This document shows positions 1-64,000 of a DNA stretch of 64,000 bases, in pieces (the stretch's first letter is position 1; every line of letters starts with the position of its first letter). The notes below the pieces were generated by a model. That model did no database searches, was not told where the DNA came from, and saw nothing but the letters and a program-made list of their open reading frames with translations. The position numbers were made by a program, and so were the translations under genes. Origin of the DNA: Floccularia luteovirens (lineage: Eukaryota > Basidiomycota > Agaricomycetes > Agaricales > Squamanitaceae); NCBI GenBank assembly GCA_009739215.1, contig VSJF01000003.1, positions 2,604,001 to 2,668,000 of the forward strand. Direction: 5' to 3'.

Positions 1-467
1 TTACTCAAATTCACTCATGCATAATTCACCTTGTCTATTAGGCTTTCAGAGAAAGTCTGCGCCGAACTGGAGCCACGCTACGTAATACAATCACCTAACT
101 CACAAAATATGTGCTTATACTTGGATAGCCGGCTAACAAGCTCCAATTCATCCTGTCACAGATACTTTTCATATAGGAAATTAATTCCGCTCAGTCCAAA
201 TCTGGCTTAGTATTGCAAAGAAAAACCGACTTGGAAAGAAGCCGCAGACAACTTTCAAACAAGGAATAACGGAGCTTTCGATATAATAAACACTCCGCTC
301 TCGTCAAAAAAAAAATCAGGTTGGATACAAATTTATTGGCCTATATATCTTTGGCTTAGCGTACAATTTTTTTTCAGCCCAACGCATTGACCCTGGTGTT
401 GATCTGAATCTAAGAGAATGAAGCGATATTGAATCAACTCGCTCGTATATCTGCTCGCGAGGCTAGA

Positions 468-475
468 TATAAAAG
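468..475 (+). promoter_or_regulatory. TATA box of hydrophobin H1
   Basis: TATAAAAG lies about 120 bp before the H1 start codon. It is kept at nearly the same distance in H3 and H7, which supports a real core promoter. Confidence 0.6.
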
Positions 476-591
476 ACGAGCCATATTCACCATAAAATCT
501 TCAGTTTTCACAAACGCCCCACATTCCTTGAACAACCTAGTTCTCTTGCATTACACTCTTTTTCCTAACAACACCAACTCTATCCAACAAA

Positions 592-1048
592 ATGTTCTCC
601 AAAGCTGCTATCTTTGTCGCATCCACCTTTGCCCTCTTGGCTATTGCCGCACCCGGTAGTGGAAACATTTCAAACAGCTGCAACAGCGGACAAGTTTACT
701 GCTGTAACTCTGTTCAGCAAGCCAGCACTGTCTCTCAAGAGCTCAAAAGCTCTTTCGCCAGTGCTTTCCCTGACGTTGGACCTCTTGTTGGCCAAGTTGG
801 TCTGACTTGCATCGCAGGTGCTTACAAAGGTGCTGCTGGAAATAGCTGGTGAGTTTACTTTATTGGCTACAATGTAATTTTGATACTTAGTATATGAATC
901 TAGCTCTCAACAACCGACTTGCTGTACTGGCAACAACTACAGTATGTCATCATGGCCAAATTATTTTCAATCTATGAACTGTACTGATATGTCTTTTACA
1001 GATGGTCTGATTGTTGTTGGCTGCACTCCCATCAACGTCAACCTTTAA
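592..1048 (+). CDS. Class I hydrophobin H1
   Basis: Three exons, 592-848, 904-941 and 1002-1048, give 113 residues. The exon lengths 257, 38 and 47 nt recur in most hydrophobins of this window. Residues 1-20 look like a secretory signal peptide. The eight cysteines fall at 30, 37, 38, 73, 86, 92, 93 and 106, the C-CC-C-C-CC-C pattern of class I hydrophobins. Such proteins are secreted and self-assemble into amphipathic films on hyphae, spores or fruit-body surfaces. The first intron begins inside the codon for cysteine 86. No lesion is visible. The cysteine pattern makes the family call firm; the stage and tissue of expression cannot be read from the sequence. Confidence 0.92.
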
Positions 1049-1194
1049 AATATATACCCTCGGAACGTTATCTTGAAATAGTACTAGTAATTATATACAT
1101 CACTTATCTGTCTGTTCTTACTGTTGTGCACCCCAATGGATAATATTTGTTGTTGGAAAAACTGAATATAGTCTAATTGTAATAAGGTCACGTC

Positions 1195-1245
1195 CAAATT
1201 GACAGGAATCGACAAAGTTGAGTGCTTGGTTGGAAAATTGTAAGA
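1195..1245 (+). pseudogene. DUF6593 relic downstream of H1
   Basis: A short stretch (aaagttgagtgcttggttgg and neighbours) matches the end of exon 1 of the intact DUF6593 gene at 37253-38044. It lies on the same strand as H1 and at the same relative place as in the H9 unit. Only a fragment remains. Confidence 0.5.
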
Positions 1246-1292
1246 ATCCCCACATCCTCTTGTTTCTGTTCTCGGCTTTTTCCCCCCTGTTT

Positions 1293-1347
1293 CAAACTGT
1301 CGGGATGATGCGATAGCAGAACATGGAGCTAGGAAGGGTGCTATCAG
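1293..1347. repeat. Dispersed 55 bp repeat, copy 1
   Basis: This segment resembles 4584-4636 (shared cores cgggatgatgcg and agcagaaca.ggagct). The two copies lie downstream of H1 and of H2 respectively, so they may mark an old duplication of the 3' flank. Confidence 0.45.
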
Positions 1348-3615
1348 CTCGGTGGTCGGGCCGCCATTCCTTCATTCATGAATCGATGAATTATTCCCAT
1401 TTATTCTTCAGTTTGTATAAGGGGGGAGGGGGGTTATGATAGCTGTTGTGGTATGAACGTTTAGAAATTCTGTGGTTCGGATTGATTAGAGAAATTTGAG
1501 AGGGCGGAGAGCGTGAATGTGGACGCAGCATTGCGGATTATTTCATCCTTTTCTTGTATCTTTTTTTCGGGTAAATATGAAGCATTCTATACGCTATGGT
1601 CTACTGAGGGTTTGAATTGGTCAATAGGTTCGTAGATCACTCGAATGGTGTTGAAAGTGTTCATGTTGGAGTAATGAGATATCAGGGCTGGACTTGTTTG
1701 TAATATGGGCGTGACGTTGATATGAATTACCAGTTATTCTGTTCGACTGTTTCCGTTGGCTGTCATATCATTTGCAAGGGGTCGTTTCTATCTCGGTGCT
1801 AGTGATGGCTGGACCTGGACTAAACGCAAAACGCTATACGATGCTAAATTTAGAAATAAGCCCCAGCTGATCCAATGGACATTCACTAGCACTAACCAGT
1901 AACATTAGTCCGAACGGAGAGCGGTGCCAGAGGGTGTTCCCTTCTAAACATTGGGAACGTAATAAACCAAACTGTCCATTGTACTTGACAATCACGGTGC
2001 AACACTCGACATTGAACTGTTATAAACAGTATGCGACATGACGACTTGCTGAGGTGTAACGAAGTCTTAGTTGCGATTTCCACTCTTTTAAAACAGTGAT
2101 TCAATCCAATCTGTAGCAATTTGGTGGAGAATCGAAAGCATGAGTATTGATCTCGGGGAGACATCTTTGAGTTATGGCCTCTCCGGTTCATGTATTTCCG
2201 CAAAAGCACAGGGGACTTCGTTAGACATCCTATATGAGGCACCAATACAGTCTCTCGTTAGTCCCGACCCCTGTTTGCGAGCTGATACAGTATAAGAATG
2301 AACATTTCATAAGACAGGACTGATCCACATACCTTTTATATATTGTAACCCTTCCACCTCGCATATACCACCTTCAGCTCTACCTTGAGAAATCCGTACG
2401 TAGCATAGTTTGATCTTTTGATGGTAAGTACTCACGGTTCACTCCTCAAGACGGCAACTTCGTCAACAGTTTACCTACCTGGACTTGAAGATGAGAATAC
2501 GATAAACTGATACTTTCGAATGTAATTTCATAATAAGCCTTTCGGTCTGCTGCAAAATATCAGTACGTGTATACCGGATGCATACCTCCCATGCATGTGT
2601 TGATAGAAAAGTTGGAACGTCGAAAGTTACAAAAAAAAACAACTGTCACAGCGTTGTGTGACAACCACCATCTCAACGACGACAATGACCACAAAAGGCT
2701 TTGACTTTGAAACAATAGCTCGTAACCAACTCCCAGGCTACCATTACCGTCAACGAGTCCAACTTGAATGAGATCAGATATATACCTTGTTTTCTTTTTG
2801 GTATCTTACTTTGACATCTACCTCGGTTTCTACCTGTTTCTGAAAAAACTATCTCGCGCTGTTAGGTATATTGGAATTTGAAAACGTCTACAGCATGACA
2901 TTGTTTTTGCGTTTCTAGTTGTTCCTTGCGAGTAAGGGTTTCTGGCCTTCAACTAAGTACACATGTACGATAAGCCTGGATTCGAGTGGTCATCGTCACT
3001 TTCTGATCGCAGGGTAGGCCGTAAGGTGATTCGCGAAAGCATGCATATTATTGGCTGACTCAACAGCATTTCTAGAACCCTTTCCTCTTGACGTTAACAC
3101 TCTCATGCGCGAAGCCTCTCTAACAGTACCAAATTGCTGTTTTGGTTACATGAACAGCCTACCAGAAGCATGTGCCATGTGGAGTATATTCTATTTCTTC
3201 TGTAATAGATCCCAATCCACAAAAACTTTGCATTTCATGAACTGGACATCGCGAAAAAATCGGCATATTAAACCGTTATCCAGAATTAACATCCGAATAG
3301 AAGCCGCAAGCAATAACGTGTACTTTGCAAAGCGGTCTCGGGTATTTGCTAAAATCTAATTGATCGGTTTTCAAAAAAAATGTACAGATTAAAAAGATCA
3401 AAGTCAAAGATCAAAATTTAGCGCTCTGAACTTGTCAAACCAATGTTCAAAGTATATATTTCCAACTACATCGCTTAAGGTTTCTTCGCCCCGGTATACC
3501 ATCCGATTGAGCTTAGGGTGAAAAAATAGCAAGATTTCTTATACCGATTGAATTGTAATTGTAAGGAAACCGAAAACGCAACTGGCGGGTTGAATATCAA
3601 TGCTATGAAAACTTG
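1348..3615. other. No gene recognised between H1 and H2
   Basis: AT-rich DNA with only short open frames on both strands. None has splice signals or motifs that I can support. A pyrimidine and T-rich stretch near 2790-2840 has no clear role. Confidence 0.5.
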
Positions 3616-3623
3616 TATAAAAG
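3616..3623 (+). promoter_or_regulatory. TATA box of broken hydrophobin H2
   Basis: TATAAAAG lies about 105 bp before the H2 start codon. The core promoter is kept although the gene is damaged. Confidence 0.5.
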
Positions 3624-3721
3624 GTGAGTACAATTTAGTTGCTGGAAAAATCATCAGCACCTCATCCAACCTATCCAACTCATCCTATTACCCTAGTACC
3701 GCATCTTTTCCTCTATACAAA

Positions 3722-4187
3722 ATGTTCTCCAAAGTAGCTCTCCTGATCGCCTCCACCTTTGCTTTGTCAGCCATCGCAGGTGGCCATTCCAACGTTGTCA
3801 ACAGCTGCAACACCGGAACCGTTTACTGCTGCAACCAAGTTCAAGATGTCTCCCAATTCGACGATAAAAACTTTGCTGTCATTTGCGAGCTTCGTTCCCA
3901 ACTTTAGCTCAATGACTGGTCAATTTGGTGTTGCGTGCGTAGCTGGTGCTTATAAAGGTGCTGCTGGAAATAGCTGGCTAGTTTACTTTTTCTTATTTTT
4001 GAGAGTTTGACGTTGGGGCTTATTATACTTTTTACAGTACCCAACAGACTGCATGCTGCACTGGCAATCAATACAGTATGTTTTATTGAATTATCTATTC
4101 TCCTTTGTATGTTATGATGCTTACGGTGAATCTTTCCTAGATGGCGGCTTCGTCGCTGGCTGCTCTCCTTTCAACTTCAATGCCTAG
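3722..4187 (+). pseudogene. Hydrophobin H2, frameshifted with altered splice donor
   Basis: Exons at 3722-3976, 4038-4075 and 4141-4187 align with the intact hydrophobins, including signal peptide, first cysteine cluster and the 38 and 47 nt last exons. Two lesions are visible. An extra T in a TTT run near 3885-3890 shifts the frame, so translation stops at 3905-3907. The first donor reads GC (3977-3978) where the intact genes have GT. The remaining sequence still keeps all eight cysteine codons when read across the shift. It could be a young pseudogene, or the shift could be a sequencing error while the GC donor is a real variant. Confidence 0.8.
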
Positions 4188-5428
4188 AAATGGTCTGCTC
4201 TTTAAAAGGATGATGATTTAGATATGGTACATATTGTCTGTTGTGCAGAACTAATAGTTGTTTGTTGGTTATTTTTTGGTAATTGAAATCTTGTTTGTGA
4301 TTCTGCTTGAATATAGTGAGAATTCACTGCAGTATTCGGTGAATTGTCTGTTGCATTAGCAACGATTTCTCGTTTGATTGATTGTTGGCCAACAAAACTT
4401 GATGAACAGGTAGCCTTATCTATGAGTGTTGGTTGCGCCCCTATCAATTTTTTTTGCATCATTTGCAGAGCGTAGATATATATTTGTCATTTTTATAGGT
4501 ACGTTCTGTTAAAGAATTTAAGGGCACTTTGATGAGATAAGATTGATTATGAATGGGATCCCCAGGTTCTCTTATTTCAGCTTTAAACCCTCGGGATGAT
4601 GCGCCAGCAGAACACGGAGCTGGAAAGGGCGCGGTGGATTGACATTATCAACACGGTAACCAAATATAGGCGACGACAGTTGGGGAATAGGCTGGAGATA
4701 AGTGACAGGAGAGCGAGCGTCGGCAAAACAGCAGCTGGCGACGGCTATTTAGAGGACGTTCCGTGTTTGAAGTTGATAACACGTTCCGCGTTCCGTCGCC
4801 GAGGGAGCGGTGTTATAGTGGCATGGAAAAGGCACGCATGTAAATTGGCAAGTCAGGTGGCTTTGGCTGTCACAGATTACAAATATCACGTACGGCGATG
4901 GTAAGCTCGGTGGCGGGTAGACTTGTAGATATATCGTTGATGAAACTGTACAAATAATAATTAATAAATGTGGTAATTCACCTGTAGCAGTGTTGGTAAC
5001 TACTGGCAACATGCCACAGCATGGCGATGAAGTTGAGTAGTAAGAAAGCAGTGTGGAAAATGATGACGTCATACAGACAGCGCAACAGCACGTGTACCAG
5101 ACCCTTGATCGATCAGAGAATGTAAATCGTCGATCCCGAGTCACGCGCACTGCCTCGTGTGACGAGGTTGAGAGGGGAGGAGAGAGATTGAAGACGCAGA
5201 GTTGGATATGCATGCATTGCTGTAAAGGAGTTAGAGATGTTGAGTGGTAAAGGGACGAAAAAGAAGATGAAGAAGAGGTAAGAGATGAAGAGAACAATAG
5301 AGAAGACAAGGGTGAGAAGAGACAGGGCATTGTTCCCGAGGGGTAAGTAAGTGTGACCCTTGTGATGTGACTGATGAAAGGGTATAACAGAGCGGACGAC
5401 AGCGTCGGATTGGTATTGACCCATTCCC
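4188..5428. other. Non-coding flank, purine-rich
   Basis: It holds the second copy of the 55 bp repeat (4584-4636) and, from about 5160 to 5330, a strongly purine-rich plus strand (AGAG and GAAGA tracts). The long minus-strand open frame at 4749-5330 is low-complexity serine/leucine read from that tract and is probably not a gene. This stretch is the likely 5' region of the gene at 5429. Confidence 0.45.
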
Positions 5429-6476
5429 ATGTCTTCGCCTGCTCACTACATCCGCTCCATCCACACCTCCTTCACTGCACAGCAGCAGGCTGCTCCCTCT
5501 CCATGGGGTCCTCCAATCTACAGTTCTCGTCGCCGTGCCTCTGCTTTTTCCTCTCCTCAACCTCATCACAAACTTTTCTTCGCTAATGCATTGTACAACA
5601 ACAACGACAATTCCAATAACTTATCTATCAATAACACTTCTCATCTGGTCAAGTTCGACCCTTTTGCAGACGATCCTCTTCCCATTCGTACTGCAGTCGT
5701 TGGTCCTGGTCTCTCCCCGCTTGCACCCTAGTCAAAATATAAATCTTACCATCAACACTCGCCCTATACCACCTAATTCAAACTCCCGTAATCGCTCTCG
5801 CCAACGTCCAAAACAACCACAGCCACCACGCTCTAGGTCCCCTTCTAGTTCTCCCTCCAAAATTGCGCCAGTTGCCTGTACAACAGGTTAACGTTAGCCG
5901 CGTGCCACCACCACCCGGTCTTCCTCTTCCTCCGTCTCGTCTTATATCCCATGGTACTTTACAGGCAAATGCCCCTCCCTTCTATCCTAAGAACATGCAA
6001 CAACAACCACTGCAGGAATCGAATCCCATCAGAGCACCTTCTCCCCTTCCCTCCCATCGATCTCAGAATCGCGCAGGCAATCCTCCCATCCCGCGCTTGC
6101 CAACTTCAGGCAACAACATTTCCCCACCCACCAGTCCTCCACGTACACCCGATCAAACTCGTGCACGCCCACCACCTCCTACAGACCCTTCTCGGATCGT
6201 AGCCGGTTTATTATTAAATCGTGTACGTGTGCATCCACGCCCCGTCGGGAGGAGAGTTGTTCCAACTTTTGTTGGTTTGGATGGTGAAAAGAGGAGGTAT
6301 GTTAGAAGCCGGTTGTCCTCTTGCCTTGCTGTCGGCGAAGATCTTGGCGATCTGGATATCGGTGCTGGTGTCGTCCAGGTTTGTTAAATTTCTTGCTCTC
6401 TTTTTCCTCTTCTTTTGGTTTCTAGAACCTGGAATCTTTTTATGCTATGGTACTTGGTATTATTGTGTATTGGTAA
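5429..6476 (+). CDS. Proline-rich disordered protein, unknown family
   Basis: A three-exon model, 5429-5708, 5849-6378 and 6426-6476, joins three frames into 286 residues. The introns are GT-AG, 140 nt and 47 nt. The first half is low-complexity and rich in Pro, Ser, Arg, Asn and Gln. The last third is more ordered (motif VVPTFVGLDGEKRRY near residue 215) and ends in a short hydrophobic tail (LGIIVYW) that could touch a membrane. I do not recognise the family. The first intron is longer than usual here, and the same frames could instead come from two frameshifts, so the first junction is uncertain. It directly precedes the copy A duplication. Confidence 0.5.
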
Positions 6477-9400
6477 CATTCCTCCCACCCACCCATCACC
6501 ACCTTCCCACTATTCCAAACTAATCCACATCAACGATCATATACGACTCGCTTTATCGCACATGATAATTGCACTTTCACGCCTTTCTTCTAATTAGATT
6601 CCCCTTTTTCTTTCCTATGTACAACACTGTTTATTAGCACTCTGGTTTCACACTCCTTCTTTCTGTAATAACCTCCCTCTTTTCTCATCACATAATCATT
6701 ATATACAACACTCACAACACAAGTCGATACGGACAACCTCGAAATATCTATCTGCATAATCTTGTAGACTCGCGTTTCTTTTGTACATATAAAATAAAAT
6801 GTTATTTTATTTCATTCATTGTTCATCTTAGAATGTCAATCGAGTACTGGAGTCAAGGGAAGAAGAGGCACGGGTAAGTGTTGGGCTACAGGTGGGAAAA
6901 ACGTGTTGATACAGCGGTTGATCGGAGTTGTCCACTTGAGGCGGTACAACGTATACAGAAGACAAGAAGCAACGGGTCTTCTTTGATCCCAAACACACAA
7001 ACACAGATACAGACACATCCAATAGTTCTTCGAAGCTTTCCACATCAAGCGCATCAAGGAACCTTTAGCTGGATCGAGAATCAGAATGATTATACTGAGT
7101 TTGTGGCTGTACATGAATTCACAGCTTTTCGGAACATGGTGTGTATTCATGTACAGGAAAAATGGTTTCATATCGGCTTTTTTCTTTCATTATGGAGGAA
7201 CCGGATATAAATTTTGTAAGGGGATTTATTGCTGTGTTTGCGGAAATGTAAGATTTAGTGGTATAAGAGTACATTGATAAATACGTACGTGTTATCAATG
7301 GTACGTAAATTACAAGTGTACTATATACTTTGCAGATTGGACTTTGACTACTTCTCAAAAAATAGTAAAAGAACAGATGTGTTTCAGATTGTTGTATGAT
7401 GGTAGTATCCTCGTTGTACCGGGCAGGTTTTTTTTTTGCAGAATACGGGGTAAGGGGAGGGTTGTTCATATGTTGAAGGTCTATGATATAGCAACATTGG
7501 CACAGTCCAAAGCGAGGCTGGGAGTTCCCCGTCGATGGGTAGGTTAACCAGGTAAAGGTGGAGTACGAATCAAAGCCCCATTAAAGAAAGTAGTGTTTTA
7601 GAATCAGCCCTCCTCAATTTCGCAGGGTTCGCGCCAGCGATGGCTGGAACTGGACTTTGGATTCGCTATGTTGTGTACATTTTGTGCATGTACCACGTCA
7701 TATATGGGAGTTACACTGCAAGTTAATGAACCTATACATTGTTTCAGGTGTTCAGGTAAATAGGTTTTTCGATGTATGAAAAGACTTACCACACATAGTA
7801 ATGATGATGATTGCGGATATTGTGATTGAACTGCATCTCCTCCCTCCTGCCCCGGGTCCCCAAAGATAGATCCCCCTGCGTATGCGTACGGTGGATCATG
7901 CCTTCGCGTTATATGGCTCCGAGAGCGGCCAAAAGAGTGCGTAATGCACTGTGAACTTGATGAGTGTTGAGGCGGGGAGGAGAATTTATAGAGCCTTCAA
8001 TGTCCGCGCCCCTTCTTATACACGATCGAGAAAAAAACACATCAATATACCGATATGTAGATTCTATATTCTATAAATTACCGGAGCCGACCCTCACAAG
8101 TTTTGCATTGTTCATATACTCCCCATCAGAAATTTGATTAATCGCTTCTTGGAATTGTGACAGCCACGATTGGATTGAACAAGTGCACGATATTTTTCTG
8201 CATATCAAAGCAATCAAGACGCATACAACAACACAATCATATAGTCATATCTGGTTAGAGAGGAGGGTGGGAAGAATGGAGAAAAAAGAAGAAATAAAGA
8301 CGTCAAGAGAAGAGCGTTAATACTGTATCAAAGTCAATGGGATGTCAGCGTGCTTGAAATGAAGCGGGGACGGGCGGCCGTCGAATCTACATAGAAAAAA
8401 ATGATCAAGGTCGAAGTTGCGGGACTGCTCATGTATAGTACTTATATGGCTTTACGGTTCCGAGGATTTTTTTTCGGTGAAGCATCTGCAAATTTAAGTA
8501 TCAGATTTGAGAAAAAAGAGAAAAAGAGAATCAATCGGAAGGCTTGAACTTGTAGGTTTAAATCGACAAGTATGCAAGCGCGCGACTTAAGTACTGTGGT
8601 CATGAAATCTTGACGCTGTACAATATATATAAACGGCTTTGCGGCTTTTAATTACCGTTTGACAATAGGCTATTTGAGGTTGCACGCTTATAAGTATGAC
8701 TTGTGTGCACCCTCCATCAATATAAGCACGGTAGCAATTTTGATTCATGCCTAACGGGTAAAGGAGAAAGATGTGTGCTCACCGGCACCACTCGGGGTTC
8801 AGGTTTTCATGATTTTCTTCCGAGGAACATGTGATAAAATCCAAATGGAAACATTCCTTTACGAGGCTCGAATACTTTAGAAATGCAAGTGTATCGAAAC
8901 GTTGACTATTTGTTGCGCCATTTTTTATTCGTATGGGAACAATTGTTTTGCCGTAGGTGATACGGAATATAAAGTTACAAAGTCCGATTTTCTTGCCGGA
9001 TAATGGGAATTAGGCAAACGCCGAAACGGATGATCTATTCAATGTGGGTAGGTTTTCATGCCGGGGCGACAACATGCGTGCATCTACTCTGAACCATGCA
9101 TGTGCTCGCCTTGTTCTTTTTTTGTCTGGAATCAGTGAGGAGCTCATGCTCATGGGTGGCTGTGCGATAATAGGTCAAGCAGAATAAAGTTCCTGAAGGT
9201 TTCTCACATAAAAAAGGTAGGGGGTAAGTAGCGTGTTGGGAGAATAAACATGGAAATTAGGTGTTCAGTTAGTGTCAGAAATGAAGAAAGGACTCGGAGC
9301 TGCCACGCTCATTTCTGCGAGTCTTCTGGTTTATACGGACGTGAGGCCGGTAACATCGAGTCAGAGAGGGTAATAGTGGAACAAGGAAACTAAGACAAGA

Positions 9401-9792
9401 CCCTTATGGCGCATGAAGGGAGGGCCTCAAGGCAGCTGAAATGGGAAGATAAGTCACGGTGATATGGATACACAAAAGAAGGATAGCTGGAGGTGTCGGA
9501 TTTGCGATATAACGCTGAGTTGGGATTGAGATTGACGCCGACGGAAATATAGTGATCTCGGGTAATAAATGCAAAGCTGCCGTGGGTTTGCCGCGTGGAC
9601 TTACGAACGAAGTGTCATGCAAATCATATGTTCGACGCGTCTTCACGGCACATATTAATAATGCTATGGTGGGACTGCGTCATTCTTGCCAAGTCTGTCT
9701 TGCAGATCCAACAAGTTCTTTAAAAAGTCTCTTCTCGGTATACAACTGACATCTATTGGCATTTACCTCCTATTCTTGTATAATATCCACAA

Positions 9793-10742
9793 ATGCCTAC
9801 ACTTGCTGCCGTTAGAGCTGCAAATGCTGCACGGTCATTCCCTGTTTCCCCCGTAGCCTTGTTCGTTGGCGGAACTTCGGGAATTGGCCTTGCCATGGCA
9901 TCTGCACTCTCCCGATACACCGCTGGACAAGCACACATCGTCATCATTGGCCGTAACTCCACCGCCGCCCTTCAAGCACTTCCCACAGCACAATTTGTGC
10001 AATGCGATGCAACGCTGATGAAGAATGTCCGCGAGGCAACCAATTCCGTTCTCGAACGTTTCCCAAAAATAAACTACCTCGTATTGTCGCCTGGGTATAT
10101 GACTTTTTCTGGCCGGGATGAAACAGAGGAGGGTCTTGACAAGAAACTAGCGTTGCATTACTATGCACGATGGACATTCACCAAGGAGTTGACTCCTGCG
10201 TTACAGCGTGCCAAGGATGCTGGGGAACCAGCAAAGGTGTTTTCAGTCTTAGGTGCAGGGTTTGGAGGAGAAGTGGATTTGGATGATTTAGGACTGAAAA
10301 AGAACTATACGCTATCTCGGGCTGCTTTACAAGTGCCTACATATAATGACTTGATGATGGAGGTATGTTTCATATTCAAAAATGCTTCATGTTCATGTTC
10401 ATGTTCATAATCATAATAACACTGCAGGAATTTGCAACTCGAAACCCGGACTTGACGTTCATCCACGCCGCTCCGGGATTTGTACGCACTAATCTTCACT
10501 CATCATCCCCATCGCCTTTGTTGCGCTATTCCGCCCCTATCCTCAACTTCCTTACCTACCCATTGTCTGTTTCTCAGGATGATTGCGCTGAGCACATGTG
10601 GTATGGATTATTCAACAGTGACAAGGGTGCATTCAGAATTGGGGCGAAAGGTGAAGATATTGGACAGAAGAGATATTTTGGAAGTGCGGAGTCGAGACAA
10701 AAACTCTGGGAACATACAGTGGAAGCAACAAAAGCGTCATAA
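9793..10742 (+). CDS. SDR-like NAD(P)-binding protein, copy A
   Basis: Two exons, 9793-10362 and 10428-10742, give 294 residues with a 65 nt intron. Residues 21-32 end in GGTSGIG, the glycine-rich dinucleotide-binding turn of short-chain dehydrogenases, after a beta-strand (VALFV). A central LSPGY stands where most members have NNAG, and FSVLGAG fits the serine strand. The usual Tyr-x3-Lys site is not intact: residue 184 is Tyr in YNDLM, with Met where Lys is expected. It may act on an unusual substrate, bind cofactor without classical catalysis, or place its lysine elsewhere. The Rossmann fold is firm, the reaction is unknown. It is nearly identical to the copy at 15658. Confidence 0.8.
10388..10408 (+). 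repeat. Hexamer microsatellite in the SDR-A intron
   Basis: TTCATG is repeated about three times inside the intron. Copy B has a single degenerate unit at the same place, which explains its shorter 53 nt intron. Confidence 0.7.
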
Positions 10743-11198
10743 TTTCACTCCATCCATTCAATTCGTTCCTGGCAATGTATTTATTTCTTGCATACTGTAT
10801 AGGATGTTTATATTAATACTGATTTATCCCATTATAAAAACAACGTTTCTTGCAATAAAGAGAAAGGGACTGTAACTTGCGATGAGTCCAAAAATGATAT
10901 ATTGAAGGATCATGGAAATTACTAGATTTAACTGTAAGTACTTAGGCAAGATGCGATGAGGTAATTGTCTACCGGCAACTTTACTTCTGGTGCCGGTGTA
11001 TGATGGTCAGCGGTTGACACATGGTGGGATGCGTATTTGTACATGTATCATTCTAATTACAAACATTTGTTTTATATATAACAGGACTGCTTCATTATAC
11101 TTTCTTCATAGATAGTTTGTTGGTTGCATGATACAATGTAGATAAGAGATACCGAGAAATGCTCCCCACATGTGAAATCAACTGCCACCGTATTGTTA

Positions 11199-11871
11199 TT
11201 AATCTTCCCTTGTTTTCCGCAACTTTTCTATGTAGACAAATGTCACCAGAATGAGGTCCACCATGTGTTCTCCATCTGGGAGGATCTCAAGTGAAGCCGG
11301 GCGTGATTTACGAAAAACGCCTAAGCGGCGGCGATGAAAACAAGCAATCTTTGTCTTTGTATCGTCATTCAGATAAAGCTATGGGTCAATAATAAATAAT
11401 AATCCGCCGAAGAAACAAAATGAGGAGTGCATTACCTCTGGAACAGTCGCTTTGAGCTTCCATTTGTATTCTTTACCATCAGGACCCGTGAAGATACGAT
11501 TCCTGATGTTGTTTATAATTGAACATCATCTTTCCATAAGCAAGAACTTCAATAAGAGCACACCTTCCACGATAGGACCAGCCCTCTTTTCCGAACATCT
11601 CAGTTACTTTTAATTCCTCGCCACCATATGTAATCGTAGCAGGTGTAACTTTATTAAATTCGATTTGTGCGAGGTGTGCATATTGATCCCGAAGTAGTTC
11701 ATTAAGTGACAAGTCATCATTAGGGTTCAAGCTCAAGTTTGGAATGATGCGTTGTATCGTTGCAGTACGCCCCACGAGCTTGAAGGGGGACTCAACCTTG
11801 TAGATAGCCTGACCTTCCTCTGTTGTGTATGTAGAGTTCCAAGGTGTGCTTGAAGTTAGGTAGAGATGCAT
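11199..11871 (-). CDS. DUF6593 domain protein 1
   Basis: Three exons on the minus strand, 11564-11871, 11436-11502 and 11199-11378, give 184 residues with 61 and 57 nt introns. Conserved pieces in order are a hydrophobic start (MHLYLTSSTPW), AQIEFNKVTPATIT near residue 70, GPDGKEYKWKL near 112 at the head of exon 2, and LEILPDGEHMVDLILVTFVY near 155. These fit the basidiomycete DUF6593 family, whose function is unknown. No signal peptide is obvious. It lies between the two SD2 copies, and a broken copy of its 3' half sits at 12537-12880. Family call confident, function unknown. Confidence 0.82.
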
Positions 11872-12536
11872 TTCGTGAGTGATCCTTGGTATTAAGACTA
11901 GTATCGGGACACTATGAGGGATACAGCTGCTTTTATGGGCTCGAACGTGGTGCAGTGCACGCAGTCAACTGGTCAATTTCCAGGCGTGTAAGTTTTATGA
12001 GACTAAGCAATCTATGATTCACAAGAACAATGAACATACTAGAAGTGGACACCCCATGACAAACTAGATGGATATCAGTGATATCTCATCCATCCCTTGC
12101 GCAGCAGAGCCAATCAACTACAATTATGGTTCAACATTCAACACTGCATTGGAATATTACAACATGCCAAGAATTTGAAATGTGCCTCAACTATGATTCC
12201 AGTGCAAATGCTGTATATCGCCCATTTTCATCGGAGGTATTATTATGAGTTATGGTACCTACCACCGTAGTAGAAGTTGAAGTTGAAATGTGAGTGCATA
12301 CCTTTCATCACTATGTACTCACCATAACGGCCAGCATATTTTACAAGTTCATCCGGCTTCTAGATGTATGCTTCAGTAACACTCAGGATATCACCACTAT
12401 GTCCTGTATTTCCCTCTACTTAGCTTGGGTTGGAGTGCAAGATTTCATGTACACAGCTGTATAAGTATCGTTGAATACGCTAAGTGTATTGGATATTAAA
12501 AGGCGGCTCACAGACCAACAGTACTGGATTTCAATG
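11872..12536. other. Upstream flank of DUF6593 gene 1
   Basis: No gene seen. The stretch holds the promoter side of the DUF6593 gene, with no clear TATA box, and ends where the broken duplicate begins. Confidence 0.4.
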
Positions 12537-12880
12537 TACCGAGAAATGCTCTCCACATGTGAAATCAACTGCCACCGTATTTTTGTGAATCTTCCCTTGC
12601 GTTCCTCAACTTTTCTATGTAGACAAATGCGTTCTCCACCTGGGAGGATCTTAAGTGAAGCCGGACGTGATTTGCAGAAAATACTTAAGCAGCAGCAATG
12701 AAAACAAGCAATCTTTGTCTTCGTATCGTCATTCAGATATAGCTATGGGTCAATTATAATTAATAATCAGCCAAAGAAATAGAATGGGGAGCGCATTACC
12801 TCTGGAACAGTTGCTTTAAGTTTTCACTTGTATTATTTACCATCAGGACCCATGAAGATACGATTTCTGGTGTTGTTTTT
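12537..12880 (-). pseudogene. Partial DUF6593 copy with stop codons
   Basis: It matches exons 2 and 3 of the gene at 11199-11871. The exon 2 part has two in-frame stops (TAA and TGA within the former GKEYKWK stretch), and exon 3 has lost about 20 bp and has shifted frames. Exon 1 is absent: the homology ends exactly where SD2 copy B begins. It therefore marks a breakpoint of the tandem duplication. Confidence 0.75.
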
Positions 12881-13442
12881 CACCTTTTTCTTTTCCTATG
12901 TACAACACTGTTTAGTGGTTCTTTGGTTTCACACTCCTTTCTGTAATATTCTCCCTCTTTTCTCATCACATAATCATTATATACAACACAAGTCGATACG
13001 GACAAACTCAAAATATCTCTGCATAATCTTGTAGACTCGCGTTTCTTTTGTACATATAAAAGAAAATGTTATTTTATTTCATTCATTTTTTCACCTTGAA
13101 CATCAATTGAGTACTGGAGTCAGGGAAAGAGTGGCATCAGGTAAGTGTTGGAGCTACAGGTGGGAGAAACGTGTTGATACAGCGGTTGATCGGAATTGTA
13201 CACTTGAAGCGGTACAATAATGTATGCAGGAGACAAGAAGCAACGGGTCTTCTTTGATCCCAAACACACAAACACAGACACAGACATATCCAGTAGTTCT
13301 TCGAAGCTTTCCACATCAAGCGCATCAAGGAACCTTTAGCTGGATCGAGAATCAGAATGGTTATACTGAGTTTGTGGCTGTACATGAATTCACAGCTTTT
13401 CGGAACATGGTGTGTATTTATGTACAGGAAAAATGGTTATAT

Positions 13443-13564
13443 TAGGGTCTTTCAAAGTTGTCATTAATTATCCCATTATTTGTTCCATTAAGTCGTTTTT
13501 CCCGCAAAATTTCGATAATGGAACAAATAATGGGAATATTAATGGTCAACTTTGAAAGACCCTA
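13443..13564. mobile_element. MITE-like palindromic insertion
   Basis: Two arms of about 55 bp form an imperfect inverted repeat. Both ends read GGGTCTTTCAAAGTTG inward, and each is flanked by TA. The matching place in copy A (near 7165) lacks the element, so this is a clean filled and empty site pair. The TA flanks and the absence of any open frame suggest a non-autonomous Tc1/mariner-type element. That superfamily assignment is an inference from the target site only. Confidence 0.75.
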
Positions 13565-15657
13565 TTGGTTTAAATTTTTTTCATTATGGAGGAACCGGAT
13601 ATAAATTATGTAAGGGGATTATTGCTGTGTTTGCGGGATTTGAGATTTAGCAGTATAGTGGTACATTGCAAAGTAAATTAATATGCGGCACGTAAATCAC
13701 GAGCGTCCCATATTCTTTGCACGTTGGACTTTGACTATTTCCAAAAAAAAGTAAAAGAGCGGACATATTTCAAATCATATGGTAGTAATAATGTTTAATA
13801 TTGTCGCTGTACCCGGCACCTTTTTTACAGAATATGGAGTAGAGGGGAGGGTTATTCATATGTTGAAGGTTTCTGACATAGTAAATTGGCACAGTAGAAA
13901 CGACGTTGGGAGTTCCTGTCGACGGGTAGGTTACCCGGGCAAAGCAGGTAATAGGTGGAGTATGAATCTAAACCCCCATTCAAGGGAGATGAGGATGGAA
14001 AAGTCTGCAAGCGATTGAAAAAGAAAGAAACAGTTTATTTTATCCTTCCCATTCGTTTTCCCAAAGTTTAGAGACACCTCCCGCGATAACACCCATCATT
14101 GGGTTATATTTTAGAACCAGCCCCCCTCAGTTTCGCAGAGTTTGGGCCAGTGATGGCTGGGATTGGATCCGGATTTGCTACGTTGTGGACGTTTTGTGCG
14201 TGCACCACGTCATATGTGGGAATTGCGCTGCAAGTTAATGAACCTATAGTTTATGTCAGGTGAACAGGTTTATCGATGTATGATTGAAAGACTTACTACA
14301 CATAGCAATGATGATGATTACGGATATTGTGGATTGGAACTGCATCTTTTTCCTTCCCCGCTTTGGGACCCTAGAGGTACATTTCCTGCGTATGCGTGCT
14401 GTGAGTTATGTTTTTGTGATATATGGTTTGAGAGTGCTGGGGCGGGAAGGAGTATTAACAGAGCCTTCAACATCCCCGCTTGGTTAGCTCGGAATCGGGA
14501 CAGCCAAGATCGGATTAAACAAGGGTATGATATGTTCCTACATACATATCACCCTCCCACCACCATTAAACCAAGATGCAACAATACAATCAATCGTACG
14601 GTCACATCTGGTTAGAGGGGAGAGTAGGAAGAATGAAGAAAACATTATGACGTTACCAATCAATGTTGTGCGTTATTAAAAAGAAGAAACGATGAATGTC
14701 TGAAGAGAAAGAGAGGAGCATTACTGCTGTGTCAAAGTCAAGGGGATGTCGGCGTCCTTGAAACGAAGGGCGCGACGGCCCTAACGGGGTAAGAACTACA
14801 TAGAAAAAATGAACTTGGGTTCAAAGTTGCGGGATTGCTCGTGTACTTACATGGCTTTACGGTTGCGAGGAGTTTTTTGGTGAAGCATCTTTAAACTTAA
14901 GTATCGAATTTGAGGGAAAGGGAAAAAGAGAACTAATCGGAAACCTTGAACATGAAAGTTTAAATTGATAAGTATACAAGCGCGTGACTTGCTTAAGTAT
15001 AAGTACTGTGGTCATGCAATCTTGACGCTGTACAATATAAATGACTTTGCGGCTTTAATTAGCGTTTGATAACCAGTTATTTGGGGTCACACGACTATAA
15101 GTATGACGGATGTGCGCATTTCTGAAGAGTCTGTACGACAACTATTCAATTGAATTTGGGCGATTGAATATCTTCATCAATATAAGCACGGAACATCTGA
15201 CAACAATTCTGATTCATGCCTAACGGGTAAAAAGGAAAGATATGTACTCACCAGCACCACTCGAGGTTCAAACGTTCAGGTTTTCATGATTTTCTTCCGA
15301 GTAAATTTCACATGGAAAGATTCCTTTATGGATCTTTGAACGCTTTGGAGATGAGAGTATAATGACACGGAATACAAGGTTGCAAAGTCTGATTTTTATG
15401 CCGGATAAGGGGAATTAGGCAAAACGCCGGAGCCGGATGATCTGCAAAGCTGCCGTGGAATTACGAACAAAGTGTCATGCAAATCATGTGTTCGACGCGT
15501 CGTCCTCACGGCACACAACGTCATGACTGTCGTTACTTGCAGCTATGCCGTCTGGACTCTTGCAAAAAGTCTGAATCAGTCCAACATTTTGTTTAAAGAG
15601 TCAGATTTTTCGGTATGCAACTGACACCTACTCTCCTATTCTCATATTATATCTACA

Positions 15658-16595
15658 ATGCCTACACTTGTTGCAGTTCGAGCTGCAAATGCTGCACGGT
15701 CATTCCCTCTTCCCCCAGTAGCCCTGTTCGTTGGAGGGACTTCGGGAATAGGCCTTGCCATGGCATCTGCACTCTCCCGATACACTGCTGGACAAGCACA
15801 CATCGTCATCATTGGCCGTAACTCCGCCGCCGCCCTTGAAGCACTTCCCACAGCCGAATTTGTCCAATGCGACGCAACACTGATGAAGAATGTCCGCGAG
15901 GCAACCAATTCCGTTCTCGAACGTTTCCCAAAAATAAACTACCTCGTATTGTCACCTGGGTATATGACATTTTCTGGCCGGGATGAAACAGAGGAGGGTC
16001 TCGACAAGAAACTAGCGTTGCATTACTATGCACGATGGACATTCACCAAGGAGTTGACTCCTGCGTTACAGCGTGCTAAGGATGCTGGGGAACCAGCAAA
16101 GGTGTTTTCAGTCTTAGGTGCAGGGTTTGGGGGAGAAGTGGATTTGGATGATTTAGGGCTGAAAAAGAACTATACACTATCTCGGGCTGCTTTACAGGTG
16201 CCTACATATAATGACTTGATGATGGAGGTATGTTTCATATTCAAAAACGCTTCATGTTCATCTTCATAATAACAACACAGGAATTTGCAACTCGAAACCC
16301 AGATTTGACGTTTATCCATGCCGGTCCAGGATTCGTACGCACTAATCTTCTCTCATCATCCCAATCACCTCTGTTGCGTTATTCTGCCCCTATCCTCAAA
16401 TTCCTCACCTACCCATTGTCGGTCTCTCAGGATGAGTGCGCTGAGCACTTGTGGTATGGACTGTTTAACAGTGATAAAGGTGCATTTAGGATTGGGGCGA
16501 ATGGTGAAGATATCGGACAAAAGAGGTACTTTGGAAGTGCGGAGTCGAGACAAAAACTTTGGGAACATACAGTGGAAGCAACAAAGGTGTCATAA
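15658..16595 (+). CDS. SDR-like NAD(P)-binding protein, copy B
   Basis: Two exons, 15658-16227 and 16281-16595, give 294 residues, the same length as copy A. Only scattered substitutions separate the two (for example Ala/Thr near residue 57 and His/Leu near 208). GGTSGIG at 26-32 and Tyr184 in YNDLM are kept, again without the Lys of the Tyr-x3-Lys motif. Shared loss of that residue in two otherwise intact copies means it predates the duplication and is unlikely to be random decay. Upstream sequence differs from copy A, so the two may be regulated differently. Confidence 0.8.
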
Positions 16596-16759
16596 TTTCA
16601 CCCCATCCGTTCAATTCGTTCCTGGCAATGTATTTATTTCTTGCATACTGTATAAGACATTTATATTAATACTCGTTCAGTCCATTATTAAACAACAACG
16701 TTTCTTTCAATGAAAAGAAAGAGACTGTAATTGTGATCATCCGCATTTCTATAAAAGGT

Positions 16760-16935
16760 GGCTTATTGGATTTCCACGTTACGCCTCTTTACTCTGTTGA
16801 AATGTTACTGGGGCTAAGGTGATAACTTTAATTGTAAGGGCATAATAGAAATGGGTAGAGGTCAACTTACAATCTTAAGTCAAACACATATGAATGTTTC
16901 AACCAAGCACTCAACTATCTCGATTTCTGTCCTTT
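16760..16935 (-). pseudogene. DUF6593 relic downstream of H3
   Basis: On the minus strand it matches the end of exon 1, the intron and the start of exon 2 of the DUF6593 gene at 37253-38044 (shared agttgagtgcttggttgaaa). Stop codons interrupt it. Position and strand relative to H3 equal those of the intact gene relative to H9. Confidence 0.6.
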
Positions 16936-17070
16936 GAACGCGAAACTTAGACTATATTCGGTTTTCTCGACAACAATTATTATCCATTGGAGTGCACAAA
17001 GGCAGACAAGAAGCAGATGTGACATATATAATTAGTACTATTTAAGGATAACATTCCGAGGGTATATATT

Positions 17071-17528
17071 TTAAAGGTTGACGTTGATGGGAGTGCAGCC
17101 AACAACGATGAGACCATCTGTAAAAGAGATATTAGTACAGTACATAAATAAAAAAATAACTTAGTCATGATGACATACTGAAGTTGTTGCCAGTGCAGCA
17201 AGTCGGTTGTTGAGAGCTATATTCATATACTAAGTATCAAAATTATATTGTAGACAATAAAGTAAACTCACCAGCTATTTCCAGCAGCACCTTTGTAAGG
17301 ACCTGCGATGCAAGTCAGACCAACTTGGCCAACAAGAGGTCCAACGTCAGGGAAAGCACTGGCGAAAGAGCTTTTGAGCTCTTGAGAGACAGTGCTGGCT
17401 TGCTGAACAGAGTTACAGCAGTAAACTTGTCCGCCGTTACAGCTGTCTGAAATGTTTCCATTGGCGGGTGCGGCGATAGCCAAGAGGGCAAAGGTGGATG
17501 CGACAAAGATGGCAGCTTTGGAGAACAT
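17071..17528 (-). CDS. Class I hydrophobin H3
   Basis: Exons 17272-17528, 17179-17216 and 17071-17117 on the minus strand give 113 residues. The protein differs from H1 at only a few positions (for example PANGNISDSC before the first cysteine pair and Phe for Tyr in the CTGNNF turn). The signal peptide and all eight cysteines are intact. The start was set at the MFSKAA codon because every paralogue begins there and the TATA box lies about 120 bp upstream; the longer in-frame start at 17591 is inside the 5' leader. Inverted partner of H1. Confidence 0.92.
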
Positions 17529-17643
17529 TGTTGGATAAAAGTTGGTGTTGTTGGGAAAGAGTGTGTGATGCAAGAGAACTAGACTGTTCAAAGAATGTGG
17601 GGCGTTTGTGAAAACTGAAGATATTCTTGCGAATATGGCCCAT

Positions 17644-17651
17644 CTTTTATA
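17644..17651 (-). promoter_or_regulatory. TATA box of hydrophobin H3
   Basis: TATAAAAG on the minus strand, about 115 bp before the start codon, as in H1 and H7. Confidence 0.6.
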
Positions 17652-18090
17652 TCTAGCCTCGCGAACAGATAGTATACGAGCGAGTTGAATTCAATATGGC
17701 TTCATTCTCTTAGATTCGGATCCACACCGGGGTCAATGGGGTTGCGCTGAAAGAAAGAAAAAAAAAGTACGCCAAGCCAAACTTGATGTGTAGACTAATT
17801 TTTGCTCCAACCTCATTTTTGAACGTTGGAGTGTTTATTACATCGAAAACTCCATACTTCCTTGTTTGAATGTTGTCTGCGGCTTCTTTCCAAGCCGGGT
17901 TTTTCTTTACAGTGCTAAGCCAAATTTGCGACTGAGTGGGTATTCATTTCGTGTATGAAAAGTATCGGTGACAGGATGAATTGGAGCTTTGTTTGTGGGT
18001 TATTAGGTGATTGTATTTCACGTAGCCTGCGTGACGCCACATGTGTCATTTTCTCCTAAAGCCTAATAGACATGTGAATTATGCCTGAGA

Positions 18091-19007
18091 TGATGGAGTT
18101 AGAAGAAACAGAAATATGTATGTCATTGAACTTACGGGTGGGAAGCATGCACGAGTGTCTGCAATACTATGACCGGAACAATACGGAGAGCCAGACAAAG
18201 CTGATACTGCTGCACTTATTCATGCCTGAAATACTACTTCAGTTCAAGGCTGATAAAGCCTCGCTTTCGATTCGACGTTGTCGACGGTGTGGGTTTGTAA
18301 GACGTTTCCAACACTGTACGGAGTATGACCGTGATAAAGGGCCACAGCGCGCCACTGCAACGGAGAACGTTGAGATGTACCTTGAAGATGAAGAAACGAA
18401 CAGGATTCGCAATCACTCTATTCCATCCAAATCCCAGAGACGGATTTGATTCTGAAAGTAGTGCGTCTTATGATAAGTCCAAGACGTTGGTTTCACGTGG
18501 AAGTTCTGGTGAACACGTTTTATGAGCTCTGTGTGTGTAAGTTATGGTTAGGTACAACCATCCTGGAACCTGAGGCTTTTTCGGTTAGAAAATAGAATTG
18601 CGAAGACTTGAAGAAATAGACTCGACTTGTTTACGAACAAATCGTGCACTAATTTTAGAATTTCCAAAAACAATTTGCAACAAGCAAAGAGCGATGTCGA
18701 TATATCTAAGCTGCAACTATAAGGTTTCTTCCAAACCAGTGCAGCTTTTTTAATCAATACCGTCAAGATTGAAGGCGGCGGGAAAAGTGTTTTACACTCA
18801 AAATCTTTCTTTTTTGTTCAACGCAAGGTATTCTTTACTATGTTATATTTCAGACGCTTCTCATTCTTAAATTAGATCATTCACTCCTCCAATATCAAAC
18901 AAATGTGAAGGAATACGAGATATCATTTGAAACACTTTGGGTTAACACATTGACATATACAACAAACATCAGAACAAGATATACATTGTGTGCTACATAT
19001 ATGAGAT
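18091..19007. other. Spacer between H3 and H4 with a duplicated relic
   Basis: Part of this spacer, about 18240-18560, matches 27300-27500 in reverse complement and 39700-39960 in the same orientation. Read on the minus strand it recalls a short protein segment (ALHYLQGLC in the two other copies) but carries stops here. I do not recognise the family; it is a shared relic that travels with the hydrophobins. Confidence 0.45.
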
Positions 19008-19796
19008 TTAATTGACATTGACTGGGCTGCAACCAGCAGCCATAACGCCATCTGTAAATGACAATTGTTAGCATTATTCCTGGAGTATAATAAAGATATA
19101 TACATACTAATGCTATTGCCCGTGCAGCAGGCAGTTTGTTGAGTGCTGCAAAGATATACATTGAGTACCATTTCATATCATAACGAAATTCATGATTATT
19201 TACCAGCTATTTCCAGCAGAGCCCCCACCAGTTCCGGCAGCACAACCAATACCGATTTGACCAAGGTCACCTCCTTGATTGAATGCACTGCCGAAATAGG
19301 TTGAGATGTAGTTGCTCTCGAACAACGATGCAGATTGGAATGAGTTGCAACAGCTAATGCTGCCTTGGTTGCAGCTACCAATGATGTTGCCATTCTGTGG
19401 AGCGGCAGCAGCCATGAGAGCAAAGGTGGAGGCAACGAGGATGGCAACTTTGGAGTGCATTGTGTAGAAAGATGGTTTAGAAGTGAACTAGGGAGTTGTT
19501 CGACTGAGGAATTTGAGTAAGTTCACTCTGGCTTTATAGATTTAAGTAGGAGGACATGCTGTAAAGGATGAAAGCGTCAAGGTATTCTTGTGCTGAATGA
19601 AATGTTCCATAGGAGTTGAAAAATGGGGACTAAACCAAAAACGTATTACATGCACCAGCAGTACGTGTTTCTGTAAACGGAGAATCCGTTGAGAGTGGGG
19701 CCTGTTAATGGGGGGTGGCTGTATTTTGCGGCTTCCTGCTTGGCACTTTGCCTCATTTCCTCACTTTGTAGCACATAGCTGGTTGATACACATCTA
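18240..19796. repeat. Inverted duplication arm SD3-left (H4 unit)
   Basis: It pairs with 25967-27500 in reverse complement. The pair covers hydrophobin H4/H6, its promoter and the cctcatttcctcactttgta border at 19751-19770. Confidence 0.7.
19008..19460 (-). CDS. Class I hydrophobin H4
   Basis: Exons 19204-19460, 19108-19145 and 19008-19051 give 112 residues. The last exon is 44 nt, one codon shorter than in H1, ending in VNVN. The signal peptide is residues 1-20 (MHSKVAILVASTFALMAAAA), and the cysteines sit at the same positions as in H1. The loop between the second and third cysteine groups is glycine-rich (CAAGTGGGSAGNS), so H4 and H6 form a subgroup distinct from H1/H3/H7/H9. A TATAAAG lies on the minus strand at 19532-19538, about 72 bp before the start. 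Confidence 0.92.
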
Positions 19797-20225
19797 CAAC
19801 ACGCTGGTAGTTACGGCCTCCCATTGCTTTGGTTTACGATTTACTCTTTTTCAGGCATCGGGAAGTTGCGAGAAAGTGAGCGTCGTGTGGGGTTTAATTT
19901 GAGATACAAACGTGAGCCTCGGAGAGAAGACTCACGTAAGAAACCATTATAGTCAGGTTGTTGCGTTGCAATTGAAAGGATAAAGATCATGAATGTGCAT
20001 AGCGTACAGTGCAGCAAGGACACGGCTCCAACTTTTCTGATCAGAAAAGTAACAAAAGAGGTATATAAACGACGGAGAAGACAGTGCGTTCTGGATCAAG
20101 GAGATATTTGTATCATCACTTCTGTCTAACACACTCAAATAATTCATCTCCGAACAGTCTATTATCCAAGAATGGGTATACGTAATAAGTCTATGTAATG
20201 CATTTTCTAACGAAATATAATGATT

Positions 20226-20687
20226 CTAGGCATTGGCGTTGAAAGGTGAGCAACTAGCGACAAATGCGCCATCTACAAAGTAATCAGTATTGTGTTATTG
20301 GCTAGAATATAGATAAAAGTAGTTTTGGAACATACTACTGTAGTTCTTTCCAGTGCAGCAAGCAGTTTGTTGGGAACTAGACACATTCGGTGAACATTCC
20401 GTACGAATAACTTAATCAATAGGAATTTACCAGCTGTTTCCGGCACCTCCGGCACCAGAACCTGCAGCGCATGTAACGCCCCATTGGCCGCTAACTGAAG
20501 AAAAGGCGCCAACAGCGCTGAAGAATGACATAAGCTGCTCCTTGTTGAATGAATCGCCATTTTGGATGGAATTACAGCAGTAAATGTTGTTCGCATTGCA
20601 GCTAGAGACAACGTTACTCTTTGCTGGGGCAGAAGCAACCACAAGGGCGAGAGTCGAGACGATGAAGATGGCAGCCTTCGAGAACAT
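20226..20687 (-). CDS. Class I hydrophobin H5
   Basis: Exons 20431-20687, 20339-20376 and 20226-20272 give 113 residues with a signal peptide (MFSKAAIFIVSTLALVVASA) and the full eight-cysteine pattern. It is the most divergent intact member: the loop before cysteine 73 reads FSSVSGQWGVTC and the tail ends in NANA. The same NA ending occurs in the broken H2. It has no inverted partner in the window and sits next to the transposon at the hinge of the hydrophobin palindrome. Confidence 0.9.
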
Positions 20688-21064
20688 TGTGAAAAACGAT
20701 TGAAGTTGAGCTTGGCAAAAAGAGAAATTTAGAGGGAATAAGTAAAGGAGAGAAGATGTTTACTGGACTCTCAAAGTAGCGCCCATCGCTTTTTATCCTA
20801 CGAATATGCATATGCCATCGGGTTGGGCTATGTATATGACCCTAGGGGGTAGAAGTCCGATCTGTTACTCGTTGGGTGGTAGTTCGGATCCGTTTGGGGT
20901 GATTTCTTGAAACGAACAGTAATGGAGCAGAACCAAAGCTTCAATGACGTTGAAAACCGTGGTGACAATGTGTTTTTAAGCGGCTATCCCCTTTTTGACA
21001 ATTATCTTACTTAATGGGGAAGAGGTTTTATACCGTTATTGACGGCTTCTTTTGATGTATAACA
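20688..21064. other. H5 promoter side and transposon target
   Basis: No gene. The stretch holds the H5 upstream region (an ATAAAAAG near 20790 on minus) and ends with ATAACA at 21059-21064, the left target-site copy of the transposon. Confidence 0.5.
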
Positions 21065-21179
21065 TACGGCTGGCGAGAAGTCTCAGCTTCGTTTTGATGT
21101 TGTTACTCACACTTTCCCTTTTCGGGTCACCGTGACACTACCGTGTGACAACAACTCTGCGCTATCATCGTGGCATCTA
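21065..21179 (+). repeat. Left terminal inverted repeat, 115 bp
   Basis: It begins TACGGCTGGCGAG and ends TGGCATCTA. Every base equals the reverse complement of 25716-25830. The transposase start codon lies 10 bp inside it. Confidence 0.93.
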
Positions 21180-21188
21180 TTCAACACA

Positions 21189-22791
21189 ATGCCCAAATCT
21201 TCAGGCAGTAACCAGTGGGGCGAGAAAAACTGTACGTGAAAAGTTTCCTTATACATGCTATTGTACTTATTATGCAATGTAGACCCTTCCGATGAGGAGC
21301 TTCAAGTGGCCTTCAATCAATATGCAAAGGAAAACAATGGCTCCGGTCTCACTGCAGAACAACAACTTGCAAGATTGGAGCGTGAATTCGGCCTATACAT
21401 TAAGTTTGTATTCCTGTGCATGGTGTTGCTATTGATGTTAACTTCTCCCTCAGACGAGCAGGGCTATATTGGTTGCGCAAAAGACTAGGGATAAAAAGCA
21501 TTCGAAAAAATCAAGAAACATCTTTGCAAGATACCATCCAGTTAGTTGTTGACATCAAGGCTGATGATACAGCTGGGAAATGGGGTGTTGCACAGGTTCG
21601 ACAACGCCTTGCGAATACGGGCATCCTGTTGAAGCGGTATGTTAGTTTGCTACGATGTTTTCATTAAACTTTCTTATATTGTGTTAGCGATGATTTGCGA
21701 CAGATTCTCCATGACAATTTTGAACCTGAATTCAATCTACGCCTTTGTTTTTCTAACCGTAACATGATCAAGCGTGTCCCACTCGATTGCCTGGGACCCT
21801 GGCATCAGTTGCACTCTGATGGGCATGAGAAGCTTGCAGAACAAGCACTCCGAATGGGTCATGGTCTCTCACTTCCACTCTATGCATTTAAAGATGAATT
21901 CTCATCTTTTGTACCCTATTTGCGCGTTCTTCCTAATGTCCGCACATCAAGAGCTATTGGACATGCTTTTCTAGACTTCGTTGAACTATATAAATGTAAG
22001 TACTTTATCTCCAGCTTCTATGATACTTGTTAATATAGTGCAAATCAGGTATTCCAATTCAACTTACAACAGATAAAGGTTCTGAAATTTCAGACATGAT
22101 CCGCTGTCATGAAACACTCCGGTAAGCCAACTTAAATCATTATTTGTATTTTCACTTTATTAATCGAGAATTTAGGCTTCATGCTGCCCCCGATTTCATG
22201 GTTGAAAAATGGCCAACTGCTATTCAAGTTCAAAGCAAACATAACACCCCAATTGAGTCATTTTGGAGGTGGAAACGTCAAGGTGAAGGTCATAGCATCA
22301 AGGAAGTGCTCTTCACTGGAAAAGAGGCGGGTATACTCAATCCAAATAACTGGTTGCATGTGTATGTTACTATATTCTAGTTTCTTCTGGTTCTTTACTG
22401 AGATCTTTTTAGTCAGGTTTTTAAGTGGCTGTGGCCACCTCTCGTACAGCAGCGTTTGGATGAATTCCGTGAATATTGGAATAATCATTCTCTGAAGCGG
22501 CAAAAAGAGAAATTGTTGCCAAGTGGAATGCCACCTCGCCATGTCTGGATGGTTCCAGAAAATGCACGCGCTAATGCACGAGACTGTTCAATAACAGTCA
22601 GTCTTGATCTTGTTAAACAACTTCGTGAAGAACTAGGTGGTATGGAAGGTCGTGCTGAAGTACTTAATTTTGTTGATGATGAATTTCGGGCACAAGCAGA
22701 TAATGCCTTAGCACAGTTGGGATTTCCGATTATCACACTTTTAAATGCATGGGATATTTTCGAAGCTATAGTAGAGATTCTATCACTATAA
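21189..22791 (+). CDS. Integrase-like DDE transposase
   Basis: Seven exons, 21189-21231, 21283-21403, 21454-21636, 21688-21995, 22049-22121, 22176-22361 and 22413-22791, give 430 residues with introns of 50-54 nt. The catalytic core has an RNase H-like, retroviral-integrase type layout: Asp160 in LHSDGHEKL, Asp227 in LTTDKGSE and Glu270 in NTPIESFWRW, spacing D-66-D-42-E. It presumably cuts and joins the terminal repeats in the nucleus. The N-terminal part (residues 20-115) is helical and basic and may bind the repeats. No lesion is seen. The related basidiomycete proteins are usually annotated only as integrase core domain proteins. Confidence 0.85.
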
Positions 22792-22924
22792 TAACGTAGT
22801 CAGTAGTACATTGAAATATGAAGTTTTTTTGGTGCTTGCATAATCTATCAAACTCAAACACACATAAAATCTGAATTTTCCATCGGCTGAGACCTTCAGC
22901 AGAACTCTTGCCACCTCAACAATC

Positions 22925-25443
22925 ATGTCGCAGTCTCAGAGAAACATTCAACCTTGTGGTGGACCCGATAATGATGCAAATGGATGTGGAACAGTCTTTC
23001 CACGTATGCAAATGGATGCAATCCTCTGTCAGCTTTGTAAAAAGCTGAATAAGAATAGCATTACTGATGCTGAGATTGCTTTTATCAAGGTTCGCACTCT
23101 GTCACCTGTCCATTTACTATGTTGAGCTCACAAATGGAATCTAAAGGAAAAATTCAAACAATGTTTCGAATGTGGGCTTAGTGGAACCAATGTTAGCAAC
23201 CCTTGTGGAACCTGTAAAAGACTTGGTACGTACTATTCAATTATGATATTTGCATCAGGCTCAGATGTAATCAACTATTTATAATATTAGCACATCAAGA
23301 GAATGGCGTAATAGACGAACCTACTTTAGCAGGGCAAACTCGCCGAAAAGAACTTTTGGACTGCCGTTTGAACCGGCAAGTTGGCCCAGCAACACCAGCC
23401 ACAGAGCTTGAGAGCCTGCGAGGGCGAAATATATCAGCACCTACATTTGCAGTTGGCTATGAATGTCGAAGAAGTAATGCACCAAATTCAGTTGATCGGA
23501 TTCTAGGAAAATGCTGCCAGCCATTTGCTGAGTCTATGACACTCTTAGGCAAGTTCAAGTTCTACAATTTAGTATATAAATGATCAACTTACTTCTTATC
23601 TGCAGAACTGAAAGAATATATTGTGCGAAGCATTAATCCACGATGGACTGAAACTCATGCTGCAGACTTGAAACCGTATGTCAAAACCATCCAATTTTAT
23701 AATTTCAAATCTCACTTTTCACATAAAATAGAAGTGAGACTGAACTGCGCATGTGCAAAAATCTAGCCTTGCCACTTGGGGATGAAACTCTAACATTGCG
23801 TCAGTTTTACAATAAGTATAATCAACATGGATTACGGGACATGTACCTTGTTCCTCCCTCAGGAATGTCAAAGGGAAACCGAGGATCATCATTTTCAGTT
23901 GAGCTATTTATCCATGTGGACCGGGTAAGCATATTTCACTTCTAAGTTTCAGGAATATAAGTTTAATATTATTGAACCGAAGTTTATGCAAAGAACTGGC
24001 GAAGGGGAAGATGATGAGTCATCCATGCTAGAATCAACTATGAGTATCAGTAATAGTAACGGAAAACGCAAGCGTCAAGTAACCTCTTCTAAACGTGGGA
24101 CCCGAACATCAATGTCAGGTAAAGGTGGCCGAAGCAGTAACAAACGATTTTGCAGCAGTAAGTTTATGAGTTGTGACTGCATTGCCTATATACTCATTCC
24201 GACATTAATCTCTAAATAGATAGAGAGAACTTCACACCACTTACAAGTACTTTTGAGCGAGATAGAGGATTGGAATCTATAGCTGTGACGCAACCACAGC
24301 CTCAAGATCTGAAATTGGTGAAATTCACACGTCTCTCATGTGAAATCAACCATACCAATGGCACACCTATCTTTTCGGATGCATCTACAGTAGAATATGG
24401 GTATATTGACCAGATACCCATAGTTCTGTCATCTTCGGATCGCGGAAAGACAAAAGATGTGTTTGCAGTCAGTGTTACTGTTATATAATCACAACGTTAC
24501 TCACCCAGAGACATAGTTTGTAATGGATGACAAATCCTATGTTGCGAAGAAACTAGTCAACATTGGAAAGGGACAAGGCATTGGGATTATACTTAAAGCC
24601 TCCTTTGAATGCCTCAAGAATGACCTAATCCGTCTGAAGCGAATGGAATACTTCTCTACTTTATTTACTAAAAAAGCAGAGGTTAAAGGTGTAGAGATAG
24701 CAGGTAAGCTTTACATTATGTTTCCTGTATCGTTATCATTAACTCCATAATTTTCTTCTAGACTTCCAAATCTCTGATGGATTCATCATAAAAGTTCTTG
24801 ATGAACCCGAGGCTGCTGCTGTTAATGATGAAGAAGTGAGGGATGCCAATCCTTGCAATTCTGAAGATGAATTGGAGGCACCAGTCAGCATAGCAACACG
24901 ACGCAAACACAATGAATTACATAACGTTACTGCAGTTTATCTTGTTGAACCTCGTCGTCTCTCATCTGCTGTCAACAAATACTCTGGAACTTTTGGAATG
25001 CGAAATTGTTCAGATAAACTGGGCGCAACTATAATGGCATTTAGCCATTTTGTCATTGAAAGTTCAGCTTGTGAATACATGTTTGCAGATATTCAAGGTA
25101 ATTTCGGTACTAGTAGTGCAATTTAGGTCATACTAAAAAGATTTATTAGGCTCATTGGACCGTAATCCTAATGGTAGTCATGAGACTATCATGACACTTT
25201 TTGATCCAATGACACATACACCACTTGGGTAAGCGATTGATACTTTCTACTGAGTTAACTTGCTAATCAAACTTGTTATGACCTAGTAAATCTGGTCTTG
25301 GTGACCATGGACTAGCAGGATTCAGAGATTTCATTGAACAACACAAATGTTCAGCAGTCTGCAGTAAACTCCGCCATTACTCATTAAATGAAATCAATAA
25401 ACAACTCGAAAAACTTGACAACGACATAAACAACACTGCCTAG
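22925..25443 (+). CDS. Alpha-type protein kinase carried by the transposon
   Basis: Eleven exons (22925-23089, 23147-23225, 23291-23548, 23606-23675, 23732-23924, 23953-24157, 24220-24467, 24517-24703, 24762-25097, 25150-25228, 25287-25443) give 658 residues. The N-terminus has paired cysteines (CQLC, CFECG, CGTC) like a zinc-binding domain; a basic Ser-rich linker follows. The C-terminal half matches the MHCK/EF2-kinase fold: Lys417 in SYVAKK for ATP, GATIMAFSHF at 556-565, FADIQG near 576-581, LFDPMTHTP, GKSGLGDHG, and a final Cys-x3-Cys for zinc. Intron 3 uses a GC donor with the consensus GGCAAGT. Intron 5 would be only 28 nt. The substrate is unknown; alpha-kinases phosphorylate Ser/Thr. 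Confidence 0.87.
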
Positions 25444-25715
25444 ATGTCACATTTTCCACACACATATCCTCAGCACTTTCGCACTGCTATGTCAGTGTGT
25501 TTTCTATTGCTATACGCTCATTTTCTGCTCATAGTTTAGTTTTTTCGTACAGTATTCCGTACAGTATTCTACTTTTTACATCATTTAGTTCCTTGATTTG
25601 ACAAAAAATTCTGAATTCTCTATACTACCCATTTGATATGTCCCCTACTATTACTTTATCCTAACATATCATGAAATCTAATGTTTTCATCGCTACCGCG
25701 CAAAGAATTGGGCAT

Positions 25716-25830
25716 TAGATGCCACGATGATAGCGCAGAGTTGTTGTCACACGGTAGTGTCACGGTGACCCGAAAAGGGAAAGTGTGAGTAACAACATCA
25801 AAACGAAGCTGAGACTTCTCGCCAGCCGTA
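25716..25830 (-). repeat. Right terminal inverted repeat, 115 bp
   Basis: Exact reverse complement of 21065-21179, followed by the second ATAACA target copy at 25831-25836. Confidence 0.93.
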
Positions 25831-25889
25831 ATAACAGCTCTTCAACGTTCAACGTCAACTCCGATAACTTACAACAAACAGACTTTGGC

Positions 25890-25966
25890 CTTTTAACAGC
25901 ATGTCCTCATACTAAAATCTATGAAACGAGAGAAAGTTAACTCAAATTCTCCAGTCGAACAACTGC
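25890..25966 (+). promoter_or_regulatory. Orphan hydrophobin promoter fragment
   Basis: It repeats the pattern seen before H6 (catgtcctcatactaaaatc, then cagtcgaacaactgc) but runs directly into another full H6 upstream copy instead of a coding exon. It looks like the truncated promoter of a lost hydrophobin. Confidence 0.5.
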
Positions 25967-26191
25967 AACCAGCTATGTGCTACAGAATGAGGAAATGAGG
26001 CAAAGTGCCAAGCTAGAAGTCGCAAAATACAGCCACCCCCTATTAACAAGCCCCACTCTCAACGGATTCTCCGTTTACAGAAACACGTACTGCTGGTGCA
26101 TGTAATACGTTTTTGGTTTAGTCCCCATTTTTCAACTCCAATGGAACCTTGAGGCTTTCATCCTTTTACAACATATCCTCCTACTCAAATC

Positions 26192-26198
26192 TATAAAA
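26192..26198 (+). promoter_or_regulatory. TATA box of hydrophobin H6
   Basis: TATAAAA about 80 bp before the H6 start. H4 has the equivalent box at a similar distance. Confidence 0.55.
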
Positions 26199-26272
26199 CC
26201 AGGGTGAACAAGTTACTCAAATTCCTCAGTCGAGCAACTCCCTTGTTCACTTCTAAACCATCTTTCTACACA

Positions 26273-26728
26273 ATGCACTCCAAAGTTGCCATCTTTGTTG
26301 CCTCTACCTTTGCTCTCATGGCTGCTGCCGCTCCACAGAATGGCAACATTATTGGTAGCTGCAGTCAAGGCAGCATCAGCTGCTGCACCTCATATCAATA
26401 TGCATCGTCATACGAGAATGACTTCCTCTCCACCTATTTCGGTGATGCATTCAGTGGAGGAGGTGACCTTGGTCAAATCGGAATTGGCTGTGTTGCCGGA
26501 ACTGGTGGGGGCACTGCTGGAAATAGTTGGTAAATAATCATGAATTTCGTTATGATATAAAATGGTACTCAATGTATATATTTTCAGCACTCAACAAACT
26601 GCCTGCTGCACGAGCAATAGCATCAGTATGGATTTGCAACGTCCTTATTATATTCCAAATAATGCTAACAATTGTCATTTACAGATGGCATTATGGCTGC
26701 TGGTTGCACTCCGGTCAATGTCAATTAA
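26273..26728 (+). CDS. Class I hydrophobin H6
   Basis: Exons 26273-26529, 26588-26625 and 26685-26728 give 112 residues. It is the inverted partner of H4, with the same one-codon-shorter last exon and the glycine-rich loop (CVAGTGGGTAGNS). Signal peptide and eight cysteines are intact. The start at 26273 was chosen over the in-frame upstream ATG at 26204 because the latter lies only a few bases past the TATA box and would spoil the signal peptide. Confidence 0.92.
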
Positions 26729-28282
26729 ATTCCATATATGTAGCATACGATGTATATCTTGTTTTGTTGTTTGTTGTATACGTCTTATATGTGTTAACAA
26801 TCCTTACTGAAAGTGTTTCAAATGAATGCACTTATGATTCTTTGTATATGGTTGAAACATTATTTGTCACAGGTGATACATGAAAGAAATTAATAATTGC
26901 AAACTTCCGGGTTGCTCCTCAGCACGGGATTGACGTGAACACCTTTAGTCCTACTTCCATCCAATGATGCAACCAGGCTCAAGGTCATACATAGCACCTA
27001 TCAGTCAGAATCTTTGTTGGCCAGTCCGGTGTTATATGCGTTGTCTCTCGGACTATACGGCCACAACAAGCGCAGTGTTCCCTTGAGAACAGTTACAAAA
27101 CGTCAACTTTTGGAACGGTACGGATGATAGGGTTTCTTTTCAATGTTTTACATCCGCAACGTTGCTGTACTTTTTTTGCGAATAACTGATCCTCAAGAAA
27201 TTCTAAAATTAGTGCATGGTTTGTTTGTCAACAAGTTTCAATTCAGTTCATCTCTGCATAACTTGAGCTGAACCATAACTTATACACAGAACCCATACAA
27301 CGACGTGCTTTCTACTACTTCCACCGAGTCCGAAAACCAACATCGAGAATGCGAGTGCGAAATCCGTGCTTTGCACTACCTGCAAGGTCTGTGCCCTTCC
27401 CCAGACGTTCTTTACCACTGCGAATTTCTGCCTGGGAACGTCTTACAGACCCACAACACCAACAACACCGAAAAGCGAAGCTTTATCGACCTTGTTGAAG
27501 CGGGAGTATTTCGTGCAACAGCAGAAGCCATACATGACTGAGTAAGTTTGTACCATCACCACTCCTTCGTGGTTGCTGATCTTCATTCCCACACACATCA
27601 AGCAGATTATTTTGTACCATTCAAGCCCAGTCCCGCAGCGCTTCAGCCTATTGATCCCTTGGTGACATGCCCCCGTCGACCTCGATATCAACTTGCTACT
27701 TCCATCTGTCTTTAGAGTTTTCCAGCACCCCACCGCATGACGCTAGCAGTCATTTTGTCTGATGCAATTATTCCACTCATATTGGAACTCCCGTAAGTAT
27801 ATTCAATGACGTAACTCTGGTGTATGTGAGACGTCTAATCTTGTTTTTGGTAAATTCATTCACCTTGCAATATATTAGGCTTTCAGGGAAAGACTGCCGA
27901 TCCAATGTGTTTGGTGTCGTGCCAAGTAATACAACTACTCGCATAAGAGACAAGCTCCATCAACCTGTCACCGACACTTTATACATAAGAAATGAATACC
28001 GCTCACCCCAAATGAGGCTTAGTACTAGAAAGGAAATAAACCTCAAACGCTTAAACAAGCGAGCAGCGGGAAATGCGTTTCTCAGAGAGTTTTTTTCCGC
28101 TCATACTAACTTTGCAACTCTCTTTGAAAACAGGAAATTGACCTATAGATTCTCGATCATATGTTCGGCTTAGCTTGAGAATTTATTTTTTTTCAATACA
28201 ACTCGCTGGCTAGTGTGGATCCGAATCCAAGAAATGGGGCTGTATTCAATCTAACTGACCCGTATCTTATCGTGAGTCTAGA
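26729..28282. other. Spacer between H6 and H7 with a decayed coding fragment
   Basis: An open frame at 27305-27541 (HYLQGLCPSPD, then SFIDLVEAGVFRATAEAI) resembles degraded segments at 39650-39850 and 18240-18560. It has no start context or partner exons, so I treat it as a relic of an unknown gene that is duplicated together with the hydrophobins. Nothing else is recognised. Confidence 0.4.
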
Positions 28283-28290
28283 TATAAAAG
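28283..28290 (+). promoter_or_regulatory. TATA box of hydrophobin H7
   Basis: TATAAAAG, 111 bp before the start codon, in the same sequence context as in H1. Confidence 0.6.
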
Positions 28291-28400
28291 ATGAGCCATT
28301 TTCACAAAAAAATCTTCAGTTTTCAAAACGCCCCACATTCCTTGAACAGTCCAATTCTTCCATCACACACTTTTTCCCAACAACATCAACTTATCCGAAA

Positions 28401-28859
28401 ATGTTCTCCAAAGCTGCTATCTTTGTCGCCTCTACCTTTACCCTCTTGGCCATTGCTGCACCCGCCAGTGGAAACATTTCAGACAGCTGCAATGGCGGAC
28501 AAGTTTATTGCTGTAACTCTGTCCAAGAAGCCAGCACTGTCTCGCAACAATACATGAACATCGTCGCGAGCAAATTTGAAAACTTTGGACCTCTGACTGG
28601 GCAACTCGGTATCACTTGCGCGGCAGGTTCATACAAAGGTGCTGCTGGAAATAGCTGGTGAGTTTTGTTTATTGTCTACAATGGAATTTGGATACTTAGT
28701 ATATGAATATAGCTCTCAACAACCGACTTGCTGCACTGGTAACAACTACAGTACGTCACGAAGACTAGATTATTTTTTTTATCTGTGAACTGTACTGATA
28801 TTTCTTTTACAGATGGCCTCATTGTTGTCGGCTGCACTCCCATCAACGTCAACCTTTAA
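28401..28859 (+). CDS. Class I hydrophobin H7
   Basis: Exons 28401-28657, 28713-28750 and 28813-28859 give 113 residues. The N-terminus and tail match H1, but the middle loop (QQYMNIVASKFENFGPLTG) is shared only with H9. The signal peptide and eight cysteines are present. The long in-frame extension upstream to 28215 overlaps the TATA box and is not coding. Confidence 0.92.
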
Positions 28860-29271
28860 AATATATCCTCCGGAATGATTTCCTGGAAAAGTATTAATTA
28901 TATATATCACATCTGTTCTTGTCTGTCTGTTGTGCATTTTAATGGATTATATTTGGTGTTGTGACTGATAACACTGCATGGATATTTGAACTCCTACTTA
29001 CCTCCATTTTTGACGCGTTACTCCTTGAGCTTTGCGCTCTCAGGTTAGTGAGCGCTGGTCCGAGCGGGCATAGCCTCCTCCCTCAAGAACTTTTTACAGC
29101 ACTTTCAAATGTATATCCATTTTGAGGAGATATATAACTGAAGAAGGTCCATGTCATTTGACAGAAGCTACTAGACTATAAAGAGACCCACATATGGAAA
29201 CATAGCATCGTCAGCCAACTCCTTGTAAGTCGCCTTTGTTCTCCCATAAACCCCGCGTGCTCAACAAGACC

Positions 29272-29395
29272 TGTATAGTTAGAACACCACCAACTACTCG
29301 CCACCGGGATTCGAGCCACGCAATAGAAATGTCAGGAGATTCCATGTTATAGAACTTTCTACCACGCATACCTGGCGCTCCAGTCCTAAACTATT
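29272..29395 (+). pseudogene. DUF6593 exon 3 relic downstream of H7
   Basis: On the plus strand it aligns with exon 3 of the DUF6593 gene at 37253-37483 (shared YHAYLALQ and the preceding acceptor site) but contains stop codons. Strand and place relative to H7 match the intact gene relative to H9. Confidence 0.6.
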
Positions 29396-29407
29396 GTAAT
29401 ACAGAAC

Positions 29408-29560
29408 ATAGTAGAGGAGGCAACGAGGGTGCAACTTTAGCGAACATTGTGTATTTGAGAAACGAGGAGGTAAAAAGTGAACTGGACGGTTTGAATGGAG
29501 TGACTTCTCTCCCATTTTATACATTTTCAGAGTAGACATATTCTGTAAAACTGTAAAAAG
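29408..29560 (-). pseudogene. Truncated hydrophobin 5' end
   Basis: Minus strand: a hydrophobin-type promoter (TATAAAATGGGAGAG context, as before H8) leads to ATG at 29447 and a dozen degraded codons (MFAKVA, then a shift), after which homology stops. It is the mirror image of the H8 5' region at 36110-36230; the rest of the gene is deleted. Confidence 0.6.
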
Positions 29561-29926
29561 ATCAAAGCCTCTCCGGGTCTAGAAGAAATAGAATAGGAGA
29601 AAAAACTTGATGCAACCCGATACAATGAAATTTTCAATGGAAATAAGGCGTGTTTATGTTCCGGCGACTTAGAAAGACTTTGTTTTTCGGATTCAGTGCT
29701 TTGGTACAATTGATTTGTCCCATCTAAGTGGACGAAATCATCATTGCGAATGACAATCGTTAGTGGGTAGCACTTGATAGGTAAGAGATACACACAACGA
29801 TGCAATTATTGTGGATAAGTGATCTCCCTCAAACGAAGCATCGGGAAATCGCAAGGAGTGAACGTTGTGTACTGCCTCTTTTTGAACGTGGCATGAAACT
29901 TAACCCTGTGCAGAGGCAGGTCCACT

Positions 29927-30736
29927 TTAATGCGATTGTGATTTATAAAACCTTGAATAATGGCCTAGCATGAGAAGGACACCGAAGCATATGTAACCCG
30001 ATATAAATGTAATACTACACACGTTGATTCCCTTAGGGTTGGGTTGAAGGGAAGAAGATTTTATCTCGTCTTCTGATAGTATTGCATCTGCTTGTGAACC
30101 GATGTTAAAATCCATCGGAGAAAGCACATATATGTCACTCGAGTCTTTGGTACTGTAGGACCTAATTATCATCACTGATTGTAAACGGGGACTCGAGTGT
30201 TGGATGATCACCAACGCATGAGGGTGAATCCCAATTCTGTGGTCGCCACAATCCAAATGTATTCTTTCGAGATCAATGTTGTGTTTTCGACTGGCATGGC
30301 CGCATCCAGTTTTCTCCTTCCAACTTGATTGCACATCCCATGGTAAGAGTGGATAATCGATCTTTGCTCTACATTGTAGCACTATTGAAGTCAGTCCGAA
30401 GGTAGTGACGGTGTCATGGGTGACAATCTTGAAAATCGTGAGGTACATGTCATCATCTATACCGACTTGTAGGGGCATGTTGTGCTCCCGGTTTCCGTAA
30501 CCGCTGTCGTCGATGTACAATGTGCGGTGCCCGTGTGTGATACCTATTCGGTTATCCATGTTATTAATTGTGGGCAGAAGAGCAAGCAAAAGGAACAAAC
30601 TTCAAAAGCTCTACGAGGATACTTCGCAGACATGACCTGAAGGTCCGGAGACGCCAGAAACTTCATATTCAATCTCCGGAATCATTATCGGGCCTAAAAT
30701 TTGCGTAAGTGGTCTGATTTCTTGATATGAGGCCAT
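29927..30736 (-). CDS. Hypothetical protein, unknown family
   Basis: Two exons on minus, 30637-30736 and 29927-30543, give 238 residues. The first exon (MASYQEIRPLTQILGP start) was found by its match to a relic at 35131; the splice restores the frame at a glycine codon. The middle contains DDDMYLTIFKIVTHD and HPHALVIIQHSSP, both recognisable in the relic. A hydrophobic stretch near the C-terminus (ISGYICFGVLLMLGHY) could be a membrane anchor or the readthrough of an unspliced intron. No signal peptide. I do not recognise the family. It lies head to head with the CM1/PACT gene, 330 bp apart. Confidence 0.5.
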
Positions 30737-31066
30737 TGTATCAGTGGTGGAACGAAATGTGCACTTGCTGAAGGTTACATGATCCGAATCAACAAGAGGA
30801 GATCACGTGTATGCTTGATATGTTCATCCGCGAGGACTCAGTGCAGCTGCATCACGGAGCAACCCCTTTCTACATTCCGTACAACGCGTTCTCGGATGCT
30901 TTTCTTTCTCTAAAGCAACAAATAATATTCAAAGAGTGGCGCTTTACTGACTTAGTCTTATAAGGTTAGTGTGTATCAATTCTTGCGTGGTTCGTAGATA
31001 TTGACCTAACTGTTTTCTATCTCTAGAAACTCTACATTTCGAACAACAGATTATCGTTTCCAGGAA

Positions 31067-34000
31067 ATGTCTGCAGCACTTGCAGTGCATCAAGACCTTT
31101 CGGTTCAATCAAATGGAACACACCCTGACATTTCTCTCGGTTCCTTAGTATCTGGTTTGTCGACACCAGGCAGACCTCTACGCAACCCTTCAGCATCTTC
31201 AAGAACAACAGCCCAATCATCCGCGCCACTAGCCACTCCTTCACCACCCACTGCTTCCCCTTATTCTCGTCGCAAAACAGAAGATGGTCCGTCTTTGTCC
31301 ACCCGATTGAATCATTTGAATCACGATGATGATGCCCAAGATGGAGATACTGATTTCTTGAACACTCCTGGTGGTACTGGAAAGAAGTGGGGAGACAGTG
31401 CTGAAACTCCTGCATCGCGAATGAAGCGTACGCGTGCAAGTGCTGGCGGTAACAAAGGTGTTACATTGACTCTTCGCGACCAAGAAAAAGTGAGCAATTC
31501 TTCATGTCTCTTTAGTTCTTTCATTCAACTAGCAACTTTATAAGCACATCGACAACCTGAAGAAGGAAAATTTCAACATAAAACTACGCGTTCATTTTCT
31601 GGAGGAACGCCTTGCACAACTGGCCCCTGATCAGATCGATGCTGCACTCAAGCAAAATATCAACTTGAAGATTGAAGTTCAGCAGCGTGGGATGGAAATG
31701 AAGAAACTAAAGAAACTCGTCCTTTCTCTTGAACACGAACTAGAACGTCTGCAACGCGGAACAGGTGGATCACGAGGCAGGGAACGTGACCTTGAAGAGA
31801 AACTCGAGGAGCGAGATCGCGAATTACGGGAACTCAGACGACGCATGAATAGTCATGGTATGGATGATGAAGCATTAAGGGAGGCGGAACTAAGAAATGC
31901 AGAACTGGAAGAGGAGTTGGAAAATGCCCGCGGCCTGTTGGAGGAGAACATGGATGAGATCGAAAGGCTTCGGGAGATGGTGGAGCGGCGAGGCGATGAG
32001 TCGATTAATGAAGGAGGTAGTGGCGAGAATAGAAGAGAGCGGTTGAAGCGACGTGTCGAGGAACTAGAAGCTGATAATGAGGAGCTGAGAGTGCGGTTGG
32101 ATGAACAAGGGGAGGTGATTGCTAGGAAGGAAGACGAGAGGGATGATTTGGCTGACGAAGTCGACGCACTCCGGCTGGAGATTGAAGATATCCAGCGGAA
32201 GAGAGAGGCAGAGTCATTGGAACGAAGTGAGAGTAGAGCACAAGTTTTAGAAGAAAGGGAGGAAAGAGAAGCAGTGGAAGATGATTTAAATGCTGTTAGG
32301 GATAAACTCGCAGCCCTAATGATCGAGGTACAGCAAAAGGAAGACGAGATTGAGATGAAGAACAAGGAGATTGAGGACCTGGTTTCTGAACACCAACGTA
32401 TTGTGGAGGTTGTTGAGGATGAGTGGAGAGGAGAGGTTGAGGAAAGGCAAGGTCGAGTGGATGAACTTCAAGACGTATGTTGCTTACTTCTCCAACTCAT
32501 ATCCCAACCCTCATACTAATTTAAATACCAAGGTTCTGGCAGAACGCGATTCAGAATGTAAAGACCTGAGGTTGAACATATCCGAATACGAAGCGAACGC
32601 CAACGAAATGCATGCCAAATTCGAAGAAGCTCTTGCTCACCTCGAAAGGGAAGCAGAAGATAAAGATACAGAGATTGAAGCCCTTCAAGTCACAATTGAA
32701 AAGCTCGGAGAACAAATCTACCTTCTCGAAGATGAGAATGATAGATTGAAGGAAGAGAGCGACCATATGCGAGACGAAGAAAAAGCTGAGCAAGAACGAC
32801 TAGAAGCCCTGGCTGCTGCGCTCAAAGAGGTACATTGTCTCCTTTTACATATGCCTAGGCGTCATCGACTAACGGACACCATCAGAAACTAATGGGCCAG
32901 AAGGCAGAAATTCAGCAAATATCAGAGATGTACGAACAACGTACCGAAGAGGTCCATGCCCATCGTGCACGTCAAGAAGAGCTTGCTCGTCATGTTGAAG
33001 ACCTTGTTGAAGAATTACAACGAGAGCGTCAATCACGCGAACACATTCAATCTGAACTTGACTCCGTAGATAAAGATCACGAATCGGAGCTTCGTAGAGA
33101 AAAACGTGCTTTGGAAGCTAAAGAATCTGCATTACAAAGTGCATTGAACGATCTAGCCCGGACTGAAAGCCTGCTCACCCAGCGCGAATCGGATTTAGAA
33201 GCCGTGCAGAATGCCTTACAGACACATGAATTGGAGTCCAAGAGACTTGGAGAGACGCATACTACCGCACGGTTCTCCTTACAGCTCGAAGTGGATAGAC
33301 TGAAGCGCGACTTGGAGAGGGTGGAAAGTGATCTGTCCCGTGCAAGGAAAGACCTGGAAGAAAGGGATACCAAAGCGAGGGATCGTGATTCTGTGCTTGA
33401 CAAATTGCATACAGATAATCGTGATCTTGCCAGCCAACTGGCCGCACAGACACAGGCGCGACTCAACATCTCCGAAAAGCTGGATAGCTCTCAGAATAGC
33501 TTGAAGGCTACGGAGAATGAATTGACCAATTTCAAGTCTAAAGTTGCCGATCTGGAACAAAGATTATCGAAAGACCAGCGAACTTTGTTATCCGCTGAGA
33601 ACCAATATCGCGATCAGTTGACCGAACGGAATACATTGCTTTTGACTATATATCAATATATGGACAAGATTCTGGGTGTTGATAAAACTCCGGTATGTTT
33701 TGGTTACCAGGATCACGTAAAAGTGGAACTAACGTCATTATCAAGAAGAAAGGGGGACAAGCAGAGACCAAACCATTCACCAACTTTAGCGTGTTCCATG
33801 ACAACCTAATCACCCGTCTCAAGGCACTCAGCCAAATTCAGCTCGATTTCGACAAACGTTGCAAGGACGCTGAAGCACGTTACACAGAGAAGCTAGGTGA
33901 CATGCGCAAGCAACTTGATAATCGATGGAAACAAATTGACAAGTTCGAGGCAAGCGTCAAGACGTATGCGGAAACGAAAGCAGCTTGGAGGCGTAAATTC

Positions 34001-34560
34001 AGCGCGAAGGAGGGTGAACTCGAGGCTATCAAGGTACAACTGCTTGGTATAAGTTTATATAATTGATTTGACATTAACTACCTATGTACTACAGGCTACA
34101 AATTCGGAACTGGCTGCCCAATTAGCTGGAATGAAACGTCCAGGTGGACCTGATCCAATGGAAGTGCGTTCTCAGTCGGCACGCGCAGCCAACGCCGAGC
34201 GTCGGTTAAACAACGCACAAAATCAGCTATTAGCCGCCGAAGAGAAGCTTGCTGCTTTGAATCAGAAAACTGTTGCAGCCGATAATAAGTGGGAAGCGAG
34301 GGTTAAGGAGTATGAAGCCAGGTTGCGTGCAGCTGAAGAACGGGTGAAGAGAGAGAGGCAAGGTAGTAAGGAGAGAGTTGCTGAGCTGGAGAATAGTATG
34401 AAGTGAGTGGATTCACGGTTTTCGTGATAATCCTTGGGAACAGAATTCTGATTCTTGGATATATAGGACTCTGCAGAGGCAACTTGAGCTTGCACAGAAA
34501 CGAAATAATCAGTTGGCAGATGTTATAGATTCTAACAAGGTCCCTGGCTCACCGAGGTAG
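31067..34560 (+). CDS. CM1/PACT spindle-pole microtubule organiser (Mto1/Pcp1 type)
   Basis: Seven exons (31067-31489, 31545-32474, 32533-32829, 32886-33692, 33746-34033, 34095-34402, 34467-34560) give 1048 residues. Residues 1-130 are disordered and Ser/Pro-rich. The exon 1-2 junction rebuilds the centrosomin N-terminal motif (KHIDNLKKENFNIKLRVHF, then RLAQLAPDQIDAAL), which binds and activates gamma-tubulin complexes. About 650 residues of acidic and basic coiled coil follow. Near 755-870 a PACT-like segment (LLTIYQYMDKILG, FHDNLITRLKALSQIQLDF) would target the spindle pole body. Fungal Mto1, Pcp1 and ApsB share this plan. It is a conserved housekeeping gene inside a duplicated accessory region. 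Confidence 0.9.
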
Positions 34561-35130
34561 CCAGACCACTTCACATAATTGCTGCTGATTTCTTTCAAAT
34601 CCCGTTTTCTGTCATGTCGCTTTTTTTGGATAGGTAATTAATGTTATTAGAGCTGATATCCGCTGTCGCATTGCAATTTTTTCTCTTTTTCGTCTTACGT
34701 CTTTCATTCAATGTACAGTACACTTACTTTCCAGATTTGCGCTTCGTGGTATAACTGTATCAAGTACTCACCTACATCCACCTAATCTTATTTTCACCCG
34801 TAATATTCACTCGCGAAATTGTAAAGCATAGCATACAAGACATAGGTAGCCTTGTCATTCTCATTTTGTGAGTCGAATTGTGTAATTATGTGTTCTACTA
34901 TGTCAAATGGGAGGTTAACGCAACATCTAAAAATCTAGCAACGAAGCAAAAGTCTTTCTCAAATTCGGAATTCCACGTTTCCCACGCGCTCTCAGCGCAC
35001 TCTAGAAACACTGACTGATCGATTGAGTGCATATAGTGAACATATACTTCTGTACGTCTGCTATATAGGCCGTGGCTCAGCGCTCAACGCTCAACCTCGT
35101 ATCACGGATTCCCCTAGAACACTTACGCAA
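34561..35130. other. 3' flank of the CM1/PACT gene
   Basis: T-rich presumed 3' UTR and terminator region, then nothing recognised. Confidence 0.4.
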
Positions 35131-35640
35131 ATTTTAGGCTCGATAATAATTCCCCAGATTTACTATGAAGTTTGTGGTGTCTCAAGACCTTGAGGTTATA
35201 TCTGCAAGTAAATCAAACAGAAACAAGGTTAAATGCCTAGAATTTAAATGCGACCTCGTTAACTGAGGTGGAGAAGTCGCACGAGAAGGTAGCTCGTGTC
35301 CCCACGTTTTATATAGAGATGAGGTCTGTCTTCCCTCTGGCACCGGAAAGCTTGACGACAACGGTTCAACTTGCGGATATGGGATGGATTTCTACATCAA
35401 GGTGCGCCTACAAGACTGTATAGATGGTGAATGTACCTCACGATTTTCAAAGCTGTTGTCGATGTTACCTCAGGCCTCAATGGTTCTTGCCATGGCATAC
35501 TTACCTCAGTTGCAGCCATGCAAAGTCGAAAATATAACGTTGAAATTCACCGTCTCGCGTTGGCGATTATCAAACACTCGAGTCCCTCTTTTGTAATCAT
35601 CAACGTATTTCCGAGGTAATAAGGTCTTACAGTACCAAAT
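35131..35640 (+). pseudogene. Relic of the hypothetical gene at 29927-30736
   Basis: Plus-strand match in inverted orientation: the stretch beginning acgcaaattttaggc (35132) equals the exon 1 region, and MYLTIFK near 35431 plus AIIKHSSP near 35560 equal exon 2. Stops and deletions break it. Confidence 0.6.
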
Positions 35641-36118
35641 AATCGAGTGTGCTTTTTGGACTAGTATAACTTCGAGATGTCAGCTCTCGGGCTTGAACTC
35701 ATCATGTAGGTACAAATGGAGATAATTTCATATTCATCTTCCACTTGACCGAACATTGGGTAAAATAACTTGTAAGTGTGTTATGTTTTGTGCTGGGCAC
35801 TGTCATACATGTCATTCCCATGCAGGGCCAATTATTCAGTGTTTTATAATTGTGTTCCGCATGGGATATAATTTCATGTCATGCTCCAAAAACATTAAAA
35901 AAAAGAAGCCGCACGCAACACTCACTCCTTGCGCGTTCCCGAAAACGATGTCTTTCGGGCCCTAGCCGTCGGAACATAAACACGCTTTCTTTCTATTGGA
36001 AATTTTATTATGCGAATACGTATTGTCGTATCAAGCTTTTTTTATATTCCACTGGACCCGAAGAACGATATCACACCAAGGCTTTCATCTTTTTCGGGAT
36101 GAGTGCGTACTGAAAATG
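35641..36118. other. H8 upstream region
   Basis: No gene. The last part is shared with the truncated hydrophobin at 29408-29560. Confidence 0.4.
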
Positions 36119-36125
36119 TATAAAA
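36119..36125 (+). promoter_or_regulatory. TATA box of hydrophobin H8
   Basis: TATAAAA, 91 bp before the start codon. Confidence 0.55.
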
Positions 36126-36209
36126 TGAGAGGGAAGTTACTGCAATCAACAACCTTCCAGTTCACTTCTTACCTCCTCACTTCTAAAGCACATCTCTCTA
36201 CAAATTACA

Positions 36210-36660
36210 ATGTTCTCCAAAGTTGCCATCATCATCGCCTCTACCTTTGCTCTCATGACCGCTGCTGCCCCTCAAAATGGAAACATTGTCAACAGCTGCA
36301 ATGCTGGCACCGTGAGCTGCTGCAACCAATTTCAATCCGCATCCACTTTCTCGAGCAGCTTCCTCTCAACCATTGCTGGTGGAGCATTCAATGCAGGACC
36401 TGGGATTGGTCAAATCGGTCTTGACTGCATCGTCGGAAGTGCTTGGGGTGCTGCTGGAAACAGTTGGTAAGCTAGCTGTCCATTTTGTTATAATGAGAAG
36501 TGATGCTGAATATATTTCTGCAGCTCTCAACAAACTGCATGCTGCACGGGCAATACATTCAGTATGGATTTGAAATATTTTTCAAATTTGATGCTAACAA
36601 TTATCATTTATAGATGGTCTTATTGCTGTTGGTTGTACACCAGTCAATGTCAATCTTTAA
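36210..36660 (+). CDS. Class I hydrophobin H8
   Basis: Exons 36210-36466, 36524-36561 and 36614-36660 give 113 residues. The signal peptide resembles H4/H6 (STFALMTAAAPQNGNI), while the tail (TPVNVNL) resembles H1, so it bridges the two subgroups. All eight cysteines are present. The loop before cysteine 73 is rich in Gly and Ala (AGGAFNAGPGIGQIG). Confidence 0.92.
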
Positions 36661-37252
36661 ACTGCATGTTTAGAGCCTACAGTAGATGTTGTCTCAATAA
36701 TTGTTGTATATCCCGCAATGTTACTGATAGGATTTTAAATGGATTTTTTTATGACAATTACAAATGACTGGTGATTGATTGATTGGCAAACAGACTTATT
36801 TGGACAGTGAAATTGTTTCAAATATAGCTGCAATGACTTTGGCCCTGTAGAAGATGACGTAGATGCATCTATAAAAAGCTCTACCAAAAAAGGTGAAAAT
36901 ATCATCTTGCCACAGCATCTTGTTCATCACATTTTCCGGTGTACTATAATTTGAGCATTGGTTTAGTATATCCCCTTATGTTAAATCCTTAGCCGAAATG
37001 CAGGTCAACATGTGATACTAATGGTAGATCTGTACGTGTAGATTTTCTAAAAGACTTTTTTTAACTTGAAGATGGTGCTTATATCATAGAGGGCTGTGTA
37101 CGATGATATAGCTGTTGAATTATACCAAGTGGTCTTTCTCCCAATTCACCAATATTTCAATTACTAAGTACGCTCCAATCCCTTCTGGGAGTATTTTATT
37201 TCTACACATTTAACAAATGTGTGCATATAAAGTGATGCCATCTCCAGGTGCT
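36661..37252. other. H8 to DUF6593 intergenic
   Basis: No gene recognised between the convergent ends of H8 and DUF6593 gene 2. Confidence 0.45.
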
Positions 37253-38044
37253 TCATATAACAAACGCGGCAGCTCTTCCAGCAACAAGTGCATCTGCCTT
37301 TCTATCCATTCTAGCCTTCTGCTCCAGTATCAATAATGATACTACTATCGTGTCTTGTATTTCAATCGCTGGGGGCTGGAGTGCCAGGTATGCATGGTAA
37401 GAAGTTAGGACACCATCAACCACTCGTCGCCTCAATGGTTCGAACCAGGCGATGGGAGTATCTGGAGATTGGGTGTTGTAGAGCTATATAGGTATATTTG
37501 AGCACGCGTGAAGTGGATTATCATGTATAAGAGAAAGGAGAATACTTACGGAGAGTTGACCGACGATATTGGATTTCCATATGTACGACTGATCACCCTC
37601 TTGAAATGTTACTGGGCTAGAGGAGATGACTTTAATTTTAAAGGCATAATGGGGGCGAGTAAGAGCAACTTACAATTTTAACCCAAATATACCTGAATGT
37701 TTCAACCAAGCACTCAACTTTCTCGATTGCTGTCCTTTGAATATGACTTTATCAGATATGAATTCCTTCCGTTCGAGTACGGCGATGGGAATATCACTCG
37801 TCGCATTTTGATAGTACGTTTTGGTAAGTTGTAGGTTACTCTTGATGCGATAGAACAACTGTCCATCTCCACGTCGGACGATATTGCAATTCTTGACATT
37901 ATCGGGGAGCAGAATGAGAACCAATGCTGGTTCTTCATCGAAGGAAGGCTCTACTAGAGTAATCTGGGAATTCATAGTCCAGTGGTTTTTGTCAAGTGTG
38001 ATGGCATTTCTGCGGTTATATATCACTTTGAAACGGATATCCAT
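37253..38044 (-). CDS. DUF6593 domain protein 2
   Basis: Three exons on minus, 37693-38044, 37550-37611 and 37253-37483, give 214 residues with 81 and 66 nt introns. Recognisable parts are DGQLFYRIKSN near residue 60, IAVLERKEFISDKVIF near 87, SYIWKSN in exon 2, TPIAWFEPLRRR in exon 3 and the hydrophobic IEIQDTIVVSLLILEQKAR near the end. A second possible start is the Met at 37975. It follows H9 on the same strand by 196 bp. Three decayed copies in the same place after H1, H3 and H7 make this the only intact member of the hydrophobin-linked set. Function unknown. Confidence 0.8.
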
Positions 38045-38239
38045 TTGGAAGTGCTGTGAAATAGATGTTGAAGCGGATATTTATTTGGAAGTGCTGTGCA
38101 AAACATCTTGAAGGGGGAGGCTGTGCGCACTCGGACCGACTAACTTGACACAAGCGCAAGCTCAAGGATTGAACAGCGTCGAGAACGGAAGTAGGAAGTT
38201 CGAATATCCACACAGTGCTTTCAATCACAACACCAAATA

Positions 38240-38784
38240 TTATCCATTAAAGTGCACAACAGACAGACAGAAACAGGTGGAATATATATAATTGGTACTT
38301 TTTCGAGATAGCATTATGAAGGATCTTAGGCGTTGATGTTGATAGGGAGTGCAGCCGACAACGATGAGGCCATCTGTAAGAGAGATATCAGTACAGTTCA
38401 CAGATTTAAAAAAAATCTAGTCTTCGTGACATACTGTAGTTGTTGCCAGTGCAGCAAGTCGGTTGTTGAGAGCTATATTCATATACTAAGTATCCAAATT
38501 CCATTGTAGACAATAAACAAAACTCACCAGCTATTTCCAGCAGCACCTTTGTATGAACCTGCCGCGCAAGTGATACCGAGTTGCCCAGTCAGAGGTCCAA
38601 AGTTTTCAAATTTGCTCGCGACGATATTCATGTATTGTTGCGAGACAGTGCTAGCTTCCTGGACAGAGTTACAGCAGTAAACTTGTCCGCCATTGCAGCT
38701 GTCTGAAATGTTTCCACTGGCGGGTGCGGCAATAGCCAAGAGGGCAAAGGTAGAGGCGACAAAGATAGCAACTTTGGAGAACAT
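38240..38784 (-). CDS. Class I hydrophobin H9 with frameshifted tail
   Basis: Exons 38528-38784, 38435-38472 and 38240-38373 on minus. The first two match H7 almost exactly, including the signal peptide and seven cysteines. In exon 3 the eighth cysteine is followed by one extra base (TCCCTATC where H7 has TCCCATC), which shifts the frame. The usual seven-residue tail is replaced by about 36 residues (start TPYQHQRL) with an added cysteine, to a stop at 38240-38242, total 142 residues. The core fold may survive, but the last beta-strand is altered. It could also be a sequencing error; without the extra base the protein would end in NA. Confidence 0.85.
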
Positions 38785-38886
38785 TTTCGGATAAATTGGT
38801 GTTGTTGGGAAAAAGAGTGTGATGAAAGAATTCAAGGAATGTGAGGCGTTTTGAAAACTGAAGGTTTCGCGACGGAAATCGCCCAT

Positions 38887-38894
38887 CCTTTATA
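38887..38894 (-). promoter_or_regulatory. TATA box of hydrophobin H9
   Basis: TATAAAGG on minus, about 105 bp before the start codon. Confidence 0.55.
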
Positions 38895-39295
38895 GTGAGC
38901 AGATATACGGGTCAGTTGGACTGAATACAGCCCCATTTCTTGGATTCGGATCCGCATCGGCCAGTGATTTGCATTGAAGAAAAATTTTGGCCGAACATAT
39001 GGTCGCGAATCTATAAGTCAATTTCCTGCTGAACCATGGGACCTCATTTTTTGAAGAGAGTTGCAACGTTCATATGGACGGAAAAACGCAGAAACGCATA
39101 TCTCGGCGCTCGCTTGTTTAAGCATTGTCTGCGGTTTGTTTCCAGATGGATTTTTCTTTCTAGTACTAAGCCACATTTGGACTAAGCGGGATTCATTTCC
39201 TATATATGAAAGTGTCGGTGACAGGTTGAATTGGAGCTTGTTGGCCGTCTACATATACTGTATACATCAAATGGTTTATCACGTGGCGTGACACC

Positions 39296-40144
39296 GGATC
39301 GACAGTTCTTCCCTGATGCAGATGGCCCAATATCGCGAGGTGAATCATGTCAACTCAACTTAACCAAAAGCAACATGGGCCTGTCACACACACATCAGAG
39401 TTATGTCATTGAATATACGGGAGTTTTAGTGGAATGATTGCACTAGACAAAACGAGTGGTGTCATGCGGTGGGTGCTGGAAAATAAAGACAGATGAAAGT
39501 AGCAAGTGTGATGCCGAGATCAACAGGCCATGTTTCCAAGAAATCAATAGTCTATTCTGAACCGCTGCAGGACTGAAAAGAGGTAGGCTAGTTGATGTGT
39601 GTGGAAATGAAGACCAATAACCAGAACGAGCTAATGATGGTTCAGACTTACTCAGTCCTGCGATGGCTTCTGCTACTGCACTTGCGACGTATGAGATGCT
39701 TCAGCTCCAAAACTTCACTTGTCGGTGTTGCTGTTGGTTTGTAGGACGTTCCGAGCACTGTGGTATAAATTTGTAGGGCGCTACTCCATCTGGTGAATGC
39801 TGACACAGACCTTGGAGGTAATGCAAGGCACAGGTGTTGCATTCGCTTTAATCCATGACTTTGTAGTCAGATCCAGACCGGTGAGGACACGTATTTGATT
39901 GTAGATGGTGCTTTTTATGGTAGATCAGAGATGTCGGTTACAGTAGAAGTTCTGAGCATATTGTGTTAAGCTGTGACTGTGTGTGTAAATTATGGTCCAG
40001 TCCAAATTTTTATAGAGATGAATTGGATTCAAGTTGCAACTTGTTTACGAACAAGGATGAGTTACTCGCCGTAACAAGTACAAAGTGTTACTTCAAGTTT
40101 AGGATTGAAGAAACTCTATTATCAAGAGCGTTCCGAAACTTGAT
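39296..40144. other. Spacer with a decayed duplicated fragment
   Basis: The part 39650-39850, read on minus, repeats the ALHYLQGLC relic also present at 27305-27541 and 18240-18560. No intact gene. Confidence 0.4.
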
Positions 40145-40312
40145 GTATTGTAATTGTTCCCGGTGCAACGACGCGTTTGTTGGGTGCTGTATTAGTTATC
40201 TGGTACGTGTCATGTCAATATCATGATGTCAAAGAAAAACTTACCAGCTGGTTCCAGAGACACCCGCGTAGGCATCCGCAACACACCTAACACCGGATTG
40301 GCCTGTGGATGG
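40145..40312 (-). pseudogene. Hydrophobin relic, 5' half deleted
   Basis: Minus strand: 40245-40312 gives the end of exon 1 (VGPSTGQSGVRCVADAY) with a normal GTAAG donor, and about 40153-40190 gives exon 2 (TQQTRRCTGNNY), where the first cysteine of the pair has become Arg. The signal peptide and first three cysteines are missing. The upstream DNA at 40313-40640 still matches a hydrophobin promoter. No third exon is found. Confidence 0.7.
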
Positions 40313-41078
40313 GCCGACATCAAAGAGTCTCCCTCTGCGTCTATATATAAGTGCCTTAGGAGTGAGAAGAAGGTACGAAGTGAATTGGAGGTTGTTCGAC
40401 TGAATATTTGAGTAACACCTCCCTCATTTTATAGATTTCATACAACGACATGCTGCAAAAAGATCAAAGCTTCAAGAAGTTGTGGGGCCTGTTTGGAGAA
40501 TGTCTTATTGGAGTTGAAACATACTCATAAACTGAAGGTAAACTAGTGCGACAACAGTACGTGTTTCCGTAGATGAACATTGCGATAGGAGGAAAGTGAG
40601 AGCGAATACCAGTTGCAACATATCCTTTCCAGATATAGGAGGGCTACATCGACTGGACTGTCAGAAAGGTCATTTTCGATGTCTCTCTATCAATGATCAA
40701 TGTTAATGAGCCCCTATAGCTTTCTCAGTCAACACGGAGCTGTTCAGTCATCGTCCATTGGTATTACGGGGTCGCCCCACTTCTACCGTTGACGGTTTTA
40801 AAGAGTCTGCTAATAAGTACATGCAATGGAAGTCTTTACAAAGCCTAGGATGCAGTCTATGTAACTCTAATAGTATCTGGAAGCGTTGGAGAAGTATGGG
40901 TCTTGTAGTGTCAAGTAAGAATGATACCTTTTAGACACGATGAATATTCCCCTAAATTGATCATATCTGAACAGGTTTAGGGGATATCGGTCCTCGATAC
41001 TTATGAGTCCAAAACTGAAGAAACACACCCCCTCATCCATAGCTACCATCTAGTCAACATAAGGAGACCGAAAGAAAC
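40313..41078. other. Decayed hydrophobin promoter and spacer
   Basis: 40380-40640 resembles the region upstream of H4 (shared gttcgactga and acagtacgtgtttc), now without a whole gene. The rest is unassigned. Confidence 0.45.
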
Positions 41079-42324
41079 ATGGCTATCACACGCACCATCA
41101 CTTTCTATTGGAATGACCTTCCACAGGTGACTTCCTCTCTTCCTCTACATACATGCTTTGATGAGTGATTATATTAAACATCTCACAGCATATGCGTATC
41201 GTGTTATGTTTCCAGGCCCGCAAACCAAGAATGTTTTCTGTCGAACAAGAATACGTCGCGTGGTAGATGCTTTTACAGGTTCTACACCGAAACTATCCCC
41301 TGTGCTTACTCGATATTTTTGCTTAAACCTACAGGAAATCCATCATATGTAGAGCTGGTCGTAAGTCACTTGCCCCTTATACTTGCTGCCATACTACATA
41401 TCAAAGCTTCAAATAAACAGATGGTAGTGCAACGGTGTCCTATTCCGGCCGTATAGCTATTTCACAAAGTGAGGTGGTATGTGTTAGCCCTCCGTCTTTT
41501 ATGCTGTCATCAATTCTTGTGTGATCAGGACTCAGGAGATATCGTGACTGGAACCATATACCAGGAGATTCCTGTACGTGGTACGTCTTGTATCATCGGG
41601 CTTGCTCAAGTGTTCTTACCACATTCTAAATTAGTTCGGCTCTATCACAAGATTAGAAAAGGGTGAGGACGGGTACAACAGATGGGGGGAAAGCAAGAAA
41701 GACTCTAGCATTGGAACTTTAATCAAGGCTAGAAATACAAGCGGGATGCGCCAAGATATTAGCTTTGGTGAGTGGCCAAGGATATTTTATGTTCCTCTTC
41801 AATCTCAATACCTAATTCACACCCTCAGGAACCCTGAGTGCAGATAGGAAAGGATTCACAACATATGAGCCGGTCTTCGTTTGGAAAGGTGTCGGGTGAG
41901 TGTCCAGTTTAATCACTTACCAATACCTCCTTGACACAAGTTAATACAATACAGAACAAACGTAGCAATTGAAACAGATTTTTACCCAAACCTTATGGCA
42001 TTTGTAGGCATGCAATACCAGCGTTTGTGAATTCCTTCATTGTCCATACGCAGCTAAAATATGTTGTAAATCATCAGAGGGTCAAGTAATGTTGGGGGAC
42101 TTGTCCGATGAAACACCTATCTGGTCACAAAGCCTCTCACGATTACCAAGTGAGCGTCCGTAACGCATCTCTAAACTTTCCAAACTCACCTATAGCATAG
42201 ACAAAAGCCACTGGCTGCTCGGTGAGACGGATCAAGTAAGTTTATCTAACCTCTAGTCCGATTATCCTCGTTACCTTTGCAATTTTCCGCTTAGGGGGGT
42301 TTTCAAATCACCGCTGTTGCATAG
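41079..42324 (+). pseudogene. Multi-exon gene of unknown family, frame-damaged
   Basis: A chain of exon-like blocks reads MAITRTITFYWND (41079), FSVEQEYVAW, IPCAYSIFLLKPTG, SATVSYSGRIAIS, DSGDIVTGTIYQEIPV, RLYHKIRKG, GTLSADRKGFTTYEPVF, TNVAIETDFYPN, GQVMLGDLSDETPIW, and finally GGFQITAVA with a stop at 42322-42324. Most blocks are bounded by GT and AG. At least two single-base shifts (before the block near 41422 and in the G-run near 41660) and a 16 bp GT...AG interruption near 41264 prevent one continuous model. It looks like a beta-rich protein of about 230 residues. I do not recognise the family. Some lesions could be missed splice sites. Confidence 0.45.
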
Positions 42325-42429
42325 GTCGACAGAGCAAAGAATAGAGTCAGTAAAATTTATATACAATGAGGATAGCCTACTAGCTACAATCCAGTATCTT
42401 ATATCTTGTCTCTGCACATCAAGTCCGTC

Positions 42430-43445
42430 TAACAAATGATACCCACTGGCATGTCACATCATGTACCTTGGGATTTACATGGAATCATCTCTATAAGGGA
42501 CCAACCCATCATCCTGGCTCAGATAAGGCAGCTTTTTGATATTACAAAGGACCCACTCGACTTGGTCCCTATTCCAGTAACACCATCTGTTGGTCTCAGC
42601 TTTGTCTACAATCATTAGTGTGTTGTGAAAGATATTATATATCCCTGAAGGAATATTTAATAAGTCGGTGTTGGCTGGAAGTATTCTGCGTATATTCAGC
42701 CATATTGGCACACAGGTTGTCTTCTGTGGTTTAAAAATATGGTCATTCATGTTTGGGAACTTGGAATCGGACGAGTGCATTCTGAAAGTGAGGTCAGAAC
42801 CTAATATCATTTAGGAGAGTAAGATTTTCATTACTGTCATTACACTCTATCGCAAAGCGGAAATATTCTTACTTAGTTGAGTTGACTAGGCAAGAGTGTT
42901 TCCGTTTTCAACTGGAGATCAAATCTATTTCTTCAATATTAATCTGAAATTCTAGGAATTGTTTGGTTCATTCAGCTAACCACATCACTCTCCTGAAGAT
43001 CACTGTGTCATATACCACAATCAGGATAGACTTTTCTTCTCTGCTTACACAAAACCATGATTCACGTCACCCGCCCTGCTCCTTGTACGATGCTTCTGAA
43101 CACGTAGCTGTCATACCTCGCGAAACTGCCAGTATCTGGTCTCTTCAACCTACATCGCTATTCTGCGCATTCGAGAGTATTCCATTGGTGATGCTACTTT
43201 TTCCCCTACACACGAATTTGATGAACGTACCAAGATTTGCATTCGAGATATTAAGGCAACTCAAACTGCATTTGCACCAAGCGTATCTACTACGAATGGT
43301 CACAGTGATACAGCTTCATGGTCTCCCGGAGGACATTGGATTACTGGTGTTGCATATAGCCCTGATAAAATCATTGAGCGCTAGATGTAACCGCAGCGAC
43401 AGGCAAACTTATGAAACATCTGGTACTCAAGGACGTGTATACGGG
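42430..43445 (+). pseudogene. NLR relic: N-terminal segment and WD40 fragment
   Basis: 42500-42618 reads LFDITKDPLDLVPIPV, closely resembling the N-terminus of the intact NLR at 59828 (ILNIAKGPLALVPVPG). 43140-43440 holds WD40-like blocks (ATFSPTHEFDERTKICI, DTASWSPGGHWITG, AYSPDK) followed by stops. No NACHT domain remains between them, so a large internal deletion is likely. Confidence 0.45.
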
Positions 43446-43910
43446 TGAGTTCTCGTGATGGAAAGAAATGATGCCCGATACAGCAGCCGTATACAGAACG
43501 CTTTGCGCGATGGAGTGCTGTGGGTCAAGATCCAAGCCAGTTGAATATTTTTTCTAGGATTTCGGGGGTATGAGATAAGGTTATCATGAGAAAAATCAAT
43601 CTGTATAACAATCATGAGATTTAGTTCTGTTATAAATATTGTATCACACTATATCGCATCTATTTTACACCAGTCTCATAAATTTGACACTTCAAACTAC
43701 CGCCTTTTGCTTATGAGTGGTGGAAGTTGACATATTCATAACATTAAAATGAGGTAATTTCATGACCGGTTTGGCCTTTTGGAAGGCGTTGCCACGCATC
43801 CCCGACACCCATGATACCATTCACAAACCAACCACAAACTAACAGATTTAAAACATCTCAAAGTATGTCTCCTCATTCTGCAACCAATACTAACCAAACC
43901 ACTCACACTA

Positions 43911-44960
43911 GGTTCCCACCGGAGATACTGGACTTCATCGTTTCACAATGTGACTCATAGAATGGGAGTGAGTACAAGGCCACCCTCCTGAACTTATGTC
44001 TTATGTGCCACGATGTTACTCTTTCCAAGTAGAAACAACTACTTTCAAAGATCACTCTCACTTATTGTGTGACCAATTGCAAGCTTGGTGGATCATCCCC
44101 ACCCCCTCGAGGGATTATATGCACTATTGGTATTCGATTGAAATTTCGGTACATATACTCTTGACCTTGTTATTAACTTCCGCAATCACAAAACTGGTTA
44201 CATACTCTTCGATAACAGTCCTAAAGTACTCGATTTTCTACAAATGCTAATCTCACTCGAATTATTCGCTTCTGATGGCTGGATTCAAATTTACGATTGG
44301 TGCAAAGTGAGTCTCCTTCCAATACATAACGAATATCCCAACTCTTACATTTTTCGCAATAATGCAGGTCGAAAATGTTCGATTTGACATGACCCAATTT
44401 GATAGCCCTTCGTCGGAATTATTTCCTGGCCACGTTATCCATGATCAAGAGCAGATCATGGTGCAACGACCGGTCAGGATGCTGTCTATAGGCCTTTCAG
44501 ACCCCGCGTTCAAATATCGTAATCCGGGACATGAAGGTCCTTCATGGTGTATTGACTATCGCAATTCCACCTTTGGTGAAGATCTTGATATACTTATATT
44601 CCAACACTATGTATGTTCCCAACATGGCCTTTCAAGGTATATTGAAGACACACTTTTGGCCGTTCAGATTGATATACCCCCTGCGCTATATACGTAGGCT
44701 TCTTATTTTCTTACGCTATCGAGTATAACAATCTAATTGATCACGGGTCGCAACCCACCATCAGCATTCCTACTCAGCACTAATTCTAGGCTACGGAACC
44801 TCGTATTTTTCGCAGACTCGGAAACATGACAGAACTCCTTACATGATTATACGCTAAGGAAGCATGGGAGGGTAACGTCATTGAAAAAGTCACATTTGAA
44901 TTACAATCTCGCATAGCTACAACTTCAGATCAACGCAATAGCTGGGGAGATATGTAGATG
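43911..44960 (+). pseudogene. F-box-like relic
   Basis: Blocks FPPEILDFIVSQC (43912), ATLLNLCLMCHDV, LISLELFASDGWIQIYDWCK and, after an intron, VENVRFDMTQFDSP recall the F-box and leucine-rich parts of fungal F-box-like proteins. Stops and shifts interrupt the reading. Only the overall pattern supports the call. Confidence 0.35.
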
Positions 44961-45968
44961 AGAGGTGGAGAGAAACCGACAGATTGCTTGCCGGAGGATC
45001 GTCCAAGTTCTCTTTCCTTAACGAAGTAAGGGTGATATTATTCTTTCAAATGTAAATGTAAGGGTCAAGATTTCGCTGAGGTAGAGATGCCGCTTTAGCT
45101 GGGGCGGAAACTATTTCCCTTTACTCAGAGCGAAGAGTATCCTTTACTGCTGTGCTACACGTTATTAGTATGTCTTGTCCGTTAAACTCAGGCTGTCTAC
45201 TCGAGTACAACAACAATCCTATAAGAACTAACAATAAGATTTCCAGCTAAAAGAGAGATACGTCGCATCATTATTCTGACTGGGACGAAGCAGTCCACAT
45301 AGATACTGTAGAGAACACACTAAGCTCAGTCCCTCTATCTCCCAGATATCACTATCTATCATATCAATGAGGGCAGACAATACTGTCTACTTTCATTGGT
45401 ATTATGATCTTGGTGAATTTATAATGAACTTGCAACGCTCACAAGGAATCATTGATGGAGCTTACAATTGGCTGGCAACTACATATTCGTCATAAGGCTC
45501 GTGGGTGGAACGAGGTTGAACGCGTGAAAAATGCAGCTATTTAATAAAGGGAAGCCATCCTACTATCGATTCTCCCATTTCTTGATAAAGGTCCTTGGTA
45601 GGACTACCTATGTAACAATGCAATAGCAATCTAATCTTTTACCCGCTACTTTGAAGTCCCATGCCATGTAAATCTCCATGGATCAGGATTCCTCTGTTCC
45701 TAGAGCGCTTTAATAATTTGCACCCTACAAGGAAATACAGGCTTGGAACTGCATTTAACTCACGAGTCTCGAGCATTCTGGGTATGAAGTGGACCATCCC
45801 AAAGTTCCCGAGATAGTATGATGGTATCCGTCAAAATCACCTTGTAATTTGGCAGCTGAGTGCACATACACAGGAGAGAAGGGGGAGGTTACAGATACAG
45901 ATGGAAGACAGGACTACCATAGATATAAAGTACACCACCATGTACATGCAGTAATAGAATAAATAGAA
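44961..45968. other. Unassigned DNA left of the Helitron
   Basis: No gene seen. It is presumably the former downstream flank of the NLR gene at 55125-59828, pushed away by the Helitron. Confidence 0.4.
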
Positions 45969-45997
45969 CTAGCATGTTTACCCGTGCTTTGCACGGG
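45969..45997 (-). terminator. Helitron 3' terminus with hairpin and CTAG
   Basis: A 7 bp perfect stem (45981-45987 with 45991-45997) with a three-base loop lies 8 nt before the terminal CTAG (45969-45972). This is the classic Helitron transposition terminator, not a transcription terminator. Confidence 0.78.
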
Positions 45998-46125
45998 GGT
46001 GATGTTCTCACGTGGGAAGATAAAGCAACCATACTACACAAAAGCATTATAATGACGATGACTACATTCATTGTATTCTCAATGTAGAGATGTAGAAGTA
46101 GTATGTAGAGATCAAGAGACTTATT

Positions 46126-47212
46126 TCACATTTTGTTTGACTCAACGCTTGTATGAATGTTGCTACTGAGCCACCTGCGCTTTCGTTGTGGGTGTGATGT
46201 AGACGATGAAGCAAAAGTTGGAGTTGGGGTCGGGGTTGCCATATCGATGACTATAAATGCCGGCTGGGGCATGGGCGGTGCGACAGAGGTGGCTCTTCTA
46301 CAATCAATAGGTGTCTTTCCAGATCGAGGTGTCAGAGAGACTGAGCCAATATAAAAGATCAAAATCATAATGTCATACTCAGGAATCGCTTACAGTCTAA
46401 ATTATTCGGAACAGCAGGTGGCATTTGTTGCCCCATAAATACTATTTCATCAGCTGAAACTACAAAGTGATCGATGAAATCCTTGGAATCTTGGTTGTAT
46501 ACGACGCCTGTGAGATAGCCAGCTACCGATATATATCGACAGTTGAAAGGGACAGATTTGCTGCAGTCCATGTAGCGTGCAGAAAGTATACACAAAATTG
46601 GTGTAATGGGCTTTATGGGTCTCGATTTTGAATCTTTCAAGTCGTCGAAAGCAGAAATGGGTTGTTCGATGTTAAGCCTGAATGTCCCAGTGGTCCCCAT
46701 CTGAATGTCAGACATGCCTCCAGAAACACGGATATAAGCGCGTTGAGTCGGGTCGATTAAATAGTTGCTGTTGTTCATTTCTGAACGAAGAGGAGTTAAC
46801 TAAAGTGTCCCATCATGTTAGTATACTCTTTGAATTGCACATAATTGTGACTTACACATTGTAAATCACCAAAGAAGTCGTAGCCGGTGTAGTTTTGATC
46901 AGTCAAATCTTCCACATTGCATGCAAACTGAAACATTTGTCATTGGTATAATATAATTGTCATTGTCATAAATCAACTTACCGTTGCACAGATTAGATAG
47001 AGAATGTTGTTATCAAAGACAACATTGGAGGCATTGAGGAATTTCAAGCTCCCGAAGAGCGACTCGCAGTTAGCAGAACCGACATAAATTTGGGTGTCCA
47101 GGATCATCGTCTTCGTTCCAGGGATAGATCGAGCATTCCCAATAGTAGCAATTGCAGTCAGTGTCGCTCTGCTTGCACTGTCAATCACAGTGGGGGGTGG
47201 ACTATGTAGCAT
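46126..47212 (-). CDS. Helitron accessory protein P2 (possible OB-fold)
   Basis: Four exons on minus, 46982-47212, 46856-46927, 46394-46799 and 46126-46340, give 307 residues. It begins with a helix and TQIYVGSANCESLFGSL; exon 2 ends FFGDLQC; exon 3 holds RAYIRVSGGMSD, then PFNCRYISVAGYLTG, a strand-turn pattern typical of OB-folds. The C-terminus is Thr/Pro-rich and ends with a basic cluster (HPQRKRRW) that may be a nuclear signal. It is paralogous to P1 along its whole length with the same exon structure. A single-stranded-DNA-binding role in Helitron movement is an inference; I cannot name the family. Confidence 0.72.
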
Positions 47213-47419
47213 AGTTAGTAAATAGCTGGAGATCTACTCCTTCCTGACTGCCTTTATAGCCTACCGGTGGCGCAACGTTGCCAATGTTTCCATTATACTC
47301 TAACTCTTTAGCTTTCCATAGCATGGGAAGCATGCAAATCCCACCTGATTCTATTCCGATTCCACCGAAAACACGTCCGCTTGCAGAGACATCACTACTG
47401 TTCAGGACAATCGTTGTCA

Positions 47420-47470
47420 GTGAGATATAGAAGACAATGATGAAGCAGAAGTCGGACTTGGAGCTGGGAT
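47420..47470 (-). pseudogene. Exon 4 relic of a third accessory copy
   Basis: The minus strand matches the Pro/Thr/Ser-rich exon 4 of P2 (46200-46245) and lies just inside the decayed 3' terminus, where P2 exon 4 lies relative to the working terminus. Confidence 0.45.
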
Positions 47471-47490
47471 CGGATTGCAGCAGCTCTACC

Positions 47491-47542
47491 TTAAGCATGG
47501 TTACCCGTGGTTTGCACGTGGGTGATGTTCTCAAGTGGAAGG
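47491..47542 (-). repeat. Second, decayed Helitron 3' terminus
   Basis: It matches 45974-46019 (shared ttacccgtg.tttgcacg and gggtgatgttctca). The stem has mismatches and the terminal CTAG has become CTTAAG. Confidence 0.7.
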
Positions 47543-47613
47543 AGTCAATATAAGTATTTATTTGAACGGGGGGACAAAAAAACTAATTTATGTATGTAGA
47601 TGTGTACATATAT

Positions 47614-48714
47614 TCATTTATCGGTTTGTTCTGCATCCAAAAATATGTCGCTTGAAGAGTTGTCACTGTCCCAACGGCGCTTTCGAGTTTGCCTCTGAGA
47701 AGGGGTTGGAGTCGAGATTGCATGAGAAGAAGTCGACGCTTCTTGATTTGGCGTTGCTGGAGGGATTGATATGATAATAGGGGACGCAGGCAGTGCGATA
47801 GGAGAATTTTTGGGCCGTCTGAAATTAAATAAACCTTTCCCTGACTGAGGTGTCGAAAAAGGGGCTAATGAGCATGTTAGATCAGATTTTCCAAAAGAAA
47901 ATTGGGTCACTTACTATCAAGGGTATTCTGAATGGCAGGGGAACTTGCTTGCTGGCCCATGAATGAAATCTGGTCTATTGAAATGACAAATCGCTCGATT
48001 AAATCTTTCGATTTTTGCTTGTATATGACATTTGTAAGGAAACCGGAAATGAAGACATATCGACGATTAAACGGAACAGGTTTGGTGCGATTTCTATATC
48101 GTGCCGAGAACTCGCAAAGAAACGGCGCTATGGGCTTCATGGGCTTGTTATTCGCATCTTTCAAGTCCTTGAAAGCGGATATGTAATGTTCGACATCCAG
48201 TGTAAACGTGTGTGCCGCAGTGTCAACGTTTGAAACACCTCCAGATACAGATAACCATGCGCGTTGGCAAGGATCGAATTGTTCGAGGTCGGGGTATAGG
48301 GGGATTGCCTGACAAATTTGAGATGGTTATTGGTTCGATGGGTGCCTATGATGAAACTGATCACTTTGGCTTACCCATTGTAAGTCACCAATGAAGTGGT
48401 AGTCGGTAATCGAGTTTTGATCGACAGAGTCTTCCATGCGCGCAAACTAAAGATTTTTTAGTATACCATGGCTAACTTATGATAGATTTAGGAATACTCA
48501 CCGTAGCGCATATGCTATGGAGTGTGTTGTTGAAGACCATGTCTTGAGCATTATAAAATCGCAAACTCCCCAGTAAGGTCTCGCAAGTGGCACTACCCAT
48601 GTAGATCTGAGCATCCAAGATGATAGTTCTCGTATTGGGGAGCGGTCGAGGATTGCCAAGTGCAGCAATCGCATTTATCAGGGCGACTCCCACTGCTGGT
48701 TCACTGGGCGGCAT
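47614..48714 (-). CDS. Helitron accessory protein P1 (possible OB-fold)
   Basis: Four exons on minus, 48502-48714, 48375-48446, 47915-48308 and 47614-47864, give 309 residues. Blocks parallel P2: AQIYMGSATCETLLGSL, YHFIGDLQW, RAWLSVSGGVSN, PFNRRYVFISGFLT and a basic end (RQTRKRRW) followed by an acidic Ser-rich tail. Both copies are open with all splice sites intact, which argues for function. The upstream regions of P1 and P2 are also alike (48725-48830 with 47225-47330), so promoter and gene were duplicated together. The gene lies 500 bp after the Rep/helicase end. Confidence 0.72.
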
Positions 48715-49212
48715 GGTGTGAGAGAAAAAATGAAATTCAACTCACCTCCATGGTTGGGTTTATATCCTATGCCAGTGGCGTAGTGTTGGCAAGGTTTCCG
48801 ATATACTTTAGCTTTTGAGGATATCCTAGAGCAGAAAACGTCTGACTTGGTATTATGATTCTCAAGTTTTTCTTTTCTGAGCTTTTACTGATCGTATCTA
48901 ACTCTAACTTTCTAATCTAATATAATAGCGATAAGAAAAGTTTGTCACACGAAGATTGAGAATCACACTGCTACTTCTTTCTTCATTCCTCTCAATGAGT
49001 CTCTTTTCTGTTTACAGCCATCACATTGTCATAAGTAAACTCACAATAAAACTGATTTTATTACCATGCATTTTGCAAGTTCATAACATGGTCTTCGATG
49101 ACAGTCTCAATTTGTCTCAGTTGGCATGCGTCGTGAAGGGGTATCTCTCAGCAGTGAAAGATAACCATTTAGTACATTCAGCTTGCAAATGCAGGGCGAA
49201 AGCAGATCATGT

Positions 49213-52200
49213 CTATGATATAAGTACCTCACTATATACTACATTTTGTGTAATAGGTTCTATTACATCATCTGGAAGAAGAACTTTAATACTTCGACTT
49301 GAAGTGGCTCTTGATAGAGCAACATAGAGTTGTCCATGAGCAAATACGGGAATGCGTAAGTCAAGGCCAACATATCGTACTGACTGGCCCTGAGCCTTGT
49401 TAATGCTCAGAGCAAATGCCAGTCGTACGGGAAACTGTCGTCTCTTGAACTGGAAAGTCACATCTCCCGATGCTGTGGGGATTAATGAAATTCGTGGGAT
49501 AAGCGCTATCTCACCATCATGTTCTCCCCCAATCAAACGCACCTCCAAAACCCTATTGCGCATTTGTGTTATTATCATGCGAGTGCCATTGCACAGCCCT
49601 CGTGATGGTGCCAGGTTTCGAAGAAGAATGACTGGACAGCCAATCTTCAAGTTAAGTTCGCCCGGTGGAAGACTTGATGAATGAACTGATCGAAGGAATT
49701 CATTCGGGATAGGTTCATCATGCATAGGATCAGCTCCTGCTTCTCGTATGATTTCATCTGCGCTGACATACTGTTTGACATCACCTGACATACATTCTAA
49801 GATTTGCTGATTTATGTCACCGACGTCTGCATTGCGAGGTGCAAGGATCATGCGGTTCAAGAAGTAGTCGGGAGGCGGAGGTGGCAATGAGTTGATACCT
49901 GGGTAGATTGAGTTGATGAGAGAGTCCAAGCCATGGATTCGCATGTGCGTTGGTAAGTGAATTTTGTTATTATTGTCTGTATTTCGACCGTGACCTACAT
50001 CAAGAAGCCAATGTGAAAACTCTTGAGCATCTGTGTCACCACTGTTGACTCGCATATTCTGATTTAGATGAAGTACTTGAACAGTTTCCCAAAGAACAGA
50101 ACGCTGCAGGGTAGCGTTGACAATATCCTCGCGAGATCCTCTTGGAACGACAGGCAAGGTTTGAAGGAAATCACCACCAAGTATGACGGTGATACCTCCA
50201 AATGATTGATTGTTGCCAAATATATCTTGTAGGGTACGATCCACAGCTTCCACAGCATAGCGGTGTTGGGCACCCACCTCATCCCAGATAATCGCCTTTG
50301 TAACACGTAGGAGTTCTGCCCTGGGACTATTTTTAGGAATGCTACAGCTCGAGCGTTCATTAAGTCCATCGATTGGGATTTTGAATGTAGAATGTGCTGT
50401 TCGACCACCACGAATCAGGAGAGAAGAGATGCCGGAGGAAGAGACACAAAGGATAATTTTTCCCTCACTTCGTAGCTTTGCACAGATAGTGTTGTAGACA
50501 AACGTCTTTCCAGTCCCTCCAGGACCGTTTAGAAAGAAAACTCTTGCTTCGTTGTTTTCAATTGAGGATATAATACGATTATATGCGTTCCGCTGATCAG
50601 GATTCAGGCAAGGAAGTCGAACTTCAAGATTAGCTTGCTCCGTGTCGCGATTATAATTTAGTTGCTCGGCAATGAGAGAGTTGACTTCAAGTCTGCTCCA
50701 GTTACGTTGTGGTAGTGGCATTGATGGCCATTCAGCCAGCAAACGTCCTGAATCACGGAGAATATTATCGAGGAGGTGAAGGCCATAGTCATAAACATCG
50801 TCGTCAGGAGGATTTTGGATTCCCATGGTGCATAGGCGGTGGGCAAGATCATCACATATATGGTGCTTGAATTCATTCCAAAGCAAATCGGGCTGTGAGG
50901 GCTCACCAAAAAGCAGTAAAGACACAAAAAGATGACGGAGACATGTTCCAGTCTGCATTTCAGATGCCTCTTGAAGACAAAGACGCCACTCTCCATCATC
51001 CTGAAGCAAGCCACGCGCAAGGCAGGCAGAATGAAATGTGGGGAAAGGATTGTCGTACCCAGAAACCCTTCGAAGATCTACAAAAGACGTAGCGCCTTTC
51101 ACAACAGTAAGTAGTAGGCGGAGGTAGTAAATTTCTCCAGATGTAGGCTTGATGAAGTACATCCTTCCCAAAGCAAAACCTCGTTGTCGAAGAACCCATT
51201 TTCGTTCGTTCTGATTGTATCGGAAGTGTTGCGGAAACTCCTGATAAGAGTATTTGCGGGCTTCTTCCCCAAGCAGACCTTGATTGCCATTGGCCTCGAA
51301 CCATGCGGTAAGAGTAGTGCGTTGATTAGCACCATGCTGAAGTACAGCTTCCAGATCGTGGTTTGGGTTGAACATTACCATGTGATGATTTTCGAGGTGG
51401 ACTTGAAGTCGAACAACATTTGGGACTTGCTCATGCATGTTGAAGTGCAGGAGACGCCAGACAGCGTCTGGTGCAGAAATGTAACGTCCTTCAATCCATC
51501 GTTTGACCTCGTCCTTCTGCGTAACCTCCAGAGCACCTCGATCGTGGCCCTTACAAACATATTTGAAAGCGTATTTGAACGTTCCAAGAGTGACTGCGCA
51601 TTCCATATTTATGTGGCAGTCGAAGTCGGCACAAAGAAAAGGAGGGTATGGCACGATCCAGCGATTATCAACTGGTCTGCCATTCACTTCATAAGCTCTT
51701 CCGTCATTTGGCCGGAAATACAAAGGATAGCCATGGTGGTCCATGGTTGTAAATTCTTGGAACGCCTTTGGAAACCCTTTCGAACAGATTTTACCACCTC
51801 GCCCATCATCAACCATGCATGGCGAGTGTGGATTTTCGACACCGCATGGCCCATGAACCATGCATTTCTTGACCGTCTCAAAGAGAAGCGGTTGCAGGAC
51901 AGGATCGGGCCATCGCGCCCAAATGCAAGAGTCAATGGCTTCTGTAGTCAGGAGCTTGTCAGGCTCCTGAAGAAACACTAAACAGTGAATATGTGGTAGA
52001 CCGCGTTTTTGGAATTCTATGGTATAGACATAAGCAACAGCAGTGCCAAAAACACCATGCTTGTAAATGTAGTCTACAACTGCATTCTTTTTCATCTCAA
52101 AAACTCGTGCCACCAAATCTGGACGGTGGTATGCCGCCTGGCCGGGAAGAAGCTCTCTCTCGATCTCCGCCCATCGAGGGTTTGTTGTCATTGTGAGGAA

Positions 52201-54807
52201 GATGTCAACTTTTCGGAAGTATCGAGCGAGTGCCATGGAATCTTGGTAACACTGCCCCATGTTCCGAGGTCCACCAATATACGAAGATGGTAGAAAGATT
52301 CGTTGACCAATGTCATTCAGACTGAAGTTATCGGGGTCTTGAATTGCAGCATCCTCAAGGTTATTGAATCGAGCTGCTCTAAATAAAGGCTGGTTCAGCT
52401 GTATCCACCGAAGCCTCTGTTGGTCCACTGATGCAAACATGTCGACAATGTAGCGAGTAAAAAGGCGGCCACCACGTAAGAGTGCGTTAAACTCCTGCGG
52501 ACGGTAATGAATCCGGTAAGCAACGTAGCGTGAGAGGGTGAGGCGTCTGTTGGTTCCTTCATTGGAGTTGTCAACTTCAAAGCCCCGGTCTTGCCTAAGT
52601 TGGCGTTGTTGCTGGCGGCCCTGTAGACGGCTGTCTCTCTGATCGTCAGTTTCGGAAAGCGTCAGCTCGGGATACCATCCATTCTCTCCAAAAGGGAAAA
52701 GAATGGGGTACTGCAGGGGGACATAGGCTGGATGAAGGTCACTTATCCGATACAGTGGCCCATCACGGTGCCGAAGAACTATATCGCGAGGTTCCGTTGA
52801 TCCTGTGCCAGGTAAAATTACCGCAACCTCGTCTGCAGTTGGGAGGTTGTATCTTCGGCGATCTAGTCCAGGACTGAGGCGAAGTCGTATATCAACATCG
52901 TTAGACGTATCGTAGTTCCGAAGAATTTCATACGCATGTTGATAAATGGGAACATATTGGTGGTGGGTTGTCAACATATTCTGCAAGGATTGCATAATTT
53001 GGCGATCTAAATCGCCATTTTGCTGCATACGGACATCCAGAGCAGCACGCGGCTCATAAACATATAGTTGAGCATAGCGAGGTAGACGATTTTCAGAAGG
53101 AGTAAGAGCACCGGTTTGGTGATATAGTTCTCCAGATATACGGAAAACCGGAGGTCCTCGTCCCCGGTTGACTGAATGGTCTTCTTGAATTCCTAAAGAT
53201 GTGAAGGAAAACGCTCGGTTGTACTTCCAAATTTCATCACGGAATTTGACAGCATCACGGTCGTCCGAACTGAGAAGGCGTCGAAGAGGCTCAGGCACCT
53301 CTCCAAGTAATGGGAGGCGCACTTTTCCTGACATGCAACAGGTTCCGAATTTCGGTGAACGCATCGAACTACCAGAGAGTTTCTCATCCATCCAATGAAG
53401 CGCCCCACAGTATGGATATGAGACATTCATCCGTCCAAGGTCATGGCGTTCAGCAGGTTCCACATAAGGTCGACGGGCCGCACGGAAGAGCTCACGGCTG
53501 CGCCTTCGTTGGTGCTGCTGCTGTATGCTCTCAGGTTGGTCCAATGGAGGCCGGTTGTCAGCGGCAGATGCTGCTACATGTGTCTTGAATAGAACATTGT
53601 GATAAATATAAAAGGCTTACACATACCTCCATTATTTAGTGACTGCTGTGTAGCCGGGGGTGTTGGAAGTGCTGATGCATCTACACCTCTGTTTGACTGA
53701 GCCACTTGTATGTCTGAGAATGGCTGCCGCGTGGGCTGAGGTGTAGGAGCCAGAGTTACGTCTGGTAGTGCATCCCTCCTGTATCTCTTGTGGTTAGATA
53801 TTCCAGTACCTCTCAAATTAGTCGGGAGACTCACAAAACAGAAGTTGTCCGTTGCCTTGCCTCTCGTTCGCGTTCTCGTCGTCTCTGTTGGGCTACGGAC
53901 CTTCGATTTGGCAGTTGCTGTGTAGCGGGGGGTGTTTGAGATGCTGGTGCACCAAAACCTTCGCTCAGCTGAGCGTCTTGTCTGGCTATGGATTGGTGTT
54001 GAGTAGATAGACGTGTACGAGCTAGAGTTGTATCTAGCGGTGCGTCTATCCTGTGTCTGATTGTGGTTAGATGTTCCAGTATCTCTCAAATTAGTTACAG
54101 AGACTCACAAAACAGAAGGCATCTGTTGCCTTGCCTCTTGTTCGCGTTCTCGTCGTCTCTGTTGTGCTGCAGACCTTTGAGAATGAGCTAGCTGCCGTAT
54201 GGAGGGGTTTACCGATACGCTGTTGTTCAGTGGTCCCGGTTCTGATGGAGCAGGGGAAAGTGGAAGATTTGGAAAACGTGAGGGTAGGAGTACCGAGCGA
54301 GAACCATGCCTCTCCCCAGCTTGGCATTCGTGCTGAACAAAATATGACAACGTGATAATGTGACAATGTCAAAATTTAAAATTCGTACCTGTCTTACAGT
54401 AAGTTGCCTCGAATCAAATAACCAGCGTTGCTGGTTTTCATCCTGTACTGTGTATGGTTGACGCCGCCGCCGAGGTGAATTCTGCAGGTCATAGTTGCGA
54501 GTTGTCCGGCTTGAAGCTCGAGCATTTGACCGCATATGTTCGACATGGCTAGCCACATCCATTGGTACCTCGGGTGTGGCCACTGGAAGGTACTGTTGAG
54601 GCCTTTCATCGATTTGCCGGATACTGAAATGGCAGGCTTGACAAACTGTCTGTTGCGTTTGTTCAGGCGTCCTAGGGCAGTATTCTGACCTGTGAAGTAG
54701 TACACAATTAGTAGCTTTGGAGCATCCCACAGAAGAATTGTACGCACATTTCGAATGCAAGGCATGGGATGCGAAGGTAGATGCATTGATTCAGGAAGGA
54801 TAGAATC
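49213..54807 (-). CDS. Helitron Rep/helicase (RepHel)
   Basis: The main exon is 49213-53573, over 1450 codons, with upstream exons 53627-53778, 53835-54050, 54109-54332, 54389-54689 and probably 54748-54807; the true start lies further upstream and is not resolved. The HUH nuclease has LPHIHCLVF (about residue 520 of the main exon) and the tyrosine pair in FKYAFKYVCK (about 660). The SF1 PIF1-like helicase has Walker A GPGGTGKT (about 1010), WDEVGAQ, GGDFLQTLPVV and the late motif YVALSRATS. An N-terminal cysteine cluster (CQAC and CP near 54650) may bind zinc. It nicks and unwinds DNA for rolling-circle transposition. No internal stop is seen. Confidence 0.9.
53627..54332 (-). repeat. Repeated exon module in the RepHel N-terminus
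   Basis: Exons 53835-54050 and 54109-54332 end with the same module (AQQRRRERE.EARQ, then SVL), and exons 53627-53778 and 53835-54050 share TPPATQQ. All three junctions keep the same phase, so the exons look tandemly duplicated. Confidence 0.65.
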
Positions 54808-55017
54808 CTGAAAAAAAATCATCAGAAAGAGATTCGACAAAAACATACTCACAAAACTCCTTCTATATTGCAAATCCCAGCTTTCTTTTTTTCATATTAG
54901 AATTAGGTTAGACTTTAGATTAGAATTTCAGATTGGAATACACGGAAAGAGATCAGACGCGGGTTGGAAGGAAGATATAGGTCACATGACGGCGAGTATA
55001 TGTGATGGGTGATGTAG

Positions 55018-55072
55018 CCAATCAGATTACATATTTATCTAGCCAATCAGAATGCACTTTTGTCTAGCCAAT
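55018..55072. promoter_or_regulatory. Three CCAAT boxes at 25 bp spacing
   Basis: TAGCCAAT occurs at 55015, 55040 and 55065, exactly 25 bp apart, just inside the Helitron 5' end and upstream of the RepHel gene. CCAAT-binding complexes act on such boxes in either orientation. Confidence 0.5.
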
Positions 55073-55124
55073 AAGAACGTGCGAAGCTTTCGAAGGACCG
55101 TTGTCGTTTATTATATTGGATAGT

Positions 55125-58100
55125 TTATGAACTCATCGTGTCTGTGGAACTTTCTTCGATGCGTAAAATTTCTAGCTTGCCTGAATCCTTCCCCACAACA
55201 TAATAATTGCCCCACCGCGCTATGCATTGCGGGTTTCCCTGGTCTATCCAACAAATCCTCTTCCGAGTTCTATTCTCTTCACGTACAATCCATCCATCGT
55301 TGAATAAACGCATCCTCTGATCAGTTTCTGTTCTCCACCTGTACCACTTGAGCTCGACTTGCTCAACTTGCTTTGGCGCTTGGTTTTGCTCTTGCTCGAT
55401 TTGCTGTCGCTTTTGTTCGATTTGCCGTTGCTTTTGTATGAATGTGTCCCTTTGTTGCCGGTTCCTGTTTGGGGACGTGGAAAGCCGACTACTGTGATTT
55501 CCTATAGCTCGCGCGAGATACTCATATTCTTGCTTGAGCATGTTGAGTTGTGAATTCCACTCCTCCCATCTGTATATCTTTTCCTCACCGTCCTTGTCAC
55601 GTTTGACATACAACAGCGTGCTGTTATGCGAGAACTCTATATCTGAAAGCTGGGCCCAATCGCCCGTGATGTCAATACGACACGAATCTCTGCCTTCCAT
55701 CGTGTCGAACACACAAAGATTTCCATTTCCACTTGTACCCGCAATCCAGCGTCCGTCGGAACACCATGTGATTCTCGTAATAGTGTTTATTTTCCACAGC
55801 AAAGTAGGTTCATTTTTTGAGATATCCCATATGCGAGTTCCGTCAGAGTAAGCGACCGCAATCTTCCGCGCGTCGGGGGAGAATGCACTATTCCCAGAGA
55901 TATCTCCCGGAATAGTGTACAATAGTGATGCAGAGTTGAGAGACCAGACACTGACTACTTCGGAAGACACCGCAGCTACTCGTGAGCCATCTGAGGAGAT
56001 GGCCACGAAATGTATGCGTCTGATATGTGGTGATGGCGATGGAGCGGATGACGCGACCAGTGGTCCCAAGGAAGACAAGTCCCACAAACGGATTGTGTTA
56101 TCTGACGTCAGGAGGCGACGATCATCATTAGGAGAGAATGATGCGTTGTTATGATGAAAGGAGCCTTGGATGGAACCAAGTGAATTCCAGGATGTCGTGT
56201 TAAAGAAGTGGATCCTATCATCAGCCGTCGACAAAGCAAGAGTGAGACCATTCTGGGATATAGCGATGCCCTCGACTTCTAGTTCGACGTTTTTGGTAGC
56301 TACGGAGCGTTTGGTCGATTCGGGATCCCATAAGTGGATCGCACGGTCAGATCGATCATAAAAGGCAACCTGCGAGTCGTTGTGTAGAAACACAGCTGCC
56401 TCCACAGAGAATCCATACAGTTCCTTCAGAATCTGTTCGTTGGCCGACTCAACATCCCATATCCGAAGAGTTTTTGCTTCGTAGCATACTGTACGCCTCG
56501 AATCCTTTGAAATCGCCAACATCCTTTCTAGAGGAACCGTTCTTCTCCTTTTCATCTCTTCACCAATCGTAATGTCCCATACTTGCATCCCTCCTCCGAC
56601 TCCGTCAACACCAATAAAAAGCTGCGAACCGACTTGACTCCACTCTATAGCACACACCGTGCCTAGGAAATACTCCGTATGTACCTGCGCTCCAGACGTC
56701 GCATTCCAGACACGAATTGAGAAATCTTCCGAACCAGAAGCAATCCACTCCCCATCTGGAGCCCATGCAACACATCGGACACACTCTGTATGCCCCGTTA
56801 AGGTCCGCTTCGATGATCCGATACTTGCATCCCATATACACACGTCCCCATTTGATGACCCGGACGCAATTAACCTCCCATTAGGTGAAAACATTGCACG
56901 ACAATTTCTCACATCCGTTATGATCGTGTGGAGGCAATCACCCCATGCTGAATCTCGTGGTGTTATTGAGTTTACTTTGGTATGGATTGCTGTATTGCCA
57001 GAATTATTATAGCGGGCGGTGAGTACAGATGACGGTGCCAGAGGGAGTCCAGATATATACAGGTGTTCAGGACATTCCTTGATAGGTGCGTAACACCGTA
57101 GAACTAGTCGGTATGTGTCATCGATCAATTGAACAATTTCGTCTTTGTCCCCGTCTTGGATGTGACCCTTGCGACAATACTTCAGTTTCTCTGATCTCAC
57201 TTCAACGAACCAAGTACACACCTTGCACCATGAAAGTGCCGCAAGCATAGCCGGAACAGCAACATCAAGCTGGTTCATATAGCTGAGCACCTCCACCCAT
57301 ACTAGTAGCTTCGTACGCACAAACTCTGTCACTGCATACAGGATGTCCCGATTTGGATTGTCGATTTTTGATAGGTGTGTTGTCCAGTGAATACATGAGT
57401 ACCATAAATTTGGCCGAATATGTGTCTTGACAGCATGTTGCAGGTCTGGAATATCTGATTTCGTCATTGTGGGATCATTGAGCTCGCAGATGTTCCTTTT
57501 TAGAGGGCATCTCTCAGTCATCACCTTCAGACAGTCCAATGCCAATCGTTGGTGGTGTATAGAAGGTTCGATGTAGAAATTGGAATCGGTACAGCGCTCA
57601 TTATCAACAAGGAATTGTGTGAAGCTTGCATGCAGCATTCTGATCTCGACGCCGTTGTTGTTTGGCGTCAGGATGATTGAATTAAGTTGGCTTAGAATAT
57701 CCCGGATAAATCGCATCTCGACGCCGACCAAATCTACCAGGCCATTTACTGATATCTGGTTCTGAAGCAGAGCGAGACTGCCAAGGACAATACGGATATA
57801 CTTCTGCGTATCCGGAATGTTGGAGAAGTGATCAAGTGCATTATTTAGTACAGTGAGATATAACTTGTCCAGACCCTTCAGGCTGTATGCTACACCAGAT
57901 GGATTACCAGATAAGATGGCATTAAGGACGTGACGAGCGTGACTGGGATAGTCATCCAGGAATTTGAAGACGATGTAAGCATAAATGAATAATCCGGCAG
58001 AAACATTGGTGAGGTCCTCGATAACATTGGGGAAGGTTTCGTGTATCGCCTTCCAGCAGCTGAGACTCTTGAGTTTTACGTTGAAAAAAAGCTTGATGTC

Positions 58101-59828
58101 TCCATCGACGATTTCTCTTTTTACTTCATGTAATCTGTATGGTTTCGATACTTGGCGAAGCTTTTCCGTGTTTAATGCATTTTCGATCTTCATCTCTGGT
58201 CTGGTGGTCACAAGCACGCGTACAGGGAATGGGACTTTGGGGAGCTGTTCCATGAAGAGGAAAAGAAGTCGGGTAACCTCGCCCTGGGCTGCTGTAGTGC
58301 ACTCATCGAGTGCATCAAAAACAAGTATAATTGGGTGGTGTGATGCCTCGACTTTCCTGAGTGGTTCGATCACCAGATATTCGAGGTCCACTTGAAGCTG
58401 TTCCCCTTGTTTTCCTTTCCGATTGTACTCTCGAGCAGCCTTTGCAATGTGGGAATATAGGCTGGTCTGATTGTGTGCCAATTGGTATGCGATTGTTTTC
58501 AACACGTATGTTGTTGTGTTAAAATCACTGGCGCCTTCGACAAAGAAAAATGAGGCACCAAGTGCCCCTTTCTTCTCCAGTCTATGGGCAATTTCATATG
58601 CGATGGTAGATTTTCCGGTGCCAGCCCCTCCACTTAGAACGTATATGAAAGAACTGTCATTAGGTGTCTGTTGCCGGAGACACCATTCAGTGATTTCTTT
58701 GAGCAATTCGGTTCGGGTGCCATCCAGTGTTCCCGATTTTGTTGGGTTCGATGCCGAAGAGTAGGCGGCGTTCACATGTGGTAGTTTGTTAAGTGCCTTT
58801 TCATCGACTGCAGAGTAATCAGTCGGTCAACAGTTCTGATAGCCACAGAGAGAAGAACTTACGCTTTTGCTGTTGTTGTTTATGCTCACGTTCTACACGT
58901 TCTCGCTCTAGTTGTTGGTTGCGTCGTTCTACTCGCTCCCGTTCTTCACGTTCTTGCTCTAGTTGTTGTTTACGTTCTTGTTTTTTACGCTCCCGTTCTG
59001 CACGTTCTGCACTTTCTTGCTCTTGCCGTTGCTGACGATCTTGTTCTGCATGTTCTGAGCGTTCTCGCTCTTGTTGTTGTCCAAGTTTTAATTCCTATGA
59101 TGATTTTACATTAAAACCATTCACCAGCAACATAGAAGATTCAGACCTTGATATCATCCACAATCCCATTGATAAGCATTTCGATAGTGATTGAACCCTG
59201 TGCCTATGTCATACACATTGCAGAGCAGTCGGTTGATATCTATGGAGGATAATCATACCTGGAACCGCTCTATTGCCTCATTAATTCCTGATTTGATTCC
59301 TGATAACGTTTCTGAATTCTTTTTGTAGAGAAGTAATCCGAGGCATCCTGTTTCAAGCTTCGTCATATCATTCATCAGATTCCTCAGATCCCTAGTCGTC
59401 AAGTTATATGCAAAGTACATGTTAATGAAGACAAAATCTCACTGTTCGAGGGTGGTCATCCTCTTCTTCAGTTCAGGTGAATCTTTTAAACGAGTCCGTG
59501 TTTGATCATTGGTTCCAGCAGACTTGGCCATTTCTGCTGTCTCCTTGATTATCAATGCGAGTGCCTCTATTCTTTGTGCTACCTCTGTCCGTGTCTTTTT
59601 ATTGCCTTCAGCGACCTGATTAACAAAATCATTTGATCGTACAAAGAAATAAAGTTATTATAGACGTACTAAAATTGCTTCAATAAGTTCAGACAATACT
59701 GAGGCAACATTAGACAACCCAGGAACAGGAACCAGGGCGAGTGGCCCCTTTGCTATATTCAGAATGTCCTTCGCCACAGCGAGGATGTCAGTGATAGTGA
59801 TGCGTTGACCTGTTTTCGGTGAGGACAT
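55125..59828 (-). CDS. NLR-type protein: helical N-domain, coiled coil, NACHT, WD40
   Basis: Exons on minus: 59670-59828, 59443-59615, 59259-59391, 59164-59205 (its 3' junction is uncertain), 58863-59094 and 55125-58807, about 1473 residues. Residues 1-170 are helical (DILNIAKGPLALVPVPGL start) and resemble the MLKL-like four-helix N-domain of basidiomycete NLRs. Residues 170-245 form a Glu/Arg/Gln coiled coil. The NACHT ATPase has Walker A GGAGTGKST (306-314) and Walker B LVFDALDEC (409-417). From about 870 to 1290 run degenerate WD40 repeats (IASGSEDFSIRVWN is the clearest), then a Gln-rich helix. Such proteins are thought to sense non-self or stress and trigger cell death. The WD40 repeats are not highly alike, so recent repeat shuffling is not evident. 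Confidence 0.88.
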
Positions 59829-60700
59829 TGCTGGATAGTGGAGTGTTATTTCTGTATAACTAGCGACAACGAACAAGTTGGACAGACGTACCGTAGGGTC
59901 GTGACGAAATTTCTCGACTATGATAAGTATGGGAATGAGGAAGGCGGGATTATATGTGCAGTCTACATGAGTTCTCCTAGTCCAGGTGGTTTGGCATTTC
60001 CCATCACATTAGTTTGACAGTTTGTTTGTATTGTATGTAAGAGCCTACGAAGTTTGTTATATTGAAAGATCACATGCGTTGTTGCGCATTTGTACTACTA
60101 CTATTGGATAAAAATGAAATAGATAAGTAGCATGTCCCTGGTGTATAAGTTTGAACAACTTACTCTGCGAATGGAAAGAAGATCAAAAAGATCCACTGCG
60201 AAGACCTAGTCATATTTCCTTGTCATTAGGAGATTCTGATATATGTTTCTTTACATATCCCCCCAGAAACACAATTGCGTGATGTTGTCGTGAGAGAAAC
60301 TTCATTGACATCAGGATACAATATGAGAACAGCCTTTCCTTTCTTGTATCCTACAAAGCCAGTATGCCGGGCAATTTCGTCATCCTTATGTGGTCTCATG
60401 TGGTGCGACGCTCCTCGAGAAGCACCGATAATATAAATCCTGGGTCATTCCTCCGCGACCATCTACACTAGTGCTGAGTCCATATTTTGCCTATTTCCCT
60501 ATAGATACCCTTGTCAAGTTCGTGTACTGTTGCTCGGCGTAAGTATCGAAAATGCGGGCCAATATACTTTACAGGAGTCTGCTGTCGAAGCGAGGCATTG
60601 GAAAGTTGAGGTGCATTTTTTTGCCTGTGTCTACTTACGTAAGATAATCGCATGTGACCGATTTGGCCCTGTTTGAAGCACACTGTGTGCGACAACGCCC
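59829..60700. other. Intergenic between NLR and POP4
   Basis: Divergent promoters of the NLR (minus) and POP4 (plus) are expected here. No clear TATA box. The minus open frame at 60468-60728 overlaps POP4 exon 1 and has no supporting motif. Confidence 0.45.
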
Positions 60701-61798
60701 ATGATCGATTTATACAAACCGTTGTCACTCTCAGAGGTCTGTTTCCAACTTTTCACAATGCTGACCTAACAGTGTCATCTCAATTTCTATAGCCTAGACA
60801 ACTACAACCTTTTGTGCCCGCATTTGCAATTAGCCAGCTGACCGAAAATGCAGACCCAGCGGCAACCTATGCAGCGCGCGTCAAATCGCGTCCCATGCTC
60901 CTTGATAACCCAGCAAGGAAGCGAGATGCCAGTAAAGGTAAACAGAAGGAGGAAGGTAGGGTGAAGCGAAAGAGACCGAGGAAGTTAAAGAGGAAGCCGG
61001 GAAAACTGATTGGAAAAGAGTTGCGAGGTATAAAGTACGTGCATGTTTTATTTCCATGTCGTCATCTAGGAACTAAACTAATAGTGAGCAGGTATTCACA
61101 CTTGCTTCCATTGCACCATCTCTGGCTGGGGTATATGTCTGAACTTCTCGGACTTGCTCCATCTCCGGGTCTTGATAGAAATGCAAGTGCCAGCATGAAT
61201 GCCAGTGCCATGCCAAGCTCTGCTGGAATGCATCCCAAACTTGTCAAGGCAGATTTTCATGGATCTATTATGAATGGTGCGTTTGTTCTTCATTCTATGA
61301 AGCTCGTGAGTGACTTTCACATCTGAACAGTCCAGCAGAGCAAGAATCCGAGCTTGGTAGGTCTTGCTGGCATTGTGGTTCATGAAACAGAGAATGCTTT
61401 TAGGGTGGTAACCTCGAAAGACAAAGTTAAGCGTGCGTACAGTCTCTACTTCCCCTCTTTTCTTGTTGACATGATTATGTGCCTTAGTTCTACCAAAACA
61501 GAATTCTGTGTTTACATTTGCTGTTCCACTATTCTCTACGTTACCTCCTACTGCAACATTTATTTCTCAAGCTCGCTCACTTGCCGCCCCCACACCCACT
61601 GAAGACACGTTACTTCCTATTTCATCAGCTGAACGAGGTCATTTAATCGACCACAGTTCCACACAGCAATCGACTGAATTCGAGACAGTATATTCTTTAC
61701 CTTACATAGAATTCACATTGTATGGCAATCAGTTCCGCTTCCGTTCTGCGGAGCGTGTAGGTCGCAAGTTTAAACACAAAGAAACAATTGAGTTGTAA
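60701..61798 (+). CDS. POP4: RNase P/MRP protein subunit POP4 (Rpp29)
   Basis: Five exons, 60701-60736, 60793-61034, 61092-61276, 61331-61432 and 61488-61798, give 291 residues starting MIDLYKPLSLSE. A Lys/Arg-rich stretch (residues 55-92) precedes the core. Diagnostic blocks are PLHHLWLGYMSELLG, MHPKLVKADFHGS, SLVGLAGIVVHETENAF, LLPKQNSVFTFAVPL and the ending YGNQFRFR, then GRKFKHKETIEL, forming the Sm-like barrel of the Rpp29/Pop4 family. The protein binds the catalytic RNA in the nucleus and nucleolus for pre-tRNA and rRNA processing. All splice junctions restore the frame. Exon 1 is short and placed by its phase and start context. Confidence 0.9.
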
Positions 61799-64000
61799 TT
61801 TCATAAGATACTCAGTTATGAAAAACAAACTTGAAGTGTCATTTTTCAGATTCACGATCGGGAAACATGACGTTTTTTATGCATAAGAGCATAACATTGC
61901 ATTGCTGCGGATTTGGTTCGGTAGTAGCTATTCTACCTAATCGGAGTGTGCTGTCTTTCGATTTGTTCAAGTGTCTCAACGTCCACTGTCTTTATGCCCT
62001 CGATGATCAGTGTGCATTCACTAAGGAGTCACCTCAATGAACAAGATTTAAGTGAATATACGTTTGATATAATGCCCAAGCTTTTGGGAATAGTCCAAAA
62101 TGGGAGGCTTCTCACATCCGTGCAGGCACATCTACTTATTTTTGTCGGATCAGAGTCTATTTGCGGTTGGCCCACTAAGCGACAATTGAAAGGGTCCTCC
62201 CAAAAGTAGTATCTTGGTATGTGCTTTTATCAGGTATTTTATCTCTGCTATTCCGAGTCGAATTTTCTCAAACACATCATTCTGATAGCAGTGAATCATA
62301 GTAATGCTTACCAGACTGCCACAGACATCAGCAAACGCGACTAGAATCTTATGCATGCATAAAGGAGGTGTAAGTGAATCAGTTTATTACAATAATTACC
62401 TACTTATGTATAACCTCGCTTTGCAAGTGATCATTAGATATTATTATTAGTGCTTGTGGTAGCGTTCATAATTGTACCTTCTTTCGAGAACCTCCGGCTT
62501 GTAGTGAAATGAATCGCTGAACCCTGCAATCTTCGCATACCAACGAGATCTCTCCCCCATGACTCATGGGCAAGATACTTGGAAACAGGGAAAAACTGAC
62601 TAAATATACTATGTCTAATGATACAGAATCAAAATAGACATTCGTGCTATGTAATAGAACATAGCAACGGTTTGAATTTAGGTCAAACAGTTTCTCCTCC
62701 TTGCAACGTAAAAGATCTCACTGAACAGCGAACGAAGCACTCAACGAGGATGACACAGCCTCCGAGTCCAATGACCCCCAGCAGATGGCTTTCTGATAGC
62801 CTCCACCTCCACTCAGTTAATCCTGTAGGTCTTAGGGAAAGCTACATCATGTGGACATGCGGCTGACATGCACTGGACACACTAGAATTGATCTCCAGCA
62901 CTGGGTGACACACTGTCTCTAACCATCACCCCGGCCAACCATTGTATCTCAGCTTTCTCTGCACAGGTTCCTAAGGTATTTTGAAGTTCATCTATGGAAC
63001 CAAATTAGAATTGTTTCCCGCGTTCAACTTTATCCCAGGTCCTCAGATGTGCTCCCACATTGCCCTCAAGCGGATATTGATGCTGCTGATAGCTTCTGTT
63101 GATAATGAGTTATGTGCGTCCGCGTCAAAGTGACACCGCTTGCTGGGGACGGTATTTTTTTCAGTTCCACCACTCGATATTTTATGTGCGTCAAAGGGTA
63201 TTGACTATGTGATCATTGTAGTTCAAATGACCGAGCAGTGTTAGATTACTTACATATATGCAAGAGCAACCAAAACAGTCAACACTTGGGTAATTTTTGG
63301 TAGAAATTGTGTCCGGGCTTATGAAGTCAACCAACGCGCAGGTCCACTTTTTTTTTCCGACTCACCTTCCAGCTATAACTGGCTGTAAGTAAGGCTGAGG
63401 AATGACGGAGCTTGCAACTCGATAACTAAATAAAATATAATACAGAGCACACGATCATATGCTGGAGGGAGCTTGCGTTCGGAGCCGTTTTTAAAAAAAG
63501 AAGTTTGCAGCTATCTAATCCTTAGGAACGTTCCAGTTGGTCTTCCACGTTCGGCCCGCGAACTACGTAGATCATGGACAGTGGCAGAGTAGGACCTGTG
63601 CCTCGATACATACAAGTGAATAAAAAGATTCGTTGCGTAACGAAGAATACATCTTTCTAGAACGATGATATCACTTCTTTAGTTATCCATAACACAGCAG
63701 GAACCGATCTCAAAAAATGGAGGCGATGACTATATGCACTCTAACTATGCGCCTCCTCTTGTCGGGATGAATTTTTTTGTGGGTTTAGAAGGCGATAATC
63801 GGGAGTAGCACGTTTGGTCGGGTAAAATCAGTTGTTTTCGGCTGTAGAATAGTCCATCTTCACCCAGGACCTCATCTGTTTACCATATCGGATGGTAGCC
63901 CAAAGAACTCTAGTTGTGGTGAGCATAGAATTTAGAGTATTCGGTTAGTGTAGCTTACCCAAAACCAACCCAGGCAATTGCGGCCGACATAACATTTGTA
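61799..64000. other. No gene recognised at the right end
   Basis: The first part is presumably the POP4 3' UTR. Short open frames occur on both strands (for example 62150-62356 minus and 62618-62866 plus) without motifs or splice partners. No tRNA or rRNA pattern was seen. Confidence 0.45.

Follow-up and report, generated by a model that had tools for sequence, protein, structure and literature searches.

The locus studied here raises the question of why a DNA transposon should carry a gene for an alpha-type protein kinase, and of what such a kinase would do for the element that carries it. We know of no characterised case of a selected protein kinase inside a cut-and-paste DNA transposon.

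Structure and copies of the element

Within the window, by which we mean the whole 64,000-nucleotide stretch of Floccularia luteovirens DNA that was analysed, a two-gene DNA transposon of 4,766 bp occupies positions 21065-25830. Its terminal inverted repeats of 115 nt are 100% complementary to each other, the left one (21065-21179, + strand) starting with TACGG and the right one (25716-25830, - strand) ending in CCGTA, and they are bordered by two copies of a 6-bp target site duplication, ATAACA (21059-21064 and 25831-25836). A transposase gene and an alpha-kinase gene both lie on the + strand, with 133 bp between them. An earlier note on this DNA had described a complete transposon carrying an alpha-kinase, and the perfect repeats, the duplication and the shared strand of the two genes bear this description out.

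A search of the genome (27.0 Mb in 22 contigs) revealed six copies of the element. The 6-bp duplication is perfect in all six and different in sequence at each, and comparison of the 1-kb flanks showed no mutual similarity; together these observations exclude chance, and they also rule out segmental duplication as the source of the copies. The ends of every copy fit the pattern TAYGG..CCRTA, with one TATGG end in copy L013. The four other copies of undisrupted length are 99.8-99.9% identical to the window copy over their full length, a near-identity which suggests that the element moved recently. Compared with all five other copies, the window copy differs at four positions, three of which change an amino acid.

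Whether further copies would also hold the kinase had been raised in the earlier note, and we found both genes in six of six, with both frames open in four according to the draft kinase model. The kinase frame is broken in the remaining two: copy L009 has a frameshift in the kinase together with a stop in the transposase, and copy L013 has a 381-bp insertion in its kinase gene. The L013 insertion lies in kinase exon 5 and consists of a 376-bp TGTTG..CAACA stretch plus a 5-bp AGTAT duplication, resembling a solo LTR. Contig C14 additionally holds an internally deleted derivative of 162 bp (L015:4286-4447), found as a single copy. It has related termini inside a perfect duplication (GACGTC), which suggests that it was moved by transposase supplied from elsewhere. 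On contig C18 we observed an isolated element end (L022, about 4882-4974) that is 83% identical to an end of the sister element on contig C19 described below; this relic has no transposase or kinase match in the surrounding 9.9 kb.

On either side of the window element lies a small frame with a signal-like start, the two being divergent. The frame at 20427-20687 (- strand) is hydrophobin-like, with a score of 22.9 bits (E 1.4e-4) just under the cut-off of 23, and the frame at 26274-26531 (+ strand) has a similar layout and no Pfam match. Elsewhere in the window, two near-duplicate frames lie about 6 kb apart on the + strand (9784-10407 and 15625-16266), the first of which matches short-chain dehydrogenases. 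An apparently intact Helitron replicase gene lies at 49216-53616 (- strand), an open frame of about 1,466 aa that matches the Helitron_like_N and PIF1 helicase domains, and a further open frame of about 1,232 aa (55128-58826, - strand) has an NPHP3_N domain followed by WD40 repeats, which we take to resemble fungal NLR-type incompatibility genes.

The transposase and its place among known systems

On the basis of a splice model, Pfam and relatives, the transposase gene (21189-22791, + strand) encodes a DDE transposase of 430 aa in seven predicted exons (21189-21231, 21283-21403, 21454-21636, 21688-21995, 22049-22121, 22176-22361 and 22413-22791). A 425-aa draft with a provisional start matched the Pfam entry rva_4, 'Integrase core domain' (E 1.7e-12), in agreement with the earlier description of the enzyme as integrase-type, and an integrase-core fold was predicted for its relative P0009 from Hygrophoropsis aurantiaca. 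Comparison of the DDE positions in 66 relatives pointed to D160, D227 and E270 as the predicted catalytic residues. The protein is of the DDD/E integrase type, lacks an HHCC domain and has its first catalytic D within 100-300 residues of the N-terminus; integrase-type catalysis is predicted from sequence and models.

The accessible text of PMC10045372 describes IS3EU/GingerRoot elements as having TA..TA ends, 6-bp duplications and an integrase-type core without HHCC, with the first catalytic D 100-300 residues in. Since the window element agrees with this in its ends, its 6-bp duplication, its lack of HHCC and the placement of its first catalytic D, it appears to fit the IS3EU superfamily. Unlike the window element, the IS3EU/GingerRoot elements in that text come with no mention of a kinase, the comparison being with the published description.

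A closer likeness is found in the TET+ IS3EU elements of rust fungi and Tuber (Kojima 2025, PMC12730594). In the part of that source available, every TET+ IS3EU family is stated to carry a transposase gene and an alpha-kinase gene in opposite orientation, with a TET/JBP gene between them, and the rust families have TAYGG..CCRTA ends, inverted repeats of >30 bp and 6-bp duplications. These ends, repeats and duplications and the pairing of transposase with alpha-kinase are all common to the window element, which differs in having no TET/JBP gene in its 133-bp gap, in carrying both genes on the same strand and in its Agaricomycete host. The earlier note had not recognised a kinase inside a DDE element as an established system; as far as the available text of PMC12730594 goes, the combination is already in print, and the window element is a compact, TET-less, same-strand variant of it. 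According to the same text, KDZ and other fungal DNA transposons that carry TET/JBP genes likewise hold a gene whose enzyme is believed to benefit the element, but they belong to other transposase groups, with 8-bp duplications in Zisupton and 7-bp duplications in Kyakuja, and their extra gene is a dioxygenase. Among the literature matches listed, none described a function of the kinase in such elements beyond the statements in PMC12730594.

The alpha-kinase gene

The kinase gene (22925-25443, + strand) was modelled from predicted splice sites and its PF02816 match, with 11 predicted exons (22925-23089, 23147-23225, 23291-23548, 23606-23675, 23732-23924, 23983-24157, 24220-24467, 24517-24703, 24762-25097, 25150-25228 and 25287-25443) and a predicted GC donor at the end of exon 3. 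After two exon borders had been set from relatives, the protein came to 648 aa. The match to Alpha_kinase PF02816 covers residues 398-622 (E 4.8e-22; 79.4 bits against a curated cut-off of 21.3), so that the open alpha-kinase of the earlier note stands, with its length revised from 658 residues. The bulk of the catalytic domain is encoded by exons 8-11, from residue 397 (24517-25443, + strand), and contains K, E, H, D, Q, D and H-x-C-x3-C motifs, the catalytic and zinc motifs of alpha-kinases.

Upstream of this domain lies an N-terminal region (22955-23215, + strand) with eight cysteines (C11, C21, C35, C38, C61, C64, C75 and C78) that is predicted to bind zinc. All eight are present in four of seven aligned kinase relatives and seven of them in two that miss a stretch; the relative P0001, with a gene model that begins later, has none. 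In a structure model of a kinase relative, of low overall confidence (mean pLDDT 56.7) and with the cysteine region not resolved, we found an alpha-kinase fold and a ubiquitin-like middle domain. We predict that the element's own kinase has an active alpha-kinase fold, binds zinc through its N-terminal cysteines and contains a ubiquitin-like domain. It shares the alpha-kinase domain, predicted fold and catalytic motifs with TRPM7/ChaK, MHCK A, eEF2K and ALPK1, at 14-17% identity over the relative's model, and differs from them in being transposon-borne; the eight-cysteine and predicted ubiquitin-like regions are additional to those of alpha-kinases of known structure.

Both genes are under purifying selection

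Contig C19 carries a sister element of 4,669 bp that is 73.9% identical to the window element over aligned bases. It has the same gene order and orientation, with both genes intact (429 aa for the transposase and 637 aa for the kinase); TCTGGA borders it on both sides, and one end has five additional bases. Between the two elements, synonymous divergence was similar for transposase and kinase whether estimated by NG86 (dS 0.97 and 0.91, respectively) or by YN00 (0.90 and 0.97), indicating a similar divergence time for the two genes. The dN/dS ratio was 0.074 for the transposase (NG86, 95% bootstrap 0.047-0.108; YN00 0.080) and 0.174 for the kinase (NG86, 95% bootstrap 0.13-0.225; YN00 0.167), and both genes are under purifying selection. 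Divided along its length, the kinase gave ratios of 0.12 (first 82 residues), 0.17 (middle) and 0.19 (remainder). Introns of the two elements are 63-67% identical and exons 77-83%. In a rough neutral simulation of the kinase, in which the whole intron-level divergence was placed on one copy, 1,000 runs gave a mean of 23 stops and a minimum of 11, compared with none observed. The kinase ratio is about twice that of the transposase, which may simply reflect weaker constraint.

Linkage of kinase and transposase

A scan of the genome with PF02816 identified nine loci, namely the six copies, the C19 sister, C22:893502 and C2:820184. The match at C22:893502 has a distant, old transposase (23-30% identity) about 3 kb upstream of it on the same strand, and the fragment at C2:820184 has no transposase within the 10 kb examined. 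Kinase loci found in or beside this kind of transposase thus number eight of nine, and eight of nine transposase loci found have a kinase nearby, the exception being a fragment at C2:16465; both counts are lower bounds, as the scans read exon by exon. Read in this way, a genome scan with the transposase's own Pfam family gave no matches at all. As to a kinase orthologue outside any repeats, the possibility raised in the earlier note, the nine PF02816 matches (seven in elements, one beside the old transposase and one fragment) include no alpha-kinase at a clearly repeat-free or clear host locus.

The two genes appear to be linked in other genera as well. The kinase P0001 and the transposase P0009 of Hygrophoropsis aurantiaca each come from an 8,052-bp contig, which we take to be the same one, and in Hohenbuehelia grisea the two genes have adjacent locus tags (HGRIS_006717 and HGRIS_006718). 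In Mycena maculata, the gene model P0119 joins kinase parts and a transposase in reversed order. Across four linked pairs, ordering by transposase identity gives the same ranking as ordering by kinase identity (Pearson 0.994, from six non-independent values). Our searches found 184 transposase relatives and at least eight kinase relatives, the latter from a search that scored only the candidates with the most shared words; given these numbers, many related elements may lack the kinase.

Mutation pattern among the copies

Relative to the majority base at each position, the six copies have 27 point changes, of which 24 are C:G to T:A. L013 holds 17 of these 24 and hence most of the excess, and 13 of its 17 fall in CpG, which makes up only 260 of the 1,906 C and G sites. 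This pattern is the one expected of deaminated methylcytosine, pointing to probable methylation of the copies.

A proposed role for the kinase

Movement of the element can be predicted from the transposase fold and the duplications: after binding to the 115-bp ends, the transposase would excise the element and reinsert it with a 6-bp stagger. As for the kinase, we think it probable that in this two-gene IS3EU-type transposon it is a helper kept by selection, one whose phosphorylation of a nuclear protein would allow the element to move or to evade silencing. That its function benefits the element is what we infer from the selection on it, its matching divergence and the lack of a detected host copy; its action in the nucleus and its substrate belong to the proposal. 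As the target we lean towards a host silencing or chromatin protein and not the transposase itself, for three reasons: the kinase is the faster-evolving of the two genes, most changes among the copies are C:G to T:A, and the rust relatives pair the kinase with a TET/JBP gene thought to oppose methylation. The main rival, which we consider unlikely, is that the kinase phosphorylates its own transposase, or the complex of transposase and DNA, and thereby controls how fast or when transposition occurs. The two genes lie together on one strand in all six copies and in the C19 sister, 133 bp apart in the window copy, their synonymous divergence matches, and the putative zinc-binding N-terminus and predicted ubiquitin-like domain could serve as docking modules. 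However, the opposite orientation of the two genes around TET in TET+ IS3EU, as given in the available text of PMC12730594, and the reversed order in P0119 indicate that a fixed operon-like link is not general, and the twofold higher dN/dS of the kinase also speaks against control of its own transposase.

Two further explanations deny the kinase a role for the element. Capture of TET/JBP genes by fungal transposons is documented (PMC12730594, available text) and the kinase frame is broken in two of six copies, as might be expected of a captured host gene that travels as a passenger without any role. We hold this already disfavoured explanation to be very improbable, since a dN/dS of 0.17 (0.13-0.225) at a synonymous divergence of about 0.9 per site indicates a selected gene rather than a decaying passenger, and since the C19 sister retains an intact 637-aa kinase, apparently linked pairs occur in other genera and the PF02816 scan of the genome contained no alpha-kinase at a clear host locus. 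Selection on sequence is in itself silent on who benefits, and the kinase could in principle serve the host, for example in signalling, with the transposon as a mere vehicle. This we find scarcely credible, as the copies are near-identical and sit at dispersed sites, no fixed single-copy kinase locus was found in the same scan, and the synonymous divergence of the kinase is in line with that of the transposase.

Implications

Extending the helper role beyond this genome is more tentative. It is possible, if somewhat doubtful, that fungal IS3EU elements, with or without TET, have since ancient times had a second core gene, the alpha-kinase with eight cysteines and a ubiquitin-like domain, and that this protein acts as an anti-silencing kinase on chromatin or silencing proteins. 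Alpha-kinase expansions in fungi such as rusts would then consist largely of transposon genes, not of host genes for signalling or effectors. The accessible text of PMC4469406 describes the alpha-kinases of rusts as highly expanded, and in that of PMC4150398 one is among the wheat stem rust genes under diversifying selection. Such rust alpha-kinase genes may partly be transposon genes, which would be a warning for annotation.

Taken together, the near-identical open copies, the diverged intact sister and the short defective derivative make the system testable. In addition, finding a selected kinase in a DNA transposon of the cut-and-paste type suggests that phosphorylation in the host may be a target of such elements.
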